Notes under the pieces: model-generated
Told to the model about the DNA's origin: nothing
Databases searched by the model: none
What the model saw: only the letters and a program-made list of their open reading frames with translations
Position numbers and translations under genes: made by a program
Shown here: positions 1 to 35,079 of the stretch, in pieces
How positions within the stretch are numbered: position 1 is the stretch's first letter
How the letters are laid out: every line of letters starts with the position of its first letter
Origin: a virus
IMG/VR virus record: IMGVR_UViG_3300006845_000013
Span: 1 to 35,079 of that record
Reading direction: 5' to 3' (one strand)
DNA: 35,079 nt

Positions 1-100
1 GGGTGCGGACCTTTCACACGCTGCCCGATGGGCGGTTCGCCGTGGACAGCGCGGTGGACGTGGAGCCGATCATCGAGCAGAACAAGGACCTCGCGCCGTT
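1..100. repeat. Terminal direct repeat, copy 1 (circular closure)
   Basis: The first 100 bases are identical to the last 100 bases of the window. This is what an assembler gives for a circular or terminally redundant genome cut at an arbitrary point, and the repeat lies inside a coding gene. It is therefore best read as a join rather than a biological repeat. The unique genome length is 34,979 bp. Confidence 0.95.
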
Positions 101-284
101 GCAGGACGGGAAGTGGAAGGACAACGACAATCTGGTGGCGAGTATCCCGCTGCCGATTTACTTCGGGCTCTTGAAGGAATGGCGCGCGAAGGGGCTCGGG
201 GCATTGGACCGCCAGAAAGCGCTCCATCGGTTCTTGAACGACCCAGACAACAAACTGTTCCGCATCAAGGCGGGCAAACTGTGA
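1..284 (+). CDS. Conserved phage protein of unknown function, 3' part (starts at 34934)
   Basis: This is the C-terminal part of a protein of about 109 residues that starts at GTG 34934 and crosses the join. An in-frame GTG at position 3 is internal and not the likely start, because the frame is open upstream and begins with a GTGA overlap with the preceding gene. The protein is soluble and mixed alpha/beta. It contains 'RTFHTLPDGRFAVDS' and 'VEPIIEQNK', and ends 'KLFRIKAGKL'. I do not recognise the family by name. Its place between minor structural genes and the adaptor suggests a virion or head-completion role. Its stop codon (282-284) overlaps a GTG at 281 that was probably the old start of the glycosyltransferase gene. 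Confidence 0.75.
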   Translation, partial: VRTFHTLPDGRFAVDSAVDVEPIIEQNKDLAPLQDGKWKDNDNLVASIPLPIYFGLLKEWRAKGLGALDRQKALHRFLNDPDNKLFRIKAGKL

Positions 285-334
285 GAGTGGGGGTGTGTCT
301 TGTCTCGACCGATCATGTCTGGGCGTGGCGATGA
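281..334 (+). pseudogene. Remnant of the 5' end of the glycosyltransferase gene, now a 17-codon leader ORF
   Basis: GTG 281 overlaps the stop of the previous gene and opens a 17-residue frame reading V-RVGVCLVSTDHVWAWR, then TGA at 332-334. The intact glycosyltransferase at 771 begins M-RVGVCLVSTDLVFAWH. Over the first 16 codons I count 34 of 48 bases identical, with most differences synonymous. The simplest reading is that this is the original start of the glycosyltransferase gene, cut off by insertion of the endonuclease gene at 331. The leader's stop overlaps the endonuclease ATG (ATGA), so it may now serve only for translational coupling. Confidence 0.75.
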
Positions 335-774
335 CTAAACAAGTGATATGCCAGAACGGACATAGCAATTGGTACACCTATCCCACCAGCGGGCAGCGTA
401 CCTGCCGGACGTGTTCCTCTGCCCGCAAGAAAACGTGGCGGGAAAAGTATCCCGAACGCCATATCGCGGCCTGCCGCAAGTGGGAGAAAGACAATCCCGA
501 AGCCGTGACGGCCAATCGCAAGTTCGGATGGCTGGCGCGGGTTTATGGGGTGACGCTCGATCAGTACCACGCCCTATTTGAGAAGCAGGGCGAATGTTGC
601 GCCCTTTGCGGCAACGTCTTGCAGGCGCTTGGCGCTGGAACGCATCTCGATCACGACCACAAAACTGGGAAGGTGCGCGGGCTCCTCTGCTCTGGTTGTA
701 ATCAAGGGCTGGGGAGTTTCAGGGACAATGTGCGCGCCCTACGTCGCGCCGCCGATTACGTGGAGAAAGGATGA
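331..774 (+). CDS. Endonuclease VII-like HNH (beta-beta-alpha metal) homing endonuclease
   Basis: The 147-residue protein matches the T4 endonuclease VII recombination-endonuclease family (Pfam Endonuclease_7). A zinc knuckle is formed by C90-x-x-C93 and C120-x-x-C123. Between them lies the catalytic 'HLDHDHKTGKVRG' block (residues 105-117), followed by 'LLCSGCNQGLG', where N124 ends the HNH motif. A second Cys/His cluster sits near the N-terminus (C7, H11, C25, C28). Start ATG 331 overlaps the stop of the 17-codon remnant, and the stop (772-774) overlaps ATG 771 of the glycosyltransferase. Family members act as free-standing homing enzymes or resolve branched DNA. Because this copy interrupts a gene start, homing is the likelier role. 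An upstream ATG at 295 lies inside the remnant and is less likely. Confidence 0.88.
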   Translation: MTKQVICQNGHSNWYTYPTSGQRTCRTCSSARKKTWREKYPERHIAACRKWEKDNPEAVTANRKFGWLARVYGVTLDQYHALFEKQGECCALCGNVLQALGAGTHLDHDHKTGKVRGLLCSGCNQGLGSFRDNVRALRRAADYVEKG

Positions 775-1424
775 GAGTCGGTGTCTGCTTGGTCTCGACA
801 GATTTGGTCTTCGCCTGGCACTCGTACGACCTCGCCGGGCTCCTCGCTTACACTGTTGCGGCGCGTCCCGACCTGGACCTCCGGCGGTTTCTGGCAACCG
901 GCTGCTGGCTGCCCGAGTTACGGGAAAAGACGACCGACGCCGCCCTCCGGGCCCAATGCGACTTCCTGCTCTATCTGGACTCGGACATGCGATTTCCGAC
1001 CGACGCATTGGTTCGGCTCCTCGCGCACGAGCAACCCGTCGTGGCCGCGAACTACACGACCAGACGGCCCCCGTTTCATCCCGTGAGCGTCAAGTCCTTG
1101 GGCGACCCGATGACGCGGGTCTATACCGAGGAAGACTCGACCGGGCTTGAGCCTGTCGCGGCGACGGGGATGGGCGTCATGCTCGTCCAAGCCGATCTCC
1201 TCCGCACTGTACCAGCTCCCCGCTTCATGATGGGGTATGTCCCCGATGACCGGGCTCACGTGGGTGAAGACCTCTACTTCTGTCAGCAGCTACGGAAGGC
1301 CGGGGCGACGATCCTCGTGGATCACGACCTCTCGAAGCAGGTGACCCATATCGGGATGGTGGAGTTTGAGGCGCAACACGCCGTGGCGTCCCGGCAGTCC
1401 GTCCAGACGCGGGCGGCGGTCTAA
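771..1424 (+). CDS. GT-A fold glycosyltransferase, family 2-like
   Basis: The 217-residue protein has the layout of a GT-A glycosyltransferase: an N-terminal strand-helix region, a metal-binding DxD motif in 'LLYLDSDMRFP' (D70, D72), 'ATGMGVMLV' (131-139), an acidic 'GEDLYFC' block (E166, D167) in the usual catalytic-base position, and a late 'THIG' histidine (H193). It should transfer a sugar from a nucleotide-sugar donor. In a phage, likely acceptors are virion proteins, modified DNA bases or host glycans; nothing here says which. ATG 771 overlaps the endonuclease stop. This start segment seems to have arrived with the endonuclease insertion, because a diverged copy remains at 281-330. The stop overlaps the adaptor start (TAATG). 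Confidence 0.75.
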   Translation: MRVGVCLVSTDLVFAWHSYDLAGLLAYTVAARPDLDLRRFLATGCWLPELREKTTDAALRAQCDFLLYLDSDMRFPTDALVRLLAHEQPVVAANYTTRRPPFHPVSVKSLGDPMTRVYTEEDSTGLEPVAATGMGVMLVQADLLRTVPAPRFMMGYVPDDRAHVGEDLYFCQQLRKAGATILVDHDLSKQVTHIGMVEFEAQHAVASRQSVQTRAAV

Positions 1425-2128
1425 TGGCCTTCGTCACCTACGACGATCTCGTGACGAACATCGCCGCGTGGCTGGCAAGGTCAGACTTGGATGCGCGGAT
1501 TCCCGACTTCATTCGGCTCGCCGAAGCGCGGCTCCAGCGCGAACTCCGCGCCTTCCTGACCCGCACCGGGGCGTTTTCGCTGCCCGTCGCGGCAGGCACG
1601 GGGTTAACGAGCGCCATCGCCTCGGTCGGCCTCACCCCCGTCGAGATTCAGTCCTGCGGGTGGAAAGTCGCCGACGCCGCCGATACCTCTGGCCTCGTGA
1701 CCCCACTCCCACAGGTGTCGCTGGACCAACTCATGGAGTGGCACACCACGAGTCCGGGACCTGGCGCCCCGGAAGCCTACGCCGCAGTCGGGACGAGTTT
1801 CAAAGTCTATCCGCTCCCCAACACGCCCAAGGATTCCGCCGGGGTGGACAGCTTCTACACGCTCGTCGTCTCGATGATCGGGCTCAACGCGAGCTTCGGC
1901 CTCCCGATTAGCGCGGCGAACTACGCGACCAACCCCGTGTGGCAGGAGCATCCCGACCTGTATCTCTATGGGGCGCTCTGTGAAGCCGCGCCGTATCTCC
2001 AGCATGACGAGCGGACGCCGCTTTGGGAAGCGCGGTTTACCAAGATACTCCGAGACATTCGGATACAGGACGAGCGTCTCGCCTTCGGAACGCGGCCACG
2101 ATTCCAACCCCTATCGAGGGTGTTCTAA
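1424..2128 (+). CDS. Head-tail adaptor protein (SU10/P22-type)
   Basis: 234 residues. The N-terminus 'TYDDLVTNIAAWLARSDLD' followed by 'IPDFIRLAEARLQREL' is the hallmark of the podovirus adaptor family, a helical protein that forms a 12-fold ring under the portal and joins it to the tail hub. The mid region is beta-rich, and the C-terminus 'LYLYGALCEAAPYLQ' returns to helices that pack on the portal. Its position directly before the tail genes agrees. The ATG overlaps the preceding TAA by one base. Confidence 0.8.
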   Translation: MAFVTYDDLVTNIAAWLARSDLDARIPDFIRLAEARLQRELRAFLTRTGAFSLPVAAGTGLTSAIASVGLTPVEIQSCGWKVADAADTSGLVTPLPQVSLDQLMEWHTTSPGPGAPEAYAAVGTSFKVYPLPNTPKDSAGVDSFYTLVVSMIGLNASFGLPISAANYATNPVWQEHPDLYLYGALCEAAPYLQHDERTPLWEARFTKILRDIRIQDERLAFGTRPRFQPLSRVF

Positions 2129-2129
2129 G

Positions 2130-2849
2130 ATGCCGAACCTCAATCGGATCGATGTCCGTTGCCTGCCGGGGTTGTTCGCGTGGTATGATGCGAACTACAT
2201 CAACGGGTTCGGCAACGCCCAACCCGCCGCCGATGCGGCGGTGGCGCAATGGAACGATCTCTCGGGCAACGCGCGGCATCTGGCGCAAGGCACCGGGGCG
2301 AACCAGCCCTTGTTCCGGGCCACGGGGGGCCCGAACGGCTTCCCGTCGGTGAACTTCGTGGACGCCACGGATACGATGACGATCGCCACCGCTGGAGCGA
2401 TTGCGAGGCCGATCACCGTGGTGGCCTTGCTCAAGAACACCTTGGCGGATGACGCGGCGTATCACAAAGCGGCGACCTTCAACGCCGCCCGGATTGGGGT
2501 GGGTTTGGATTGGGCCACGGCGAACGCCTTCACGCCGTTTGACGATGCCGCCGCGCAAGCCGGAGGGACGGTCGCCGGGGATGTCACCACGTACCACATG
2601 GAAAGCTTCGTCGCGGCCCCGCTCAACTCGACCTCGCGGCAATGCGTGGACGGGATACACGCCTTCTCGGCGGGGATCGCTGGCACCAACACCAATTCGG
2701 ACGTGACGGTAGGTGGCGCGTCGTGGATTGGGCATCTGTGTGAAGTGATGGTCTTCACGCAGGACTTGGGGCCGTCGCAGCTCTGGGCCTTGGAACAAGC
2801 GTTGTGTGAAAAATGGGGCATGATTTCCAGTTACGCCTTACAGCGGTAG
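2130..2849 (+). CDS. LamG/concanavalin-like jellyroll protein, probable tail fibre or virion decoration
   Basis: 239 residues from ATG 2130, two bases after the adaptor stop. The N-terminus 'LPGLFAWYDANYINGFGN' with 'VAQWNDLSGNARHLAQ' is typical of LamG-like/laminin-G-3 jellyroll domains often found in phage tail fibres and virion surface proteins. The fold usually binds carbohydrate. The C-terminal 'GHLCEVMVF..DLGPSQLWALEQALCEKWGM' matches the end of such domains. It lies between the adaptor and the tail hub, so a virion-surface, possibly host-binding, role is likely. The stop TAG is embedded in a strong Shine-Dalgarno sequence for the next gene. Confidence 0.7.
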   Translation: MPNLNRIDVRCLPGLFAWYDANYINGFGNAQPAADAAVAQWNDLSGNARHLAQGTGANQPLFRATGGPNGFPSVNFVDATDTMTIATAGAIARPITVVALLKNTLADDAAYHKAATFNAARIGVGLDWATANAFTPFDDAAAQAGGTVAGDVTTYHMESFVAAPLNSTSRQCVDGIHAFSAGIAGTNTNSDVTVGGASWIGHLCEVMVFTQDLGPSQLWALEQALCEKWGMISSYALQR

Positions 2850-2854
2850 GAGGG
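2848..2854 (+). promoter_or_regulatory. Strong Shine-Dalgarno site before an AUC codon
   Basis: AGGAGGG, formed partly by the stop codon TAG of the preceding gene, with a 7-nt spacer to ATC 2862. This site decides the start of the tail protein at 2862. Confidence 0.7.
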
Positions 2855-2861
2855 TAGGCGC

Positions 2862-3809
2862 ATCGCCACGACCTTCACCACGAACTACGGGTTCGACAAG
2901 CCCGCCATCAGTGACCTGAACTGGGGCGGGATGCGAAACACGAACATGGATGACATCGACGCGGAGTTGGCGAAGCCGCGTCTGATTCAGTCCGCCCTCT
3001 CGTGGAGCGCGACGACGACCATCGACTGCTCGCTCGCCCGCGCCTTCACGGGGACGAACACGCAGGTCACAACGATTGCGTTCTCGAACGTCCCGACCTC
3101 GACGTTCTTCACGCGGCTCTGGCTCAAGATCACCAACGGGGCCGCCTTCGCGATTACGTGGCCCGCCTCCGTCGTCTGGGAAAACGGCGACGTGGACCCG
3201 GTACTCACCGCCTCCGGGGTGGATATCATCGGGCTCATCACCTACGACGGCGGCACCACGTGGTACGGCTCAGTGCTCCACCAGAAAGCGTTTGTGATCG
3301 GCGGCGACCTCCAGCAAAACGGGAAGGTCGTCTCCCGGATCGGGGGCAGCACCGGCACGAACCGGGTGGCCCACACCATCTTCACCGCCGCCAATCGGAC
3401 CACGACTTCCACGACGCTGACGGCGGTCGCTAGTTACACGCTCCCCGCCGCAAGCTTGGATCGCAACGGCGCGGGGCTCTATATCACCTACTCGGGCCTC
3501 GTGGGCGCGACGGATACCTTGGTCACCTTGGTCTGGGGGGCGACGACGCTCGCCAGCTTCACGGTCCTCGCGGGGAATCGGTTCTTCTTGCAGGCGTGGG
3601 TGATTCGGCGGGCGACGAGTTCGCAGCGGGTGGATATGCTGCTCGTGAACAATGCCGCCGTGTCGCAACCCGTGTCGGCCAATCCCACGGAGAATGAAGC
3701 CAGCGCGCAAGGCGTGACGTTCGGCTGTGACCAGACGGGCGCGGGGACGTTTACCCTGCAAACGGCCACGATTGTGTACCTCGATCCTGACACCACGAGC
3801 GTGAGCTAG
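2862..3809 (+). CDS. Tail fibre/structural protein with apparent AUC start
   Basis: 315 residues if read from ATC 2862. The natural N-terminus is x-ATTFTTNYGFDKPAISDLNWGG, a common phage tail-protein start, followed by 'MRNTNMDDIDAEL'. No ATG, GTG or TTG exists in frame upstream of ATG 2931, and starting there would remove this conserved-looking segment. AGGAGGG at 2848-2854 sits 7 bases before the ATC, an ideal ribosome-binding distance. The middle ('FAITWPASVVW...GGTTWYGS') resembles small beta domains repeated in phage tail proteins, and the C-terminal third is beta-rich. The stop overlaps the next GTG (TAGTG). The coding call is firm; the AUC start is inference. Confidence 0.7.
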   Translation: MATTFTTNYGFDKPAISDLNWGGMRNTNMDDIDAELAKPRLIQSALSWSATTTIDCSLARAFTGTNTQVTTIAFSNVPTSTFFTRLWLKITNGAAFAITWPASVVWENGDVDPVLTASGVDIIGLITYDGGTTWYGSVLHQKAFVIGGDLQQNGKVVSRIGGSTGTNRVAHTIFTAANRTTTSTTLTAVASYTLPAASLDRNGAGLYITYSGLVGATDTLVTLVWGATTLASFTVLAGNRFFLQAWVIRRATSSQRVDMLLVNNAAVSQPVSANPTENEASAQGVTFGCDQTGAGTFTLQTATIVYLDPDTTSVS

Positions 3810-5410
3810 TGGAACAATTCCTCCCCTTAAACCTCCCAGCGGGCCTCTACGCCAATGGGACGCTCTATCAGGCGAAAGGACGCTGGGCGCGGGCGAATCT
3901 GATCCGTTGGCTCCCCGATGGGTCCCAGTATCCGCCCCTCTTGCCGATTGGCGGGTGGGCGCTCCAGCAGTCCAGTACGGGAGCCGAAATCGACGCTGTG
4001 GGCTTTCCCCGTGGGACCCATGCGTGGCGCGGCAATGACGCCTCGGCGTGGCTCGCCGTCGCGACCACGGGAAGCGGAACGACGAAAGCCTACGCCTACA
4101 CGCCATCGACGCTGACCGACATCACCCCCGGCGGCTTGGTGGATGGGGTCGCGGATGGCGCAATCTCCGCTGGTGGGGCCACGGGCTGGGGCTCCGGGGG
4201 CTGGGGGGAAGGCGGCTGGGGCGGTGTCGGCGCCGCAGCAGGGGTGTTGGTGGATGCCGATACGTGGTCGCTCGACAACTTTGGGGAAAAACTCCTCGGG
4301 TGTCTCACGTCCGATGGGAAGATTTGGATCTGGGACAAGAACATCGCCAACGACTTTACCCAACTCACCAACGCCCCCACGGGATGCCGGGCCGTTGTGG
4401 TGACGGGGGAGCGGTTCATCATGGCCCTCGGGTCTAGCTCGAATCCCCGACAAGTGGCGTGGGCTTCCCAAGAGACAGAAACGACGTGGGCGCCAGCGGT
4501 CACCAATTCGGCGGGGGATTTTGTCTTGCAAACGAATGGGCGGTTGATCGCAGGGAAACGCACCGCGAGAGAGACCCTGCTCTGGACGGATGCCGACCTC
4601 TGGGCCGCCGTGTACATCGGAGGGCCGTTTATCTACCGCTTCGACCAACGCGGCGACGGGTGTGGACTCTTGGGGCCGAACGCAATGGCTATTGTGGAAG
4701 GCGCCGCCTATTGGATGAGCGACGGGCAGTTTTTCCGCTACGACGGCGCCGTAAGGCAGTTGCCGTGCGAGGTGGCGGATTACGTCTTCGGGGATTTCAA
4801 CAAGAGCCAGAAAGCGAAGATCGCCGCCTTTGCCAATGCCGCGTTCGGAGAAGTGTGGTGGTTCTACCCCTCGGCATCCCAGAGCGGGACCGAGAATGAC
4901 CGCTACGTCGCCTACAACTACCGGGGCGGGTTCTGGATGACCGGCACCCTCGGACGGGCCGCAGGGGTGGGAGCTGGGGTCTTCGCGCAGCCGATGTGCT
5001 GGGACTCCGCCGGGAAGTTGTACGCCCATGAAGTCGGGCAAGACCGGGGCGGGGAGAACGCCTACATCGAATCCGGGCCGATCGAACTCGGGAGCGGGGA
5101 TCGCACGCTGACGTTCCAGAAGTTGATTCCTGACGATCTCCCGATTGGGCAGGTGGAAGCGACGTTCTTTGCGAGCTTCCAGCCCCACCAAGCGGAGCAA
5201 ACCTACGGGCCCTACGCGCTGACCGCCGAAACGGATATCCGGTGGTCAGGCCGTCAGGTGCGGGTGCGGTTCGAGCAAGTCGGGGACTTGGATGTGTTCG
5301 CGGATGGGAGCTTTCTCGCCGATGGCTCGCTTTTGGCGGGCCCTGTGGGGACGGTGGACTTCCGGCTGGGCACGATGCGCTTGGGCATCATTCCGGGGAG
5401 CCGCCGGTGA
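3809..5410 (+). CDS. Tail hub/nozzle protein, gp10-like beta-propeller
   Basis: 533 residues from GTG 3809, which overlaps the previous TAG. The start 'LPLNLPAGLYANGTLYQAKGRWARANLIRW' is typical of the large beta-propeller hub or nozzle proteins of podoviruses (P22 gp10/packaged-DNA-stabilisation type). A Gly/Trp repeat region 'GWGSGGWGEGGWGG' lies near residues 128-141. WD-like strands follow, such as 'LLGCLTSDGKIWIWD' and 'YRFDQRGDGCGLLGP'. The C-terminus has short repeats ('VFADGSFLADGSLLAG'). It would plug the portal/adaptor channel and carry fibres or spikes. The family is assigned by pattern only. Confidence 0.65.
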   Translation: MEQFLPLNLPAGLYANGTLYQAKGRWARANLIRWLPDGSQYPPLLPIGGWALQQSSTGAEIDAVGFPRGTHAWRGNDASAWLAVATTGSGTTKAYAYTPSTLTDITPGGLVDGVADGAISAGGATGWGSGGWGEGGWGGVGAAAGVLVDADTWSLDNFGEKLLGCLTSDGKIWIWDKNIANDFTQLTNAPTGCRAVVVTGERFIMALGSSSNPRQVAWASQETETTWAPAVTNSAGDFVLQTNGRLIAGKRTARETLLWTDADLWAAVYIGGPFIYRFDQRGDGCGLLGPNAMAIVEGAAYWMSDGQFFRYDGAVRQLPCEVADYVFGDFNKSQKAKIAAFANAAFGEVWWFYPSASQSGTENDRYVAYNYRGGFWMTGTLGRAAGVGAGVFAQPMCWDSAGKLYAHEVGQDRGGENAYIESGPIELGSGDRTLTFQKLIPDDLPIGQVEATFFASFQPHQAEQTYGPYALTAETDIRWSGRQVRVRFEQVGDLDVFADGSFLADGSLLAGPVGTVDFRLGTMRLGIIPGSRR

Positions 5411-5784
5411 AGCTTCCAGCGGCCCCCGACAAGTATGACCGCGCCGACCAAGACCGACTTCGGGCGGAACTCGAACGGGTGCTGACAACCGCCGAGCAGC
5501 AGAGTCCCACGTCCTACGTCTCGGGTGACCGGGGCGATGCGAACGTGACCTTGGTGGCGGGCGACTTGGAGATACAACGCTTCGCCACGGCATTGACGGC
5601 GAATCGCACCGTGACGCTTTCGGCGACCGGGGCGGGGAGCAAGTTTCGCATCACACGCACGGGCCTCGGGGCCTTCACGCTCGACGTGGGCGGTTTGAAA
5701 ACGATCCCCGCCGGAACAGCGGCCTTTGTGGACGTGGCGCACGACGGGACTAACTGGCGGCTCACCGCTTATGGGGTGCTGTAG
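5407..5784 (+). CDS. Small beta-domain structural protein
   Basis: 125 residues from GTG 5407, overlapping the hub stop (GTGA). An N-terminal charged helix (residues 8-30, 'DRADQDRLRAELERVL') leads into a compact beta domain. That domain's end 'VDVAHDGTNWRLTAYGVL' follows the pattern '...DGTNW...' found at the ends of phage fibre beta domains; a related pattern ends the tailspike at 5816. It is probably an adaptor or tip domain carrying the spike. No enzymatic motif is seen. Confidence 0.65.
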   Translation: MKLPAAPDKYDRADQDRLRAELERVLTTAEQQSPTSYVSGDRGDANVTLVAGDLEIQRFATALTANRTVTLSATGAGSKFRITRTGLGAFTLDVGGLKTIPAGTAAFVDVAHDGTNWRLTAYGVL

Positions 5785-5816
5785 TGCTTGATGACTTGAT
5801 GGGGGTCAACAGCTAA
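5784..5816 (+). other. 10-codon linker ORF between structural genes
   Basis: GTG 5784 overlaps the stop of the previous gene (TAGTG). The frame reads V-LDDLMGVNS and ends in TAA at 5814-5816, which overlaps ATG 5816 of the tailspike (TAATG). It keeps the chain of coupled overlaps intact where a 31-base gap would otherwise exist. It could be a remnant left by a tailspike swap, or chance. Confidence 0.35.
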
Positions 5817-7207
5817 TGGCTGCACTTCCCTGGCAACTCTATGCTGAGCGCATGGTCGGACGAGGACATCCGACACTTTCTGACACAAATAACCGAGCGC
5901 TTCGGGAACTCCTCTCAGGGTCGGGTTATGACCCTGATTCAACTGTCCCCCCTGCTCTGACGGGGCCGCTGTTCAATGTGAAGGCGTTTGGGGCGGTCGG
6001 GGATGGCGTGACCGACGATACCGCCGCCATTCAGGCAGCGATTGATGCCGCCAATGCCCGTGCCTACCGAGGTGTTTACGTCCCGGCCTTGGACGCCAAC
6101 AATGGCTATATCTTCACCCAACTCAAGTATTACCCTGGTACGCGCATTGTTGGGGAGGGGACAGGAGGCACCTTCGGAGGATCACGGGGAACCTGGCTCT
6201 ACCAAAAGGCTGGGACGGCGCTGGAAATGGTCATCCCCAACGACGCCTCCATCGCTTCTAAACGAGTTCACATTGAGGACATCGGGTTTTCCGCTTTCGT
6301 GAACCAAGCGAATAATGCCGGTGGGATTCGACTGGAAGCGGCCTCAGAATGCAATCTGGTGCGAGTCGCCATCGGCAATCCCAATGTCTACGGCGTGCAA
6401 TTCAAGGGCGGAGCGAGTGGTGGAGATGTCATGTATAACTCGCTCTTGAAGTGCAAAATCGAAAACGCAGCGGCCAGCGCCAAGAACTTCCTCTTGACCT
6501 CCAGCGCGGGGAGTCAACCGGACGGCACGTCCTTGCTTGATTGCCTTGTCTCTGGAACGACGGCCACGTTCATTTATGTGGATGGGGCTGCTTCGCGGGG
6601 CGCTGATACGCTCCGCGTCATCGGATCAAACTTCATTGGCACCAACAGTACCATGGCGTTACACCAAGAAGGCGTGTCCGCCATGTTCTTGGGTAATCGC
6701 TTTGAGTTGATCCCTTCCGGTACTCTGACTATTGACATCGTTCCAGTGGGGGGGACGAGTCCGAGCATGTTCGGGCTCAACTCCTATGCGGCGCCTGGGG
6801 GGTTGACGTTCAACGATACGCAGGCTGGCGTGCGGCGTTCGACGCGGGTCGGGGAGATGACGACGAATGGGCCGTTGTCGATGCTGCCCGCTCCTGAAGT
6901 GCAGATCAATGCCATCACCTATTCTGCTTCCATGAACCCGAACCATGAGGCGCAAGTCAACACGATTGTCGCCACTAATGGAACGGCGTTCACGGTCAAC
7001 AATGGCAACAATCGGCGGACGGGGCGACGGCTGTTGCTGGATATCAAGAACTCGTCCGGGGGGGCGCTCGGTGCGGTGACGTTCGGGGGCGCCTATTTGC
7101 TTGCCGGGGCGTTCGTGGCACCCGCGAGCACGAAGCGGCGTCTCTATGAGTTCTACGATGACGGGACAAACCTCATCGAGACCTATCGGTCAGGGGCGGA
7201 TATTTGA
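5816..7207 (+). CDS. Tailspike with pectate-lyase-like right-handed beta-helix
   Basis: 463 residues. After a roughly 50-residue virion-binding N-terminus, 'FNVKAFGAVGDGVTDDTAAIQAAIDAA' (53-79) is the signature that opens pectate lyase superfamily (PF12708-like) beta-helices. Helix coils rich in N, G and V run to about residue 330. The C-terminal domain from about 375 ('IVATNGTAFTVN', 'SSGGALGAVTFGG', 'FYDDGTNLIETYRSGADI') is a beta domain common at phage spike ends. Such spikes trim or bind host capsule or O-antigen. Catalytic residues cannot be assigned by eye. The gene looks less GC-rich than its neighbours, consistent with exchange of the receptor-binding module. Confidence 0.8.
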   Translation: MAALPWQLYAERMVGRGHPTLSDTNNRALRELLSGSGYDPDSTVPPALTGPLFNVKAFGAVGDGVTDDTAAIQAAIDAANARAYRGVYVPALDANNGYIFTQLKYYPGTRIVGEGTGGTFGGSRGTWLYQKAGTALEMVIPNDASIASKRVHIEDIGFSAFVNQANNAGGIRLEAASECNLVRVAIGNPNVYGVQFKGGASGGDVMYNSLLKCKIENAAASAKNFLLTSSAGSQPDGTSLLDCLVSGTTATFIYVDGAASRGADTLRVIGSNFIGTNSTMALHQEGVSAMFLGNRFELIPSGTLTIDIVPVGGTSPSMFGLNSYAAPGGLTFNDTQAGVRRSTRVGEMTTNGPLSMLPAPEVQINAITYSASMNPNHEAQVNTIVATNGTAFTVNNGNNRRTGRRLLLDIKNSSGGALGAVTFGGAYLLAGAFVAPASTKRRLYEFYDDGTNLIETYRSGADI

Positions 7208-7539
7208 TCGCTCCCCACGCCTTAGCCCTCGCGAACACGCATCGGCCTGAAGACATTGCCGAAGGGGTAGCCTGTGGGCGCTTCCAGGGTTGGGGCGAAG
7301 GGGAGTCCATCATCGTCACCGAAATCCGCGAAACGCCGCTCGCCAAGTATCTGCACTTCTTTTTGACCGAAGGGCGGATGGCCGAGGTGCAATCTATGGT
7401 CCCCGCCATCCTCGATTGGGGGCGGGCGATGGGCTGTACGCGGGCGAGTCTGATGGGGCGCGAAGGGTGGCGCCGCGTGCCGTGGCTCTTGTCGAGCGGC
7501 TGGCACTTTCAGTCTATCGTGATGGAGCGTGACCTGTGA
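7204..7539 (+). CDS. GNAT-fold-like conserved phage protein
   Basis: 111 residues from TTG 7204, which overlaps the tailspike stop (TTGA). The layout 'RPEDIAEGVACGRFQGWGEG...VTEIRETPLAKYLHFFLTEG' followed by 'ILDWGRAMGCTRASLMGREGWRRV' matches a family of small GNAT-like proteins often coded beside podovirus tail and ejection genes. Whether they acetylate anything is unclear, and no acetyl-CoA loop can be confirmed here. The stop overlaps GTG 7536 of the first ejection gene, so it is co-translated with virion proteins. Confidence 0.5.
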   Translation: MIAPHALALANTHRPEDIAEGVACGRFQGWGEGESIIVTEIRETPLAKYLHFFLTEGRMAEVQSMVPAILDWGRAMGCTRASLMGREGWRRVPWLLSSGWHFQSIVMERDL

Positions 7540-8195
7540 AAGGCGGCCAGCAAACCCAAAGCACAACGGTCGATCCGCGCACCCAGCAGTATGTCGAACA
7601 GATGCGCCAAGCGGCGCTCGGAGCACAGAACAATCCCCTCTACGCGCAAGCGCGGGGCCTCGGCCAGACCGGCCTCTCGGCGCTCGGCGGGGATGCGAAC
7701 GCGCTCCAAGGGTTGATGGGGGGCTACGGGGCGATGCTCGACCCGTACTGGAATCAACTCCGCCAGACGACGCTCGGCACCATCGGGGACCAAGCCACGC
7801 AAGCCGGAGCCTTTGGGGGAAGTCGTCAAGGCGTAGCCGAAGGCGCAGCGCTCGGACAAATCGCGCAGGGGCAAGCGGGACAGCGGTATGGGGAATACCA
7901 GAACGCCCTCGGACGCGCCGGGCAGCTCGCCAATCTCGGCTTCGGAGTCGATCCCCAGATGCTCGGGATTCTGAACGCGGGGATCGGGCCCTACGGGCAG
8001 ACGCAGACGACGCACACCCAGTCGGACCCGTTTAGCCAGTTGCTCGGGCTCGGACTCACTGGGGCGAGTCTGTTTGGTGGGGGGCCGCTCGGCTTCATGG
8101 CGGGAGCCGGTGGGGCGGGCGCGCAAGCGGGGGGCATCCTCGGCGGCGGAGGCTTTAGCGGGTTCCCCTTTGACCCGAGCCAGTGGTATCGGTGA
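7536..8195 (+). CDS. DNA-ejection/internal virion protein, Gly-rich
   Basis: 219 residues from GTG 7536. The N-terminal half is helical and Gln-rich ('VDPRTQQYVEQMRQAAL'), with 'DPYWNQLRQTTL' and 'GAFGGSRQGVAEG', motifs seen in internal virion/DNA-transfer proteins of podoviruses. The C-terminal 60 residues are almost all Gly, Ala, Leu and Phe, suited to membrane insertion. It is the first of three consecutive overlapping genes with this character (7536-10317), which likely form the channel that carries DNA across the host envelope. Confidence 0.6.
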   Translation: MKGGQQTQSTTVDPRTQQYVEQMRQAALGAQNNPLYAQARGLGQTGLSALGGDANALQGLMGGYGAMLDPYWNQLRQTTLGTIGDQATQAGAFGGSRQGVAEGAALGQIAQGQAGQRYGEYQNALGRAGQLANLGFGVDPQMLGILNAGIGPYGQTQTTHTQSDPFSQLLGLGLTGASLFGGGPLGFMAGAGGAGAQAGGILGGGGFSGFPFDPSQWYR

Positions 8196-9208
8196 CCGCC
8201 CCGTACTCGCCTCCGAAGTTGTCGATTCTCGACCGCTTGCAACAGCGGCTCTTTCCGTCGCTCGGGATGCTCGATCCCCAAGCCGGACAGGCCGTGGGCC
8301 GTCAGGGGCTCCTGCAACTCGGGACGAATCTGCTCCAAGCGGGAGGGGCTTCAGCCCAGCAAGGCGGGACGCTGGCGAACATCGGGCGCGCGATTGGGGG
8401 GGTGGATATCAACGACCTCACCCAGCAAGCCATGCGGCTCCAAGCGTATCAGCAACAGCAACGGACGCAAGCGCAGGTTGCCGGAGTGGCCCAGAAAGCG
8501 CAAGGCATCGCCGACCCCTATCAGCGGGTCGCCCAGATGGTGTCCGAACTCGCGGGGCAGCCGGGCACCGAAGACCTGGTGGGAAAGCTCTCGAACGTGC
8601 TCGCGCAACTGAAACCCGAACGCCCTGACCGGGGCGTCCTCCGGGCAGGGTTGGTCGATCCGAAGACCGGGAAGCCCGTCTTGTCGGGTGGCGTTCCGGC
8701 GTTGCTGCGCTTCTACTCGGACGGACGCATCGAAGCCACGGGGGCCGGGGCCTTCCAGCAGACGGCGGCGGGGCAGATTCCCACGGAGTCCGAACGCCGG
8801 GCCGGGGCGTTGCATATGGTCGCGGAGCAAGCCTACGAACTGCTCCAGCAGGCGACCGCGCCGAGCCTCGAACAAGCCGCCGCCGCGCAACTGCCCTTCG
8901 GCCTCGGGAACACCGTCGTCTCGGGAGCGCGGCAGCAGCAGAATCAAGCGGCGCTCCAACTGGCGCAGTCCTACAACTACGTCGTGTCGGGAGCGGCTTC
9001 GACGGAAGCCGAAACCCAGCGCACCGCGCAAACCTTCCTCCCGCAAGTGGGGGACAAGCCCGAGACGTTGCGGCAGAAGGCCTTGGCGCGGGAGCGGGCG
9101 ATTCAGGCCATTCGGCTCGCCGCTGGGCGGTCGTTGCCCAAGCAGGCCCCGGTCACGGTGCCGGACGAGGAAGACAACTTTGATGACATGCTCCCGGTAC
9201 CGCCGTGA
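8192..9208 (+). CDS. DNA-ejection/internal virion protein, helical Gln/Ala-rich
   Basis: 338 residues from GTG 8192 (GTGA overlap). The protein is almost wholly alpha-helical and rich in Q, A, L and G. The N-terminus has 'LDRLQQRLFPSLGMLDPQ' and 'LLQLGTNLLQAGG'. A small beta segment lies near 'SGGVPALLRFYSDGRIEATG', and the tail is acidic ('PDEEDNFDDMLPVPP'). Composition and position between two other ejection-type genes suggest an internal virion protein released into the host before the DNA. No enzymatic motif is seen. Confidence 0.55.
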   Translation: MTAPYSPPKLSILDRLQQRLFPSLGMLDPQAGQAVGRQGLLQLGTNLLQAGGASAQQGGTLANIGRAIGGVDINDLTQQAMRLQAYQQQQRTQAQVAGVAQKAQGIADPYQRVAQMVSELAGQPGTEDLVGKLSNVLAQLKPERPDRGVLRAGLVDPKTGKPVLSGGVPALLRFYSDGRIEATGAGAFQQTAAGQIPTESERRAGALHMVAEQAYELLQQATAPSLEQAAAAQLPFGLGNTVVSGARQQQNQAALQLAQSYNYVVSGAASTEAETQRTAQTFLPQVGDKPETLRQKALARERAIQAIRLAAGRSLPKQAPVTVPDEEDNFDDMLPVPP

Positions 9209-10317
9209 AAGACTACACGCCGGAGCAGTGGGCCGGGATCGCGAAGACCGCCCAAGCGCTCTTAGTCAAAGACCCGACAAACGCACGGGCGCGACGGGCC
9301 TTCAACGCCGCGCGCCCCCACCTCGCGCAGCAACGGGAAGCCGCAAACGCCGCTGACGTAGCCGGAGCCGCGCCGGGGAAACTCGCCACCTTCGGCCTTG
9401 GGGCGTCGCAAGCCGCGACCTTGGGACTGGGGGACGAAGCCGCTGGGCTCTTAGCAGGACTCTGGGCGCCGTTCATTCCGGGGGGCGAATCGAACCCCTT
9501 GAAAGCCTACGCGTCCCAGCGGGACGAAACGCGCCAAGCCACCCGAGCAGGCCGGGAAGCGAATCCCCTCTCGTACATCGCCGGAGAAGTCGCGGGGACC
9601 TTGCCCACCCTAGCCGTGCCGGTGGCGCGGATTGCCAAACTGGGCCCCGCTGGACGACTCGCCGGGAGCATTGCCACGGGGGGCCTCTTGGGAGGCGTCG
9701 AAGGCGCGGCACGGTCGGAAGGCGACTTGGAAGACCGGGCGACGGCGGGAGGCGTGGGGGCCGCGATTGGCGCCGGAGCCGCCGCGTTACCCGTGGGGGC
9801 GTCGTTAGCGTGGCTCGCGGGGCGGAAACTCGCGGGGCTTCCCGGACGGGTCGCGGGTCGGGTCGCCGGGACCATCCGCCGGGAAGCCGCGCCAGCGGCG
9901 AAAGCGGCGCAACGCGCGTTGCGGGAAGTCGAGCGGTTTGACATCGCCCCGCCGCAAGGGACGTTGCGGACGACCCCGGCGCCCCGGCGTACTCCCACGG
10001 GCTTGGATATCCCGACGTATCAACGGCGTCCCCCGCTGGGACTGCCGGAACCGCGTCCGGGTCATCCGATCTACCACGGGGAAGCGGCCCCGACTCGCTC
10101 CCCTGAAGTCCGGGGTGGGGAGCCGCTCTTGCCGAAGGCGAATCCGACGATTGGCCCGGTGATGGCGAAGCTCCGCACGATGTCCACGGCGCAACTGGTC
10201 GAGTCCTTCAAGAACGCCCCCAAAGAATTGCGGGACCTCTTGATCGTGGAGTTTCAGCGTCGGCATATCACGATCCCCGACTTGGGGATACGCCCCTTGA
10301 GCCTCTTAGGCTCTTAG
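9205..10317 (+). CDS. Internal virion/ejection protein with glycine-zipper segments
   Basis: 370 residues from GTG 9205 (GTGA overlap). The N-terminal helix 'EQWAGIAKTAQALL' contains a TPR-like 'NARARRAFNAARPHL' repeat. Two long Gly/Ala-rich hydrophobic regions follow (about 53-95 and 152-210, for example 'AGSIATGGLLGGVEGAA'), typical of glycine-zipper membrane-inserting helices in ejection proteins. The region 235-310 is Pro/Arg-rich and probably disordered. The C-terminus 'LRTMSTAQLVESFKNAPKELRDLL' is helical. Its role is inferred from composition and neighbourhood. Confidence 0.55.
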   Translation: MKDYTPEQWAGIAKTAQALLVKDPTNARARRAFNAARPHLAQQREAANAADVAGAAPGKLATFGLGASQAATLGLGDEAAGLLAGLWAPFIPGGESNPLKAYASQRDETRQATRAGREANPLSYIAGEVAGTLPTLAVPVARIAKLGPAGRLAGSIATGGLLGGVEGAARSEGDLEDRATAGGVGAAIGAGAAALPVGASLAWLAGRKLAGLPGRVAGRVAGTIRREAAPAAKAAQRALREVERFDIAPPQGTLRTTPAPRRTPTGLDIPTYQRRPPLGLPEPRPGHPIYHGEAAPTRSPEVRGGEPLLPKANPTIGPVMAKLRTMSTAQLVESFKNAPKELRDLLIVEFQRRHITIPDLGIRPLSLLGS

Positions 10318-10344
10318 ATGTTTCCCCCGTTTGAGGAGGATCGT

Positions 10345-10569
10345 ATGCCCGAGTCCGACAAGCACGGCCCCATCCGCTACCTCTCGTTTTACGGGGACAC
10401 ATTCCTCGAACTCCGCGCCCGCATGATGGCCGCGCCCCCCGACGGGATATTCCGCGTGCACGGCCCCTTCGATGAACGGGCGACGCTGGAAGTGCTTGGC
10501 GCGGATACCGCCGACGCGGCGCGACTCAAGCCCTTGAATGAGGCCCACCCTTGCCCGCCACAGTGCTAG
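10345..10569 (+). CDS. Small protein of unknown function
   Basis: 74 residues from ATG 10345, chosen over ATG 10318 because AGGAGG at 10334-10339 sits 5 bases before 10345. It is soluble and reads 'IRYLSFYGDTFLELRARMM' and 'GIFRVHGPFDERATLEVLG'. I do not recognise the family. It lies between the ejection genes and the membrane/lysis cassette. Confidence 0.6.
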   Translation: MPESDKHGPIRYLSFYGDTFLELRARMMAAPPDGIFRVHGPFDERATLEVLGADTADAARLKPLNEAHPCPPQC

Positions 10570-10588
10570 AGTTGTGTCCCTAGGGACG

Positions 10589-11110
10589 ATGCGGCCCGTC
10601 TTCGAGGCCGCTCACCAGATGGGCCTCGTGCCGGTGGCGTGGCTGTCCGCACTCTGGACGGCGGGCCGTCGTCCGTCCCCGATGTGGTGGGGGCTCGCTG
10701 CTGCGTTCGGGGTGTCGTGGGTCGCCGATTGGGTGTCACATTGGGAGGGTACCTTCCCCGTGGGGCCGCCGTATCTGTTCGCCCAAGCGAGCCTGTTCGC
10801 GTTGGTGCTCGCGCCCCGTCCGTGGCGGTTCATCGTCGTCCTCGCCTTCACGGCGCTTTTTGCCATCCTGAATCTCGACCTCACGAAGCCCGACATCTTC
10901 GTGCATACCGTGGCGTGGCTCGGACTCTTAGCCGTGACGTGGCCCAGCCTCACGGTGCCCTTGCGTTGGACCATCGGCGTCGCGTTTGGCCTCGGGTGGG
11001 TGGCGTGGATGGGGTACTGTCTCCGCCCCGGCTTGGGCTCGTGGCTCACTTACCAATCGGTGCGCGCCACGAGTCTCGGCCTCTTTTGCTGGGCGAGCTG
11101 GAAGGCATGA
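10589..11110 (+). CDS. Polytopic membrane protein (about six TM segments)
   Basis: 173 residues from ATG 10589; GTG 10574 or ATG 10538 are possible longer starts. Hydrophobic segments include 'MGLVPVAWLSALW', 'WWGLAAAFGVSWVADW', 'YLFAQASLFALVLA', 'FIVVLAFTALFAILN', 'TVAWLGLLAVTW' and 'IGVAFGLGWVAWMGY', with a last one near 'LGLFCWASW'. Polytopic proteins of this size are unusual in small podoviruses outside holins. It is not a standard holin by size. The stop overlaps the next ATG, putting it in the same unit as the coiled-coil membrane protein, receiver domain and endolysin. A membrane role in lysis or superinfection exclusion is possible but not shown. Confidence 0.65.
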   Translation: MRPVFEAAHQMGLVPVAWLSALWTAGRRPSPMWWGLAAAFGVSWVADWVSHWEGTFPVGPPYLFAQASLFALVLAPRPWRFIVVLAFTALFAILNLDLTKPDIFVHTVAWLGLLAVTWPSLTVPLRWTIGVAFGLGWVAWMGYCLRPGLGSWLTYQSVRATSLGLFCWASWKA

Positions 11111-11484
11111 CCACGGAAACCTTCCTCAAGATTCTGGAATACTTCGCCACCTCCCCGGCGGGGGCGATTCTCGCGATGGTGCTCTACGACTACTTCGTGC
11201 GCCAGAAACGGAACGGGGGCCAGAACGGCAAAGTCCTCGCGGCGGAGAACGCGACCCAGACCGTCGCCCTCAAGGAGTATGTCGATACCTTGAAGCGGGA
11301 CCTCAAGGAACATGCGGACACCCAAACGCGGGACCTGCGTCATCATGTTGATTTGAAGATGACGGAAGGGTTCTATCAGATGACGCGAGACTTGGAGACG
11401 AAGATCGAGAAGACGGTGGAGAACCGCTTGACGGCCTATTTCTTCCAGCAATCCGATCGCCCCAAGCGGAAGGACGCCAAGTGA
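11107..11484 (+). CDS. Single-TM protein with C-terminal coiled coil
   Basis: 125 residues from ATG 11107 (ATGA overlap). One TM helix spans about residues 16-32 ('SPAGAILAMVLYDYFV'), followed by a basic stop-transfer stretch. A long charged heptad-like region (about 50-115, 'YVDTLKRDLKEHADTQTRDL') follows, and the end is basic. The layout fits an inner-membrane spanin or a holin-associated protein, or a membrane anchor for its neighbour, the receiver-domain protein, whose GTG overlaps this stop. Confidence 0.6.
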   Translation: MTTETFLKILEYFATSPAGAILAMVLYDYFVRQKRNGGQNGKVLAAENATQTVALKEYVDTLKRDLKEHADTQTRDLRHHVDLKMTEGFYQMTRDLETKIEKTVENRLTAYFFQQSDRPKRKDAK

Positions 11485-11810
11485 ACATCCTGATCGTGGA
11501 TGACGAGCCTATTATCACGGTCTTGGCCCAACGGGTGTTGTCAAAGAAGGGCTGGCAGGTCTTGACGGCGAACTCGCTCCAAGAGGCGAAGGCGCAGCCG
11601 GGGCCGTTTGATGTGGTGGTGGCGGATATCCGGCTCCCGAATGGGGACGGCAGGCATTTGCGGGAACTCTATCCGGGGGTGCCCTTTATCGTGATCTCCG
11701 GGGACCCGAGCGAGCAGCCCGATCTCTACAAGCCCTTCGATCCCGAGCAGTTGGTTGAGAAGTTGGAAGCCGTCATCAAAGAGAAAGCCCCGGATGCCCC
11801 TCACGGCTAA
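11481..11810 (+). CDS. Stand-alone CheY-like response-regulator receiver domain
   Basis: 109 residues from GTG 11481 (GTGA overlap). It is a complete receiver domain with all phosphorylation residues: acidic pair D7-D8 in 'ILIVDDEP', phospho-acceptor D49 in 'VVVADIRLP', S73 in 'FIVISGDP' at the switch position, and K84 followed by P85 in 'YKPFD'. There is no output domain. Host receivers of this type are phosphorylated by histidine kinases. A phage copy could drain phosphate from, or mimic, a host two-component pathway. No kinase is coded in the genome. It lies inside the lysis/membrane cassette and overlaps the endolysin start by 17 bases. Confidence 0.88.
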   Translation: MNILIVDDEPIITVLAQRVLSKKGWQVLTANSLQEAKAQPGPFDVVVADIRLPNGDGRHLRELYPGVPFIVISGDPSEQPDLYKPFDPEQLVEKLEAVIKEKAPDAPHG

Positions 11811-12180
11811 TCTGCGGTACTTCCGGCTGGACGAGTTTCGCCACCCCGAACTCTTGGAGGCCGAGGCCGCGCACTTCTTGGATGATGTGCGGGCGGCCTA
11901 CGGCCAGCCCCTCGTCGTGACTTCGGACGCCAGAACCGCAGAGGAGAACGCCGCCGCGTCCGGTTCTAGTCCGACTTCGTGGCACTTGCAAGGCCGGGCC
12001 TTTGACTTGAAGTGGATCACGAATCCCTCAGCCCTGTGGCGGTTTGTCAAAGCCGTGTACCAAGTGGCGGGGGCCAGAGGGGTGGAGCTCGAACTGGTTA
12101 ACTCCAAGCAGGACTCTCACATCCACCTCGCACTCCTCCCGGTGAATGGGGGGAGCCGCTTGCTGATTCGCGCCGATTAG
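11794..12180 (+). CDS. Peptidase M15-type endolysin (zinc carboxypeptidase/endopeptidase)
   Basis: 128 residues from ATG 11794, overlapping the receiver-domain gene by 17 bases. M15 zinc-site motifs are present: 'SWHLQGRAFDLKW' (H64, D71) and 'SHIHLAL' (H109/H111), with acidic residues E98/E100 in the catalytic region. 'LVVTSDARTAEEN' matches the usual upstream 'ltSgyRt...N' block. The enzyme cuts peptide cross-links in peptidoglycan at the end of infection. It is a single-domain protein without a cell-wall binding domain or signal peptide, so it needs a holin; a candidate follows at 12210. Confidence 0.85.
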   Translation: MPLTANLRYFRLDEFRHPELLEAEAAHFLDDVRAAYGQPLVVTSDARTAEENAAASGSSPTSWHLQGRAFDLKWITNPSALWRFVKAVYQVAGARGVELELVNSKQDSHIHLALLPVNGGSRLLIRAD

Positions 12181-12209
12181 TTACCGTAGATCAACCCAAA
12201 GGGGGGTGT

Positions 12210-12527
12210 ATGCATTACCTCGCACTACTGTTGCAGGTCGTCAACGATACCGCATCCGCGTGGGGGGCGGTGTTCGCCGGAGTCGGGGCCTTGGGCACGT
12301 CCTTCGTCTTGGCGCAGGTCAAGAAGACGGACTTTGCGATTGCCAAGAGCCCGTTCTTTCGGAAGATTCAGCCCGCCATCACGTTGGTGGGGGCGTTAGC
12401 CGCGCCGTGGGTGGCGGCTCATGCGAGTAGCGGGGTCGATATCTCGGGACTCGGGGCGGCCCCAGCCGCGACCTTGGGCACCGTAATCGCCGCCGAGTTG
12501 CTGGCGATGCTCAAGCGGAGCACCTGA
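12210..12527 (+). CDS. Putative holin
   Basis: 105 residues from ATG 12210, with a G-rich ribosome site (AAAGGGGGG) just upstream. Hydrophobic segments lie at about 17-37 ('AWGAVFAGVGALGTSFVLA'), 53-70 ('IQPAITLVGALAAPWVAA') and 80-100 ('GLGAAPAATLGTVIAAELLAML'). The C-terminus is short and basic ('LKRST'). Size, two or three TM segments and position directly after the endolysin support a holin that forms pores in the inner membrane. Confidence 0.65.
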   Translation: MHYLALLLQVVNDTASAWGAVFAGVGALGTSFVLAQVKKTDFAIAKSPFFRKIQPAITLVGALAAPWVAAHASSGVDISGLGAAPAATLGTVIAAELLAMLKRST

Positions 12528-12614
12528 ACGCGCCCCGCGCTGCAATTCCCTCGCCGGGATGGGGTTGCCCATCCTGTCCCGGCCCCCGTCCCGAATCCCC
12601 TCCCCGCGCTGGCG

Positions 12615-12905
12615 TTGATTCTATCCGTGCTCGGGTGCTGCGTGTTCTATGCGGTGGGGTTCTTAGCAGGGCGGCACGCGGAGCAAAACTCGCAGCTCGG
12701 GCAGGTCTTGGCGCTCGCCCCGACGCGGGATTCCTTGGAATCAGCCTTGCGCTGGGTGCGGGGGTTAGGCTGGCCGCCCAAACCGCCGCTTGGCCCACGC
12801 CAGCCACCGGCATTTCGGGCCGCAAAACCGCTTCGCGCTCCCGCCCTTCCCCGGTGGGAAGCGCCCCCCGCGCACTCTTCGCAGCGCCCCGGGACACGTC
12901 CCTGA
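12615..12905 (+). CDS. Small TM/Pro-rich protein, possible spanin
   Basis: 96 residues if started at TTG 12615. The frame is open back to the holin stop at 12527, so the true start may be upstream (no ATG/GTG exists there; CTG 12609 and ACG 12528 are the only near-cognate options seen). An N-terminal TM segment ('ILSVLGCCVFYAVGFLAG') is followed by a short amphipathic part ('RDSLESALRWVRGLGW') and a long Pro/Ala/Arg-rich tail. This layout resembles small inner-membrane spanin subunits, but there is no coiled coil. It is the last likely gene of the plus-strand unit. Confidence 0.4.
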   Translation: MILSVLGCCVFYAVGFLAGRHAEQNSQLGQVLALAPTRDSLESALRWVRGLGWPPKPPLGPRQPPAFRAAKPLRAPALPRWEAPPAHSSQRPGTRP

Positions 12906-13179
12906 GGCGTTGAACGCTTAATTTTGCGTGTTGGGGCGCTCATGGGGAGCGAGAGTCCCCCACCGCACAATAGACCCCACGCTCAAGCATTCCTACGTCC
13001 AACCCGTGGGGTCTGCGGGACCACATGAAGCGGCCCGCGAGATAGTTGCCGCCCGGCTTCCGAGGGCCGGTTCTTGCCAGTGTGGCTGCGTTCACGGGCC
13101 GAAGATGGTCCTAGGTGCGATCCAGGGAACCACTCGCATTGCTGACGCGCCCCGGTCGAGGTACGCGCCCAGTCACCCG
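12906..13179. other. Convergent intergenic region
   Basis: About 274 bases between the end of the plus-strand unit and the end of the minus-strand unit. No convincing gene is seen on either strand; open frames here lack start signals and conserved character. It holds one perfect 10-bp inverted repeat (see 12972-13014) and a shorter CCGGC/GCCGG pair at 13053-13070. Confidence 0.6.
12972..13014. terminator. Perfect 10-bp inverted repeat between convergent operons
   Basis: AGACCCCACG at 12972-12981 pairs exactly with CGTGGGGTCT at 13005-13014 across a 23-base loop. It lies where the two convergent transcription units meet, so a bidirectional transcript end is plausible. The loop is long and no T-run follows either arm, so an intrinsic terminator is not assured; it could also be a protein-binding site. 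Confidence 0.45.
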
Positions 13180-13545
13180 TTACGTTGCGACCAGCGCCCG
13201 CAGATTCAGCGGCACATCCGAAATGGCTTCGTAGGCATCCACGAAGGCGTTCTGGGGCGCGACCATCGCCTTGAGCGTGCCGTGGAAATCGAACGGTTCC
13301 GGGGCTCGTCCTTCCCCGCTCGAACCCCCACGCACCACTCGAATCAAGCGGCGGGCGCGGCGCAGGAAGTAGGCGTGCAGCTTCGCGTCCTGATGTTTCC
13401 ACGGCATCGGCTCTTGCTGGCCGTCGGCGTAGTTCAGGGACGGAGGCATCGAGCCGCCCGTGGCGAACTCGCGCCGCGCTTCGTCCCAGAGGTAGCGGGC
13501 CACCTTCTCGATACGATTCTGGCGCGGCGTCTGGTCTGCACTCAT
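13180..13545 (-). CDS. Conserved phage protein of unknown function
   Basis: 121 residues from ATG 13545. It has a helical, tryptophan-containing layout: 'NRIEKVARYLWDEARREFA', 'PMPWKHQDAKLHAYFLRRARRLIRV', then 'AVDAYEAISDVP'-like helices near the C-terminus. I do not recognise it by name. It is the last gene of the minus-strand unit. The start context GAACCCCGATGAG is the same as that of the gene starting at 17243. Confidence 0.65.
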   Translation of the reverse strand: MSADQTPRQNRIEKVARYLWDEARREFATGGSMPPSLNYADGQQEPMPWKHQDAKLHAYFLRRARRLIRVVRGGSSGEGRAPEPFDFHGTLKAMVAPQNAFVDAYEAISDVPLNLRALVAT

Positions 13546-13730
13546 CGGGGTTCCCCGCTCGACGGGGAGGCGGCCCACCGATACGTCACGACGGCGTGAT
13601 TGAAGTGGCCCACGAACGACTCGCGGGGCACGCCATCGAGATACATATTCGCGGGCGCGTTGCAGCACGGGCAACGGGTATTGAGATTGTCGCCGCTACG
13701 AGGCTCTGGAGCTAGTTCCGCAGCACTCAT
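13542..13730 (-). CDS. Small Cys-containing protein
   Basis: 62 residues from ATG 13730, with AAAGGGG upstream as ribosome site. It contains 'TRCPCCNAPANMYLDG', a CxxC-like metal-binding element with too few ligands for a full ribbon, followed by 'GHFNHAVVTYRW'. The start overlaps the stop of the HNH gene and the stop overlaps the next ATG. Function unknown. Confidence 0.6.
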   Translation of the reverse strand: MSAAELAPEPRSGDNLNTRCPCCNAPANMYLDGVPRESFVGHFNHAVVTYRWAASPSSGEPR

Positions 13731-14158
13731 GTCGTTACCCCTTTCCGCCAAGTCAACTTGTATTCTTTCAGGTAGACCCGCTGGCAATGGCGACACCGCC
13801 GTGCACCGTTGGTGCGCCAATAGGTGTTCTCCGGGGAGAATGGATGCCCGTACTTGCAATGGGTTTGCCTCGCGTGCCGTGCGGTAGGCCCGATCCCGCG
13901 CAGGACGTTCACCCGATTCGTTACGGCCTCCATATGGTCGGGATTCCCACAGCGGCGGTTCCGACACAGGTGGTCTATCGTCAAGCCATCTGGAATGGGG
14001 CCGACGAATCGCTCGTAGCTGACGCGATGAGCGCGACCAGTGGCGTAGCCCTCAGGGCTGAGTGCGCCCACCCAATCCCAGCAGCCGTTCTCCTGGATCA
14101 CCCAGCCTTGCGGGAGCCGGTGCGGCTTATCGTCAACGGGGATAAATACGCCGATCAC
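13727..14158 (-). CDS. HNH endonuclease (HNH_3 type), paralogue 1
   Basis: 143 residues from GTG 14158, which overlaps the previous stop. The N-terminal 'GWVIQENGCWDWVG' and 'AHRVSYERFVGPIP' lead into the HNH core 'TIDHLCRNRRCGNPDHMEAVT' (D62, H63, C65, C70, N72, H75), characteristic of HNH_3 homing-type nucleases. A C-terminal zinc pair follows ('THCKYGHPFS', 'CRHCQR'). It is closely related to the gene at 14761-15345 over about 130 residues. Such genes are usually selfish homing elements inserted between or into phage genes. Confidence 0.9.
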   Translation of the reverse strand: MIGVFIPVDDKPHRLPQGWVIQENGCWDWVGALSPEGYATGRAHRVSYERFVGPIPDGLTIDHLCRNRRCGNPDHMEAVTNRVNVLRGIGPTARHARQTHCKYGHPFSPENTYWRTNGARRCRHCQRVYLKEYKLTWRKGVTT

Positions 14159-14580
14159 TTTTTGTCTCCTGGGCTTCCGGCGCTGTCCGCCCCCAACACG
14201 CCGAACATTTTCTCCAGCAATTCGCGGCCATCCGCGCGGCGACGTTTCCGTCCTGCCCATTCGTCGGTATCGTCGTCGGGGATTTTGTCCCAGGTGGCGC
14301 CCCACAATGCCCGCTCATACGCCTCCACCATTTCATCCGTTACTCGCATTGGGGCGCTGCCCGCCTGAGACGAGCCCCGCGCCAGTAGTCGCTCGATCAC
14401 TTCGATCGCGGCGCGGCAATCGCCTTCGTGCTGCCTGCTGGTGGCGTTGTCGGCGCTCACGCGAAGGTGGCGCACGAGTGCTTCTGCCCACGTCCGAAAG
14501 TCATCCGGGGGCGGCGCGTCCCGGCCTTCGGGCTCCCCACTAGACGGCTGCGTCACAGAATCCATTCCGTCAGCGTCCAT
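14155..14580 (-). CDS. Acidic helical protein of unknown function
   Basis: 141 residues from ATG 14580; AAAGGA lies about 10 bases upstream. The disordered N-terminus is Pro/Asp-rich. A helical pair follows ('FRTWAEALVRHLRVSADN', 'DCRAAIEVIERLLARG'), then 'RVTDEMVEAYERALWG', a pattern seen in many small phage proteins, and a charged C-terminus 'LLEKMFGVLGADSAG'. The stop overlaps the HNH start at 14158. Function unknown. Confidence 0.6.
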   Translation of the reverse strand: MDADGMDSVTQPSSGEPEGRDAPPPDDFRTWAEALVRHLRVSADNATSRQHEGDCRAAIEVIERLLARGSSQAGSAPMRVTDEMVEAYERALWGATWDKIPDDDTDEWAGRKRRRADGRELLEKMFGVLGADSAGSPGDKK

Positions 14581-14764
14581 CTTTGTGATGTCCTTTCGGC
14601 TTCGGCCACTCGGGTAAACGGTCGTCCGCTTCACGGCGGCGCTCCACACGACGCCCCGGCACATCAGCAACTCGCCGCCCCGAGGACTTCCGGCGCGACT
14701 TCTTGCGGCGTTCTTCTGGTGCTCGGGGAGCCCCGAGAGATGGGCCTTCTGTCTCGTCACTCAT
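14570..14764 (-). CDS. Small basic protein
   Basis: 64 residues from ATG 14764, overlapping the stop of the second HNH gene (ATGA) and running 11 bases into the next gene. Very rich in Arg, Lys, Glu and Pro ('APEERRKKSRRKSSGRRV'), so it is probably disordered and may bind nucleic acid. No family recognised. Confidence 0.5.
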   Translation of the reverse strand: MSDETEGPSLGAPRAPEERRKKSRRKSSGRRVADVPGRRVERRREADDRLPEWPKPKGHHKDGR

Positions 14765-15345
14765 CGAGCGCTCCTTGGTGTCGGGGAATAGGCGTGCGGT
14801 TTCTTGCCGCATTTCGGACAGGGACTACCTAATCCTACCCACCGGCGACCGCGCCACCCGCAGTCACAGCGCGCAACGAAATACGGTCGCCTCTTAGAGC
14901 GTTTCTTTTTTCCGTTGGCCCGTTGGCAGATTCTGCACCGGCGCGACTTATAGGGATGCGCCCGACTAGTCTCCACGTACAGGTTGTCCCCCGACAACGG
15001 ATGCCCATAGTTGCAGTGCGTTCGCTGCCCGGGCCCAGCGCGAGGCCAATTGCCGCGTCGGATGTTCTCCATCAGCGTCACGGCTTCTAGGTGGTCAGGA
15101 TTGCCGCAGGACGGATTCCTGCACAGATGGTCGATCGTCAGGCCAGCCGGGATCGGTCCCTTGACCCGCTCGTAGCCGACACGATGCGCCCCGATTCTGC
15201 GCCCCGGCATACCAGAATCCCACATGGTGCCGTATCCGCGACTATTCTTGGTGCCCACCCAATCCCAACAGCCATTCTCTTGGATCACCCAGCCCATCGG
15301 GAGCTTGTGGGGGCGGTCGTCCACGGAAATGAAAACCCCGATCAT
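14761..15345 (-). CDS. HNH endonuclease (HNH_3 type) with C-terminal zinc ribbon, paralogue 2
   Basis: 194 residues from ATG 15345 (ATGA overlap). 'GWVIQENGCWDWVG' near 18-31 and the HNH core 'TIDHLCRNPSCGNPDHLEAVT' (D72, H73, C75, C80, N82, H85) match paralogue 1 almost residue for residue. A 'THCNYGHPLS' and 'CRICQRA' zinc pair follows. Unlike paralogue 1 it then carries about 40 extra residues with a second zinc ribbon (C160, C162, C176, C179). That tail could be a captured fragment of a neighbouring small zinc-ribbon gene fused at insertion. Likely a homing endonuclease. Confidence 0.9.
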   Translation of the reverse strand: MIGVFISVDDRPHKLPMGWVIQENGCWDWVGTKNSRGYGTMWDSGMPGRRIGAHRVGYERVKGPIPAGLTIDHLCRNPSCGNPDHLEAVTLMENIRRGNWPRAGPGQRTHCNYGHPLSGDNLYVETSRAHPYKSRRCRICQRANGKKKRSKRRPYFVARCDCGWRGRRWVGLGSPCPKCGKKPHAYSPTPRSAR

Positions 15346-15716
15346 CGGTTCCCTTCCGGTTCTGGGGAGGACACCCCTAACTTCGTTGCCAGATAATCGG
15401 CTAGCCAGCGCGCGGGGTGCGGCCCGTGGGATGTCTCGCCGTACCAGACTTGTACGTCGGGCACGTTGAGAATCCAGTTCGCAAGTGTTTCGGCGCTCGG
15501 CCCTGCTGGTGGGGCGCTCTCCACCCGCCACGATTTCGCCAGTTTTTGCAGCGCCGCAAGTTCGGTCAGCGCCCCCTCGATGGCTTGTCGAAGCGGGTAG
15601 CCCGTGGGATTGGAACGGGCCTCGTGCAGCGCCGTTGCGAGCGCCGTCGCCAGTTCGCTCCGCACGCCGACGAGTTGCGCCAACTGCTCCGGGGGGCTCA
15701 CGTCGGGGGCGCTCAC
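15342..15716 (-). CDS. Hypothetical protein, helical
   Basis: 124 residues from ATG 15716. Helical N-terminal half ('PPEQLAQLVGVRSELATAL'), a central helix 'QAIEGALTELAALQKLA', and a C-terminal 'WYGETSHGPHPARWLADYLATKLG' segment. Both ends overlap neighbours by 4 bases. No family recognised. Confidence 0.6.
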   Translation of the reverse strand: MSAPDVSPPEQLAQLVGVRSELATALATALHEARSNPTGYPLRQAIEGALTELAALQKLAKSWRVESAPPAGPSAETLANWILNVPDVQVWYGETSHGPHPARWLADYLATKLGVSSPEPEGNR

Positions 15717-15985
15717 CGGGATACCTCGAACACAGCGTTGCCGTCCACGCGCTCGAAGGACGGGTGGAAGTATCCGAAGCGGTACGGCTTAGAATCGTGG
15801 ACTTCGATGCTGCCCATCTCGTCGCGGCTCACGTGAATGTCGTAGTCGCCGCAGCGCTGCGATGCCCACGGAGCGCCCGCCACGACGGTAGCCACTAGCT
15901 CGGCAATCACCGCGTCGCGCTTGGCTAGGCTGATATGCTTCCCAAGCGACCGCCGAACGAACGTGCGCTTTTTCTTGGGCTTCAT
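15713..15985 (-). CDS. Hypothetical basic protein
   Basis: 90 residues from ATG 15985, with AAGGAGAGGGG just upstream inside the previous gene. The N-terminus is Lys/Arg-rich ('MKPKKKRTFVRRSLGKHI'), followed by 'LAKRDAVIAELVATVVAG' and a beta-rich C-terminus ('DYDIHVSRDEMGSIEVHD'). Function unknown. Confidence 0.6.
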   Translation of the reverse strand: MKPKKKRTFVRRSLGKHISLAKRDAVIAELVATVVAGAPWASQRCGDYDIHVSRDEMGSIEVHDSKPYRFGYFHPSFERVDGNAVFEVSR

Positions 15986-16284
15986 TGGTTCCCCTCTCCT
16001 TGGGCCGCCCCAAACTCGTGCATCCACGGCCCGAAACTCACGGCCCACACGCGGTCAGGGTCGCGGAAGATTCCGAATCCCCACGTCGGGTCATTGAGCC
16101 ACCGATGAAGGCGGGCGACCCAGGAACGGGGCGCGGGGCGATTACGCCGCCACGACAGGCTCACGCAGCGGTAGCCGAGATTCAGGTCGATAGCCGACTC
16201 GTCCCAGCCGAAGTACCAGATGCCGAGCCCCCACGAGCCGTCGTTGGGGAGCGCCCGTGAATCTCCGCCTAGCGTCAGTTTCAC
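15982..16284 (-). CDS. Hypothetical protein, Trp-rich
   Basis: 100 residues from GTG 16284 (GTGA overlap); AAGGAGAG of the repeated junction element is its ribosome site. It has 'WGLGIWYFGWDESAIDLNL' and 'PTWGFGIFRDPDRVWAVSFGPW', a beta-rich, Trp-rich layout with an internal repeat of W-G-x-G-I. The C-terminus 'FGAAQGEGNQ' is a diverged form of the repeated 'AAQGETK' ending of the next two upstream genes. Confidence 0.6.
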   Translation of the reverse strand: MKLTLGGDSRALPNDGSWGLGIWYFGWDESAIDLNLGYRCVSLSWRRNRPAPRSWVARLHRWLNDPTWGFGIFRDPDRVWAVSFGPWMHEFGAAQGEGNQ

Positions 16285-16304
16285 TTGGTCTCTCCTTGGG
16301 CCGC
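16280..16304 (-). repeat. 25-bp junction repeat, copy A (C-terminus + RBS + next start)
   Basis: The 25 bases here are identical to 16528-16552. Read on the minus strand the element encodes Ala-Ala-Gln-Gly-Glu-Thr-Lys-stop, contains the Shine-Dalgarno sequence AAGGAGAG, and ends in the GTGA overlap that starts the next gene. Confidence 0.85.
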
Positions 16305-16532
16305 CCCCACGTCGTGAAACTCGATGCGCTTGATGCCGCCCCACGGGTGGTACTCGATGGCCTTGATACGGGGGCACGTTCCGCCGTGGTAAATCTGCTG
16401 GCCGGGGCTTGAGCAGTACGGGCATCCCGCATATGAGAACGGCGACGCATTGGTCGCGCCGATGTCGTAGTTCGTATGCTGGTTCGGGTCTTGGACGCTG
16501 TGCGCGTTCAGGCGCGTGTAGTCGTGGTTCAC
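16281..16532 (-). CDS. Small Cys/His protein
   Basis: 83 residues from GTG 16532 (GTGA overlap), with AAGGAGAG as ribosome site. It contains 'AGCPYCSSPGQQIYHGGTCP', three cysteines and a histidine suited to a zinc site. The C-terminus 'GAAQGETK' is encoded by the repeated 25-bp junction element. Function unknown. Confidence 0.6.
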   Translation of the reverse strand: MNHDYTRLNAHSVQDPNQHTNYDIGATNASPFSYAGCPYCSSPGQQIYHGGTCPRIKAIEYHPWGGIKRIEFHDVGAAQGETK

Positions 16533-16552
16533 TTGGTCTCTCCTTGGGCCGC
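16528..16552 (-). repeat. 25-bp junction repeat, copy B (C-terminus + RBS + next start)
   Basis: Exact copy of 16280-16304, at the end of the gene 16529-16927 and the start of the gene 16281-16532. A 15-base partial copy (TCTCCTTGGGCCGCC on the plus strand) lies at 15995-16009 at the next junction downstream. Confidence 0.85.
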
Positions 16553-16927
16553 GTCTAGCTCGGCCAATACAATTTCGGCGTCGCGCAGCGCTTCGTGATA
16601 ATCGTCGGCGCCCGTGTAGTCGGATTTCGCGGCGGCAATCATCTGGCGCGTGGATTCTCGCAAGGCGACGGTCGCACGGAGCAGCAGCGGCCCGTACTGT
16701 GCGTGCGCTTGCTCCCAGACTTGCTCGGCGGTTTTTATCGCCACCGCATCGCCCGCCGTCAGTTCCCGTTCCAGCGCTTCTCGGTCGGCTTGCCACGCGG
16801 CCAGCACCCGATCGACTGTGGCCTCCACAGCATGTGCGTCCGACGCGACAAGTTGCTCTAGAATCCGCGCCCGCAGCTTCCACTCCTCGCCCATCTGTTG
16901 GGGGGTGAGCCGTTCGCCGGGAGTCAC
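16529..16927 (-). CDS. Hypothetical helical protein
   Basis: 132 residues from GTG 16927, overlapping the previous stop. Almost entirely alpha-helical and charged: 'EWKLRARILEQLVASDAHA', 'LAAWQADREALERELTAG', 'EQVWEQAHAQYGPLL' and 'EALRDAEIVLAELDAAQGETK'. It is probably a coiled coil. The last seven residues come from the repeated junction element. Function unknown. Confidence 0.6.
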   Translation of the reverse strand: MTPGERLTPQQMGEEWKLRARILEQLVASDAHAVEATVDRVLAAWQADREALERELTAGDAVAIKTAEQVWEQAHAQYGPLLLRATVALRESTRQMIAAAKSDYTGADDYHEALRDAEIVLAELDAAQGETK

Positions 16928-17243
16928 GCAATCCCCCTGACTTGGTGACACCGCAACGGACAGTCAGCGGCGGTGCGCGCCACGAAGGACGCGGCGAGCA
17001 TCTTGTCGATTCGATTCCCAAGTTGCTTGCGCTTCCCCGTGGGGCGCAGCCGATGCAAATACTGGTCGCCGCTGTAGTACACGGTGTACGGGCGCGTCGT
17101 CCACGAGCAATGCCGAATCGCGAACTTGAGATAGACCTTCGACTCGTACCGATGCACGTCGCGCACCACGCGGAGCACGCCATGGGGCTTTCGAGAACGT
17201 CGCCCACACGCACGGTATCCAGCCACTTCGGGCGCTTGCTCAT
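16924..17243 (-). CDS. Hypothetical protein interrupted by an apparent -1 frameshift at a C4 run
   Basis: From ATG 17243 the frame reads MSKRPKWLDTVRVGDVLESP and then loses sense. The -1 frame from the C-tetramer (plus-strand GGGG at 17184-17187) continues as HGVLRVVRDVHRYESKVYLKF and on to a stop at 16924. Joined, they give a coherent 106-residue beta-rich protein. The sequence AGC-CCC-AUG would let tRNA-Pro re-pair with CCC after slipping back one base. The alternatives are a real one-base deletion or a sequencing error in the C run. A GTG at 17226 would give a 100-residue version in the second frame, but with an unnatural start. Ends overlap neighbours as usual. Confidence 0.6.
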
Positions 17244-17262
17244 CGGGGTTCGCCGGGAGCCG

Positions 17263-17799
17263 TCACGGGGTCACCCCCTGACGTTTCCGTGGTCGCTTGT
17301 TCTCGCTCGCGATGGCGATCAATTGGCGTTCGATGTAGCGACTCCAGATCATCCACGCACAAGTCACGCTATCGCCCTTTCCGTTTCCCGTGAATGACAT
17401 CCGTGGCAAGACGATCAGGGCTTTCGGGGGATTCTCCGCGAGCCACGCGGCGCGGTCGAATGTCGGCTCCAAGAACGAGAGGCGTAGCAGTAGCGCCATC
17501 CCATAATCGACTTGTGGCAAGAGGTTCTGTGCGATGGCGAACGCTTGCGAGAACGGCGGATTGGTAATCACCCACGCCACGTTTTCTAGCCGCATGGTGC
17601 GCGCATCTTCACCGCCCCGCGCGATGTCGTTCTCGAATATCCCTTTCCCCCGTAGGCGGGCGCGGAGCGGAGTCGCCAGCGCCCCATCACCAGCGCAGGG
17701 CTCCATCACCGCCCCGCCGATCCGCACCCGATTGAACAGCGCGGCGAGCGCCAAGTCCGCATCGGGCGTGTAATACGCATCGTTGGGCCGACGGCTCAT
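17263..17799 (-). CDS. DNA N6-adenine methyltransferase (Dam/NPPF type)
   Basis: 178 residues from ATG 17799. SAM-binding motif I is 'VMEPCAGDGALATPL' (about 32-46) and the catalytic motif IV is 'WVITNPPFSQA' (NPPF at 80-83), typical of N6-adenine methyltransferases. The N-terminus 'DAYYTPDADLALAAL' matches the 'YYTP..va..ll' start of phage Dam-like enzymes. It probably methylates phage DNA to resist host restriction or to mark it for packaging. No restriction partner is seen. The start overlaps the stop of a 37-residue gene. The C-terminus is basic ('NKRPRKRQGVTP'). Confidence 0.85.
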   Translation of the reverse strand: MSRRPNDAYYTPDADLALAALFNRVRIGGAVMEPCAGDGALATPLRARLRGKGIFENDIARGGEDARTMRLENVAWVITNPPFSQAFAIAQNLLPQVDYGMALLLRLSFLEPTFDRAAWLAENPPKALIVLPRMSFTGNGKGDSVTCAWMIWSRYIERQLIAIASENKRPRKRQGVTP

Positions 17800-17909
17800 T
17801 TGCGCCCCAGCCAGACGTAGCGAATCGCATCCCAGTCCCAGTATCCAAGCCGCCACCGCCAAACGAAGGGACGAGTCAGACGCCACCAAAAACCAAGACG
17901 GACGCTCAT
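17796..17909 (-). CDS. 37-residue Trp/Arg-rich peptide
   Basis: ATG 17909 to TGA 17796-17798, joined to both neighbours by ATGA overlaps. The peptide begins MSVRLGFWWRLTRPFVWRWR and has eight Trp and eight Arg in 37 residues, with a central 'YWDWDAIRY'. The overlaps at both ends argue that it is translated. Its composition resembles membrane-active or nucleic-acid-binding peptides; function unknown. Confidence 0.55.
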   Translation of the reverse strand: MSVRLGFWWRLTRPFVWRWRLGYWDWDAIRYVWLGRK

Positions 17910-18370
17910 GGGGTGGGGTGCTCGCTTTCATAGAGGGCCTGGAGCCGCAACGCCCCGCGCTGCAAGATTTCTTCGGACAGCACCTGATTGCATTCCGAGC
18001 GGCGGCGGTCGTAGTACGTGTGGAGCGCCTTGCACATACAGACGACACGGCCCCGGTCTGGCGCGCCGGTCGCCCGATGCTTCCCGACGTGTGCGGGGGT
18101 GTTTTCGCCCCAGCAGTAATGCACGAAGCGCCCCAGCAGATAGTCGCCCGCATCGTGCAGCGAGATGCGGCGCGGGAATACGAGCCCCGTTCCGATGCAC
18201 GGATTTTCCGTCGCGACCCAGCGGCAAAACGCCTTGTCGCGCTGTTTCGGGAACGCCGAGCCGCCCCGCTTCCGGTTCACGGATTTCATCCGGCTCCGTT
18301 TCAGGGGGTGGGGGCCGGAGGGCTTCCGCTTCGCCCGTTTGGGTTTCGGCACTTTCACCGGGCTAATCAT
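17906..18370 (-). CDS. Putative HNH-like nuclease of phage recombination type
   Basis: 154 residues from ATG 18370. A very basic N-terminus ('KVPKPKRAKRKPSG') is followed by 'FPKQRDKAFCRWVATENPC' and 'AHVGKHRATGAPDRGRVVCMCKALHTYYDR'. This spacing resembles the 'AHv....g..DrgnVvPLC...H..yd' core of small HNH/DUF968-like phage nucleases. The match is by pattern only, and the first zinc pair is incomplete. It sits next to the methyltransferase and could act in recombination or DNA processing. Confidence 0.45.
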   Translation of the reverse strand: MISPVKVPKPKRAKRKPSGPHPLKRSRMKSVNRKRGGSAFPKQRDKAFCRWVATENPCIGTGLVFPRRISLHDAGDYLLGRFVHYCWGENTPAHVGKHRATGAPDRGRVVCMCKALHTYYDRRRSECNQVLSEEILQRGALRLQALYESEHPTP

Positions 18371-18623
18371 CCGCGAACCGCGCTCCCTCGGCTTGGCGCT
18401 TTTCTTTCCACGCCAGGTACTCGACGCCTCCGATCCCGCGCACCGCCTCGGCCATCGACTCGACGCGGTTCTTGGCGCATTGGAGGCAGACGGGCTCCTC
18501 ATTGTCATCCACCGCGTGCCACTCGGGGCGCCCGCAGTAGTCGCAATCCTGCTTCGCGACGGGGCGCTCCCAGAGCTGGGCCAATTCGCGCCGAGCCGCT
18601 TGCAATACGTCCTGGGGCGTCAC
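18363..18623 (-). CDS. Zinc-ribbon protein
   Basis: 86 residues from GTG 18623 (GTGA overlap). An N-terminal helix ('QDVLQAARRELAQLWERP') precedes a four-Cys ribbon 'CDYCGRPEWHAVDDNEEPVCLQC', then the helix 'AKNRVESMAEAVRGIGG'. Two CxxC pairs about 18 residues apart indicate a structural zinc site. Possibly nucleic-acid binding. The 3' end overlaps the next gene by 8 bases. Confidence 0.65.
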   Translation of the reverse strand: MTPQDVLQAARRELAQLWERPVAKQDCDYCGRPEWHAVDDNEEPVCLQCAKNRVESMAEAVRGIGGVEYLAWKEKRQAEGARFADD

Positions 18624-18976
18624 GGGGTCAGGCGCTCCCCCAGAGAGACCAACGGCGTATTCCGGGAGGCGGGGGCGAGTTCACGGCGCGCACGGTTCGA
18701 CAGGATACGATTGCGGATCGCAGCATTCACACGGGGCGCCCCGAAGCGCTTGCACAGACCGTCGTATCGGCACTCGACGGAATCGCCCAATTCGTCGGGG
18801 GGCCAGTCGCGCAGCGACGGCGTGCAGACATCAAACCCCGTCACGGAACGCTCCACCGTCCCCACCAAACAGGGCCCAAGGGGAGCGAGGTCGGTATATG
18901 CCCCGGGGCGCATTGAGCGGGTCAGCACCCGATCTTCCTGTTCCTCGGTGAGCGTCAGCAAGTAGTGCCCAATCAC
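18620..18976 (-). CDS. Hypothetical protein
   Basis: 118 residues from GTG 18976 (GTGA overlap). It begins 'IGHYLLTLTEEQEDRVLTRSM' and has four scattered cysteines (within 'GPCLVG', 'FDVCTP', 'VECRYD' and 'GLCKRF'), then a basic helical C-terminus. The end 'LGERLTP' resembles the N-terminus of the gene at 16927 ('GERLTPQQ'), perhaps by chance. Function unknown. Confidence 0.6.
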   Translation of the reverse strand: MIGHYLLTLTEEQEDRVLTRSMRPGAYTDLAPLGPCLVGTVERSVTGFDVCTPSLRDWPPDELGDSVECRYDGLCKRFGAPRVNAAIRNRILSNRARRELAPASRNTPLVSLGERLTP

Positions 18977-19227
18977 GTTTCCGCTCCTTCTTGGGGGGAC
19001 GAACGCCCGAGCGCATCCAATGCCGCCGCCCGCGCCCGATTGCCTTCCTCGGCGCTGCGAATCCCTACGCGCCCCGCCGCTGTAATCGCTGCGGTGACTT
19101 GGGGCGCAAGACGTTCGACCAACATCAGCGTCCCGACTGTCCCGCCGTCGTTGTCGCGCCAAATCTCCGAGATGATGACCGCCAAGACACCGGCTACTTG
19201 TTCTTCGAAACTCCGATCGTCGCTCAT
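18973..19227 (-). CDS. Hypothetical helical protein
   Basis: 84 residues from ATG 19227. Helices include 'SFEEQVAGVLAVIISEIWRD', 'LMLVERLAPQVTAAITAAG' and 'AEEGNRARAAALDALG'. No motif recognised. The last bases overlap the next GTG. Confidence 0.6.
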   Translation of the reverse strand: MSDDRSFEEQVAGVLAVIISEIWRDNDGGTVGTLMLVERLAPQVTAAITAAGRVGIRSAEEGNRARAAALDALGRSSPQEGAET

Positions 19228-19231
19228 CGGG

Positions 19232-19459
19232 TCACTCCTCCACGTAGCGGCACTCGCCGCACAGACGTTGTGATTCGGTACGCCCTTTCCACGGATTTTC
19301 CGCCCCACATTTAGGGCAGTGGAGCCCGTCCAGCTCGTCCTCGACCAAAAACGGGTCGTCGTTCCGCGAATCGGCGGGCGGCGCGAACGTCAGCGGGGCC
19401 CCATCTCCGAGACAGGTCGCGCAGTCGCAGCCCACCGGATGCTCGCGGGGCGTGTTCAT
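19232..19459 (-). CDS. Double Cys-cluster (zinc-ribbon) protein
   Basis: 75 residues from ATG 19459 (ATGA overlap). The first cluster is 'CDCATC' near residue 11. The second is a classical ribbon, 'HCPKCGAENPWKGRTESQRLCGEC', with two CxxC pairs. Likely to bind zinc; function unknown. It is one of several small ribbon proteins in this unit. Confidence 0.65.
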   Translation of the reverse strand: MNTPREHPVGCDCATCLGDGAPLTFAPPADSRNDDPFLVEDELDGLHCPKCGAENPWKGRTESQRLCGECRYVEE

Positions 19460-19692
19460 CGAGCAGCCCGATTGCGGCGGCGCGATTCGCGTTGCATCCG
19501 CATCCGTACTTTCCGCTCCCGCCGTAACTTCACGAGCGACCGGGGCGTTTTGGTGGACCGTCCGCCACCCGGAGGATTGGGCAGCGGCGCGTCGCCGAAC
19601 TGGTGGCGCAGCGGTGGGGCGGGAATCGTGCGGCCCTGCGTCCAGTTGAAAATCGCCCCGAAGAAAGCGAGGAAGCGCGTGAAGACGTTCAT
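19456..19692 (-). CDS. Small protein with hydrophobic N-terminus and basic C-terminus
   Basis: 78 residues from ATG 19692. The N-terminus 'VFTRFLAFFGAIFNW' is an amphipathic or short membrane helix. The middle is Pro-rich and the C-terminus very basic ('LRRERKVRMRMQRESRRRNRAAR'). Could be a membrane-tethered nucleic-acid-binding protein. Function unknown. Confidence 0.55.
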   Translation of the reverse strand: MNVFTRFLAFFGAIFNWTQGRTIPAPPLRHQFGDAPLPNPPGGGRSTKTPRSLVKLRRERKVRMRMQRESRRRNRAAR

Positions 19693-19693
19693 G

Positions 19694-19990
19694 TTATCGG
19701 GTCTCCCAATCCAAGGCGGTACGGGTCACCACGGAAGCTAAATCTCGCGCCGCGCGTTCTTCACGAATCCACTTTTGCGCCGCCGCGATTGTCGCCGGAT
19801 GCACATCCCCTAATTTGCCGAGCGCATCCCGGATGAGGCGGGCCACATCACCGAAGGCGCGACCCATCGTGGCGATTTCTTCGCTGACGGGCTCGGCCAA
19901 GTAGTCGGCCTGGGTCTCCGCGATCATCAATGCGTTCCGTAGGGACTCAATCGGGGGCTGGGTGAGCGGAGTGATGGGCGTCATGGGCAT
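19694..19990 (-). CDS. First gene of the minus-strand unit, hypothetical
   Basis: 98 residues from ATG 19990; ATG 19984 is an alternative start two codons later. Predicted helical: 'IESLRNALMIAETQADYLAE', 'EIATMGRAFGDVARLIRDALG' and 'AAAQKWIREERAARDLASVV'. It is the promoter-proximal gene, a few bases from the 20002-20019 dyad. No strong ribosome site is visible, so a short-leader or leaderless message is possible. Function unknown. Confidence 0.6.
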   Translation of the reverse strand: MPMTPITPLTQPPIESLRNALMIAETQADYLAEPVSEEIATMGRAFGDVARLIRDALGKLGDVHPATIAAAQKWIREERAARDLASVVTRTALDWETR

Positions 19991-20001
19991 AGAATCGCCT
20001 A

Positions 20002-20019
20002 TTGACAACCGCTTGTCAA
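20002..20019. promoter_or_regulatory. Divergent operator/promoter dyad
   Basis: TTGACAA-CCGC-TTGTCAA is a perfect 7-bp inverted repeat lying between the divergent start codons at 19990 (minus) and 20037 (plus). Each arm holds a TTGACA -35-like hexamer on one strand. Seventeen bases beyond, the sequences GATTCT (minus) and CAAATT (plus) are only weak -10 matches. An operator controlling both transcription units is the simplest reading, and the adjacent ribbon-helix-helix-like gene is a candidate ligand. Confidence 0.6.
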
Positions 20020-20036
20020 CCCCCCAAATTGGAGCC

Positions 20037-20237
20037 ATGAACTCAAGCGTAGCCATTCACCTGCGCGTCCCGCTGGCACAGGCGAGGCTTTTGAAGCGGG
20101 CGGCGCGGTTGGATGCCGAAAAACTCGCGACGTGGGTGCGGCGCATCGCCGTGGCCGCCGCCGAGCAGTCCATTCAACAGCATGAAGCCATCGACCTCCA
20201 AATCCAAGACGCGAAGGAAGCGGGACTCGGCCTATGA
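20037..20237 (+). CDS. Putative ribbon-helix-helix transcription regulator
   Basis: 66 residues from ATG 20037, with GGAG three to four bases upstream. The layout is one beta strand ('SVAIHLRVP') followed by two helices ('LAQARLLKRAARLDAEKLATWVRRIAVAAAEQ'), as in Arc/CopG/MetJ-type DNA-binding proteins. The strand would contact operator DNA as a dimer. Its position right beside a perfect dyad suggests autoregulation and control of the divergent unit. The family is inferred from layout only. Confidence 0.5.
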   Translation: MNSSVAIHLRVPLAQARLLKRAARLDAEKLATWVRRIAVAAAEQSIQQHEAIDLQIQDAKEAGLGL

Positions 20238-20386
20238 ACTGGTCCTGGTGGTCTTTCGTGGTCGGCATTCTCGTCACCTGCGTGAGTCTCGGCGGGGCGG
20301 TGGTGGGCTACTTCTGGCTCATCGGACGGGAAGCCCGGACGCACGGGGTCTTGAAGTTTCCCGAGCGGCGGCGGGTGGCGCGATGA
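20234..20386 (+). CDS. 50-residue single-TM protein
   Basis: ATG 20234 overlaps the previous stop (ATGA), and the stop at 20384-20386 overlaps the next ATG. One TM segment spans about residues 6-28 ('SFVVGILVTCVSLGGAVVGYF'), with a basic cytoplasmic tail. It is short but both overlaps support translation. Function unknown. Confidence 0.55.
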   Translation: MNWSWWSFVVGILVTCVSLGGAVVGYFWLIGREARTHGVLKFPERRRVAR

Positions 20387-20622
20387 CTCCCGTACTCGCC
20401 CGGCACACGACTTCCCGACACGGCTGCAACGCGCCCCAGGTGCTCGAAGTCGTGGTGTCCCCGTTCCGGCTCTGGGAATCGCTCGTCATCGAGCGGTGCG
20501 GGCATTGTGGGGAGCGGCTGCACGTCCAAGGCGTGATCCCCGAAGCCGTCAGGTATTGGGAGGCCGATGCGTGGGACAGCGATCCCGACGACTGCAACGA
20601 CAGCGAGCCGTGGGGCGTGTGA
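20383..20622 (+). CDS. Small zinc-binding protein
   Basis: 79 residues from ATG 20383 (ATGA overlap). It has 'RHGCNAPQVLEVV' and 'IERCGHCGERLHVQG', a CxxC pair with nearby His, and an acidic C-terminus ('DAWDSDPDDCNDSE'). Function unknown. Confidence 0.55.
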   Translation: MTPVLARHTTSRHGCNAPQVLEVVVSPFRLWESLVIERCGHCGERLHVQGVIPEAVRYWEADAWDSDPDDCNDSEPWGV

Positions 20623-20798
20623 AGCGCAAGCGCCCGCTCGATCGGTTCGCTCGGTGTCTCGCGGTGACGCGCCGGGGCAAAATCTGCAAGCTCCCCAGAC
20701 GGGCCGGGGTGCTCTGTCACCTGCACGCGAAGAATCCGCACGGGGGGCAGGTAGTGCGCTCGCACGTCGTGAACCCGAAACTTGGGGTGGTCCGATGA
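20619..20798 (+). CDS. CCCH-type small zinc-finger protein
   Basis: 59 residues from GTG 20619 (GTGA overlap). The pattern C-x4-RRGKIC-x7-GVLCHLH followed by 'NPHGGQ' matches small phage and bacterial 'C..T..G..C......G..C..H...HGG' zinc fingers. The N-terminus is basic. Probably nucleic-acid binding. Confidence 0.6.
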   Translation: MKRKRPLDRFARCLAVTRRGKICKLPRRAGVLCHLHAKNPHGGQVVRSHVVNPKLGVVR

Positions 20799-20983
20799 TC
20801 TGCAAAACCTGCGGGGGCTCGGTGGGCTGGTCGTGTGACTGCGATCCCGAGTACGTCAAGGAAATGGAAGGCCACGAAGCGCAGATGCAAGGCCCAATGG
20901 AGGATGATGGGATGCCGTTTGATACCATTCACAGCGAGACCTGGGGCGACCCGATGATTCTCGATGAAAGGTTGGACCGCTAA
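20795..20983 (+). CDS. Small Cys-rich acidic protein
   Basis: 62 residues from ATG 20795 (ATGA overlap). The N-terminal 'MICKTCGGSVGWSCDCDPE' gives two CxxC/CxC pairs for one zinc; the remainder is acidic. The stop overlaps the SSB-like gene (TAATG). Function unknown. Confidence 0.6.
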   Translation: MICKTCGGSVGWSCDCDPEYVKEMEGHEAQMQGPMEDDGMPFDTIHSETWGDPMILDERLDR

Positions 20984-21579
20984 TGCAGAAACCTGACGCC
21001 GTAACCGCCAAGGACTCAGGCGGCAATTTCAATCCCCACGCCGAGGGACAGTTTCCCATGTTGTGCGTGGACGTGGTGAACCTGGGGGTGAACGTCGAGC
21101 AGTTCCCCGGCCAGGAGCCACGCGAAGTCGCGAAGGTCGCGCTCGTCTTTGCGTCAGGCGAACGGCAGGAGGACAAGAGCCTGACGTTCGTGACGACCGA
21201 GATGACCCTTTCCGCCAACGAGAAGGCGAACTTGCGCAAGTTCTTGGAGAGCTGGCGCGGCAAGAAGTACACGCCGGAGCAGGCGGAAGCGGGGTTGCCG
21301 GTGGATAAGCTGCACGGCAAGTTCGCGCTCGTGTCCATTGAGCACGTCCTGACGCGGAAGGGGCGGAAGTTCGCGAACATCGTGAGCATTAGTCCCCTAC
21401 CCACGGAGATGCCGCACCCGCCCGAGGCGCTACTCAACGAGTACGAGCGCCCCAAGTTCCTGACGGATCGCAAGACGCAGTACGCGGCGGCGCTGACGGC
21501 GCATCGAGCCAAGACGGGGAGCGACGTGCCAACGCCGGAGGAACCCGTCGAGGACGAGGATGACGATCTCCCCTTCTGA
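20983..21579 (+). CDS. SSB-like ssDNA-binding protein with acidic tail
   Basis: 198 residues from ATG 20983. The core 'PMLCVDVVNLGVNVEQFPG', 'REVAKVALVFASG', 'TFVTTEMTLSANEKANLRKFLESWRG', 'LHGKFALVSIEHVLTRKG' and 'FANIVSISPLP' is a beta-rich, OB-like layout found in phage replication/recombination loci. The extreme C-terminus 'EDEDDDLPF' mimics the bacterial SSB tip (acidic run ending in hydrophobic-Pro-Phe), which recruits host replication and repair enzymes. This is the clearest replication protein in the genome. Assignment is by layout and tail, not by a search. Confidence 0.65.
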   Translation: MQKPDAVTAKDSGGNFNPHAEGQFPMLCVDVVNLGVNVEQFPGQEPREVAKVALVFASGERQEDKSLTFVTTEMTLSANEKANLRKFLESWRGKKYTPEQAEAGLPVDKLHGKFALVSIEHVLTRKGRKFANIVSISPLPTEMPHPPEALLNEYERPKFLTDRKTQYAAALTAHRAKTGSDVPTPEEPVEDEDDDLPF

Positions 21580-21697
21580 GGTAGCCTGTCGGTACTGCGG
21601 GGAGACCGGGACGTATGGCCGGTGCATCGTGCATACGGAGGTGTGCCCGATTCGCAGCGGCTCGTGGGTGGCGTACTTGAAGCGGGGGAAGCCATGA
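21560..21697 (+). CDS. 45-residue zinc-finger protein
   Basis: ATG 21560 lies inside the SSB-like gene's acidic tail (20-base overlap). The peptide contains 'ACRYCGETGTYGRCIVHTEVCP' with Cys and His in a zinc-binding arrangement, and a basic C-terminus. The stop overlaps the next ATG. Too short for most gene finders, but the spacing of ligands supports it. Confidence 0.55.
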   Translation: MTISPSEVACRYCGETGTYGRCIVHTEVCPIRSGSWVAYLKRGKP

Positions 21698-22035
21698 GGC
21701 ATACCCATTACGCGCCCCCGCCTCCGGGTGACCCGACATTGTTCGAGCAAGAGGCTCCGTCTGTTCCTATCGACACCTCCGAGGCAGCGGCGCAGCATAT
21801 CGCACCGCATACGATGCGACTGCGGAGCGCGGTCTACGCCTATTTGGTGACCTGCGGGCCACGGGGCGCGACGCTCAGGGAAATCTGTCAGGCGCTCGGC
21901 ATTAGCGAAAATACGGGGCGTCCCAGGTGTTGGGAACTTTGCGGCCACGCCCCGGCGGGAAGGCCGCCGCGCCGGGCGCTGATTCGGATGACCGACGAGC
22001 GCCGCGCTCATATGCGCGTGTACGTGGTGATCTAG
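21694..22035 (+). CDS. Winged helix-turn-helix DNA-binding protein
   Basis: 113 residues from ATG 21694 (ATGA overlap). After a Pro-rich N-terminus, 'RLRSAVYAYLVTCGPRGATLREICQALGISENTGRPRCWEL' (42-82) is a winged-HTH of the phage type 'G.T..EI...LGI...T.RPR..EL', with a wing at 'ALIRMTDERRAHMRVYVV'. It may regulate the early unit or bind the replication origin. The following 100 bases hold no gene but a promoter-like site. Confidence 0.65.
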   Translation: MRHTHYAPPPPGDPTLFEQEAPSVPIDTSEAAAQHIAPHTMRLRSAVYAYLVTCGPRGATLREICQALGISENTGRPRCWELCGHAPAGRPPRRALIRMTDERRAHMRVYVVI

Positions 22036-22108
22036 GGGGGTGGTCGGTCAGGATATGCGTCGTTGCGTCGAGGCGTGTGTCAAGGGCTCCTGGCCGATCA
22101 CTCCTGAC

Positions 22109-22137
22109 TTGACAAAGCCAAGACGGTAACCCAAGAT
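22109..22137 (+). promoter_or_regulatory. Candidate promoter
   Basis: TTGACA at 22109-22114 and CAAGAT at 22132-22137 are separated by 17 bases, inside a roughly 108-base gap without an obvious gene (22036-22143). The -35 is a perfect sigma70 hexamer; the -10 is weak. It could restart transcription of the second half of the early unit. Confidence 0.35.
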
Positions 22138-22143
22138 ACGAGG

Positions 22144-22281
22144 GTGCGCGTTGCGTCGAACAGCGAGCACGAGATGGCGTTCCACGAAGAGGCAGCCCCG
22201 TCTATTTTGGGAGTTCCTGTCTCGGTTCGGGAGCGCCGACCGATTCGGGATTCGACCCCAAGTAGCGGGGCTTTCTCATGA
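22144..22281 (+). CDS. Possible 45-residue protein
   Basis: GTG 22144 opens a frame reading V-RVASNSEHEMAFHEEAAP and on to a TGA (22279-22281) that overlaps ATG 22278 of the next gene. The overlap and plausible composition support it. The ribosome site (GAGG directly before the GTG) is too close, so the start may be ATG 22174 or elsewhere. Confidence 0.35.
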   Translation: MRVASNSEHEMAFHEEAAPSILGVPVSVRERRPIRDSTPSSGAFS

Positions 22282-22484
22282 GTGGTGGCGCTCCGATGAC
22301 GATGGACAAGCTGCGCGTCCCCGGACGCAAGCGGCGCCCGCATTTCGCCCCCGATGTGCCTCCCCAAGTTCGCCGAATGATCTGGATCAAGTGGCTTCGC
22401 CAACAAACCGCGTCCGAGCGGCCATTTTTTGCGCTCTCGACCGAGGCGTGTGGCGAATTGGCCGACATACTCGAAGGGCTGTAG
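22278..22484 (+). CDS. Hypothetical protein
   Basis: 68 residues from ATG 22278; ATG 22296 is an alternative. A basic N-terminus ('LRVPGRKRRPHFAP') is followed by a helical part 'PQVRRMIWIKWLRQQTASE' and 'ACGELADILEGL'. Possibly a small nucleic-acid-binding protein. Function unknown. Confidence 0.55.
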   Translation: MSGGAPMTMDKLRVPGRKRRPHFAPDVPPQVRRMIWIKWLRQQTASERPFFALSTEACGELADILEGL

Positions 22485-22498
22485 TCCGACCGCGTTCT

Positions 22499-22789
22499 GT
22501 GACCGTCCGCGGGGGGCGTAACGCAGTCGGGCGCCCCAACCAACGGGAGAAGAGGACGATCTGGGCGCTCCAATTCCAGGCAACGCTTGCCAGCGACCTG
22601 GCCCGGCAGTCTCGCCCGTCTGTGATCGTTGGCGCTCTAGTGCAAGCGAGAACTCGCGATTCTGTCGGCCACGGGTGCGTGTCGAGCCACCAACTCCACG
22701 CAGGCCATTCGGGAGAGCACAACACGACTGACGTACAACACCCGGTTTCGCTTGGGACTGCCGGGATAAAGGCTTTGGTGTGCCTATGA
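22499..22789 (+). CDS. Possible 96-residue protein
   Basis: From GTG 22499 the frame reads 'GRPNQREKRTIWALQFQATL' and 'RQSRPSVIVGALVQARTRD', which looks protein-like, and ends in a TGA (22787-22789) overlapping ATG 22786. The second half is rich in His, Ser and Thr and less convincing, and base composition is lower in GC than in neighbours. The alternative is a 300-base non-coding stretch. Confidence 0.4.
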   Translation: MTVRGGRNAVGRPNQREKRTIWALQFQATLASDLARQSRPSVIVGALVQARTRDSVGHGCVSSHQLHAGHSGEHNTTDVQHPVSLGTAGIKALVCL

Positions 22790-23073
22790 ACTTTGGGCAA
22801 CTGATGGCCTTTGTGCGGGAACGCTTCCCGAGCGATCCCAAACGGAACGGCTCGATCTTGCGCCAGTTGTGGAAACGCTATGGCCCGAGTGAGGTGGAAG
22901 TGATGGTCAAAGGGGCCGCGCAATTGGGGTGGAAGGATTTGCGGGGCTTGTATTCGAAAGAGGGCATCGGACGGCGGTGGGCGCAGTCGGCCTACTGGAA
23001 TCAAGAGAAGCGCGCCCCAGCCAAGACGTTGAATAGTCTCGGAGACATCTTCAAAGCGAAAGGGTTGATATGA
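22786..23073 (+). CDS. Hypothetical basic helical protein
   Basis: 95 residues from ATG 22786 (GTG 22780 is two codons upstream). It contains 'NFGQLMAFVRERFPSDPKRN', 'LRQLWKRYGPSEVEVMVKGAAQLGWKDLRGLYSKEGIG' and a basic end. The layout resembles short DNA-binding or helicase-loader fragments but no motif is decisive. A replication role is possible from position only. Confidence 0.6.
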   Translation: MNFGQLMAFVRERFPSDPKRNGSILRQLWKRYGPSEVEVMVKGAAQLGWKDLRGLYSKEGIGRRWAQSAYWNQEKRAPAKTLNSLGDIFKAKGLI

Positions 23074-23255
23074 CGCACCGGACGTATCAGATGGTCGAGC
23101 GCACCCTGTGGATTGCGACGTGCGACTGTGGGGAGCGCTACGAGTGGGCCGACAATCCCCCCAAGGAGCGCCGCTGCACCTGCGGCAAGTGGGTCACCCC
23201 GAAAGCTACGACATTCACGAGTCCTGAGTACGGGGCGAGGGGGCTAGTCAAATGA
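23070..23255 (+). CDS. Zinc-ribbon protein
   Basis: 61 residues from ATG 23070 (ATGA overlap). It contains 'IATCDCGERYEWADNPPKERRCTCGKW', two CxC pairs 15 residues apart, giving a compact ribbon like the extra C-terminal ribbon of the HNH gene at 14761-15345. Function unknown. Confidence 0.6.
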   Translation: MTHRTYQMVERTLWIATCDCGERYEWADNPPKERRCTCGKWVTPKATTFTSPEYGARGLVK

Positions 23256-23494
23256 AGTTCGTGCAAATCGCTGCGGACAAATACCTACCCTACGCGCTTG
23301 ACGATCAGGGTCGCGTCTGGAAGTACCAGGAAATGAGTCGCCGCATCTGTGAGGAACCTCACCACGCACATCCGTGCCAATATCAAAACGGCGGTTACTG
23401 GAAGTTGCTTGACGCAAACTATGGCGCGTTCCCTGGGTGGCCCCCCACGCCCCAAGAGGAGGCGGCCCGCGAAGTGGAAGAGTTACTCAAATGA
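23252..23494 (+). CDS. Hypothetical protein
   Basis: 80 residues from ATG 23252 (ATGA overlap). It reads 'KFVQIAADKYLPYALDDQGRVWKY', a short beta-meander like those at the N-terminus of many small phage proteins, followed by 'GGYWKLLDANYGAFPGW' and an acidic helix. Function unknown. Confidence 0.55.
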   Translation: MKFVQIAADKYLPYALDDQGRVWKYQEMSRRICEEPHHAHPCQYQNGGYWKLLDANYGAFPGWPPTPQEEAAREVEELLK

Positions 23495-23658
23495 CAGACG
23501 CCCTGAAGGCTGCCTGTCAACGTCTCGAAGCCTATGCGGCGGAGTGTGTGATTCGCGCCCAACTCGGGACCCCCGGCCCCGCGCTGGACGGCCTCGTGTT
23601 CAAGCGGTTAGAGAGCGATATCATCATGGCGGCGCGGGTGGAGCGGGGGCCGTTTTGA
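23491..23658 (+). CDS. Hypothetical small protein
   Basis: 55 residues from ATG 23491 (ATGA overlap). Helical, 'ALKAACQRLEAYAAECVIRAQLG' and 'FKRLESDIIMAARVERG'. The stop overlaps the next TTG start. Function unknown. Confidence 0.5.
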   Translation: MTDALKAACQRLEAYAAECVIRAQLGTPGPALDGLVFKRLESDIIMAARVERGPF

Positions 23659-23876
23659 TCGAGTTGACGCCCGAATTGGCAAGCGCCATGATGAACGTGT
23701 TCGCCCTGCGCCAACTGGCTGAGCCGTCGCGCCGGTGGCCCCTGACCATTCGCGACGCGGCGATTGAGCGCTTGGTGCACGGAGCGCCCGCTGTTGTTCG
23801 GAAACGCCAAGCCGGACTCACGCGGTGGCAGCGCCAGAAGTTACGGAACCTCAAGAAGCGAGCGAAACGCACGTGA
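23655..23876 (+). CDS. Hypothetical basic protein
   Basis: 73 residues from TTG 23655 (TTGA overlap). It has the helix 'ELTPELASAMMNVFALRQL', then 'PLTIRDAAIERLVHG', and a strongly basic C-terminus 'LTRWQRQKLRNLKKRAKRT'. Probably nucleic-acid binding. Function unknown. Confidence 0.5.
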   Translation: MIELTPELASAMMNVFALRQLAEPSRRWPLTIRDAAIERLVHGAPAVVRKRQAGLTRWQRQKLRNLKKRAKRT

Positions 23877-24118
23877 CCCCGTGGGCTCCGACCCCCGCCG
23901 AAGCGGTCCTCTTAGAAACCGGGGAGGCGATTACGGTGCTGGAAAATCGCCGCTGGGCCGTGTATCGAGTGGACGCGCTCCCGCATGATTTAGAGGGCTA
24001 TGTGCGCCAGCAGGAGAAAGCCGAGCTCTTGAAAGCGGCCAAGGAGGCATTGCGGAAAAGCGCCCCGCGTGGGGTGAAGATCTCGCGGACGCTTGCGAAG
24101 TCCAAAGGAATCTTGTAG
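23873..24118 (+). CDS. Hypothetical protein
   Basis: 81 residues from GTG 23873 (GTGA overlap). It contains 'AVLLETGEAITVLENRRWAVYRVDALP' followed by a charged helix 'RQQEKAELLKAAKEALRKSAPRG' and a basic end. Function unknown. Confidence 0.55.
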   Translation: MTPWAPTPAEAVLLETGEAITVLENRRWAVYRVDALPHDLEGYVRQQEKAELLKAAKEALRKSAPRGVKISRTLAKSKGIL

Positions 24119-24149
24119 GTTCGGGAGACCCTCGCCCCGAGTGTGACCG

Positions 24150-24431
24150 CTGGCCACCAAAGCGCAGGCGCTCCAGGACCTGGCCCAGCTCCGCGACCTC
24201 CACGATTGGCGTATTGCCTTGACCTACGGGCCGCTCCCTCGCATTAGCGGGGTGGATGCCTATGCGGGGTCCAGCGCTCCCGAGCGACTGATTCCTAGTA
24301 CCTTGCGGTCGGTGCCCGCCTCGCTCAATGCGATTTATCGGGCGGCGGATTGGCTCCTCGAAATCGCCCCGGAAGAACCGCATACCCTCGTGATGGACGG
24401 CGCTGCGCTGTGGCGGGCTGATGGCCGCTAA
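24150..24431 (+). CDS. Hypothetical protein with apparent CUG start
   Basis: 93 residues if started at CTG 24150. The frame is closed by TGA at 24144, so only CCG and CTG codons precede the natural-looking N-terminus x-ATKAQALQDLAQLRDLHDW. The first standard start is TTG 24219, which would remove 23 residues. No good ribosome site is seen for either. The rest reads 'YGPLPRISGVDAYAGS' and 'SLNAIYRAADWLLEIAPEEP'. Its 3' end overlaps the small terminase by 11 bases. The coding call is fair; the start is uncertain. Confidence 0.5.
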   Translation: MATKAQALQDLAQLRDLHDWRIALTYGPLPRISGVDAYAGSSAPERLIPSTLRSVPASLNAIYRAADWLLEIAPEEPHTLVMDGAALWRADGR

Positions 24432-25035
24432 ACCCATCGAACGCTTCGTCAAGCGCCAGATTCAGGACATGGGTGGATGGGATGCCATTGTCGAGCGCAT
24501 TGCCTCCGGCGAAACCGTCGCCGATATCTCGCGCCTCATCCTCCGCGCTCCCACTGGCCCCTGTATCTCCCGTGCCTTCTTCTCCCGCCTCTTGCACCAC
24601 GACGACGAACGCTCCAAACGGGTGTTCGAAGCCCGCAAGGAAGGCGCCTCCGCCATGGTGGATGATGCCCTCCACATTGTCGATCAAGCCCCGCCTGACC
24701 GCGACTCCATCAATAAAGCCAAAGTCCGCGCCGAGATGCGGGTGAAGGTGGCGGGCTTCATTGATCGTGAGTCATGGGGAGACAAGGGCCAGCAGGTCAA
24801 CGTCCAAGTCAACGTGGATAGCCTGCACTTGGAAAGCCTGCGTCACCGCATGATCGAAGCCTCTGTCCCCTTGGCTGTCGCCTTAGGTCAGACTGGACAG
24901 TTGGCGCTCATGCCTGCTACGAGCCCTGCGGGCAGTGAGGCAGTGACTACGCCTCTCACGTGTGGAACGCAAGAACTTGCAGTGCAGAATGCCATGCAGG
25001 ATGTTGCAGCTAGTGAAGGTGTGGCCTCACAATGA
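24421..25035 (+). CDS. terS: Terminase small subunit (putative)
   Basis: 204 residues from ATG 24421. An N-terminal helix-turn-helix-like region ('DAIVERIASGETVADISRLI'), 'ISRAFFSRLLHHDDERSKRVFEARKEGASAMVDDALHIVD' and a central oligomerisation helix ('KAKVRAEMRVKVAGFIDRESWGDK') match small terminases, which bind phage DNA for packaging. It lies upstream of the large terminase, as usual. The C-terminal 60 residues are low in motif content. The stop overlaps ATG 25032. Confidence 0.7.
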   Translation: MAAKPIERFVKRQIQDMGGWDAIVERIASGETVADISRLILRAPTGPCISRAFFSRLLHHDDERSKRVFEARKEGASAMVDDALHIVDQAPPDRDSINKAKVRAEMRVKVAGFIDRESWGDKGQQVNVQVNVDSLHLESLRHRMIEASVPLAVALGQTGQLALMPATSPAGSEAVTTPLTCGTQELAVQNAMQDVAASEGVASQ

Positions 25036-25571
25036 CTTACAGCCTCCCAGCTTCACATGACCCCCCCTCAGTTCTTAAGGCCCCCCACCAGGCGCACGCG
25101 GGTGACTCTGCACGTACCGTCCTGGATTTTTTTTGGCTGTGCTGGAGGGGGTGTAGCAAGGTGAGACGGCAAGGCGTGGGATACCCCCGTAGTACGGATG
25201 GGATTTTTGGGAATCGCCAAGCCGGGGGTCGTTTCTTTCCGCACACGGCGCCTAGCCTGTGCATGACGACCATTTGCCGGGACACGGTGCTACGACGCGC
25301 AGCAGGATCGGTGGAGGTTGGGCACTCCGGGGATCGGCGCGGCCAGCGGGGGCGTTTCTGGCTATTTCACCGTGGACGGGGCGTGGGTGGCCGGGGTTGT
25401 CAGAGTCGGCCCTCCGGCGACGCGGGAGGCGTAGGCGGTGCCGCAGTGGTCACAGTCGGTGCAGCCGCAATGGAGGACACACTTTCCAGAGCGGACGCAG
25501 GCGGGCCGGGAGGCACAAGCGGGGGCGATACACCACGAGGTCACAGCCCCCAATATGGGAGTCTCGGGTGA
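25032..25571 (+). CDS. Uncertain 179-codon ORF between the terminase subunits
   Basis: ATG 25032 overlaps the terS stop (ATGA), and the stop at 25569-25571 overlaps the terL GTG (GTGA), so this frame is bounded exactly as other genes here. The translated product is odd: Cys/Arg/Gly-rich, with 'VLDFFWLCWRGCSKVRRQG' and a Gly-rich C-terminal third. Codon third positions between about 25267 and 25434 favour a different frame that reads 'GVSGYFTVDGAWVAGVVRVG' and ends at a TAG. A run of nine T (around 25130) could promote slippage. Either a fast-diverging gene, or two smaller genes altered by frameshifts. Confidence 0.4.
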   Translation: MTYSLPASHDPPSVLKAPHQAHAGDSARTVLDFFWLCWRGCSKVRRQGVGYPRSTDGIFGNRQAGGRFFPHTAPSLCMTTICRDTVLRRAAGSVEVGHSGDRRGQRGRFWLFHRGRGVGGRGCQSRPSGDAGGVGGAAVVTVGAAAMEDTLSRADAGGPGGTSGGDTPRGHSPQYGSLG

Positions 25572-27049
25572 ACCCGCAAGCCCCCGTGGAGAACCCCTTT
25601 TTAGAGTTTCGGCGCCGGTATCAGTCGCACGCCGAGCTTTTCGTAAGGGAGGTCTTGAACTTCCCCAACACGGATGAAGCGGCGGAAGGCAAGGATATCT
25701 ACCCGTGGCAACGGGAAGCCTTAGCGGCTTACGACCGGGCCGGACTCTCGCGGGCGAACTCCCGGATTTCGATCCGCTCCGGTCATGGGGTCGGCAAGAC
25801 CACCCTCCTCGCGTGGATCCTCTGGCATCGGATTCTCTTTCGCTTCCCGCAGAAAACCGCCGTCACGGCGCCCTCGGAGAAGCAGCTCTTCGGGGCGCTG
25901 TGGGCGGAGTTCGAGACGTGGAGTAAGCGGTTGCCCAAAGCCTTGAAGGGGCTCGTCGAAATCAAGTCCGACGTGGCGGAACTCGTCGCCGCCCGGAGCG
26001 AGTCCTTCATTAGTATCAAGACCGCCCGCGCCGAACAACCGGAAGCCCTCTCCGGCCTTCATGCCGAGTGGGAAATGGTCATCGCCGACGAAGCCTCGGG
26101 CGTCGCGGATTCGGTCTGGGAAGCCGCCCAATCCTCCCTCACCGGCCCCCATCCGTTGGCGATTCTCGCAGGGAATCCCATTCGTGCCTCGGGCTTCTTC
26201 TATGATAGCCACAACCGCTTGAAAGCGGATTGGTGGCCCCGGCATGTCTCGCGCGGCGAACTCGTGGACTTGGAGACCGACCCCTATGCCTTAGGAGAGG
26301 AACATGCGTCCGGTGGGCGTCATACGAATCGCTATCGAGTCCGGGTCCTCGGGGAGTTTCCCGTCAGCGAAGACGATGTGCTCATTCCCTTCGACTTGGT
26401 GGAACCGGCTCTTACTCGCGACGTGGTGGTACATCGGACGGTCCCTGTTGTCTGGGGCTTGGACTGTGCTCGATTTGGGTCCAACCGTTCCGCGCTTGCA
26501 AAAAGACAGGGCCTTCAACTCCTCGAGCCAGTGCGTTCCTGGGCGAAGCTGGATACCATGGAAATCGCAGCCCGCGTCCAGCGTGAGTGGGATACAACGC
26601 CAGATTGGCTTAGGCCGGTGGGTATTTTAGTTGATGCCATCGGCGTCGGTGGCGGCGTGGCGGATCGGCTCAGACAACTCGGGCTCCCGGCGAAGGACAT
26701 CAACGTCTCCGAACTCCCGGCCCTGCAAAATCAGGAGAAGTACCAAGACTTGCGGACGGAGCTCTGGCACAAGGCCAAAGAGTGGTTCGCCAACCGCAAC
26801 GTCAAGCTCCCCGAGTCCTACAAGAACGCCAAGGACGGCGACGACCTGGTGCGCGAGTTGACCCAAGAGAAGTACGACTTCCAGCCCCGCTCCGGGAAAA
26901 TCAAGATGAACCCCAAGACCCAAGTCCATAGCCCGGACTTAGCGGATGCGTTTGTCCTGACGTTCGCGAGCGAAGCCGCCATGCTGGCCCGGAGCCTCGA
27001 CAGGACGGGCGGCAAACCCGTCGAACGCAAACTCGTCTCTACATGGTGA
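25568..27049 (+). CDS. terL: Terminase large subunit (packaging ATPase/nuclease)
   Basis: 493 residues from GTG 25568. The frame is open to 25259, but GTG 25568 has the GTGA overlap and the upstream part looks non-coding. Walker A is 'SGHGVGKTT' (71-79), Walker B 'WEMVIADEAS' (D174, E175). The C-terminal RNase H-like nuclease has acidic residues in 'WGLDCARFG', 'ILVDAIGVGGG' and 'HSPDLADAFVLTF'. It drives DNA into the procapsid and cuts it. 'YPWQREAL' at 46-53 is the adenine-binding Q-motif region. The portal gene follows after three bases. Confidence 0.93.
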   Translation: MNPQAPVENPFLEFRRRYQSHAELFVREVLNFPNTDEAAEGKDIYPWQREALAAYDRAGLSRANSRISIRSGHGVGKTTLLAWILWHRILFRFPQKTAVTAPSEKQLFGALWAEFETWSKRLPKALKGLVEIKSDVAELVAARSESFISIKTARAEQPEALSGLHAEWEMVIADEASGVADSVWEAAQSSLTGPHPLAILAGNPIRASGFFYDSHNRLKADWWPRHVSRGELVDLETDPYALGEEHASGGRHTNRYRVRVLGEFPVSEDDVLIPFDLVEPALTRDVVVHRTVPVVWGLDCARFGSNRSALAKRQGLQLLEPVRSWAKLDTMEIAARVQREWDTTPDWLRPVGILVDAIGVGGGVADRLRQLGLPAKDINVSELPALQNQEKYQDLRTELWHKAKEWFANRNVKLPESYKNAKDGDDLVRELTQEKYDFQPRSGKIKMNPKTQVHSPDLADAFVLTFASEAAMLARSLDRTGGKPVERKLVSTW

Positions 27050-27052
27050 GCC

Positions 27053-29251
27053 GTGGCTGAGAAATTGTCGAACGGCGAAATCCAAGCCGCCGTCGCCGCC
27101 CTGGTGGATGACGCCACGACCTACGTCGATGGCACGCTGTCCCCCGCCAGAGCGGAGGCGACGAAATACTACCAAGGCGCCCCGTTCGGCAACGAAATCG
27201 TCGGACGCTCACAGATCGTCTTGACCGATGTGCGGGATACCGTCCTCGCCATGCTCCCGAGTCTCGTGCGGATGTTCTTCCCCACCTCCGGCCATGTGGT
27301 CGAATACCAGCCCCGGCCCAAGAGTGAGGCCGAAATCGGGCGCGCCGTGGCCTTAGCGGACCAAGCGACCGAGTTTGTGAACGAAGTCGTCTTGGATCAG
27401 GACAACAACGGCTTCCTTGAACTGTTCTCGGCGTGGAAAGATGCCTTGGTCAGGAAGCTCGGCACCATCAAATACTGGTGGGAAGACCGCTCCACCTACA
27501 AAACCTACACGGGCTCCCGCTTAGACGTGCTCCAATTCGAGGCGCTGGTGTCCTCCCCGGATGTGGAGGTCACCGAGGTCAAGGAAATCATCGAGGACGG
27601 GGTCACCTTCCGGGATGTGACCTACAAACAGTGGCGCCGCGAAGGCGTCGCCCGGATCATGTGCGCCCCGCCGGAGGAAATCTTGATCTCCCGGGACGCG
27701 CGAAACCGGGAAGACGCGAGTTTGATCGCCCACCGCACCGAAAAAACGCGTGGGGAACTGATCGCGATGGGCGTCCCCGCCGCCGAGATCGACCAATACG
27801 GCGGCGGGGCCTCCGAGGTGCAGCAAAACGTCGAAGAAGTGGCCCGGCGAGGCATCGTCACGACCCAACCCGCCACCGATGCAGCCGCCGAACGCCATTC
27901 GTGGGTCGAAGCCTACCCGTATCTCGATATCGACGGCGACGGGGAAGCGGAATTGGTCAAATGCCGGTGCTTGGGCCCCGGACTCCATCTCGTGGGCGAC
28001 CCGGAACCCGTCGCCGACCGTCCGTTTGCCTTTTTCTGCCCCGATCCCGAACCGCACGTCCTGATTGGGCAGAGTATCAAGGACCGCGTGGGGGATTTGC
28101 AGAAGATCAAGAGCATGATCCTCCGCGCCATCAACGATTCCGCCTCCAAAGCGGTGGACCCGGATGAAGTCTATCAGGAAGGCGAGGTCAACGCCGCTGA
28201 TCTGTCGTCCTCCGCGACGAGTCGGCGGATTCGCACCTATCAACCCCCTGGCACCGTGCTGATGGAACTGAAGCACGAGTTCATTGGGGCGGAATTGATT
28301 CCCCTCCTCGGCGTCTTGGATGGCGTCAAGCAGCAACGGGTCGGCCCCATGCCCGCGACCCTCGATCCCGATGCCTTGCAGTCCACGCCCGAAGTCGGCG
28401 TCAAGGCGACGGTGCAAGCCGCCTCCGAGCAACTGGAACTGATCGCCCGCGTCTTCGCCGGGACGGGCATGAAGCAGTTGTTCAAGGGGCTTTTGCAACT
28501 CTTGGTCGAGCACAACCCCACGCCCCGGATTGTGCGGCTCAGGAATCAATACGTCCCTGTCGATCCCAAGGCGTGGGACGCCGAAATGGACGTGTCGGTG
28601 AACGTCGCCCTCGGGACGCAAGAAAAACTTGGCGTCTTGGTCGCCACCGCCGCGAAACAGGAACAAATCCTGCAACTCCTCGGGCCGACGAATCCCCTCT
28701 GTGGGATCGGGCAACTCCGCCACACCTACGCCACCCTGCTCGAATTGCAGGGCTTCCGGGATACCACGAAGTTCTTTTCGGCGGTGCCGCTCGACTGGCA
28801 ACCGCCCCCCGCTCCCCCGCAACCCGACCCGAACATGGTCTTGGCCCAAGCGGAGATGCAGAAGTCGATGGCGGCGCTCGAAAAGCAAAAGGCGGATTTC
28901 CAGATCGACCAAGTACAAGCCGCCCAGAAGATGGCCGACTTGCAAGCCCAGCTCGCCACGAAGGAAGCCGAATTGGCCTTGGAGCGGGAGTCGATTCACT
29001 TGACCGATGACCGCGAACGCGACAAGGCGGAAGCGGACATCGTCCTGCGGATGGCGGAACTCCGGGCCAAGTATCCGACCGACATGGCCATTGCCGAACT
29101 CGAAGCGCAGCTCCAGCGCGAGGAAATGGCGAGCCGCGAACGCATCGCTGCCGCCAAAGGCAACGGGGATGCGAAGCCGAAAAAGAAGCGGATGAAGATG
29201 ACCCGGAGTGATGGCCGCAAAATGGATGTCGAAATTACGGAGGGGGAGTAA
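27053..29251 (+). CDS. Portal protein
   Basis: 732 residues from GTG 27053. Size and layout fit the P22/SU10-type podovirus portal: N-terminal helices ('VRDTVLAMLPSLVRMFFP'), 'WKDALVRKLGTIKYWWEDRS', a 'EAYPYLDIDGDGEAELVKC' strand region, 'LIGQSIKDRVGDLQKIKSMILRAINDS' forming wing and stem helices, and a long C-terminal coiled-coil barrel (about 600-705, rich in A, E, Q and K). The last 25 residues are basic. It forms the dodecameric DNA gate at the capsid vertex, and directly follows terL. Confidence 0.88.
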   Translation: MAEKLSNGEIQAAVAALVDDATTYVDGTLSPARAEATKYYQGAPFGNEIVGRSQIVLTDVRDTVLAMLPSLVRMFFPTSGHVVEYQPRPKSEAEIGRAVALADQATEFVNEVVLDQDNNGFLELFSAWKDALVRKLGTIKYWWEDRSTYKTYTGSRLDVLQFEALVSSPDVEVTEVKEIIEDGVTFRDVTYKQWRREGVARIMCAPPEEILISRDARNREDASLIAHRTEKTRGELIAMGVPAAEIDQYGGGASEVQQNVEEVARRGIVTTQPATDAAAERHSWVEAYPYLDIDGDGEAELVKCRCLGPGLHLVGDPEPVADRPFAFFCPDPEPHVLIGQSIKDRVGDLQKIKSMILRAINDSASKAVDPDEVYQEGEVNAADLSSSATSRRIRTYQPPGTVLMELKHEFIGAELIPLLGVLDGVKQQRVGPMPATLDPDALQSTPEVGVKATVQAASEQLELIARVFAGTGMKQLFKGLLQLLVEHNPTPRIVRLRNQYVPVDPKAWDAEMDVSVNVALGTQEKLGVLVATAAKQEQILQLLGPTNPLCGIGQLRHTYATLLELQGFRDTTKFFSAVPLDWQPPPAPPQPDPNMVLAQAEMQKSMAALEKQKADFQIDQVQAAQKMADLQAQLATKEAELALERESIHLTDDRERDKAEADIVLRMAELRAKYPTDMAIAELEAQLQREEMASRERIAAAKGNGDAKPKKKRMKMTRSDGRKMDVEITEGE

Positions 29252-29389
29252 ATGGGATTCCAAGGCACGGTGACCCCGGCTTCCAAGGAGAAGTTGGAGC
29301 GGGAGATCGCGGAACTCGAAGCGAGCGGCGCGAATCCCCGGAAACTCGAAGCCCTGAAAGCGGTGCTGAAAGATCACTATGGCGACTAA
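29252..29389 (+). CDS. 45-residue helical protein
   Basis: ATG 29252 directly follows the portal stop, with GGAGGGGG upstream at about 29240. The peptide contains 'SKEKLEREIAELEASGANPRKLEALKAVLK', a charged helical hairpin. It overlaps the next gene by 11 bases. Possibly an assembly cofactor. Function unknown. Confidence 0.6.
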   Translation: MGFQGTVTPASKEKLEREIAELEASGANPRKLEALKAVLKDHYGD

Positions 29390-29783
29390 CCCGCATTTCC
29401 TCGAAGCGGACCGCAACACCTTTCTGGACGCCATCGACACGTCGATTGGCGCCTCGGGCTTCCTGCGTATCTACGACGGGACGCAGCCCACGAACGTCGC
29501 CACCGCCCTCGGGGCACAGGTGAAGCTCGCGGAACTGCCCTTGTCGGCCACGGCCTTCGGGGCCGCCGCCGCCGGGGTTCTGACCGCGAACGCCATCACG
29601 GCGGATGCCTCGGCGGACGCCACGGGGACCGCGACGTGGGCGACGCTCACGACCTCGGCGGGCGTGCGGAAGGTCGATATGTCTGTGGGCACCTCCGCCG
29701 CCGATTTGATTTTGAACTCCACGTCCATCACCGCCGGGGCCAACGTCGCGTGCTCGGCGGGGACCATCACCTTCCCAGCCTAG
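29379..29783 (+). CDS. Minor structural protein, beta-rich
   Basis: 134 residues from ATG 29379. It begins 'ATNPHFLEADRNTFLDAID', then has 'GFLRIYDGTQPTN' and alternating A/T/G/V beta strands typical of phage virion decoration or tail-tip proteins. The stop TAG forms part of the Shine-Dalgarno sequence of the next gene. The position between portal and scaffold supports a head role. Confidence 0.6.
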   Translation: MATNPHFLEADRNTFLDAIDTSIGASGFLRIYDGTQPTNVATALGAQVKLAELPLSATAFGAAAAGVLTANAITADASADATGTATWATLTTSAGVRKVDMSVGTSAADLILNSTSITAGANVACSAGTITFPA

Positions 29784-29787
29784 GAGG
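29782..29787 (+). promoter_or_regulatory. Strong Shine-Dalgarno site before an AUC codon
   Basis: AGGAGG, again partly formed by the stop TAG of the preceding gene, 5 bases from ATC 29793. This is the same arrangement as at 2848-2862. Confidence 0.7.
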
Positions 29788-29792
29788 CTTCC

Positions 29793-30626
29793 ATCCTTTG
29801 GGTTCCCCAGAAAGGCCCACTCCGGGTCCAGCACAATGCCGGGACCGTCGGCGCCGCGACGCCGGGGACCGCCGTCACGACCGGGGCTGCCGAGGCGACC
29901 AAAGGCAGTTACGTCTCGCTCCTCACCACGACGTTCGATGTCTACTGGATATCGATCTATGCCCTGAACTACGGGAGCGCCGCCGCCGATTCCCAAGGGG
30001 CGATGGATATCGCGACGGGGGCGGCCACGCAAGAAATCATCATCCCCGATCTCTTGATGGGGTTTGCGGGCTGGTTCACGAGCACCGCCATCGGGCCGAA
30101 GCAATGGCATTTCCCGCTCTACATCCCGAACGGCACGCAAATCTGGGCGCGCGGTGCGGGCAAACGCCTCTCGACGGCGTACAACGTCGTCATTTACGTC
30201 TACGGCGGGGATGCGCTGCCCCCGTTTCGCGTCGGCCGGAAGGTCACGACCTACGGCATGGGCACCGTGCCGTTTGGGACGACCATCGTGCCGGGGGCCT
30301 CGGCGGCGGAGGGGGCATGGACGCAAATCACCGCCTCGACGAGCGAAAACCATTTCGCGTTCTATCCGAGCTTCCAAGCGGGCACCGACACGACGCTCAA
30401 TACGCTCGCGTATTTCGTGGATATCGGGACCGGCGCGGCGACCGAACTCGAAATTGGGCAGTCGTTCGTGTACCACATGACGGCGGATGAACGCATGGAC
30501 GGGCCGTGGAACACGTTTCCCGCGTTTGCGGATGTGCCATCCGGGACGCGCCTGGTGATGCGGTGCTCGAACAGTGGAGTCAACGATGTCGGCAACTATA
30601 ACGGCGTCATCCACGCCGTCAGCTAA
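29793..30626 (+). CDS. Structural protein with apparent AUC start
   Basis: 277 residues if read from ATC 29793. The natural N-terminus is x-LWVPQKGPLRVQHNAGTVG and the frame has no ATG, GTG or TTG before ATG 30003, 70 codons in. AGGAGG at 29782-29787 is 5 bases upstream of the ATC. The protein is beta-rich with Gly, Thr and Ala: 'AATQEIIIPDLLMGFAGWF', 'WHFPLYIPNGTQIWARG', 'VGRKVTTYGMG' and 'SGTRLVMRCSNSG'. It likely belongs to virion decoration or fibre proteins. Coding is firm; the AUC start is inference. Read-through of the upstream TAG is the alternative. Confidence 0.65.
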   Translation: MLWVPQKGPLRVQHNAGTVGAATPGTAVTTGAAEATKGSYVSLLTTTFDVYWISIYALNYGSAAADSQGAMDIATGAATQEIIIPDLLMGFAGWFTSTAIGPKQWHFPLYIPNGTQIWARGAGKRLSTAYNVVIYVYGGDALPPFRVGRKVTTYGMGTVPFGTTIVPGASAAEGAWTQITASTSENHFAFYPSFQAGTDTTLNTLAYFVDIGTGAATELEIGQSFVYHMTADERMDGPWNTFPAFADVPSGTRLVMRCSNSGVNDVGNYNGVIHAVS

Positions 30627-30635
30627 GGAGGACGT

Positions 30636-30887
30636 ATGGCCAAAGCGATGGTGACGGAGTGCTACGCGCTCGACATTGAGGACAATCTCTACAAAATCAC
30701 CGGCACGGCGGCGGTGACCACCGGGTCCTCGGGCCACATCTTCCTGACGTTCGAGGCGTCGTCGCCCACGTTTATCCCGGTGCTCCCGAATTGGCGCACG
30801 CGGGTGCGGGATGCCGTGATTGACGCGGCGGCGGCGGAAAACATCGAGGTCGATCAAGTGCTGCACATCGACTTGTCGATTTTGTGA
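30636..30887 (+). CDS. Small structural protein
   Basis: 83 residues from ATG 30636, with AAGGAGG upstream. The beta-rich layout 'CYALDIEDNLYKITGTAAVTTG' and 'GHIFLTFEAS' is followed by a helix 'RVRDAVIDAAAAENIEVDQVLHID'. Probably a minor virion protein. The stop overlaps the next GTG. Confidence 0.6.
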   Translation: MAKAMVTECYALDIEDNLYKITGTAAVTTGSSGHIFLTFEASSPTFIPVLPNWRTRVRDAVIDAAAAENIEVDQVLHIDLSIL

Positions 30888-31075
30888 GCACCGTCATCCT
30901 GACCTGTCCGATCTGTGGCCTCGGGCTCTCCGTCGCGACGGTGGAGCCCAAAGAAGGAGCGCGCAACGGCGCGGTGGGGGGACACATCCACATGGAAATG
31001 AGCGGGGCCATTGCTTGCGTGACCGGCCACCGTTGGATCGCGACGGGGTCGTTTCTCTTGGAGCGCCAGCCCTAA
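30884..31075 (+). CDS. Small zinc-binding protein
   Basis: 63 residues from GTG 30884 (GTGA overlap). 'LTCPICGLGLSV' and 'GHIHMEMSGAIACVTGHRW' supply two Cys, several His and a further Cys, a plausible zinc site. It lies in the structural unit. Function unknown. Confidence 0.6.
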   Translation: MSTVILTCPICGLGLSVATVEPKEGARNGAVGGHIHMEMSGAIACVTGHRWIATGSFLLERQP

Positions 31076-31434
31076 TGGCGATTACCGAAGCCTTCACGCT
31101 GAACAACGTCACGCCCTCGGGGACGACGGAACTCTCGATCCCCCGGAACGCGACCTACGACGTGGCGCAGAGTCAGACGACGGACGGCGTGTTCCAGCTC
31201 TGGATCGATGACCAGACGAACATGACGAAGACCGAGGAATACGCGATTCGGATTTACGAGAAGGTGGAATCGGGCGGGACCTCGAAGCTCGTCTTTCTCG
31301 CCACGCTGAAAGGGGTGCAGTCGGAGATTTTCTGCACGCCGATGCTGATTTTAATGAACGGGTGGGACATGACCATCAAGAAGATCGCGGGGACGGATCG
31401 GGCCTTCGATGCCTCCATTCGGCAGATTAGCTAA
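31075..31434 (+). CDS. Structural protein, beta-rich
   Basis: 119 residues from ATG 31075 (TAATG overlap). It reads 'AFTLNNVTPSGTTELSIPRNATY', 'FQLWIDDQTNMTKTEEYAIRIYEKV' and ends 'GTDRAFDASIRQIS', a layout found in small virion proteins of this phage type. Likely part of the head surface or head-tail region. Confidence 0.6.
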   Translation: MAITEAFTLNNVTPSGTTELSIPRNATYDVAQSQTTDGVFQLWIDDQTNMTKTEEYAIRIYEKVESGGTSKLVFLATLKGVQSEIFCTPMLILMNGWDMTIKKIAGTDRAFDASIRQIS

Positions 31435-31989
31435 ATGACGGGCCCCGGCGCGTTCTGGTATAACGGGTCCGCCGCGCAAGTCCTCGCGACCACGAACGTC
31501 ACGGGGACGTTTGGGATCACGGTCGCGCAGCCGCAAATCGCCTTCACGGGGACCAATACCGCCCCGCCGGTCACCGGCACGTTCGCGATTACCGTCGGGC
31601 AACCGGCCATCGCCTTCACGGGGACCGTCACCGCGCCCCCGATTACCAGCACGTTTGCGATTACCGTCCCGACCCCGAGTATCGCCTTTACCGGCACGGT
31701 GCCCAGCAGCGCGCCTCCGGCAGTCGGGGGAAGACCGCATGGCGTCCGCAAGCGGGCGGTGGTGCATCGCTATCCCCCGAGACGCCAGCACGTCCCCTTG
31801 GACCTCACGGTCAACGACCTGCACGAGGGGGCGTTCGGCATCACTGTCCGAGGCCCCCGGATCGCCTTCCGGGGCTACGTCGATGCGCCCACGGACCCCG
31901 AAGAAGATACCCGCACGTTCATGCGGATGGCCTTGGAGGATGAAGACTTGGTACTCGCCTACACGATGGCGGAGACATGGCTGAACTGA
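31435..31989 (+). CDS. Virion protein with tandem 24-residue repeats
   Basis: 184 residues from ATG 31435, directly after the previous stop. Three tandem repeats of 'VTGTFxITVxQPxIAFTGTxTAPP' type fill residues 22-95, and a diverged fourth copy ('GAFGITVRGPRIAFRGYVDAP') lies at 132-152. Each unit would make a beta hairpin ending in a Pro-Pro turn. Repeats like these are found in surface fibres and decoration proteins. The C-terminus is acidic and helical ('FMRMALEDEDLVLAYTMAE'). Repeat number may vary between relatives. Confidence 0.65.
   Translation: MTGPGAFWYNGSAAQVLATTNVTGTFGITVAQPQIAFTGTNTAPPVTGTFAITVGQPAIAFTGTVTAPPITSTFAITVPTPSIAFTGTVPSSAPPAVGGRPHGVRKRAVVHRYPPRRQHVPLDLTVNDLHEGAFGITVRGPRIAFRGYVDAPTDPEEDTRTFMRMALEDEDLVLAYTMAETWLN
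31498..31719 (+). repeat. Three in-frame tandem repeats of about 72 bp
   Basis: Units at 31498-31569, 31570-31641 and 31642-31719 (the last with two extra codons) encode the 24-residue beta repeat. The shared DNA core is ATCGCCTTCACGGGGACC or close variants. Confidence 0.75.
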
Positions 31990-32222
31990 GCCCCGAGCAG
32001 ATTCTCCACCGCGCCAAAGCCATCGAAGCGTTCTTGGCCTCTGATGCGTGGGCGGAAGTCCAAGAGCGCATGGAGGAACGGGCGCTCAAGGCGTTCAAGG
32101 CGAGGAACAGTACCTCCGCTGATCGCGAGGCGCTGTGGCAAAAATGGCAATCGTTCGAGGACGTTCAACGCGAGTTCCGGGCTATCCGGGATCGTCAACT
32201 TGCACTTTCGGAACAGGAGTAG
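31977..32222 (+). CDS. Small helical protein upstream of the scaffold
   Basis: 81 residues from ATG 31977, overlapping the previous gene by 13 bases. Charged and helical: 'LSPEQILHRAKAIEAFLASDAWAEVQERMEERALKAFKA' and 'WQKWQSFEDVQREFRAIRDRQLALSEQE'. Proteins of this size and layout often precede the scaffold in SU10/P22-like head units. Precise role unknown. Confidence 0.6.
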   Translation: MAELSPEQILHRAKAIEAFLASDAWAEVQERMEERALKAFKARNSTSADREALWQKWQSFEDVQREFRAIRDRQLALSEQE

Positions 32223-32226
32223 TATC

Positions 32227-33189
32227 ATGCCGAAGCCAGAACCCAGCGCGACGAGTTCCCTCACCGCTGGGGAAGCTGTTGGAAAGATCGCCGGGCTCAT
32301 CACCGAGACGGACGAGTCTCGCCCAGATGCCCCCGCGACCGAGCCCGCGCCGACGCCCGGCGCCCCGGCTGAGACTCCCCCAGCGCCCACTCCCTCCGAG
32401 CCCGCTGCCACCGAGCCCCCGCCGTCTGAGGACTCTGCCCAGACCTACGAAGTCACCGTGGATGGGGAAACCCACCAGGTAGACCTCGATGAACTCCGGG
32501 CAGGATACCAGAAGCACGAAGACTACAAGCGCAAGACGATGGCCTTGGCAGAGGAACGCCGGACGTTTGAGGCCGAGTCCCAGGCCGTGCAGGCGGAACG
32601 CACGCAATACGCGGATGGCTTGAAGCAACTGGTCTCAGCCATCGAGCAGTTGCAGGGGGAACCCGACTGGGATGCCCTTCACGCGAAGGTGGACCCCGCC
32701 GAGTTCTTGCGGCAAAAGGCCGAGTGGGAGCGGACCAAGGCGCATACCGAGAGGCTGAAAGCGGAGCAGCGCCGCGTCGAGCAGGAAGCGCAGGCCGACG
32801 AAATGAAACGCTACCATGCCTATGTCCGCGCGGAACAGGACAAGCTCAAAACCGCCCTGCCCGATTGGGCTGATCCCGACAAAGCCAAAGCTGAATCCGC
32901 GCAACTGCGGGCCCATGCCAAGAGCTACGGGTTTACCGATAAGGAGTTGGATCAAGTCGTGGATTCACGGACGATCCTCCTCCTGCGGGATGCCCTGAAG
33001 TACAAGCAATTGCAGCGGGAGCCCTCGGCCCAAGCCAAAGCCAAGAGCCCCGCCATTCGGACGGCGAAGCCCGGGGCCACTCCCCCGCCTCCTCCGGCCA
33101 ATGCACGCCAACAGGAACTGATTCAGCAGGCCGCCAAGACGCACCGGCTGCGGGATGCCTCCAAGGCCATCGAGGCGCTGCTGGAATAG
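32227..33189 (+). CDS. Scaffolding protein (putative)
   Basis: 320 residues from ATG 32227, with AGGAG upstream. A disordered Pro/Ala/Glu/Thr-rich N-terminus (about 25-70) leads to 'YEVTVDGETHQVDLDELRAGY', a short motif seen at the start of many phage scaffold cores. Long coiled-coil helices follow (about 100-215), rich in E, K, Q and A. The basic C-terminus ('QAAKTHRLRDASKAIEALLE') would bind the capsid protein. It sits directly upstream of the capsid gene, the usual place. It guides procapsid assembly and is lost before maturation. Confidence 0.78.
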   Translation: MPKPEPSATSSLTAGEAVGKIAGLITETDESRPDAPATEPAPTPGAPAETPPAPTPSEPAATEPPPSEDSAQTYEVTVDGETHQVDLDELRAGYQKHEDYKRKTMALAEERRTFEAESQAVQAERTQYADGLKQLVSAIEQLQGEPDWDALHAKVDPAEFLRQKAEWERTKAHTERLKAEQRRVEQEAQADEMKRYHAYVRAEQDKLKTALPDWADPDKAKAESAQLRAHAKSYGFTDKELDQVVDSRTILLLRDALKYKQLQREPSAQAKAKSPAIRTAKPGATPPPPPANARQQELIQQAAKTHRLRDASKAIEALLE

Positions 33190-33198
33190 GAGCAGAAC

Positions 33199-34173
33199 AT
33201 GACGATTATCGCGAACACGACCCTCGTGTTCGACATCAAAGGTGTCCGAGAAGAACTCTCGAACATCATCTACAACCTGAGTCCTGAGGATACCCCGTTC
33301 ATCTCGAACGCGGGGCGGGATTCGGTGGACAACACGCTGTACGAATGGCAGCGCGACGCGTTGGCGGCGGCGGTTTCCACGAACGCCCAGCTCCAAGGCG
33401 ATGACATCGCGGCCTTCGACGCAGTCACCGCGACCGTTCGCATGGGGAACCGGACGCAAATCAGCCGGAAAGCCATCATCGTCGCCGGGACGACCAACGC
33501 CGTCTCGACCGCAGGCCGGAAGACGGAACTCGCCTACCAGATCACCAAGCGGTCGGCGGAAATCAAACGCGACATCGAAAAGAACGCGCTCGACAACGTG
33601 GGCGCCGTGGCCGGGAACTCGACGACCGCCCCGAAGACGGGCACGATGGGGGCCACCATCGGCTCCATCGACGGCACCAACGTCTCGATGGGCGCCACGG
33701 GGACGAATCCGACCGACGCCCTGCTGTTCACCGACCCCCGCAACGATGGGACGCAGCGGGCCGCGACCGAAGCGCTCTTGAAGGTGGTGCTCTCGGGCGT
33801 GTGGGTGAACGGCGGGTCGCCTGATACGATCATGGTGGGCCCGTTCAACAAGTCGGTGTTCTCGGGCTTCGCCGGGATCGCGACCAAGACGTATTTCCAG
33901 GAAGCGGCGCGTCCGGCGGCCATCATCGGCTCGGCGGACGTGTACGTCGGGGAGTTCGGCACCTATTCGATCGTCCCGAACCGCTTCCAGCGGGACCGGG
34001 ATGCGTGGGTGCTGGACTTCGAGTACATCGACATCGTGTACCTCCGTCCGTTCCGGGTGGAGGAGCTGGCCAAGACCGGCGATGCCGAGAAGCGGATGCT
34101 GCTCGCGGAGTGGGGGTTGAAGGTAAAGACAGACTTCAGTCAAGGCCTGCTCGCGGACCTGCTCACCTCTTGA
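33199..34173 (+). CDS. Major capsid protein (DUF5309/SU10 type)
   Basis: 324 residues from ATG 33199, with AGGAG upstream. The start 'VREELSNIIYNLSPEDTPFISNAGRDSVDNTLYEWQRDAL' is the signature of the SU10-like HK97-fold capsid family. 'GNRTQISRKAIIVAGT' follows, then 'LAYQITKRSAEIKRDIEKNAL' (the spine helix). The C-terminus 'YIDIVYLRPFRVEELAKTGDAEKRMLLAEWGLKV' matches the family end. The gene is followed by a stable hairpin, consistent with its need for high expression. Confidence 0.9.
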   Translation: MTIIANTTLVFDIKGVREELSNIIYNLSPEDTPFISNAGRDSVDNTLYEWQRDALAAAVSTNAQLQGDDIAAFDAVTATVRMGNRTQISRKAIIVAGTTNAVSTAGRKTELAYQITKRSAEIKRDIEKNALDNVGAVAGNSTTAPKTGTMGATIGSIDGTNVSMGATGTNPTDALLFTDPRNDGTQRAATEALLKVVLSGVWVNGGSPDTIMVGPFNKSVFSGFAGIATKTYFQEAARPAAIIGSADVYVGEFGTYSIVPNRFQRDRDAWVLDFEYIDIVYLRPFRVEELAKTGDAEKRMLLAEWGLKVKTDFSQGLLADLLTS

Positions 34174-34204
34174 TGAGTAGGGACACCTTCTAGCGGAGCG
34201 GAGC

Positions 34205-34221
34205 GGGGGCCCAAAGCCCCC
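34205..34221 (+). terminator. GC hairpin after the capsid gene
   Basis: GGGGGC (34205-34210) pairs with GCCCCC (34216-34221) over a 5-base loop CCAAA. It is 32 bases after the capsid stop. No T-run follows, so it is more likely a partial terminator or an mRNA-stabilising hairpin than a full stop. This would let capsid mRNA exceed that of downstream genes. Confidence 0.5.
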
Positions 34222-34240
34222 CTCCCTCCTGGGGGAGTTC

Positions 34241-34507
34241 ATGCCGAAGACCAAAGCGAATGTCGTCGTCACGCCGGAAGAAGCGCGGCGCATCGAGTGG
34301 GAGGAACACGTCGAAGCCGACACGGCGTGGCAGAAAGAACAAGAAGCGCAAGGCAACGGCCCCTGCCCGTATTGCGGGGCGTACAAGGGCTACAACCCGG
34401 TCACCGGAGTGCATGTCAGGACCCAGATCGGGCGGGAGTTGATCGAAGGGCACCGGGACTCCTGTCCCAAGAACGTGTCCGCGAAGGGCAAGAAAGCGGG
34501 GGGCTAA
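34241..34507 (+). CDS. Small zinc-finger protein
   Basis: 88 residues from ATG 34241, with GGGGGAG upstream. A helical N-terminus ('VVVTPEEARRIEWEEHVEAD') precedes 'GPCPYCGAYKGYNPVTGVHVRTQ' and 'HRDSCPKN', giving a CxxC pair plus His and Cys. Likely zinc-binding. It lies just after the capsid gene; role unknown. Confidence 0.65.
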   Translation: MPKTKANVVVTPEEARRIEWEEHVEADTAWQKEQEAQGNGPCPYCGAYKGYNPVTGVHVRTQIGRELIEGHRDSCPKNVSAKGKKAGG

Positions 34508-34824
34508 TGGCCTTCGCGGGTGCCATCGTGTTCGGGGTCGCCCTCACGCCATCGGCACGAGCGGCAGCGGTCGGGGTGTCGGAGGAATCCTACGACGTGA
34601 CGGCGGGCCTCCAGCGCTACGCCACGGGCGCCGGGACCCCGCTCGTCTTGGCGGTGACGGATTTTGTGACCGTGAATCCTCCAGCGGCCTTCGCGACCAA
34701 TGTCGGCATCGTCGGGGCCAGAGTGGTGAACGCGACCACCGTCGCGATTCAGTGGGGCAACTTCACCGCCGTCGCGAATGTGCCCCCGGCGGGGACGTAC
34801 GTCTTCAACGTCCAACGGCCCTGA
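34507..34824 (+). CDS. Small structural protein, beta-rich
   Basis: 105 residues from ATG 34507 (TAATG overlap). After a hydrophobic N-terminus ('AFAGAIVFGVALTPSARAAAV') the body is beta-rich: 'LVLAVTDFVTVNPPAAF', 'VVNATTVAIQWGNFTA' and 'AGTYVFNVQRP'. The last part resembles small virion beta-sandwich proteins. Likely a minor head or tail protein. Confidence 0.6.
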   Translation: MAFAGAIVFGVALTPSARAAAVGVSEESYDVTAGLQRYATGAGTPLVLAVTDFVTVNPPAAFATNVGIVGARVVNATTVAIQWGNFTAVANVPPAGTYVFNVQRP

Positions 34825-34937
34825 TGCCGAAACGTCCCCCAGCCCCCAAGGTGAAGGTCCAAGTGCCGAGGCCGAAGCAGCAGCTCCGGGTCGCCGCGAA
34901 AGGCTTTCGTCAGCGGAAGAAAGAGGGCTATTCGTGA
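34824..34937 (+). CDS. 37-residue basic peptide
   Basis: ATG 34824 overlaps the previous stop (TGATG), and the stop overlaps GTG 34934 of the next gene (GTGA). The peptide is Lys/Arg/Pro-rich ('PAPKVKVQVPRPKQQLRV', 'KGFRQRKKEGYS') and probably binds nucleic acid. Overlaps at both ends support it. Confidence 0.55.
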   Translation: MPKRPPAPKVKVQVPRPKQQLRVAAKGFRQRKKEGYS

Positions 34938-35079
34938 GCGACACCACGATGATCCTCGATACTGACCCCCTGACGGGGCGGGTGCGGACCTTTCACACGC
35001 TGCCCGATGGGCGGTTCGCCGTGGACAGCGCGGTGGACGTGGAGCCGATCATCGAGCAGAACAAGGACCTCGCGCCGTT
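34934..35079 (+). CDS. Conserved phage protein of unknown function, 5' part (continues to 284)
   Basis: GTG 34934 is the chosen start. It overlaps the previous stop and opens V-SDTTMILDTDPLTGRVRTF, in frame with the segment at 3-284 across the circular join. The whole protein is about 109 residues. Confidence 0.75.
   Translation, partial: MSDTTMILDTDPLTGRVRTFHTLPDGRFAVDSAVDVEPIIEQNKDLAP
34980..35079. repeat. Terminal direct repeat, copy 2 (circular closure)
   Basis: Exact copy of positions 1-100. Joining 34979 to 1 restores an uninterrupted reading frame for the gene that starts at 34934, which supports circular closure. Confidence 0.95.

Follow-up and report, generated by a model that had tools for sequence, protein, structure and literature searches.

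Mobile endonuclease reading frames that lie between duplicated gene ends have been described in fungal mitochondria, in Allomyces atp6 and in Glomus atp6, atp9, cox2, and nad3 (PMC3630166). The native gene end in these elements matches close relatives at 91-98% and the inserted end at 64-81%, and the functional gene uses the inserted end (PMC3630166). In phages, the proven homing endonuclease of the Endonuclease VII (EndoVII) type is F-CphI, which is encoded beside psbA of cyanophage S-PM2 and acts with a psbA intron (PMC6083498). T4-like phages carry free-standing homing endonucleases that adjoin or split genes, such as mobE in Aeh1 nrdA (PMC2988022).

The phage locus analyzed here resembles each of these systems in part. 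As in the fungal elements, a nuclease gene separates a native gene end from an inserted end that has diverged; the fungal nucleases, however, are LAGLIDADG or GIY-YIG enzymes of mitochondria associated with 3' ends, whereas the phage locus pairs an Endonuclease_7 enzyme with a 5' end. With F-CphI it shares the catalytic motif (CX2-4C, DHDH, R, CX2C, N) and the placement of a free-standing gene next to its target, and with the T4-like systems, which move by intronless homing with coconversion (PMC2988022), a free-standing nuclease in or beside a phage gene. Unlike mobE, which leaves nrdA as two needed parts, the insertion described here leaves a glycosyltransferase-like (GT) gene that is whole again downstream because its start is duplicated. 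A survey of the open literature returned no description of the duplicated-terminus form in phages or of a 5'-end version. The engineered home-and-rescue gene drive HomeR, a synthetic, Cas9-based system, is said to insert a nuclease into a target gene and to supply with it a form of that gene in which function is preserved. Its design logic is similar to that of the phage locus, an analogy and not a relationship (PMC7968924).

The window, by which we mean the entire stretch of viral DNA analyzed (35,079 nucleotides, IMG/VR record IMGVR_UViG_3300006845_000013), begins and ends with an exact 100-base terminal repeat (positions 1-100 and 34980-35079); given this repeat and other contigs that join the window ends, the genome is circular, with a length of ~34,979 bp. 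The target gene is assigned as a glycosyltransferase by weak but consistent matches, and it is located after the head genes (portal, scaffold, and major head protein) and before a gene of the virion structural family phrog_2941. Its relatives in annotated phages are distant, with at most 42% identity, and the locus is therefore present in no cultured phage; a search of bacterial and archaeal genome contigs for relatives of the locus found none. In our view the locus is probably a cassette in which a homing endonuclease has entered the 5' end of a conserved phage gene, bundled with a replacement for the part it displaces. It consists of the following features.

3-284, plus strand: upstream gene, 3' portion; the complete gene (phrog_3982 family) encodes 109 aa and spans the ends of the circular record.
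281-334, plus strand: what remains of the native GT 5' end, at present a leader ORF of 17 codons encoding VRVGVCLVSTDHVWAWR and a stop; positions 281-330 precede the nuclease start, and the ORF terminates in ATGA at that start.
302-309, plus strand: eight bases of the native copy, GTCTCGAC, that are identical in the imported one; the chimeric start of L006/L007 switches inside them.
331-774, plus strand: putative homing endonuclease of the Endonuclease VII type (PF02945), 147 aa, with CX2C, DHDH, R, CX2C, and N motif residues.
771-820, plus strand: apparently imported, diverged GT 5' end that replaces the displaced start, assigned by comparison of the copies and relatives.
792-799, plus strand: matching 8-base identity GTCTCGAC in the imported copy, the counterpart of 302-309.
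771-1424, plus strand: restored full-length GT-like gene, an intact ORF of 217 aa beginning MRVGVCLVSTDLVFAWHSYD, with profile matches.

The genes of this cassette are tightly interlocked. The stop codon of the upstream gene at 284 and the GTG at 281 overlap; the nuclease ATG at 331 forms an ATGA with the leader TGA at 332-334, and the nuclease stop at 772-774 does so with the ATG at 771. An endonuclease VII-like gene placed exactly between the two copies and coupled by ATGA on both sides, as the initial annotation had it, is thus what the sequence contains. The insertion follows GT codon 16, and the first 16 native codons remain upstream as the short leader ORF, which retains the initiation region of the original gene. 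The further proposal that the insertion both broke and restored its target agrees with a native start cut to a 17-codon leader and a downstream GT that is whole and aligns over its full 217 aa with relatives at empty sites. Four additional contigs, L002-L005, share the arrangement with at most one mismatch (a single mismatch in one contig), and an assembly artefact is therefore ruled out. The insert is not an intein, because stop codons are present at both junctions, nor an intron, since no Rfam match is found in the window, whereas locus L307, described below, yields two group I introns.

Direct comparison of positions 281-328 with 771-818 gives 34 identical bases of 48 (71%), the value originally estimated, and the statement that most changes are synonymous holds for seven of the ten differing codons. 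Six of the 16 codons are identical, seven carry synonymous changes, and three differ otherwise, one of these being the start codon (GTG/ATG); the amino-acid changes are two, H12L and W14F. The longest run of identity between the copies is 8 bases. At the protein level, the translated repeat scores 76, compared with 51 at the 99th percentile of mismatched flank pairs.

The state of the site before insertion is visible in related contigs, about 80 of which have both flanking genes adjacent, mostly -1 to +18 bp apart. The nuclease is absent from the close relatives L006, L007, L008, and L011, where the TGA of the upstream gene overlaps the GTG of the GT exactly as had been predicted for nuclease-free relatives; L102/L103 have the same overlap arrangement with ATG as the GT start. 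No nuclease-free relative carries both copies, and comparison with relatives identifies 281-334 as the native GT start, which rules out an independent small gene. Over 50 bases, L008-L011 share 43-45 with the upstream copy of the window and 35-37 with the downstream copy. By this measure the native remnant is the upstream copy; the downstream one most likely derives from another allele and looks as though it had diverged naturally in a relative before being imported. The "recoded replacement start" of the earlier description need not have been recoded de novo, as the imported copy behaves like a diverged relative's allele. A degenerate DNA pattern found no further GT-start alleles in viral contigs.

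The nuclease matches Pfam PF02945 (Endonuclease_7) with an E-value of 2e-25 and 89 bits against a cut-off of 23.6, contains the EndoVII catalytic motif (CCALC...DHDHKTGKVRGLLCSGCNQG), and has Hpy99I and T4 EndoVII as relatives in the PDB. EndoVII proteins may also be resolvases or other nucleases. In the window, the gene behaves as an optional gene at a fixed site, for which relatives have empty alleles.

Two of the empty alleles bear on how the cassette may be lost. The first 51 GT bases of L006/L007 are a 51/51 chimera of the two window copies, following the upstream copy before a switch at position 21-29, within the 8-base identity, and the downstream copy after it; either single window copy gives 42 or 44 matches. 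We interpret this chimera as a probable excision scar, because a deletion between the two copies would produce it in one step. Recombination between two phages, without excision, could also have generated it; the similarity of L006/L007 to the window stays raised to approximately GT codon 40.

A sister cassette at the same junction mirrors the window, with a 3' end replaced instead of a 5' end. In it, the 3' end of the upstream gene is interrupted by an HNH gene of another type (phrog_2255), which is accompanied by a substitute 3' end (L009:519-1057 and L010:2349-2886). L010 corresponds to L008 plus a clean 538-bp insert between L008:513 and 514, with no loss of target sequence, and the two form a natural near-isogenic pair of empty and filled sites. 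Upstream, 11 of the 16 differences between L010 and L008 lie within 56 bp of the insertion; downstream, five differences fall within 118 bp, followed by none to ~900 bp, and the sequences differ again beyond. At nine differing sites close to the insert, the sequence is that of L009. Relative to L008, the leftover native 3' end of L010 is identical at 41 of 42 bases and the functional replacement at 30 of 48. The cassette itself, comprising the replacement 3' end and the HNH gene, is identical between L009 and L010 at 544 of 544 bases, although their loci are 83% identical overall. The L010 pattern is what homing with short coconversion tracts leaves and reflects a recent transfer, and the L009/L010 comparison shows that such inserts move as a unit. 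The L010 HNH enzyme would be expected to cut the L008 junction near AATGACCC. Recent movement is thus seen for the sister HNH cassette, while near-identical copies only are known for the cassette of the window.

The junction between the two genes is a hot spot for nuclease genes. In distant relatives, HNH_3 genes (PF13392) are located exactly between the same two genes without a duplication (L122:3315-3773, L181:2549-3004, and L205:2230-2676), and the junction is therefore filled by three nuclease families: EndoVII, phrog_2255 HNH, and HNH_3.

Beyond this junction, we compared the translated flanks at 195 HNH loci and, with stricter filters, at 161 non-redundant loci alongside 231 control ORFs. 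These HNH-locus scans identified four clear terminal duplications besides the window. First: L058:2760-3664, which emerged from the 195-locus comparison and falls below the identity filter of the 161-locus scan, has an EndoVII gene flanked by two diverged versions of the end portion of a lambda-type portal gene, which share 59% base identity. Second: L385:1361-2060 has an HNH_3 gene between two starts of the terminase large subunit (62% identity). The restored frame of L385 is interrupted immediately after the second copy by an apparent extra four bases, TAGT, also present in L386, L387, and L391; this is either a broken gene or a recoding event, and the rescue is therefore not always clean. 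Third: in L307:550-2590, psbA contains two group I introns and is followed by an EndoVII gene, behind which lies another, diverged copy of the psbA 3' end (62% identity). The first psbA copy lies behind the two introns, and the locus likely represents an F-CphI-type homing event in which the native exon was left behind. A second psbA end behind the nuclease was sought in S-PM2, S-RSM88, and S-SRM01 and found in none of them; the duplicated psbA end occurs in the metagenomic L307 but not beside the F-CphI gene of S-PM2. Fourth: L343:1906-2522 has an HNH_3 ORF whose C-terminus is fused in frame to the leftover 3' end of its own upstream gene, with copies 67% identical. The replaced end is the 3' end in L009/L010, L058, L307, and L343, like the fungal mobile ORFs, and the 5' end in the window.

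Three of the 231 control ORFs exceeded the threshold, and by eye none resembles a gene-end duplication: the one in L074 resembles an exon of psbA flanked by two stretches of similar sequence, and the other two look compositional. Several candidates from the scans were rejected as terminal duplications, namely L325/L059 (a common domain, helix-turn-helix-like in look), L285 (a repeat to which no gene could clearly be assigned), L088/L276 (windows that overlap), and a number of matches rich in arginine or proline. In L285, a conserved, noncoding-looking element with no Rfam match occurs on both sides of an EndoVII gene (1755-1950 and 2553-2750). At 23 EndoVII loci of cultured phages, no terminal duplication was found, and the pattern is therefore uncommon.

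If the locus is a homing cassette that carries its own replacement start, its life cycle may be outlined as follows. The putative EndoVII enzyme would cut uninterrupted GT alleles near codon 16-17, and the break would be repaired from the cassette-bearing genome. The divided site, together with the 14 differences over 48 bases in the imported copy, would keep the cassette safe from its own nuclease, and it is plausible that the imported copy escapes cleavage. The GT would stay functional because the second copy restores it, and the nuclease would be translated by reinitiation from the leader, using the GT's own initiation region. One route to the duplication is suggested by the clean intergenic HNH_3 genes: a cut recipient GT would be repaired from a donor that has a nuclease placed cleanly between both genes, as in L122, L181, and L205, and a homologous join on the right with an illegitimate join on the left would leave a duplicated, diverged start. 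Recombination between the two copies would then remove the cassette and yield a chimeric, nuclease-free start like that of L006/L007.

The strongest competing explanation, which we regard as unlikely, treats the duplication as a passive by-product: the nuclease arrived once by illegitimate joining during mosaic recombination, the second GT start is neighboring donor DNA with no protective role, and homing at this site is not required. The resemblance of the imported copy to an ordinary diverged allele is in keeping with this, as are the fact that the known copies of the window-type cassette are all near-identical and a report that phage nuclease genes often mark the boundaries of genetic exchange (PMC10448857). 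A single passive arrival fits poorly, however, with three nuclease families using the same junction, with a sister cassette that inserted exactly and is bordered by short coconversion tracts, and with an architecture that recurs at other genes. Far less probable is that 281-334 is mainly a leader peptide, under selection to couple translation of the nuclease, and not mainly a remnant. The ORF does keep the GT initiation region of the empty alleles and ends at the nuclease start, but its sequence is that of the native GT start, it reaches just to the insertion point, and no independent conservation was seen; it may now also serve in coupling the nuclease, which is compatible with its origin as a remnant. 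Least probable of all is that the GT start was duplicated in place within the lineage, with the nuclease inserted between copies that then diverged by mutation, since one genome does hold two copies of one gene start but the 3' half of the diverged copy is identical in L006/L007 (21/21 bases, codons 11-17) with near-identity to codon 40 (64/69), as in a circulating allele, and the replacement terminus travelled with the nuclease in the sister cassette.

Intronless homing endonucleases are usually thought to be intergenic or to split host genes. A cassette that brings a substitute gene end, as we favor for the window, would lift that limit and allow selfish nucleases to use conserved coding sites. 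More tentatively, and as a possibility that falls somewhat short of an even chance, phages may carry recurrent natural home-and-rescue cassettes in which unrelated nucleases (EndoVII, HNH_3, and phrog_2255 HNH) are combined with a naturally diverged, cleavage-resistant gene end, either 5' or 3', that makes coding sequences available as targets; recombination between the copies would generate chimeric resistant alleles and close a cycle of gain and loss. Such cassettes would be the natural phage counterpart of engineered home-and-rescue drives and of the mobile ORFs of fungal mitochondria, in organisms for which mixed-infection crosses are simple. The states seen at this site, namely empty, filled by three families, freshly filled with coconversion tracts, and bearing a probable excision scar, open the gain and loss of homing genes to direct testing. 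Such cassettes would also account for the unusual short leader ORFs and the duplicated gene ends found in annotated phages.

Follow-up and report, generated by a model that had tools for sequence, protein, structure and literature searches.

Two virion-gene junctions with an ATC codon at the probable gene start

The window, that is, the whole 35,079-nt stretch of viral DNA analysed here (IMG/VR record IMGVR_UViG_3300006845_000013), represents a phage known only from metagenomes. It carries an exact 100-base direct repeat (positions 1–100 and 34980–35079) and contig L001 spans the point where the two ends meet, which makes the window a whole genome, circular or circularly permuted. At the first junction of interest (site 1, 2130–3809, plus strand), a gene of a PHROG virion structural protein family (2130–2849) ends at a TAG stop (2847–2849) that overlaps the Shine-Dalgarno (SD) sequence AGGAGGG (2848–2854; anti-SD duplex of −10.7 kcal/mol). 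Seven bases follow (2855–2861) and then the codon ATC (2862–2864), from which the frame stays open as far as TAG 3807–3809. The gene so delimited (2862–3809) consists of 315 codons plus stop and is tail fibre-like, judging from PHROG tail fibre families and its relatives. Similarity to relatives places the start of the upstream gene at ATG 2130; the first ATG listed for it, 1968, is not its start. The bases agree with the sequence-only reading, which had pointed to a perfect SD 7 bases before ATC 2862 and to the lack of any ATG, GTG or TTG before 2931: none lies in frame between the stop at 2847–2849 and ATG 2931, the first in-frame canonical start, 23 codons past the ATC. An Rfam family search across the window, junction included, found no RNA element, and local folds at the junction were ordinary (z from −1.18 to 1.31 in 7 sequences). 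The structure model of the fibre protein was unusable (mean pLDDT 42).

A second gene of this kind, absent from the sequence-only reading, is described here for the first time. A codon-usage gene caller run on the window delimited a 277-codon gene whose sole listed start candidate is ATC 29793, with a strong SD, in CCTAGGAGGCTTCCATCCTTTGGG; the codon (29793–29795) is preceded by TAGGAGGCTTCC. This junction (site 2, 29379–30626, plus strand) repeats the arrangement of site 1: a virion structural gene (PHROG 3758, 29379–29783) ends in a TAG that forms part of TAGGAGG (29781–29787; −10.2 kcal/mol), followed by the ATC gene (29793–30626, 277 codons plus stop). AGGAGG stands 8 nt ahead of ATC at site 1 and 5 nt at site 2, in both cases a working distance. 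The second gene is located within the portal, scaffold and capsid block (SU10-type portal and capsid) and its product is predicted to be all-beta. A TTG in another frame (29798), at a distance of 10 nt from the SD, begins a reading frame of 230 codons, but the relatives support the ATC frame. A fold search with the second ATC protein returned only weak beta-sandwich matches with TM-scores below 0.4, which were set aside. Stretches resembling PGTxxTPGAxxAEGAWTQI occur in both halves of its alignment, which suggests an internal duplication. In the closest relative, L131, nothing aligns with the start of the small gene that follows (30636–30887, TAAGGAGGACGTATG), and the next gene is immediate. 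Capsid relatives were detected in two MAG contigs, one of which (L160) gave no usable match when searched for the ATC genes.

The pattern TAGGAGGN{4,9}ATC has two matches in the window, whereas shuffled sequences contain 0.11 on average, and at least two matches occurred in 0 of 100 shuffles. TAGGAGG itself is present in two copies in the 35-kb genome, both overlapping an upstream stop and both ahead of ATC. Among all sequences gathered, script and hand reading identified 16 distinct cases of TAGGAGG after a stop, followed by ATG, GTG or TTG in six, by ATC in five (including L020, assigned by hand, whose gene runs off the contig) and by neither in five. Since TAGGAGG also precedes ordinary starts elsewhere, its link with ATC is a trait of these phages. 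Beyond the two, neither the simple codon-usage gene caller nor a scan for AGGAGG revealed any ATC gene in the window. The last broad pattern scan added 13 loci, of which 11 were unconvincing and two (L151, at position 1153 on the plus strand, and L154, on the minus strand) share one unrelated gene. There, TCTAGGAGGAAACT-ATC-GCTACTACAACT opens a 246-codon gene for a Sak4/RecA-like ATPase (IATTTTTEFPELPFMKL...) in an unrelated phage with a G+C content of about 45%, with the next in-frame ATG 14 codons on. Known relatives gave no alignment at the first residues; the gene is a possible third case of an ATC start. Elsewhere in the window, a coding-like frame (24150–24431) begins CTG GCC ACC AAA GCG right after a TGA, its first ATG, GTG or TTG being TTG 24219. 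This may be a CTG start without a clear SD, and no relatives of the frame were found among the gathered loci or phage records.

First codons and Shine-Dalgarno strength among relatives

Site 1 was compared in 18 contigs carrying the junction, including the window, collected by junction-directed IMG/VR scans and by one scan with the downstream gene (the first source of L025, L027 and L028). Weak relatives of the upstream gene with a different downstream gene or a contig end (L125–L127) and chance pattern matches (L102, L107) were left out. The codon aligned with ATC 2862 is canonical in 11 contigs: ATG in nine (L021, L022, L027, L028, L004, L005, L025, L104 and L106), TTG in one (L115) and GTG in one (L116). 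The remaining seven contigs, representing four distinct sequences, have ATC; they comprise the window, the same-phage contigs L001, L002 and L006, and the diverged L003 (67% identical protein), L020 and L109. The proposal that ATC 2862 is the apparent start codon, for which an ATG at the aligned position of relatives was the suggested check, thus gains support from the canonical codons found there. In three pairs, ATC and ATG precede near-identical N-termini: the window (IATTFTTNYGFDKPAISDLNWG) vs. L027 (MATTFTTNYGFDKPAISDLNWG), L003 (IADTTTTNFAL) vs. L021 (MADTTTTNFAL) and L020 (IADTTTTFLALTKP) vs. L025 (MADTTTTFLALTKP). In L116 (position 4616), the frame of the fibre GTG, which abuts the stop, breaks after 10 codons (VATTFTTNCT*) and another frame goes on, perhaps owing to an insertion. 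Integrated relatives of the fibre gene were sought in genome_contigs and none was found.

The change of codon is accompanied by a change in the surroundings. In all canonical types of site 1, the start directly abuts the stop, and the anti-SD duplex is +0.2 kcal/mol in 9 of 9 ATG types, −6.5 kcal/mol in the TTG type and −4.0 kcal/mol in the GTG type. All ATC types, in turn, possess a TAG stop, a perfect AGGAGG and 9 or 12 bases from stop to start, with duplexes of −10.7 kcal/mol (three sequences) or −10.2 kcal/mol (L109). Two kinds of leader precede the codon, TAGGAGGGTAGGCGC-ATC and TAGGAGGCGGGT-ATC; L109 has the latter, shorter one and nevertheless retains ATC. The 18-base leader (GGAGGGTAGGCGCAT.GC) occurs with ATG in L018 (7168–7185), before an unrelated gene (MAKGPMVTPRF...), probably by chance. 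On a single origin of ATC, the trees of the upstream gene disagree: the protein tree needs three changes and the DNA tree one, the latter with weak support (37/74).

At site 2, 19 loci were fetched and 17 were read, and in 14 the first codon could be aligned; L130 (truncated ahead of it), L146 (partial) and L143–L145 (too distant at the residue level) were left out. The first codon is ATG in eight, TTG in two and GTG in two, making 12 relatives with a canonical start aligned to ATC 29793, and ATC in two, both copies of the window phage, so that ATC at site 2 was encountered in a single phage. One of the eight (L138) has its ATG one codon upstream of the aligned start. In L131, whose protein is 90% identical, stop and start overlap in CCTGATGTTATGG and no SD is present. 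SD strength separates the types more cleanly at site 1, since at site 2 the GTG relatives L139 and L140 are preceded by sequence resembling an SD (−10.7 and −6.3 kcal/mol, respectively). Comparison of the window with L131 reveals exchanges of ATG, GTG and TTG at the starts of further genes, too; judged by these alignments, such variation is normal in these phages and ATC is not.

All of these data are metagenome assemblies, in which misassembly or, as the sequence-only reading had allowed, a sequencing error could have made ATC of an ATG. We regard such an error as scarcely credible. Site 1 is identical in contigs of three other samples (3300050510, 3300006853 and 3300050509), samples 3300050500 and 3300050510 yielded site 2 unchanged, and ATC recurs in three diverged site-1 sequences. 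Its persistence behind two different leaders likewise means that ATC 2862 is no sequencing error. As far as sequence comparison reaches, the position of the codon, its SD, its conservation and its exchange with canonical starts are well established.

Selection on the N-terminal codons and the competing readings

The codons after ATC 2862 vary mostly at synonymous positions. Between the window and L027, codons 2–24 differ by eight synonymous and two amino-acid changes, the latter at codons 23 and 24, which leaves 8 synonymous and 0 amino-acid changes in codons 2–22. The corresponding figures are 17 and 1 for L003 vs. L021 (codons 2–27), 9 and 0 for L020 vs. L025, and 10 and 3 for L003 vs. L020, both of which have ATC. 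Compared with random single changes, the binomial tails are 1e-4 (window/L027), 2e-9 (L003/L021) and 1e-5 (L020/L025). By this measure, the codons after ATC 2862 are read as protein and are under purifying selection.

This bears on the reading in which translation starts only at the later canonical codons, 2931 and 30003, and the preceding part is untranslated. Standard gene finding would indeed put the starts there, as both are in the list of open reading frames. We consider this very improbable, as the codons ahead of these positions are under purifying selection. The start at 2931, named as an alternative in the sequence-only reading, is disfavoured by the absence of amino-acid changes in codons 2–22 and by the ATG itself, which is not conserved (ATT in L027). 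At site 2, a start at ATG 30003 would delete four strands and truncate the fifth in a fold that is predicted with confidence (mean pLDDT 87.9). The gene caller, whose candidates lie only near predicted starts, listed no strong SD at either position.

The main rival to AUC initiation is UAG readthrough, by which the downstream frame would be produced solely as a C-terminal addition to the upstream virion protein, with ATC as a plain isoleucine codon. Purifying selection on the N-terminal codons agrees with either reading and by itself does not separate them. Moreover, both ATC genes, and that of L109 too, are in frame with the upstream gene, with 9, 9 and 12 bases from stop to ATC. Yet, in-phase gaps of 0, 3 and 9 bases are common in the genome, and two of the 9-base gaps precede ATG genes. 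Programmed readthrough is expected where homologues of the downstream region have no start of their own; the relatives, however, have ATG, GTG or TTG as the downstream gene's own start at the very same codon. Readthrough also leaves unexplained why AGGAGG lies at 5–8 nt, and why the same codon, ATC, is found in two unrelated genes and in four site-1 sequences. On balance, we find readthrough unlikely. Recoding of TAG throughout the phage was excluded, because TAG terminates 6 of 24 checked genes.

Initiation at AUC thus stands against these readings with the features of a near-cognate start: the conserved N-terminus has no canonical start, the homologues have one there, and an SD lies at working distance. 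We conclude that the tail fibre-like gene very probably begins at ATC 2862, and the second virion-block gene at ATC 29793, where formyl-methionine would be set at AUC by way of a perfect SD that overlaps the upstream stop.

Probable initiation at AUC and its possible role

The initiator tRNA, with its anticodon CAU, pairs with AUC through a C-C mismatch at the third base, and to our knowledge AUC is almost never used to begin a protein. No tRNA gene was found in the window when a phage-encoded initiator tRNA was sought. Gene 26* of bacteriophage T4 has an internal AUU start. It resembles the present cases as a near-cognate start in a phage structural gene; unlike that internal, secondary AUU, AUC is here the sole start and replaces canonical codons.

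A possible course of events is as follows. Ribosomes finishing the upstream gene would stop at the UAG inside UAGGAGG, and after termination the perfect SD would hold the 30S subunit there. The 30S subunit so held would have AUC, which lies 8 or 5 nt past AGGAGG, in its P site, and the initiator tRNA could begin there with formyl-methionine in spite of mismatching at the third base. This would likely serve to supply proteins required in small numbers at a low, coupled and IF3-sensitive dose. In the relatives, similarly weak initiation may be achieved by AUG, GUG or UUG abutting or overlapping the stop. We hypothesize that both architectures, AUC with SD and abutting NTG, are weak and IF3-sensitive, which would fit proteins required in few copies. 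From the arrangement we infer that AUC initiation uses fMet, that it is coupled to translation of the upstream gene, that it is sensitive to IF3 and that it yields a low dose. More tentatively, UAGGAGG-N5/8-AUC might be a dedicated stop/SD/start module, in which the SD, overlapping the stop, catches the ribosome as it terminates and lets it restart at AUC, so that minor virion proteins are made at a fixed, IF3-sensitive fraction of upstream output; in this phage lineage, such a module would take the place of stop/NTG abutments or overlaps at two unrelated junctions and be shared across divergent fibre alleles. We consider this extension doubtful rather than probable.

Several known systems offer partial parallels. 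The IF3 gene infC has an ATT start in E. coli and an ATC start in Streptomyces (PMC5472188); it shares with our genes a natural near-cognate AUH codon at the beginning, and AUC itself is on record there. AUC starts are therefore already known as a kind. infC is, however, a cellular, autoregulated gene, whereas here virion-block genes of a phage are concerned, twice per genome, with an SD overlapping the upstream stop. The same report describes sigR of Streptomyces, which starts with GTC and is repressed by IF3 (PMC5472188). It resembles our cases in that a non-canonical start holds a single protein to a low dose; in contrast to them, it involves another codon in a cellular gene, and its dose effect was measured, while the dose here is inferred. 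In vitro, third-base mismatches with the initiator tRNA are weak, and IF3 diminishes them (PMC10158994). High levels of IF3 in E. coli suppress non-canonical starts as well as re-initiation without SD (PMC2268962). In the same source, M13 gene VII, coding for a minor virion protein, is thought to undergo weak, IF3-sensitive initiation after its upstream gene (PMC2268962), a phage virion gene in this respect comparable to ours. Gene VII is treated there as re-initiation without SD, so that it is the ATG, GTG and TTG relatives that resemble M13, whereas the AUC genes have a perfect SD. No phage gene with an AUC start was among the hits listed by literature searches of largely open sources, which is weak evidence of absence. 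What is new is the presence of two probable AUC starts in one phage, both where relatives are canonical and both with the same stop/SD overlap.

Start prediction assumes ATG, GTG and TTG as the only permissible starts, as stated in PMC5472188; therefore genes such as the two AUC genes are truncated or lost. The use of AUG, GUG, UUG and AUC at the same codon across phages, with the SD changing alongside, amounts to a natural experiment on the trade-off between start codon and SD, and AUC initiation beside a stop codon becomes directly testable by simple reporters.

Follow-up and report, generated by a model that had tools for sequence, protein, structure and literature searches.

Can a phage gene begin at ATC, and can it do so repeatedly in one group of related phages? 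This question is raised by a viral DNA of 35,079 nucleotides, a record of IMG/VR type (hereafter the window, meaning the whole stretch that was analysed), in which two open reading frames, referred to as gene A and gene B, begin with ATC shortly behind the sequence TAGGAGG. The window encodes an SU10-type portal and adaptor (Pfam PF23899, E=1e-143, and PF24175, E=3e-25), and judged by its sequence the phage is an uncultured SU10-like podovirus. Its first 100 bases are repeated exactly at its end (1-100 = 34980-35079) and the two ends are bridged at 100% identity by the record 3300050510_000060, so that the map is circular, with 34,979 b. The 27 kb that an earlier note on this DNA had put between the two ATC genes is correct as a linear distance, and on the circular map shrinks to about 8 kb. 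A search for the host through the portal gene gave no match, and the head protein matched two MAGs at 41-47% only.

Two reading frames that open at ATC

The features of the two sites are as follows.

2130..2849, + strand: upstream gene of gene A, virion structural protein (phrog_10356; ATG at 2130 by homology)
2849..2853, + strand: Shine-Dalgarno GGAGG of gene A, overlapping the TAG stop, with an 8-nt spacer before ATC
2862..2864, + strand: putative ATC start codon of gene A, aligned with the ATG of relatives
2862..3809, + strand: gene A, 315 aa, tail-fibre-like, starting IATTFTTNYGFDKP (phrog_9017 tail fiber protein, E=3e-13)
29379..29783, + strand: upstream gene of gene B, 134 aa, virion structural protein (phrog_3758, E=5e-30)
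29783..29787, + strand: Shine-Dalgarno GGAGG of gene B, overlapping the TAG stop, with a 5-nt spacer before ATC
29793..29795, + strand: putative ATC start codon of gene B, aligned with canonical starts in 25 relatives
29793..30626, + strand: gene B, 277 aa, all-beta, probably a virion protein, with the conserved N-terminus (M/I)LWxPxKG

Both upstream genes terminate at the TAG of a TAGGAGG (TAG at 2847-2849 and at 29781-29783, the latter within TAGGAGG at 29781-29787). The gene B site reads cccagcc TAG GAG GCT TCC ATC CTT TGG GTT CCC; behind the TAG its frame stays open as far as 30626, with no ATG, GTG or TTG until 30003, 70 codons downstream of the ATC. For gene A the next canonical start is 2931. 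The arrangement that the earlier note had reported at 29793, with TAG inside TAGGAGG, a short spacer and ATC ahead of any nearby canonical start, is exact, as is the second case with the same layout at 2847-2862. Gene B lies among head genes. Its AlphaFold model (pLDDT 87.5) consists of beta strands throughout and gave weak Foldseek matches only, to beta-rich proteins (TM<0.4); its sequence had no match in Pfam, PHROG or PDB, and no similar phage record was found for it.

The pattern TAGGAGG-N4-10-ATC occurs at exactly two sites in the window, both of them opening reading frames of >270 codons. In 300 first-order Markov shuffles it appeared on average 0.17 times per window, and never opened a reading frame of at least 200 codons. 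Identical ATC copies are present in other metagenome records (L002 and L003 for gene B; also L021, L022 and L026), which rules out sequencing error.

Start positions in the relatives

Relatives of gene B were collected by profile search (45-90% identity, with a readable N-terminus and identical copies not counted), and these 25 proteins start with ATG (19), TTG (3) or GTG (3). In 25 of 25 the canonical start lies at the residue aligned with the ATC or one before it, adjoining LWxPxKG. By this alignment the ATC of gene B occupies the ancestral start position. Similarly, the ATC of gene A aligns with the M of MATTFTPNYGF in its relatives, where the codon is ATG (L059, L060, L062, L063, L074/L075, L137 and L141); for example, the N-terminus is MATTFTPNYGFDLPAVSD in L074/L075 vs IATTFTTNYGFDKPAISD in the window. 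In L059, L060, L062, L063, L137 and L141 this start residue stands in a TAA-ATG junction. Looking for ATG in relatives, as the earlier note had proposed, therefore yields ATG for gene A and ATG, GTG or TTG at the same residue for gene B.

These alignments bear on two alternative readings of the loci. In one, translation begins at the next ATG, GTG or TTG and the conserved stretch upstream is left untranslated. Start callers limited to these three codons would annotate exactly this, yet it would remove 70 residues from gene B and 23 from gene A, including conserved ones that align with ATG-started relatives, and there is no GGAGG before 2931 or 30003; we consider it scarcely credible. In the other, which the earlier note had named as a competing explanation, UAG is suppressed and each upstream gene is made as a fusion with the gene behind it. 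Both pairs in the window are indeed in the same frame with no other stop between them. However, the relatives of both genes carry a canonical start of their own, and the relatives of gene B either begin within the end of the upstream gene, in a different frame and through a TGATG overlap (L030/L005), or start independently, such that the in-frame continuation is not kept among them. Moreover, no tRNA gene was found in the window, and same-frame neighbours occur elsewhere in it with an ordinary ATG:

30624..30638, + strand: control site TAA GGA GGA CGT ATG, an in-frame stop, Shine-Dalgarno and start with canonical ATG (gene 30636-30887)
33187..33201, + strand: control site TAG GAG CAG AAC ATG, an in-frame stop (33187) and start (33199) before the major head protein (phrog_1328, E=3e-87)

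Suppression of the TAG to make a fusion is unsupported by these comparisons and appears extremely unlikely.

Recurrence and conservation of ATC starts in the phage clade

A start survey was carried out by aligning the N-termini of the window genes to their homologs on contigs of the clade, with Shine-Dalgarno sequences disregarded. The 172 distinct aligned starts comprise ATG (119), GTG (42), TTG (4), ATC (5) and CTG (2). A GGAGG lies upstream of 5/5 ATC starts vs 15/165 canonical starts (Fisher p=1.4e-5); it should be noted that the contigs are related, so that this p-value overstates independence, and that counted by independent family the comparison is 4/4 vs about 9%. The ATC starts fall into four gene families of the clade, two of them outside the window. 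For instance, the phrog_3758 homolog in L074/L075, i.e. the counterpart of the gene upstream of gene B, starts at ATC (IALNPHY) behind GGGAGGGGTAGTCCC, where the aligned N-termini are MATNPHF in the window and MANNPHY in L076. Likewise, a 7536-family gene in L083/L087 starts at ATC (ISKGGSSS) behind GGGAGGATAGCCCC, aligned with VKGGQQT in the window and VKSGGQS in L139. These further ATC-start genes in relatives support the earlier suggestion that AUC is tolerated by the phage or its host.

Among more distant relatives (1.03 Mb, 44% GC) no convincing ATC start was found. The pattern TAGGAGG-N4-10-ATC in G013, G014, G025 and G030 was set aside as apparent chance, being located inside or antisense to other reading frames, and the Shine-Dalgarno-anchored matches in L082, L113 and L108 were rejected as antisense or without homologs.

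Some smaller regularities were also observed. A TAG stands at -7 in three of the four ATC leaders (including 2853-2864 of the window, L074 and L083) and also in canonical leaders of the 32227-family; a C stands at -1 in all four (GTAGGCGC, GTAGTCCC, ATAGCCCC and CTTCC). Starts aligned with CTG, with no canonical start nearby, were seen in L073/L122 (LANNPHY, the gene upstream of gene B) and in the terminase small subunit of L121 (LAAKPIERF). In the window, the reading frame 24147-24431, which precedes the terminase small subunit gene (24421), has no ATG, GTG or TTG before 24219, and CTG GCC ACC AAA at 24150 resembles a CTG start; IMG/VR holds identical copies only. Together, the CTG starts in L073/L122 and L121 and the candidate at 24150 suggest some general looseness of start selection.

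The two window genes differ in how far the codon is conserved. At gene A, an 18-nt sequence including the ATC (TAGGAGGGTAGGCGCATC) is identical in three lineages (the window, L061/L023 and L095), and on either side of it the window departs from the other two after a few bases. Gene A is 69% identical between the window and L061, and four-fold sites of this gene and of its upstream neighbour are 45-56% identical between the same two, which is near saturation. A tree of the upstream gene places the three carriers on one branch (support 1.0); across IMG/VR the 17-nt prefix of the sequence is found only in these three lineages, and the next base is always C. Because it is identical in diverged lineages with near-saturated synonymous sites, TAGGAGGGTAGGCGCATC at gene A is probably under selection. 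At gene B, the ATC is confined to one phage species, and conservation does not demonstrate selection there. The TAGGAGG, whose conservation the earlier note had wished to see checked, is kept at gene A and absent from the relatives of gene B.

How the ATC codons arose is a separate question from whether AUC is the start, and one answer is that they are near-neutral scars. Illegitimate recombination would have destroyed an overlapping start, and a Shine-Dalgarno sequence with ATC would be a makeshift rescue and not regulation. In the closest relative in gene B (L030/L005, 90%), the gene starts at ATG without GGAGG, in a TGATG overlap in another frame, and compared with L030 a 10-nt insertion in the window created the stop, the Shine-Dalgarno sequence and the ATC. 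More generally, the tight TAAATG, TGATG or GTG-overlap junctions of relatives have been replaced at the gene A, gene B and 7536-family sites by insertions of 12, 10 or about 20 nt, each carrying GGAGG and ATC. Set against this, the ATC of gene A and all 18 nt around it persist across near-saturated synonymous divergence, even though a single C->G change would restore ATG. Such a scar is possible at gene B and fits gene A poorly; as an account of these sites in general we hold it to be rather unlikely. A different answer, that AUC is an accepted regular start throughout the clade and perhaps in its host, with GGAGG and AUC arising repeatedly at virion-gene borders and being selected for protein ratios, may be entertained but is doubtful.

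A further possibility is that the phage or its host has a dedicated initiator that reads AUC, such as an initiator tRNA whose anticodon is GAU, which would make AUC a regular start. The occurrence in four families, with ATC found five times and ATT and ATA never, would fit, since decay alone would favour ATA (ATG->ATA is a transition, usually the commoner change). On the other hand, the high GC content (63%) alone favours ATC over ATT or ATA, cf. infC of high-GC Streptomyces, ATG and GTG remain 94% of starts, and GGAGG accompanies every ATC found. Window and relatives together yielded no phage tRNA except one call at a contig end, a possible tRNA-Ala (cgc) at the extreme end of a related contig (L079, 6589-6677). 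We regard a dedicated initiator as very improbable.

Proposed mechanism and known near-cognate starts

What the comparison establishes is the position of the starts, the conservation of ATC at gene A, the recurrence in the clade and the association with GGAGG. With both ATC codons aligned to the canonical starts of homologs and preceded by GGAGG at 5 and 8 nt, initiation at AUC is very likely for genes A and B. We favour the reading, with a probability of roughly 0.85, that A and B are made as separate proteins from AUC, with fMet, through rescue by a strong Shine-Dalgarno sequence and at reduced yield. The GGAGG overlapping the upstream UAG stop would retain a 30S subunit, possibly one handed over by a ribosome finishing the upstream gene (coupling). 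Initiation by fMet-tRNA would then take place at AUC despite the third-position mismatch, so that the proteins would carry fMet instead of Ile at the N-terminus. Pairing a weak codon with a strong Shine-Dalgarno sequence would reduce the yield of the virion or tail protein, probably in an IF3-sensitive manner. It is plausible, by analogy, that such a start limits virion protein output, as the earlier note had supposed, or sets virion stoichiometry. Local folding predicts both Shine-Dalgarno sequences to be partially paired, and therefore an upstream ribosome may be needed to open them. A small perfect inverted repeat (AGCCT-AGG-AGGCT, 29777-29789) spans the stop and Shine-Dalgarno sequence of gene B, and as modelled it could mask the latter until the upstream ribosome arrives.

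Only a few bacterial genes have had a near-cognate start characterised by experiment, and ATC starts would be misplaced by gene finders that accept no codons besides ATG, GTG and TTG. Here, ATC starts in four families of one uncultured phage clade were established by comparison alone; our literature search did not find such a recurrence in virion genes of a phage clade described. These natural AUC sites lend themselves to the study of how a weak codon comes to be licensed jointly by Shine-Dalgarno strength, coupling to termination and IF3. They also suggest a rule for metagenomes: a GGAGG at 5-9 nt, a reading frame without canonical start and ATG-started homologs.

In E. coli, Hecht and colleagues in 2017 reportedly found AUC to be one of the weaker near-cognate starts. 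Phage T4 gene 26, a structural gene, has an internal AUU start. Another AUU start is that of E. coli pcnB (Binns and Masters 2002, as cited in PMC13009471). These two resemble the present sites in using a near-cognate start, the T4 case also in being a phage structural gene, but they are single isolated cases, whereas here four families of one phage clade are concerned, all with ATC. In S. aureus, cvfC1 (AUU) and ccpN (AUA) combine a conserved near-cognate start with a strong or extended Shine-Dalgarno sequence, as here, and yield about 10% of AUG (PMC13009471); they differ in being Gram-positive chromosome genes and not phage virion genes, and AUC is absent from that study. In vitro, IF3 weakens the reading of AUU by a CAU anticodon (PMC10158994); an fMet experiment in that paper omitted AUC with CAU. 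Streptomyces sigR likewise has a near-cognate start behind an extensive and conserved RBS (AGGAGGTG), is repressed by IF3, and its weak start sets stoichiometry with the neighbouring gene (PMC5472188). Its codon is GTC, however, its product is a cellular regulator, and the IF3 repression demonstrated for sigR is inferred here. The gene for IF3, infC, has an AUU or AUC start in bacteria and so shares the near-cognate AUN start; closest in codon is infC of Streptomyces, which starts at ATC itself in a high-GC genome (PMC5472188). IF3 regulates the expression of its own gene, whereas the phage virion and tail genes are unlinked to IF3 synthesis. The mechanism proposed for genes A and B is of the known kind represented by infC, sigR, pcnB and cvfC1/ccpN.
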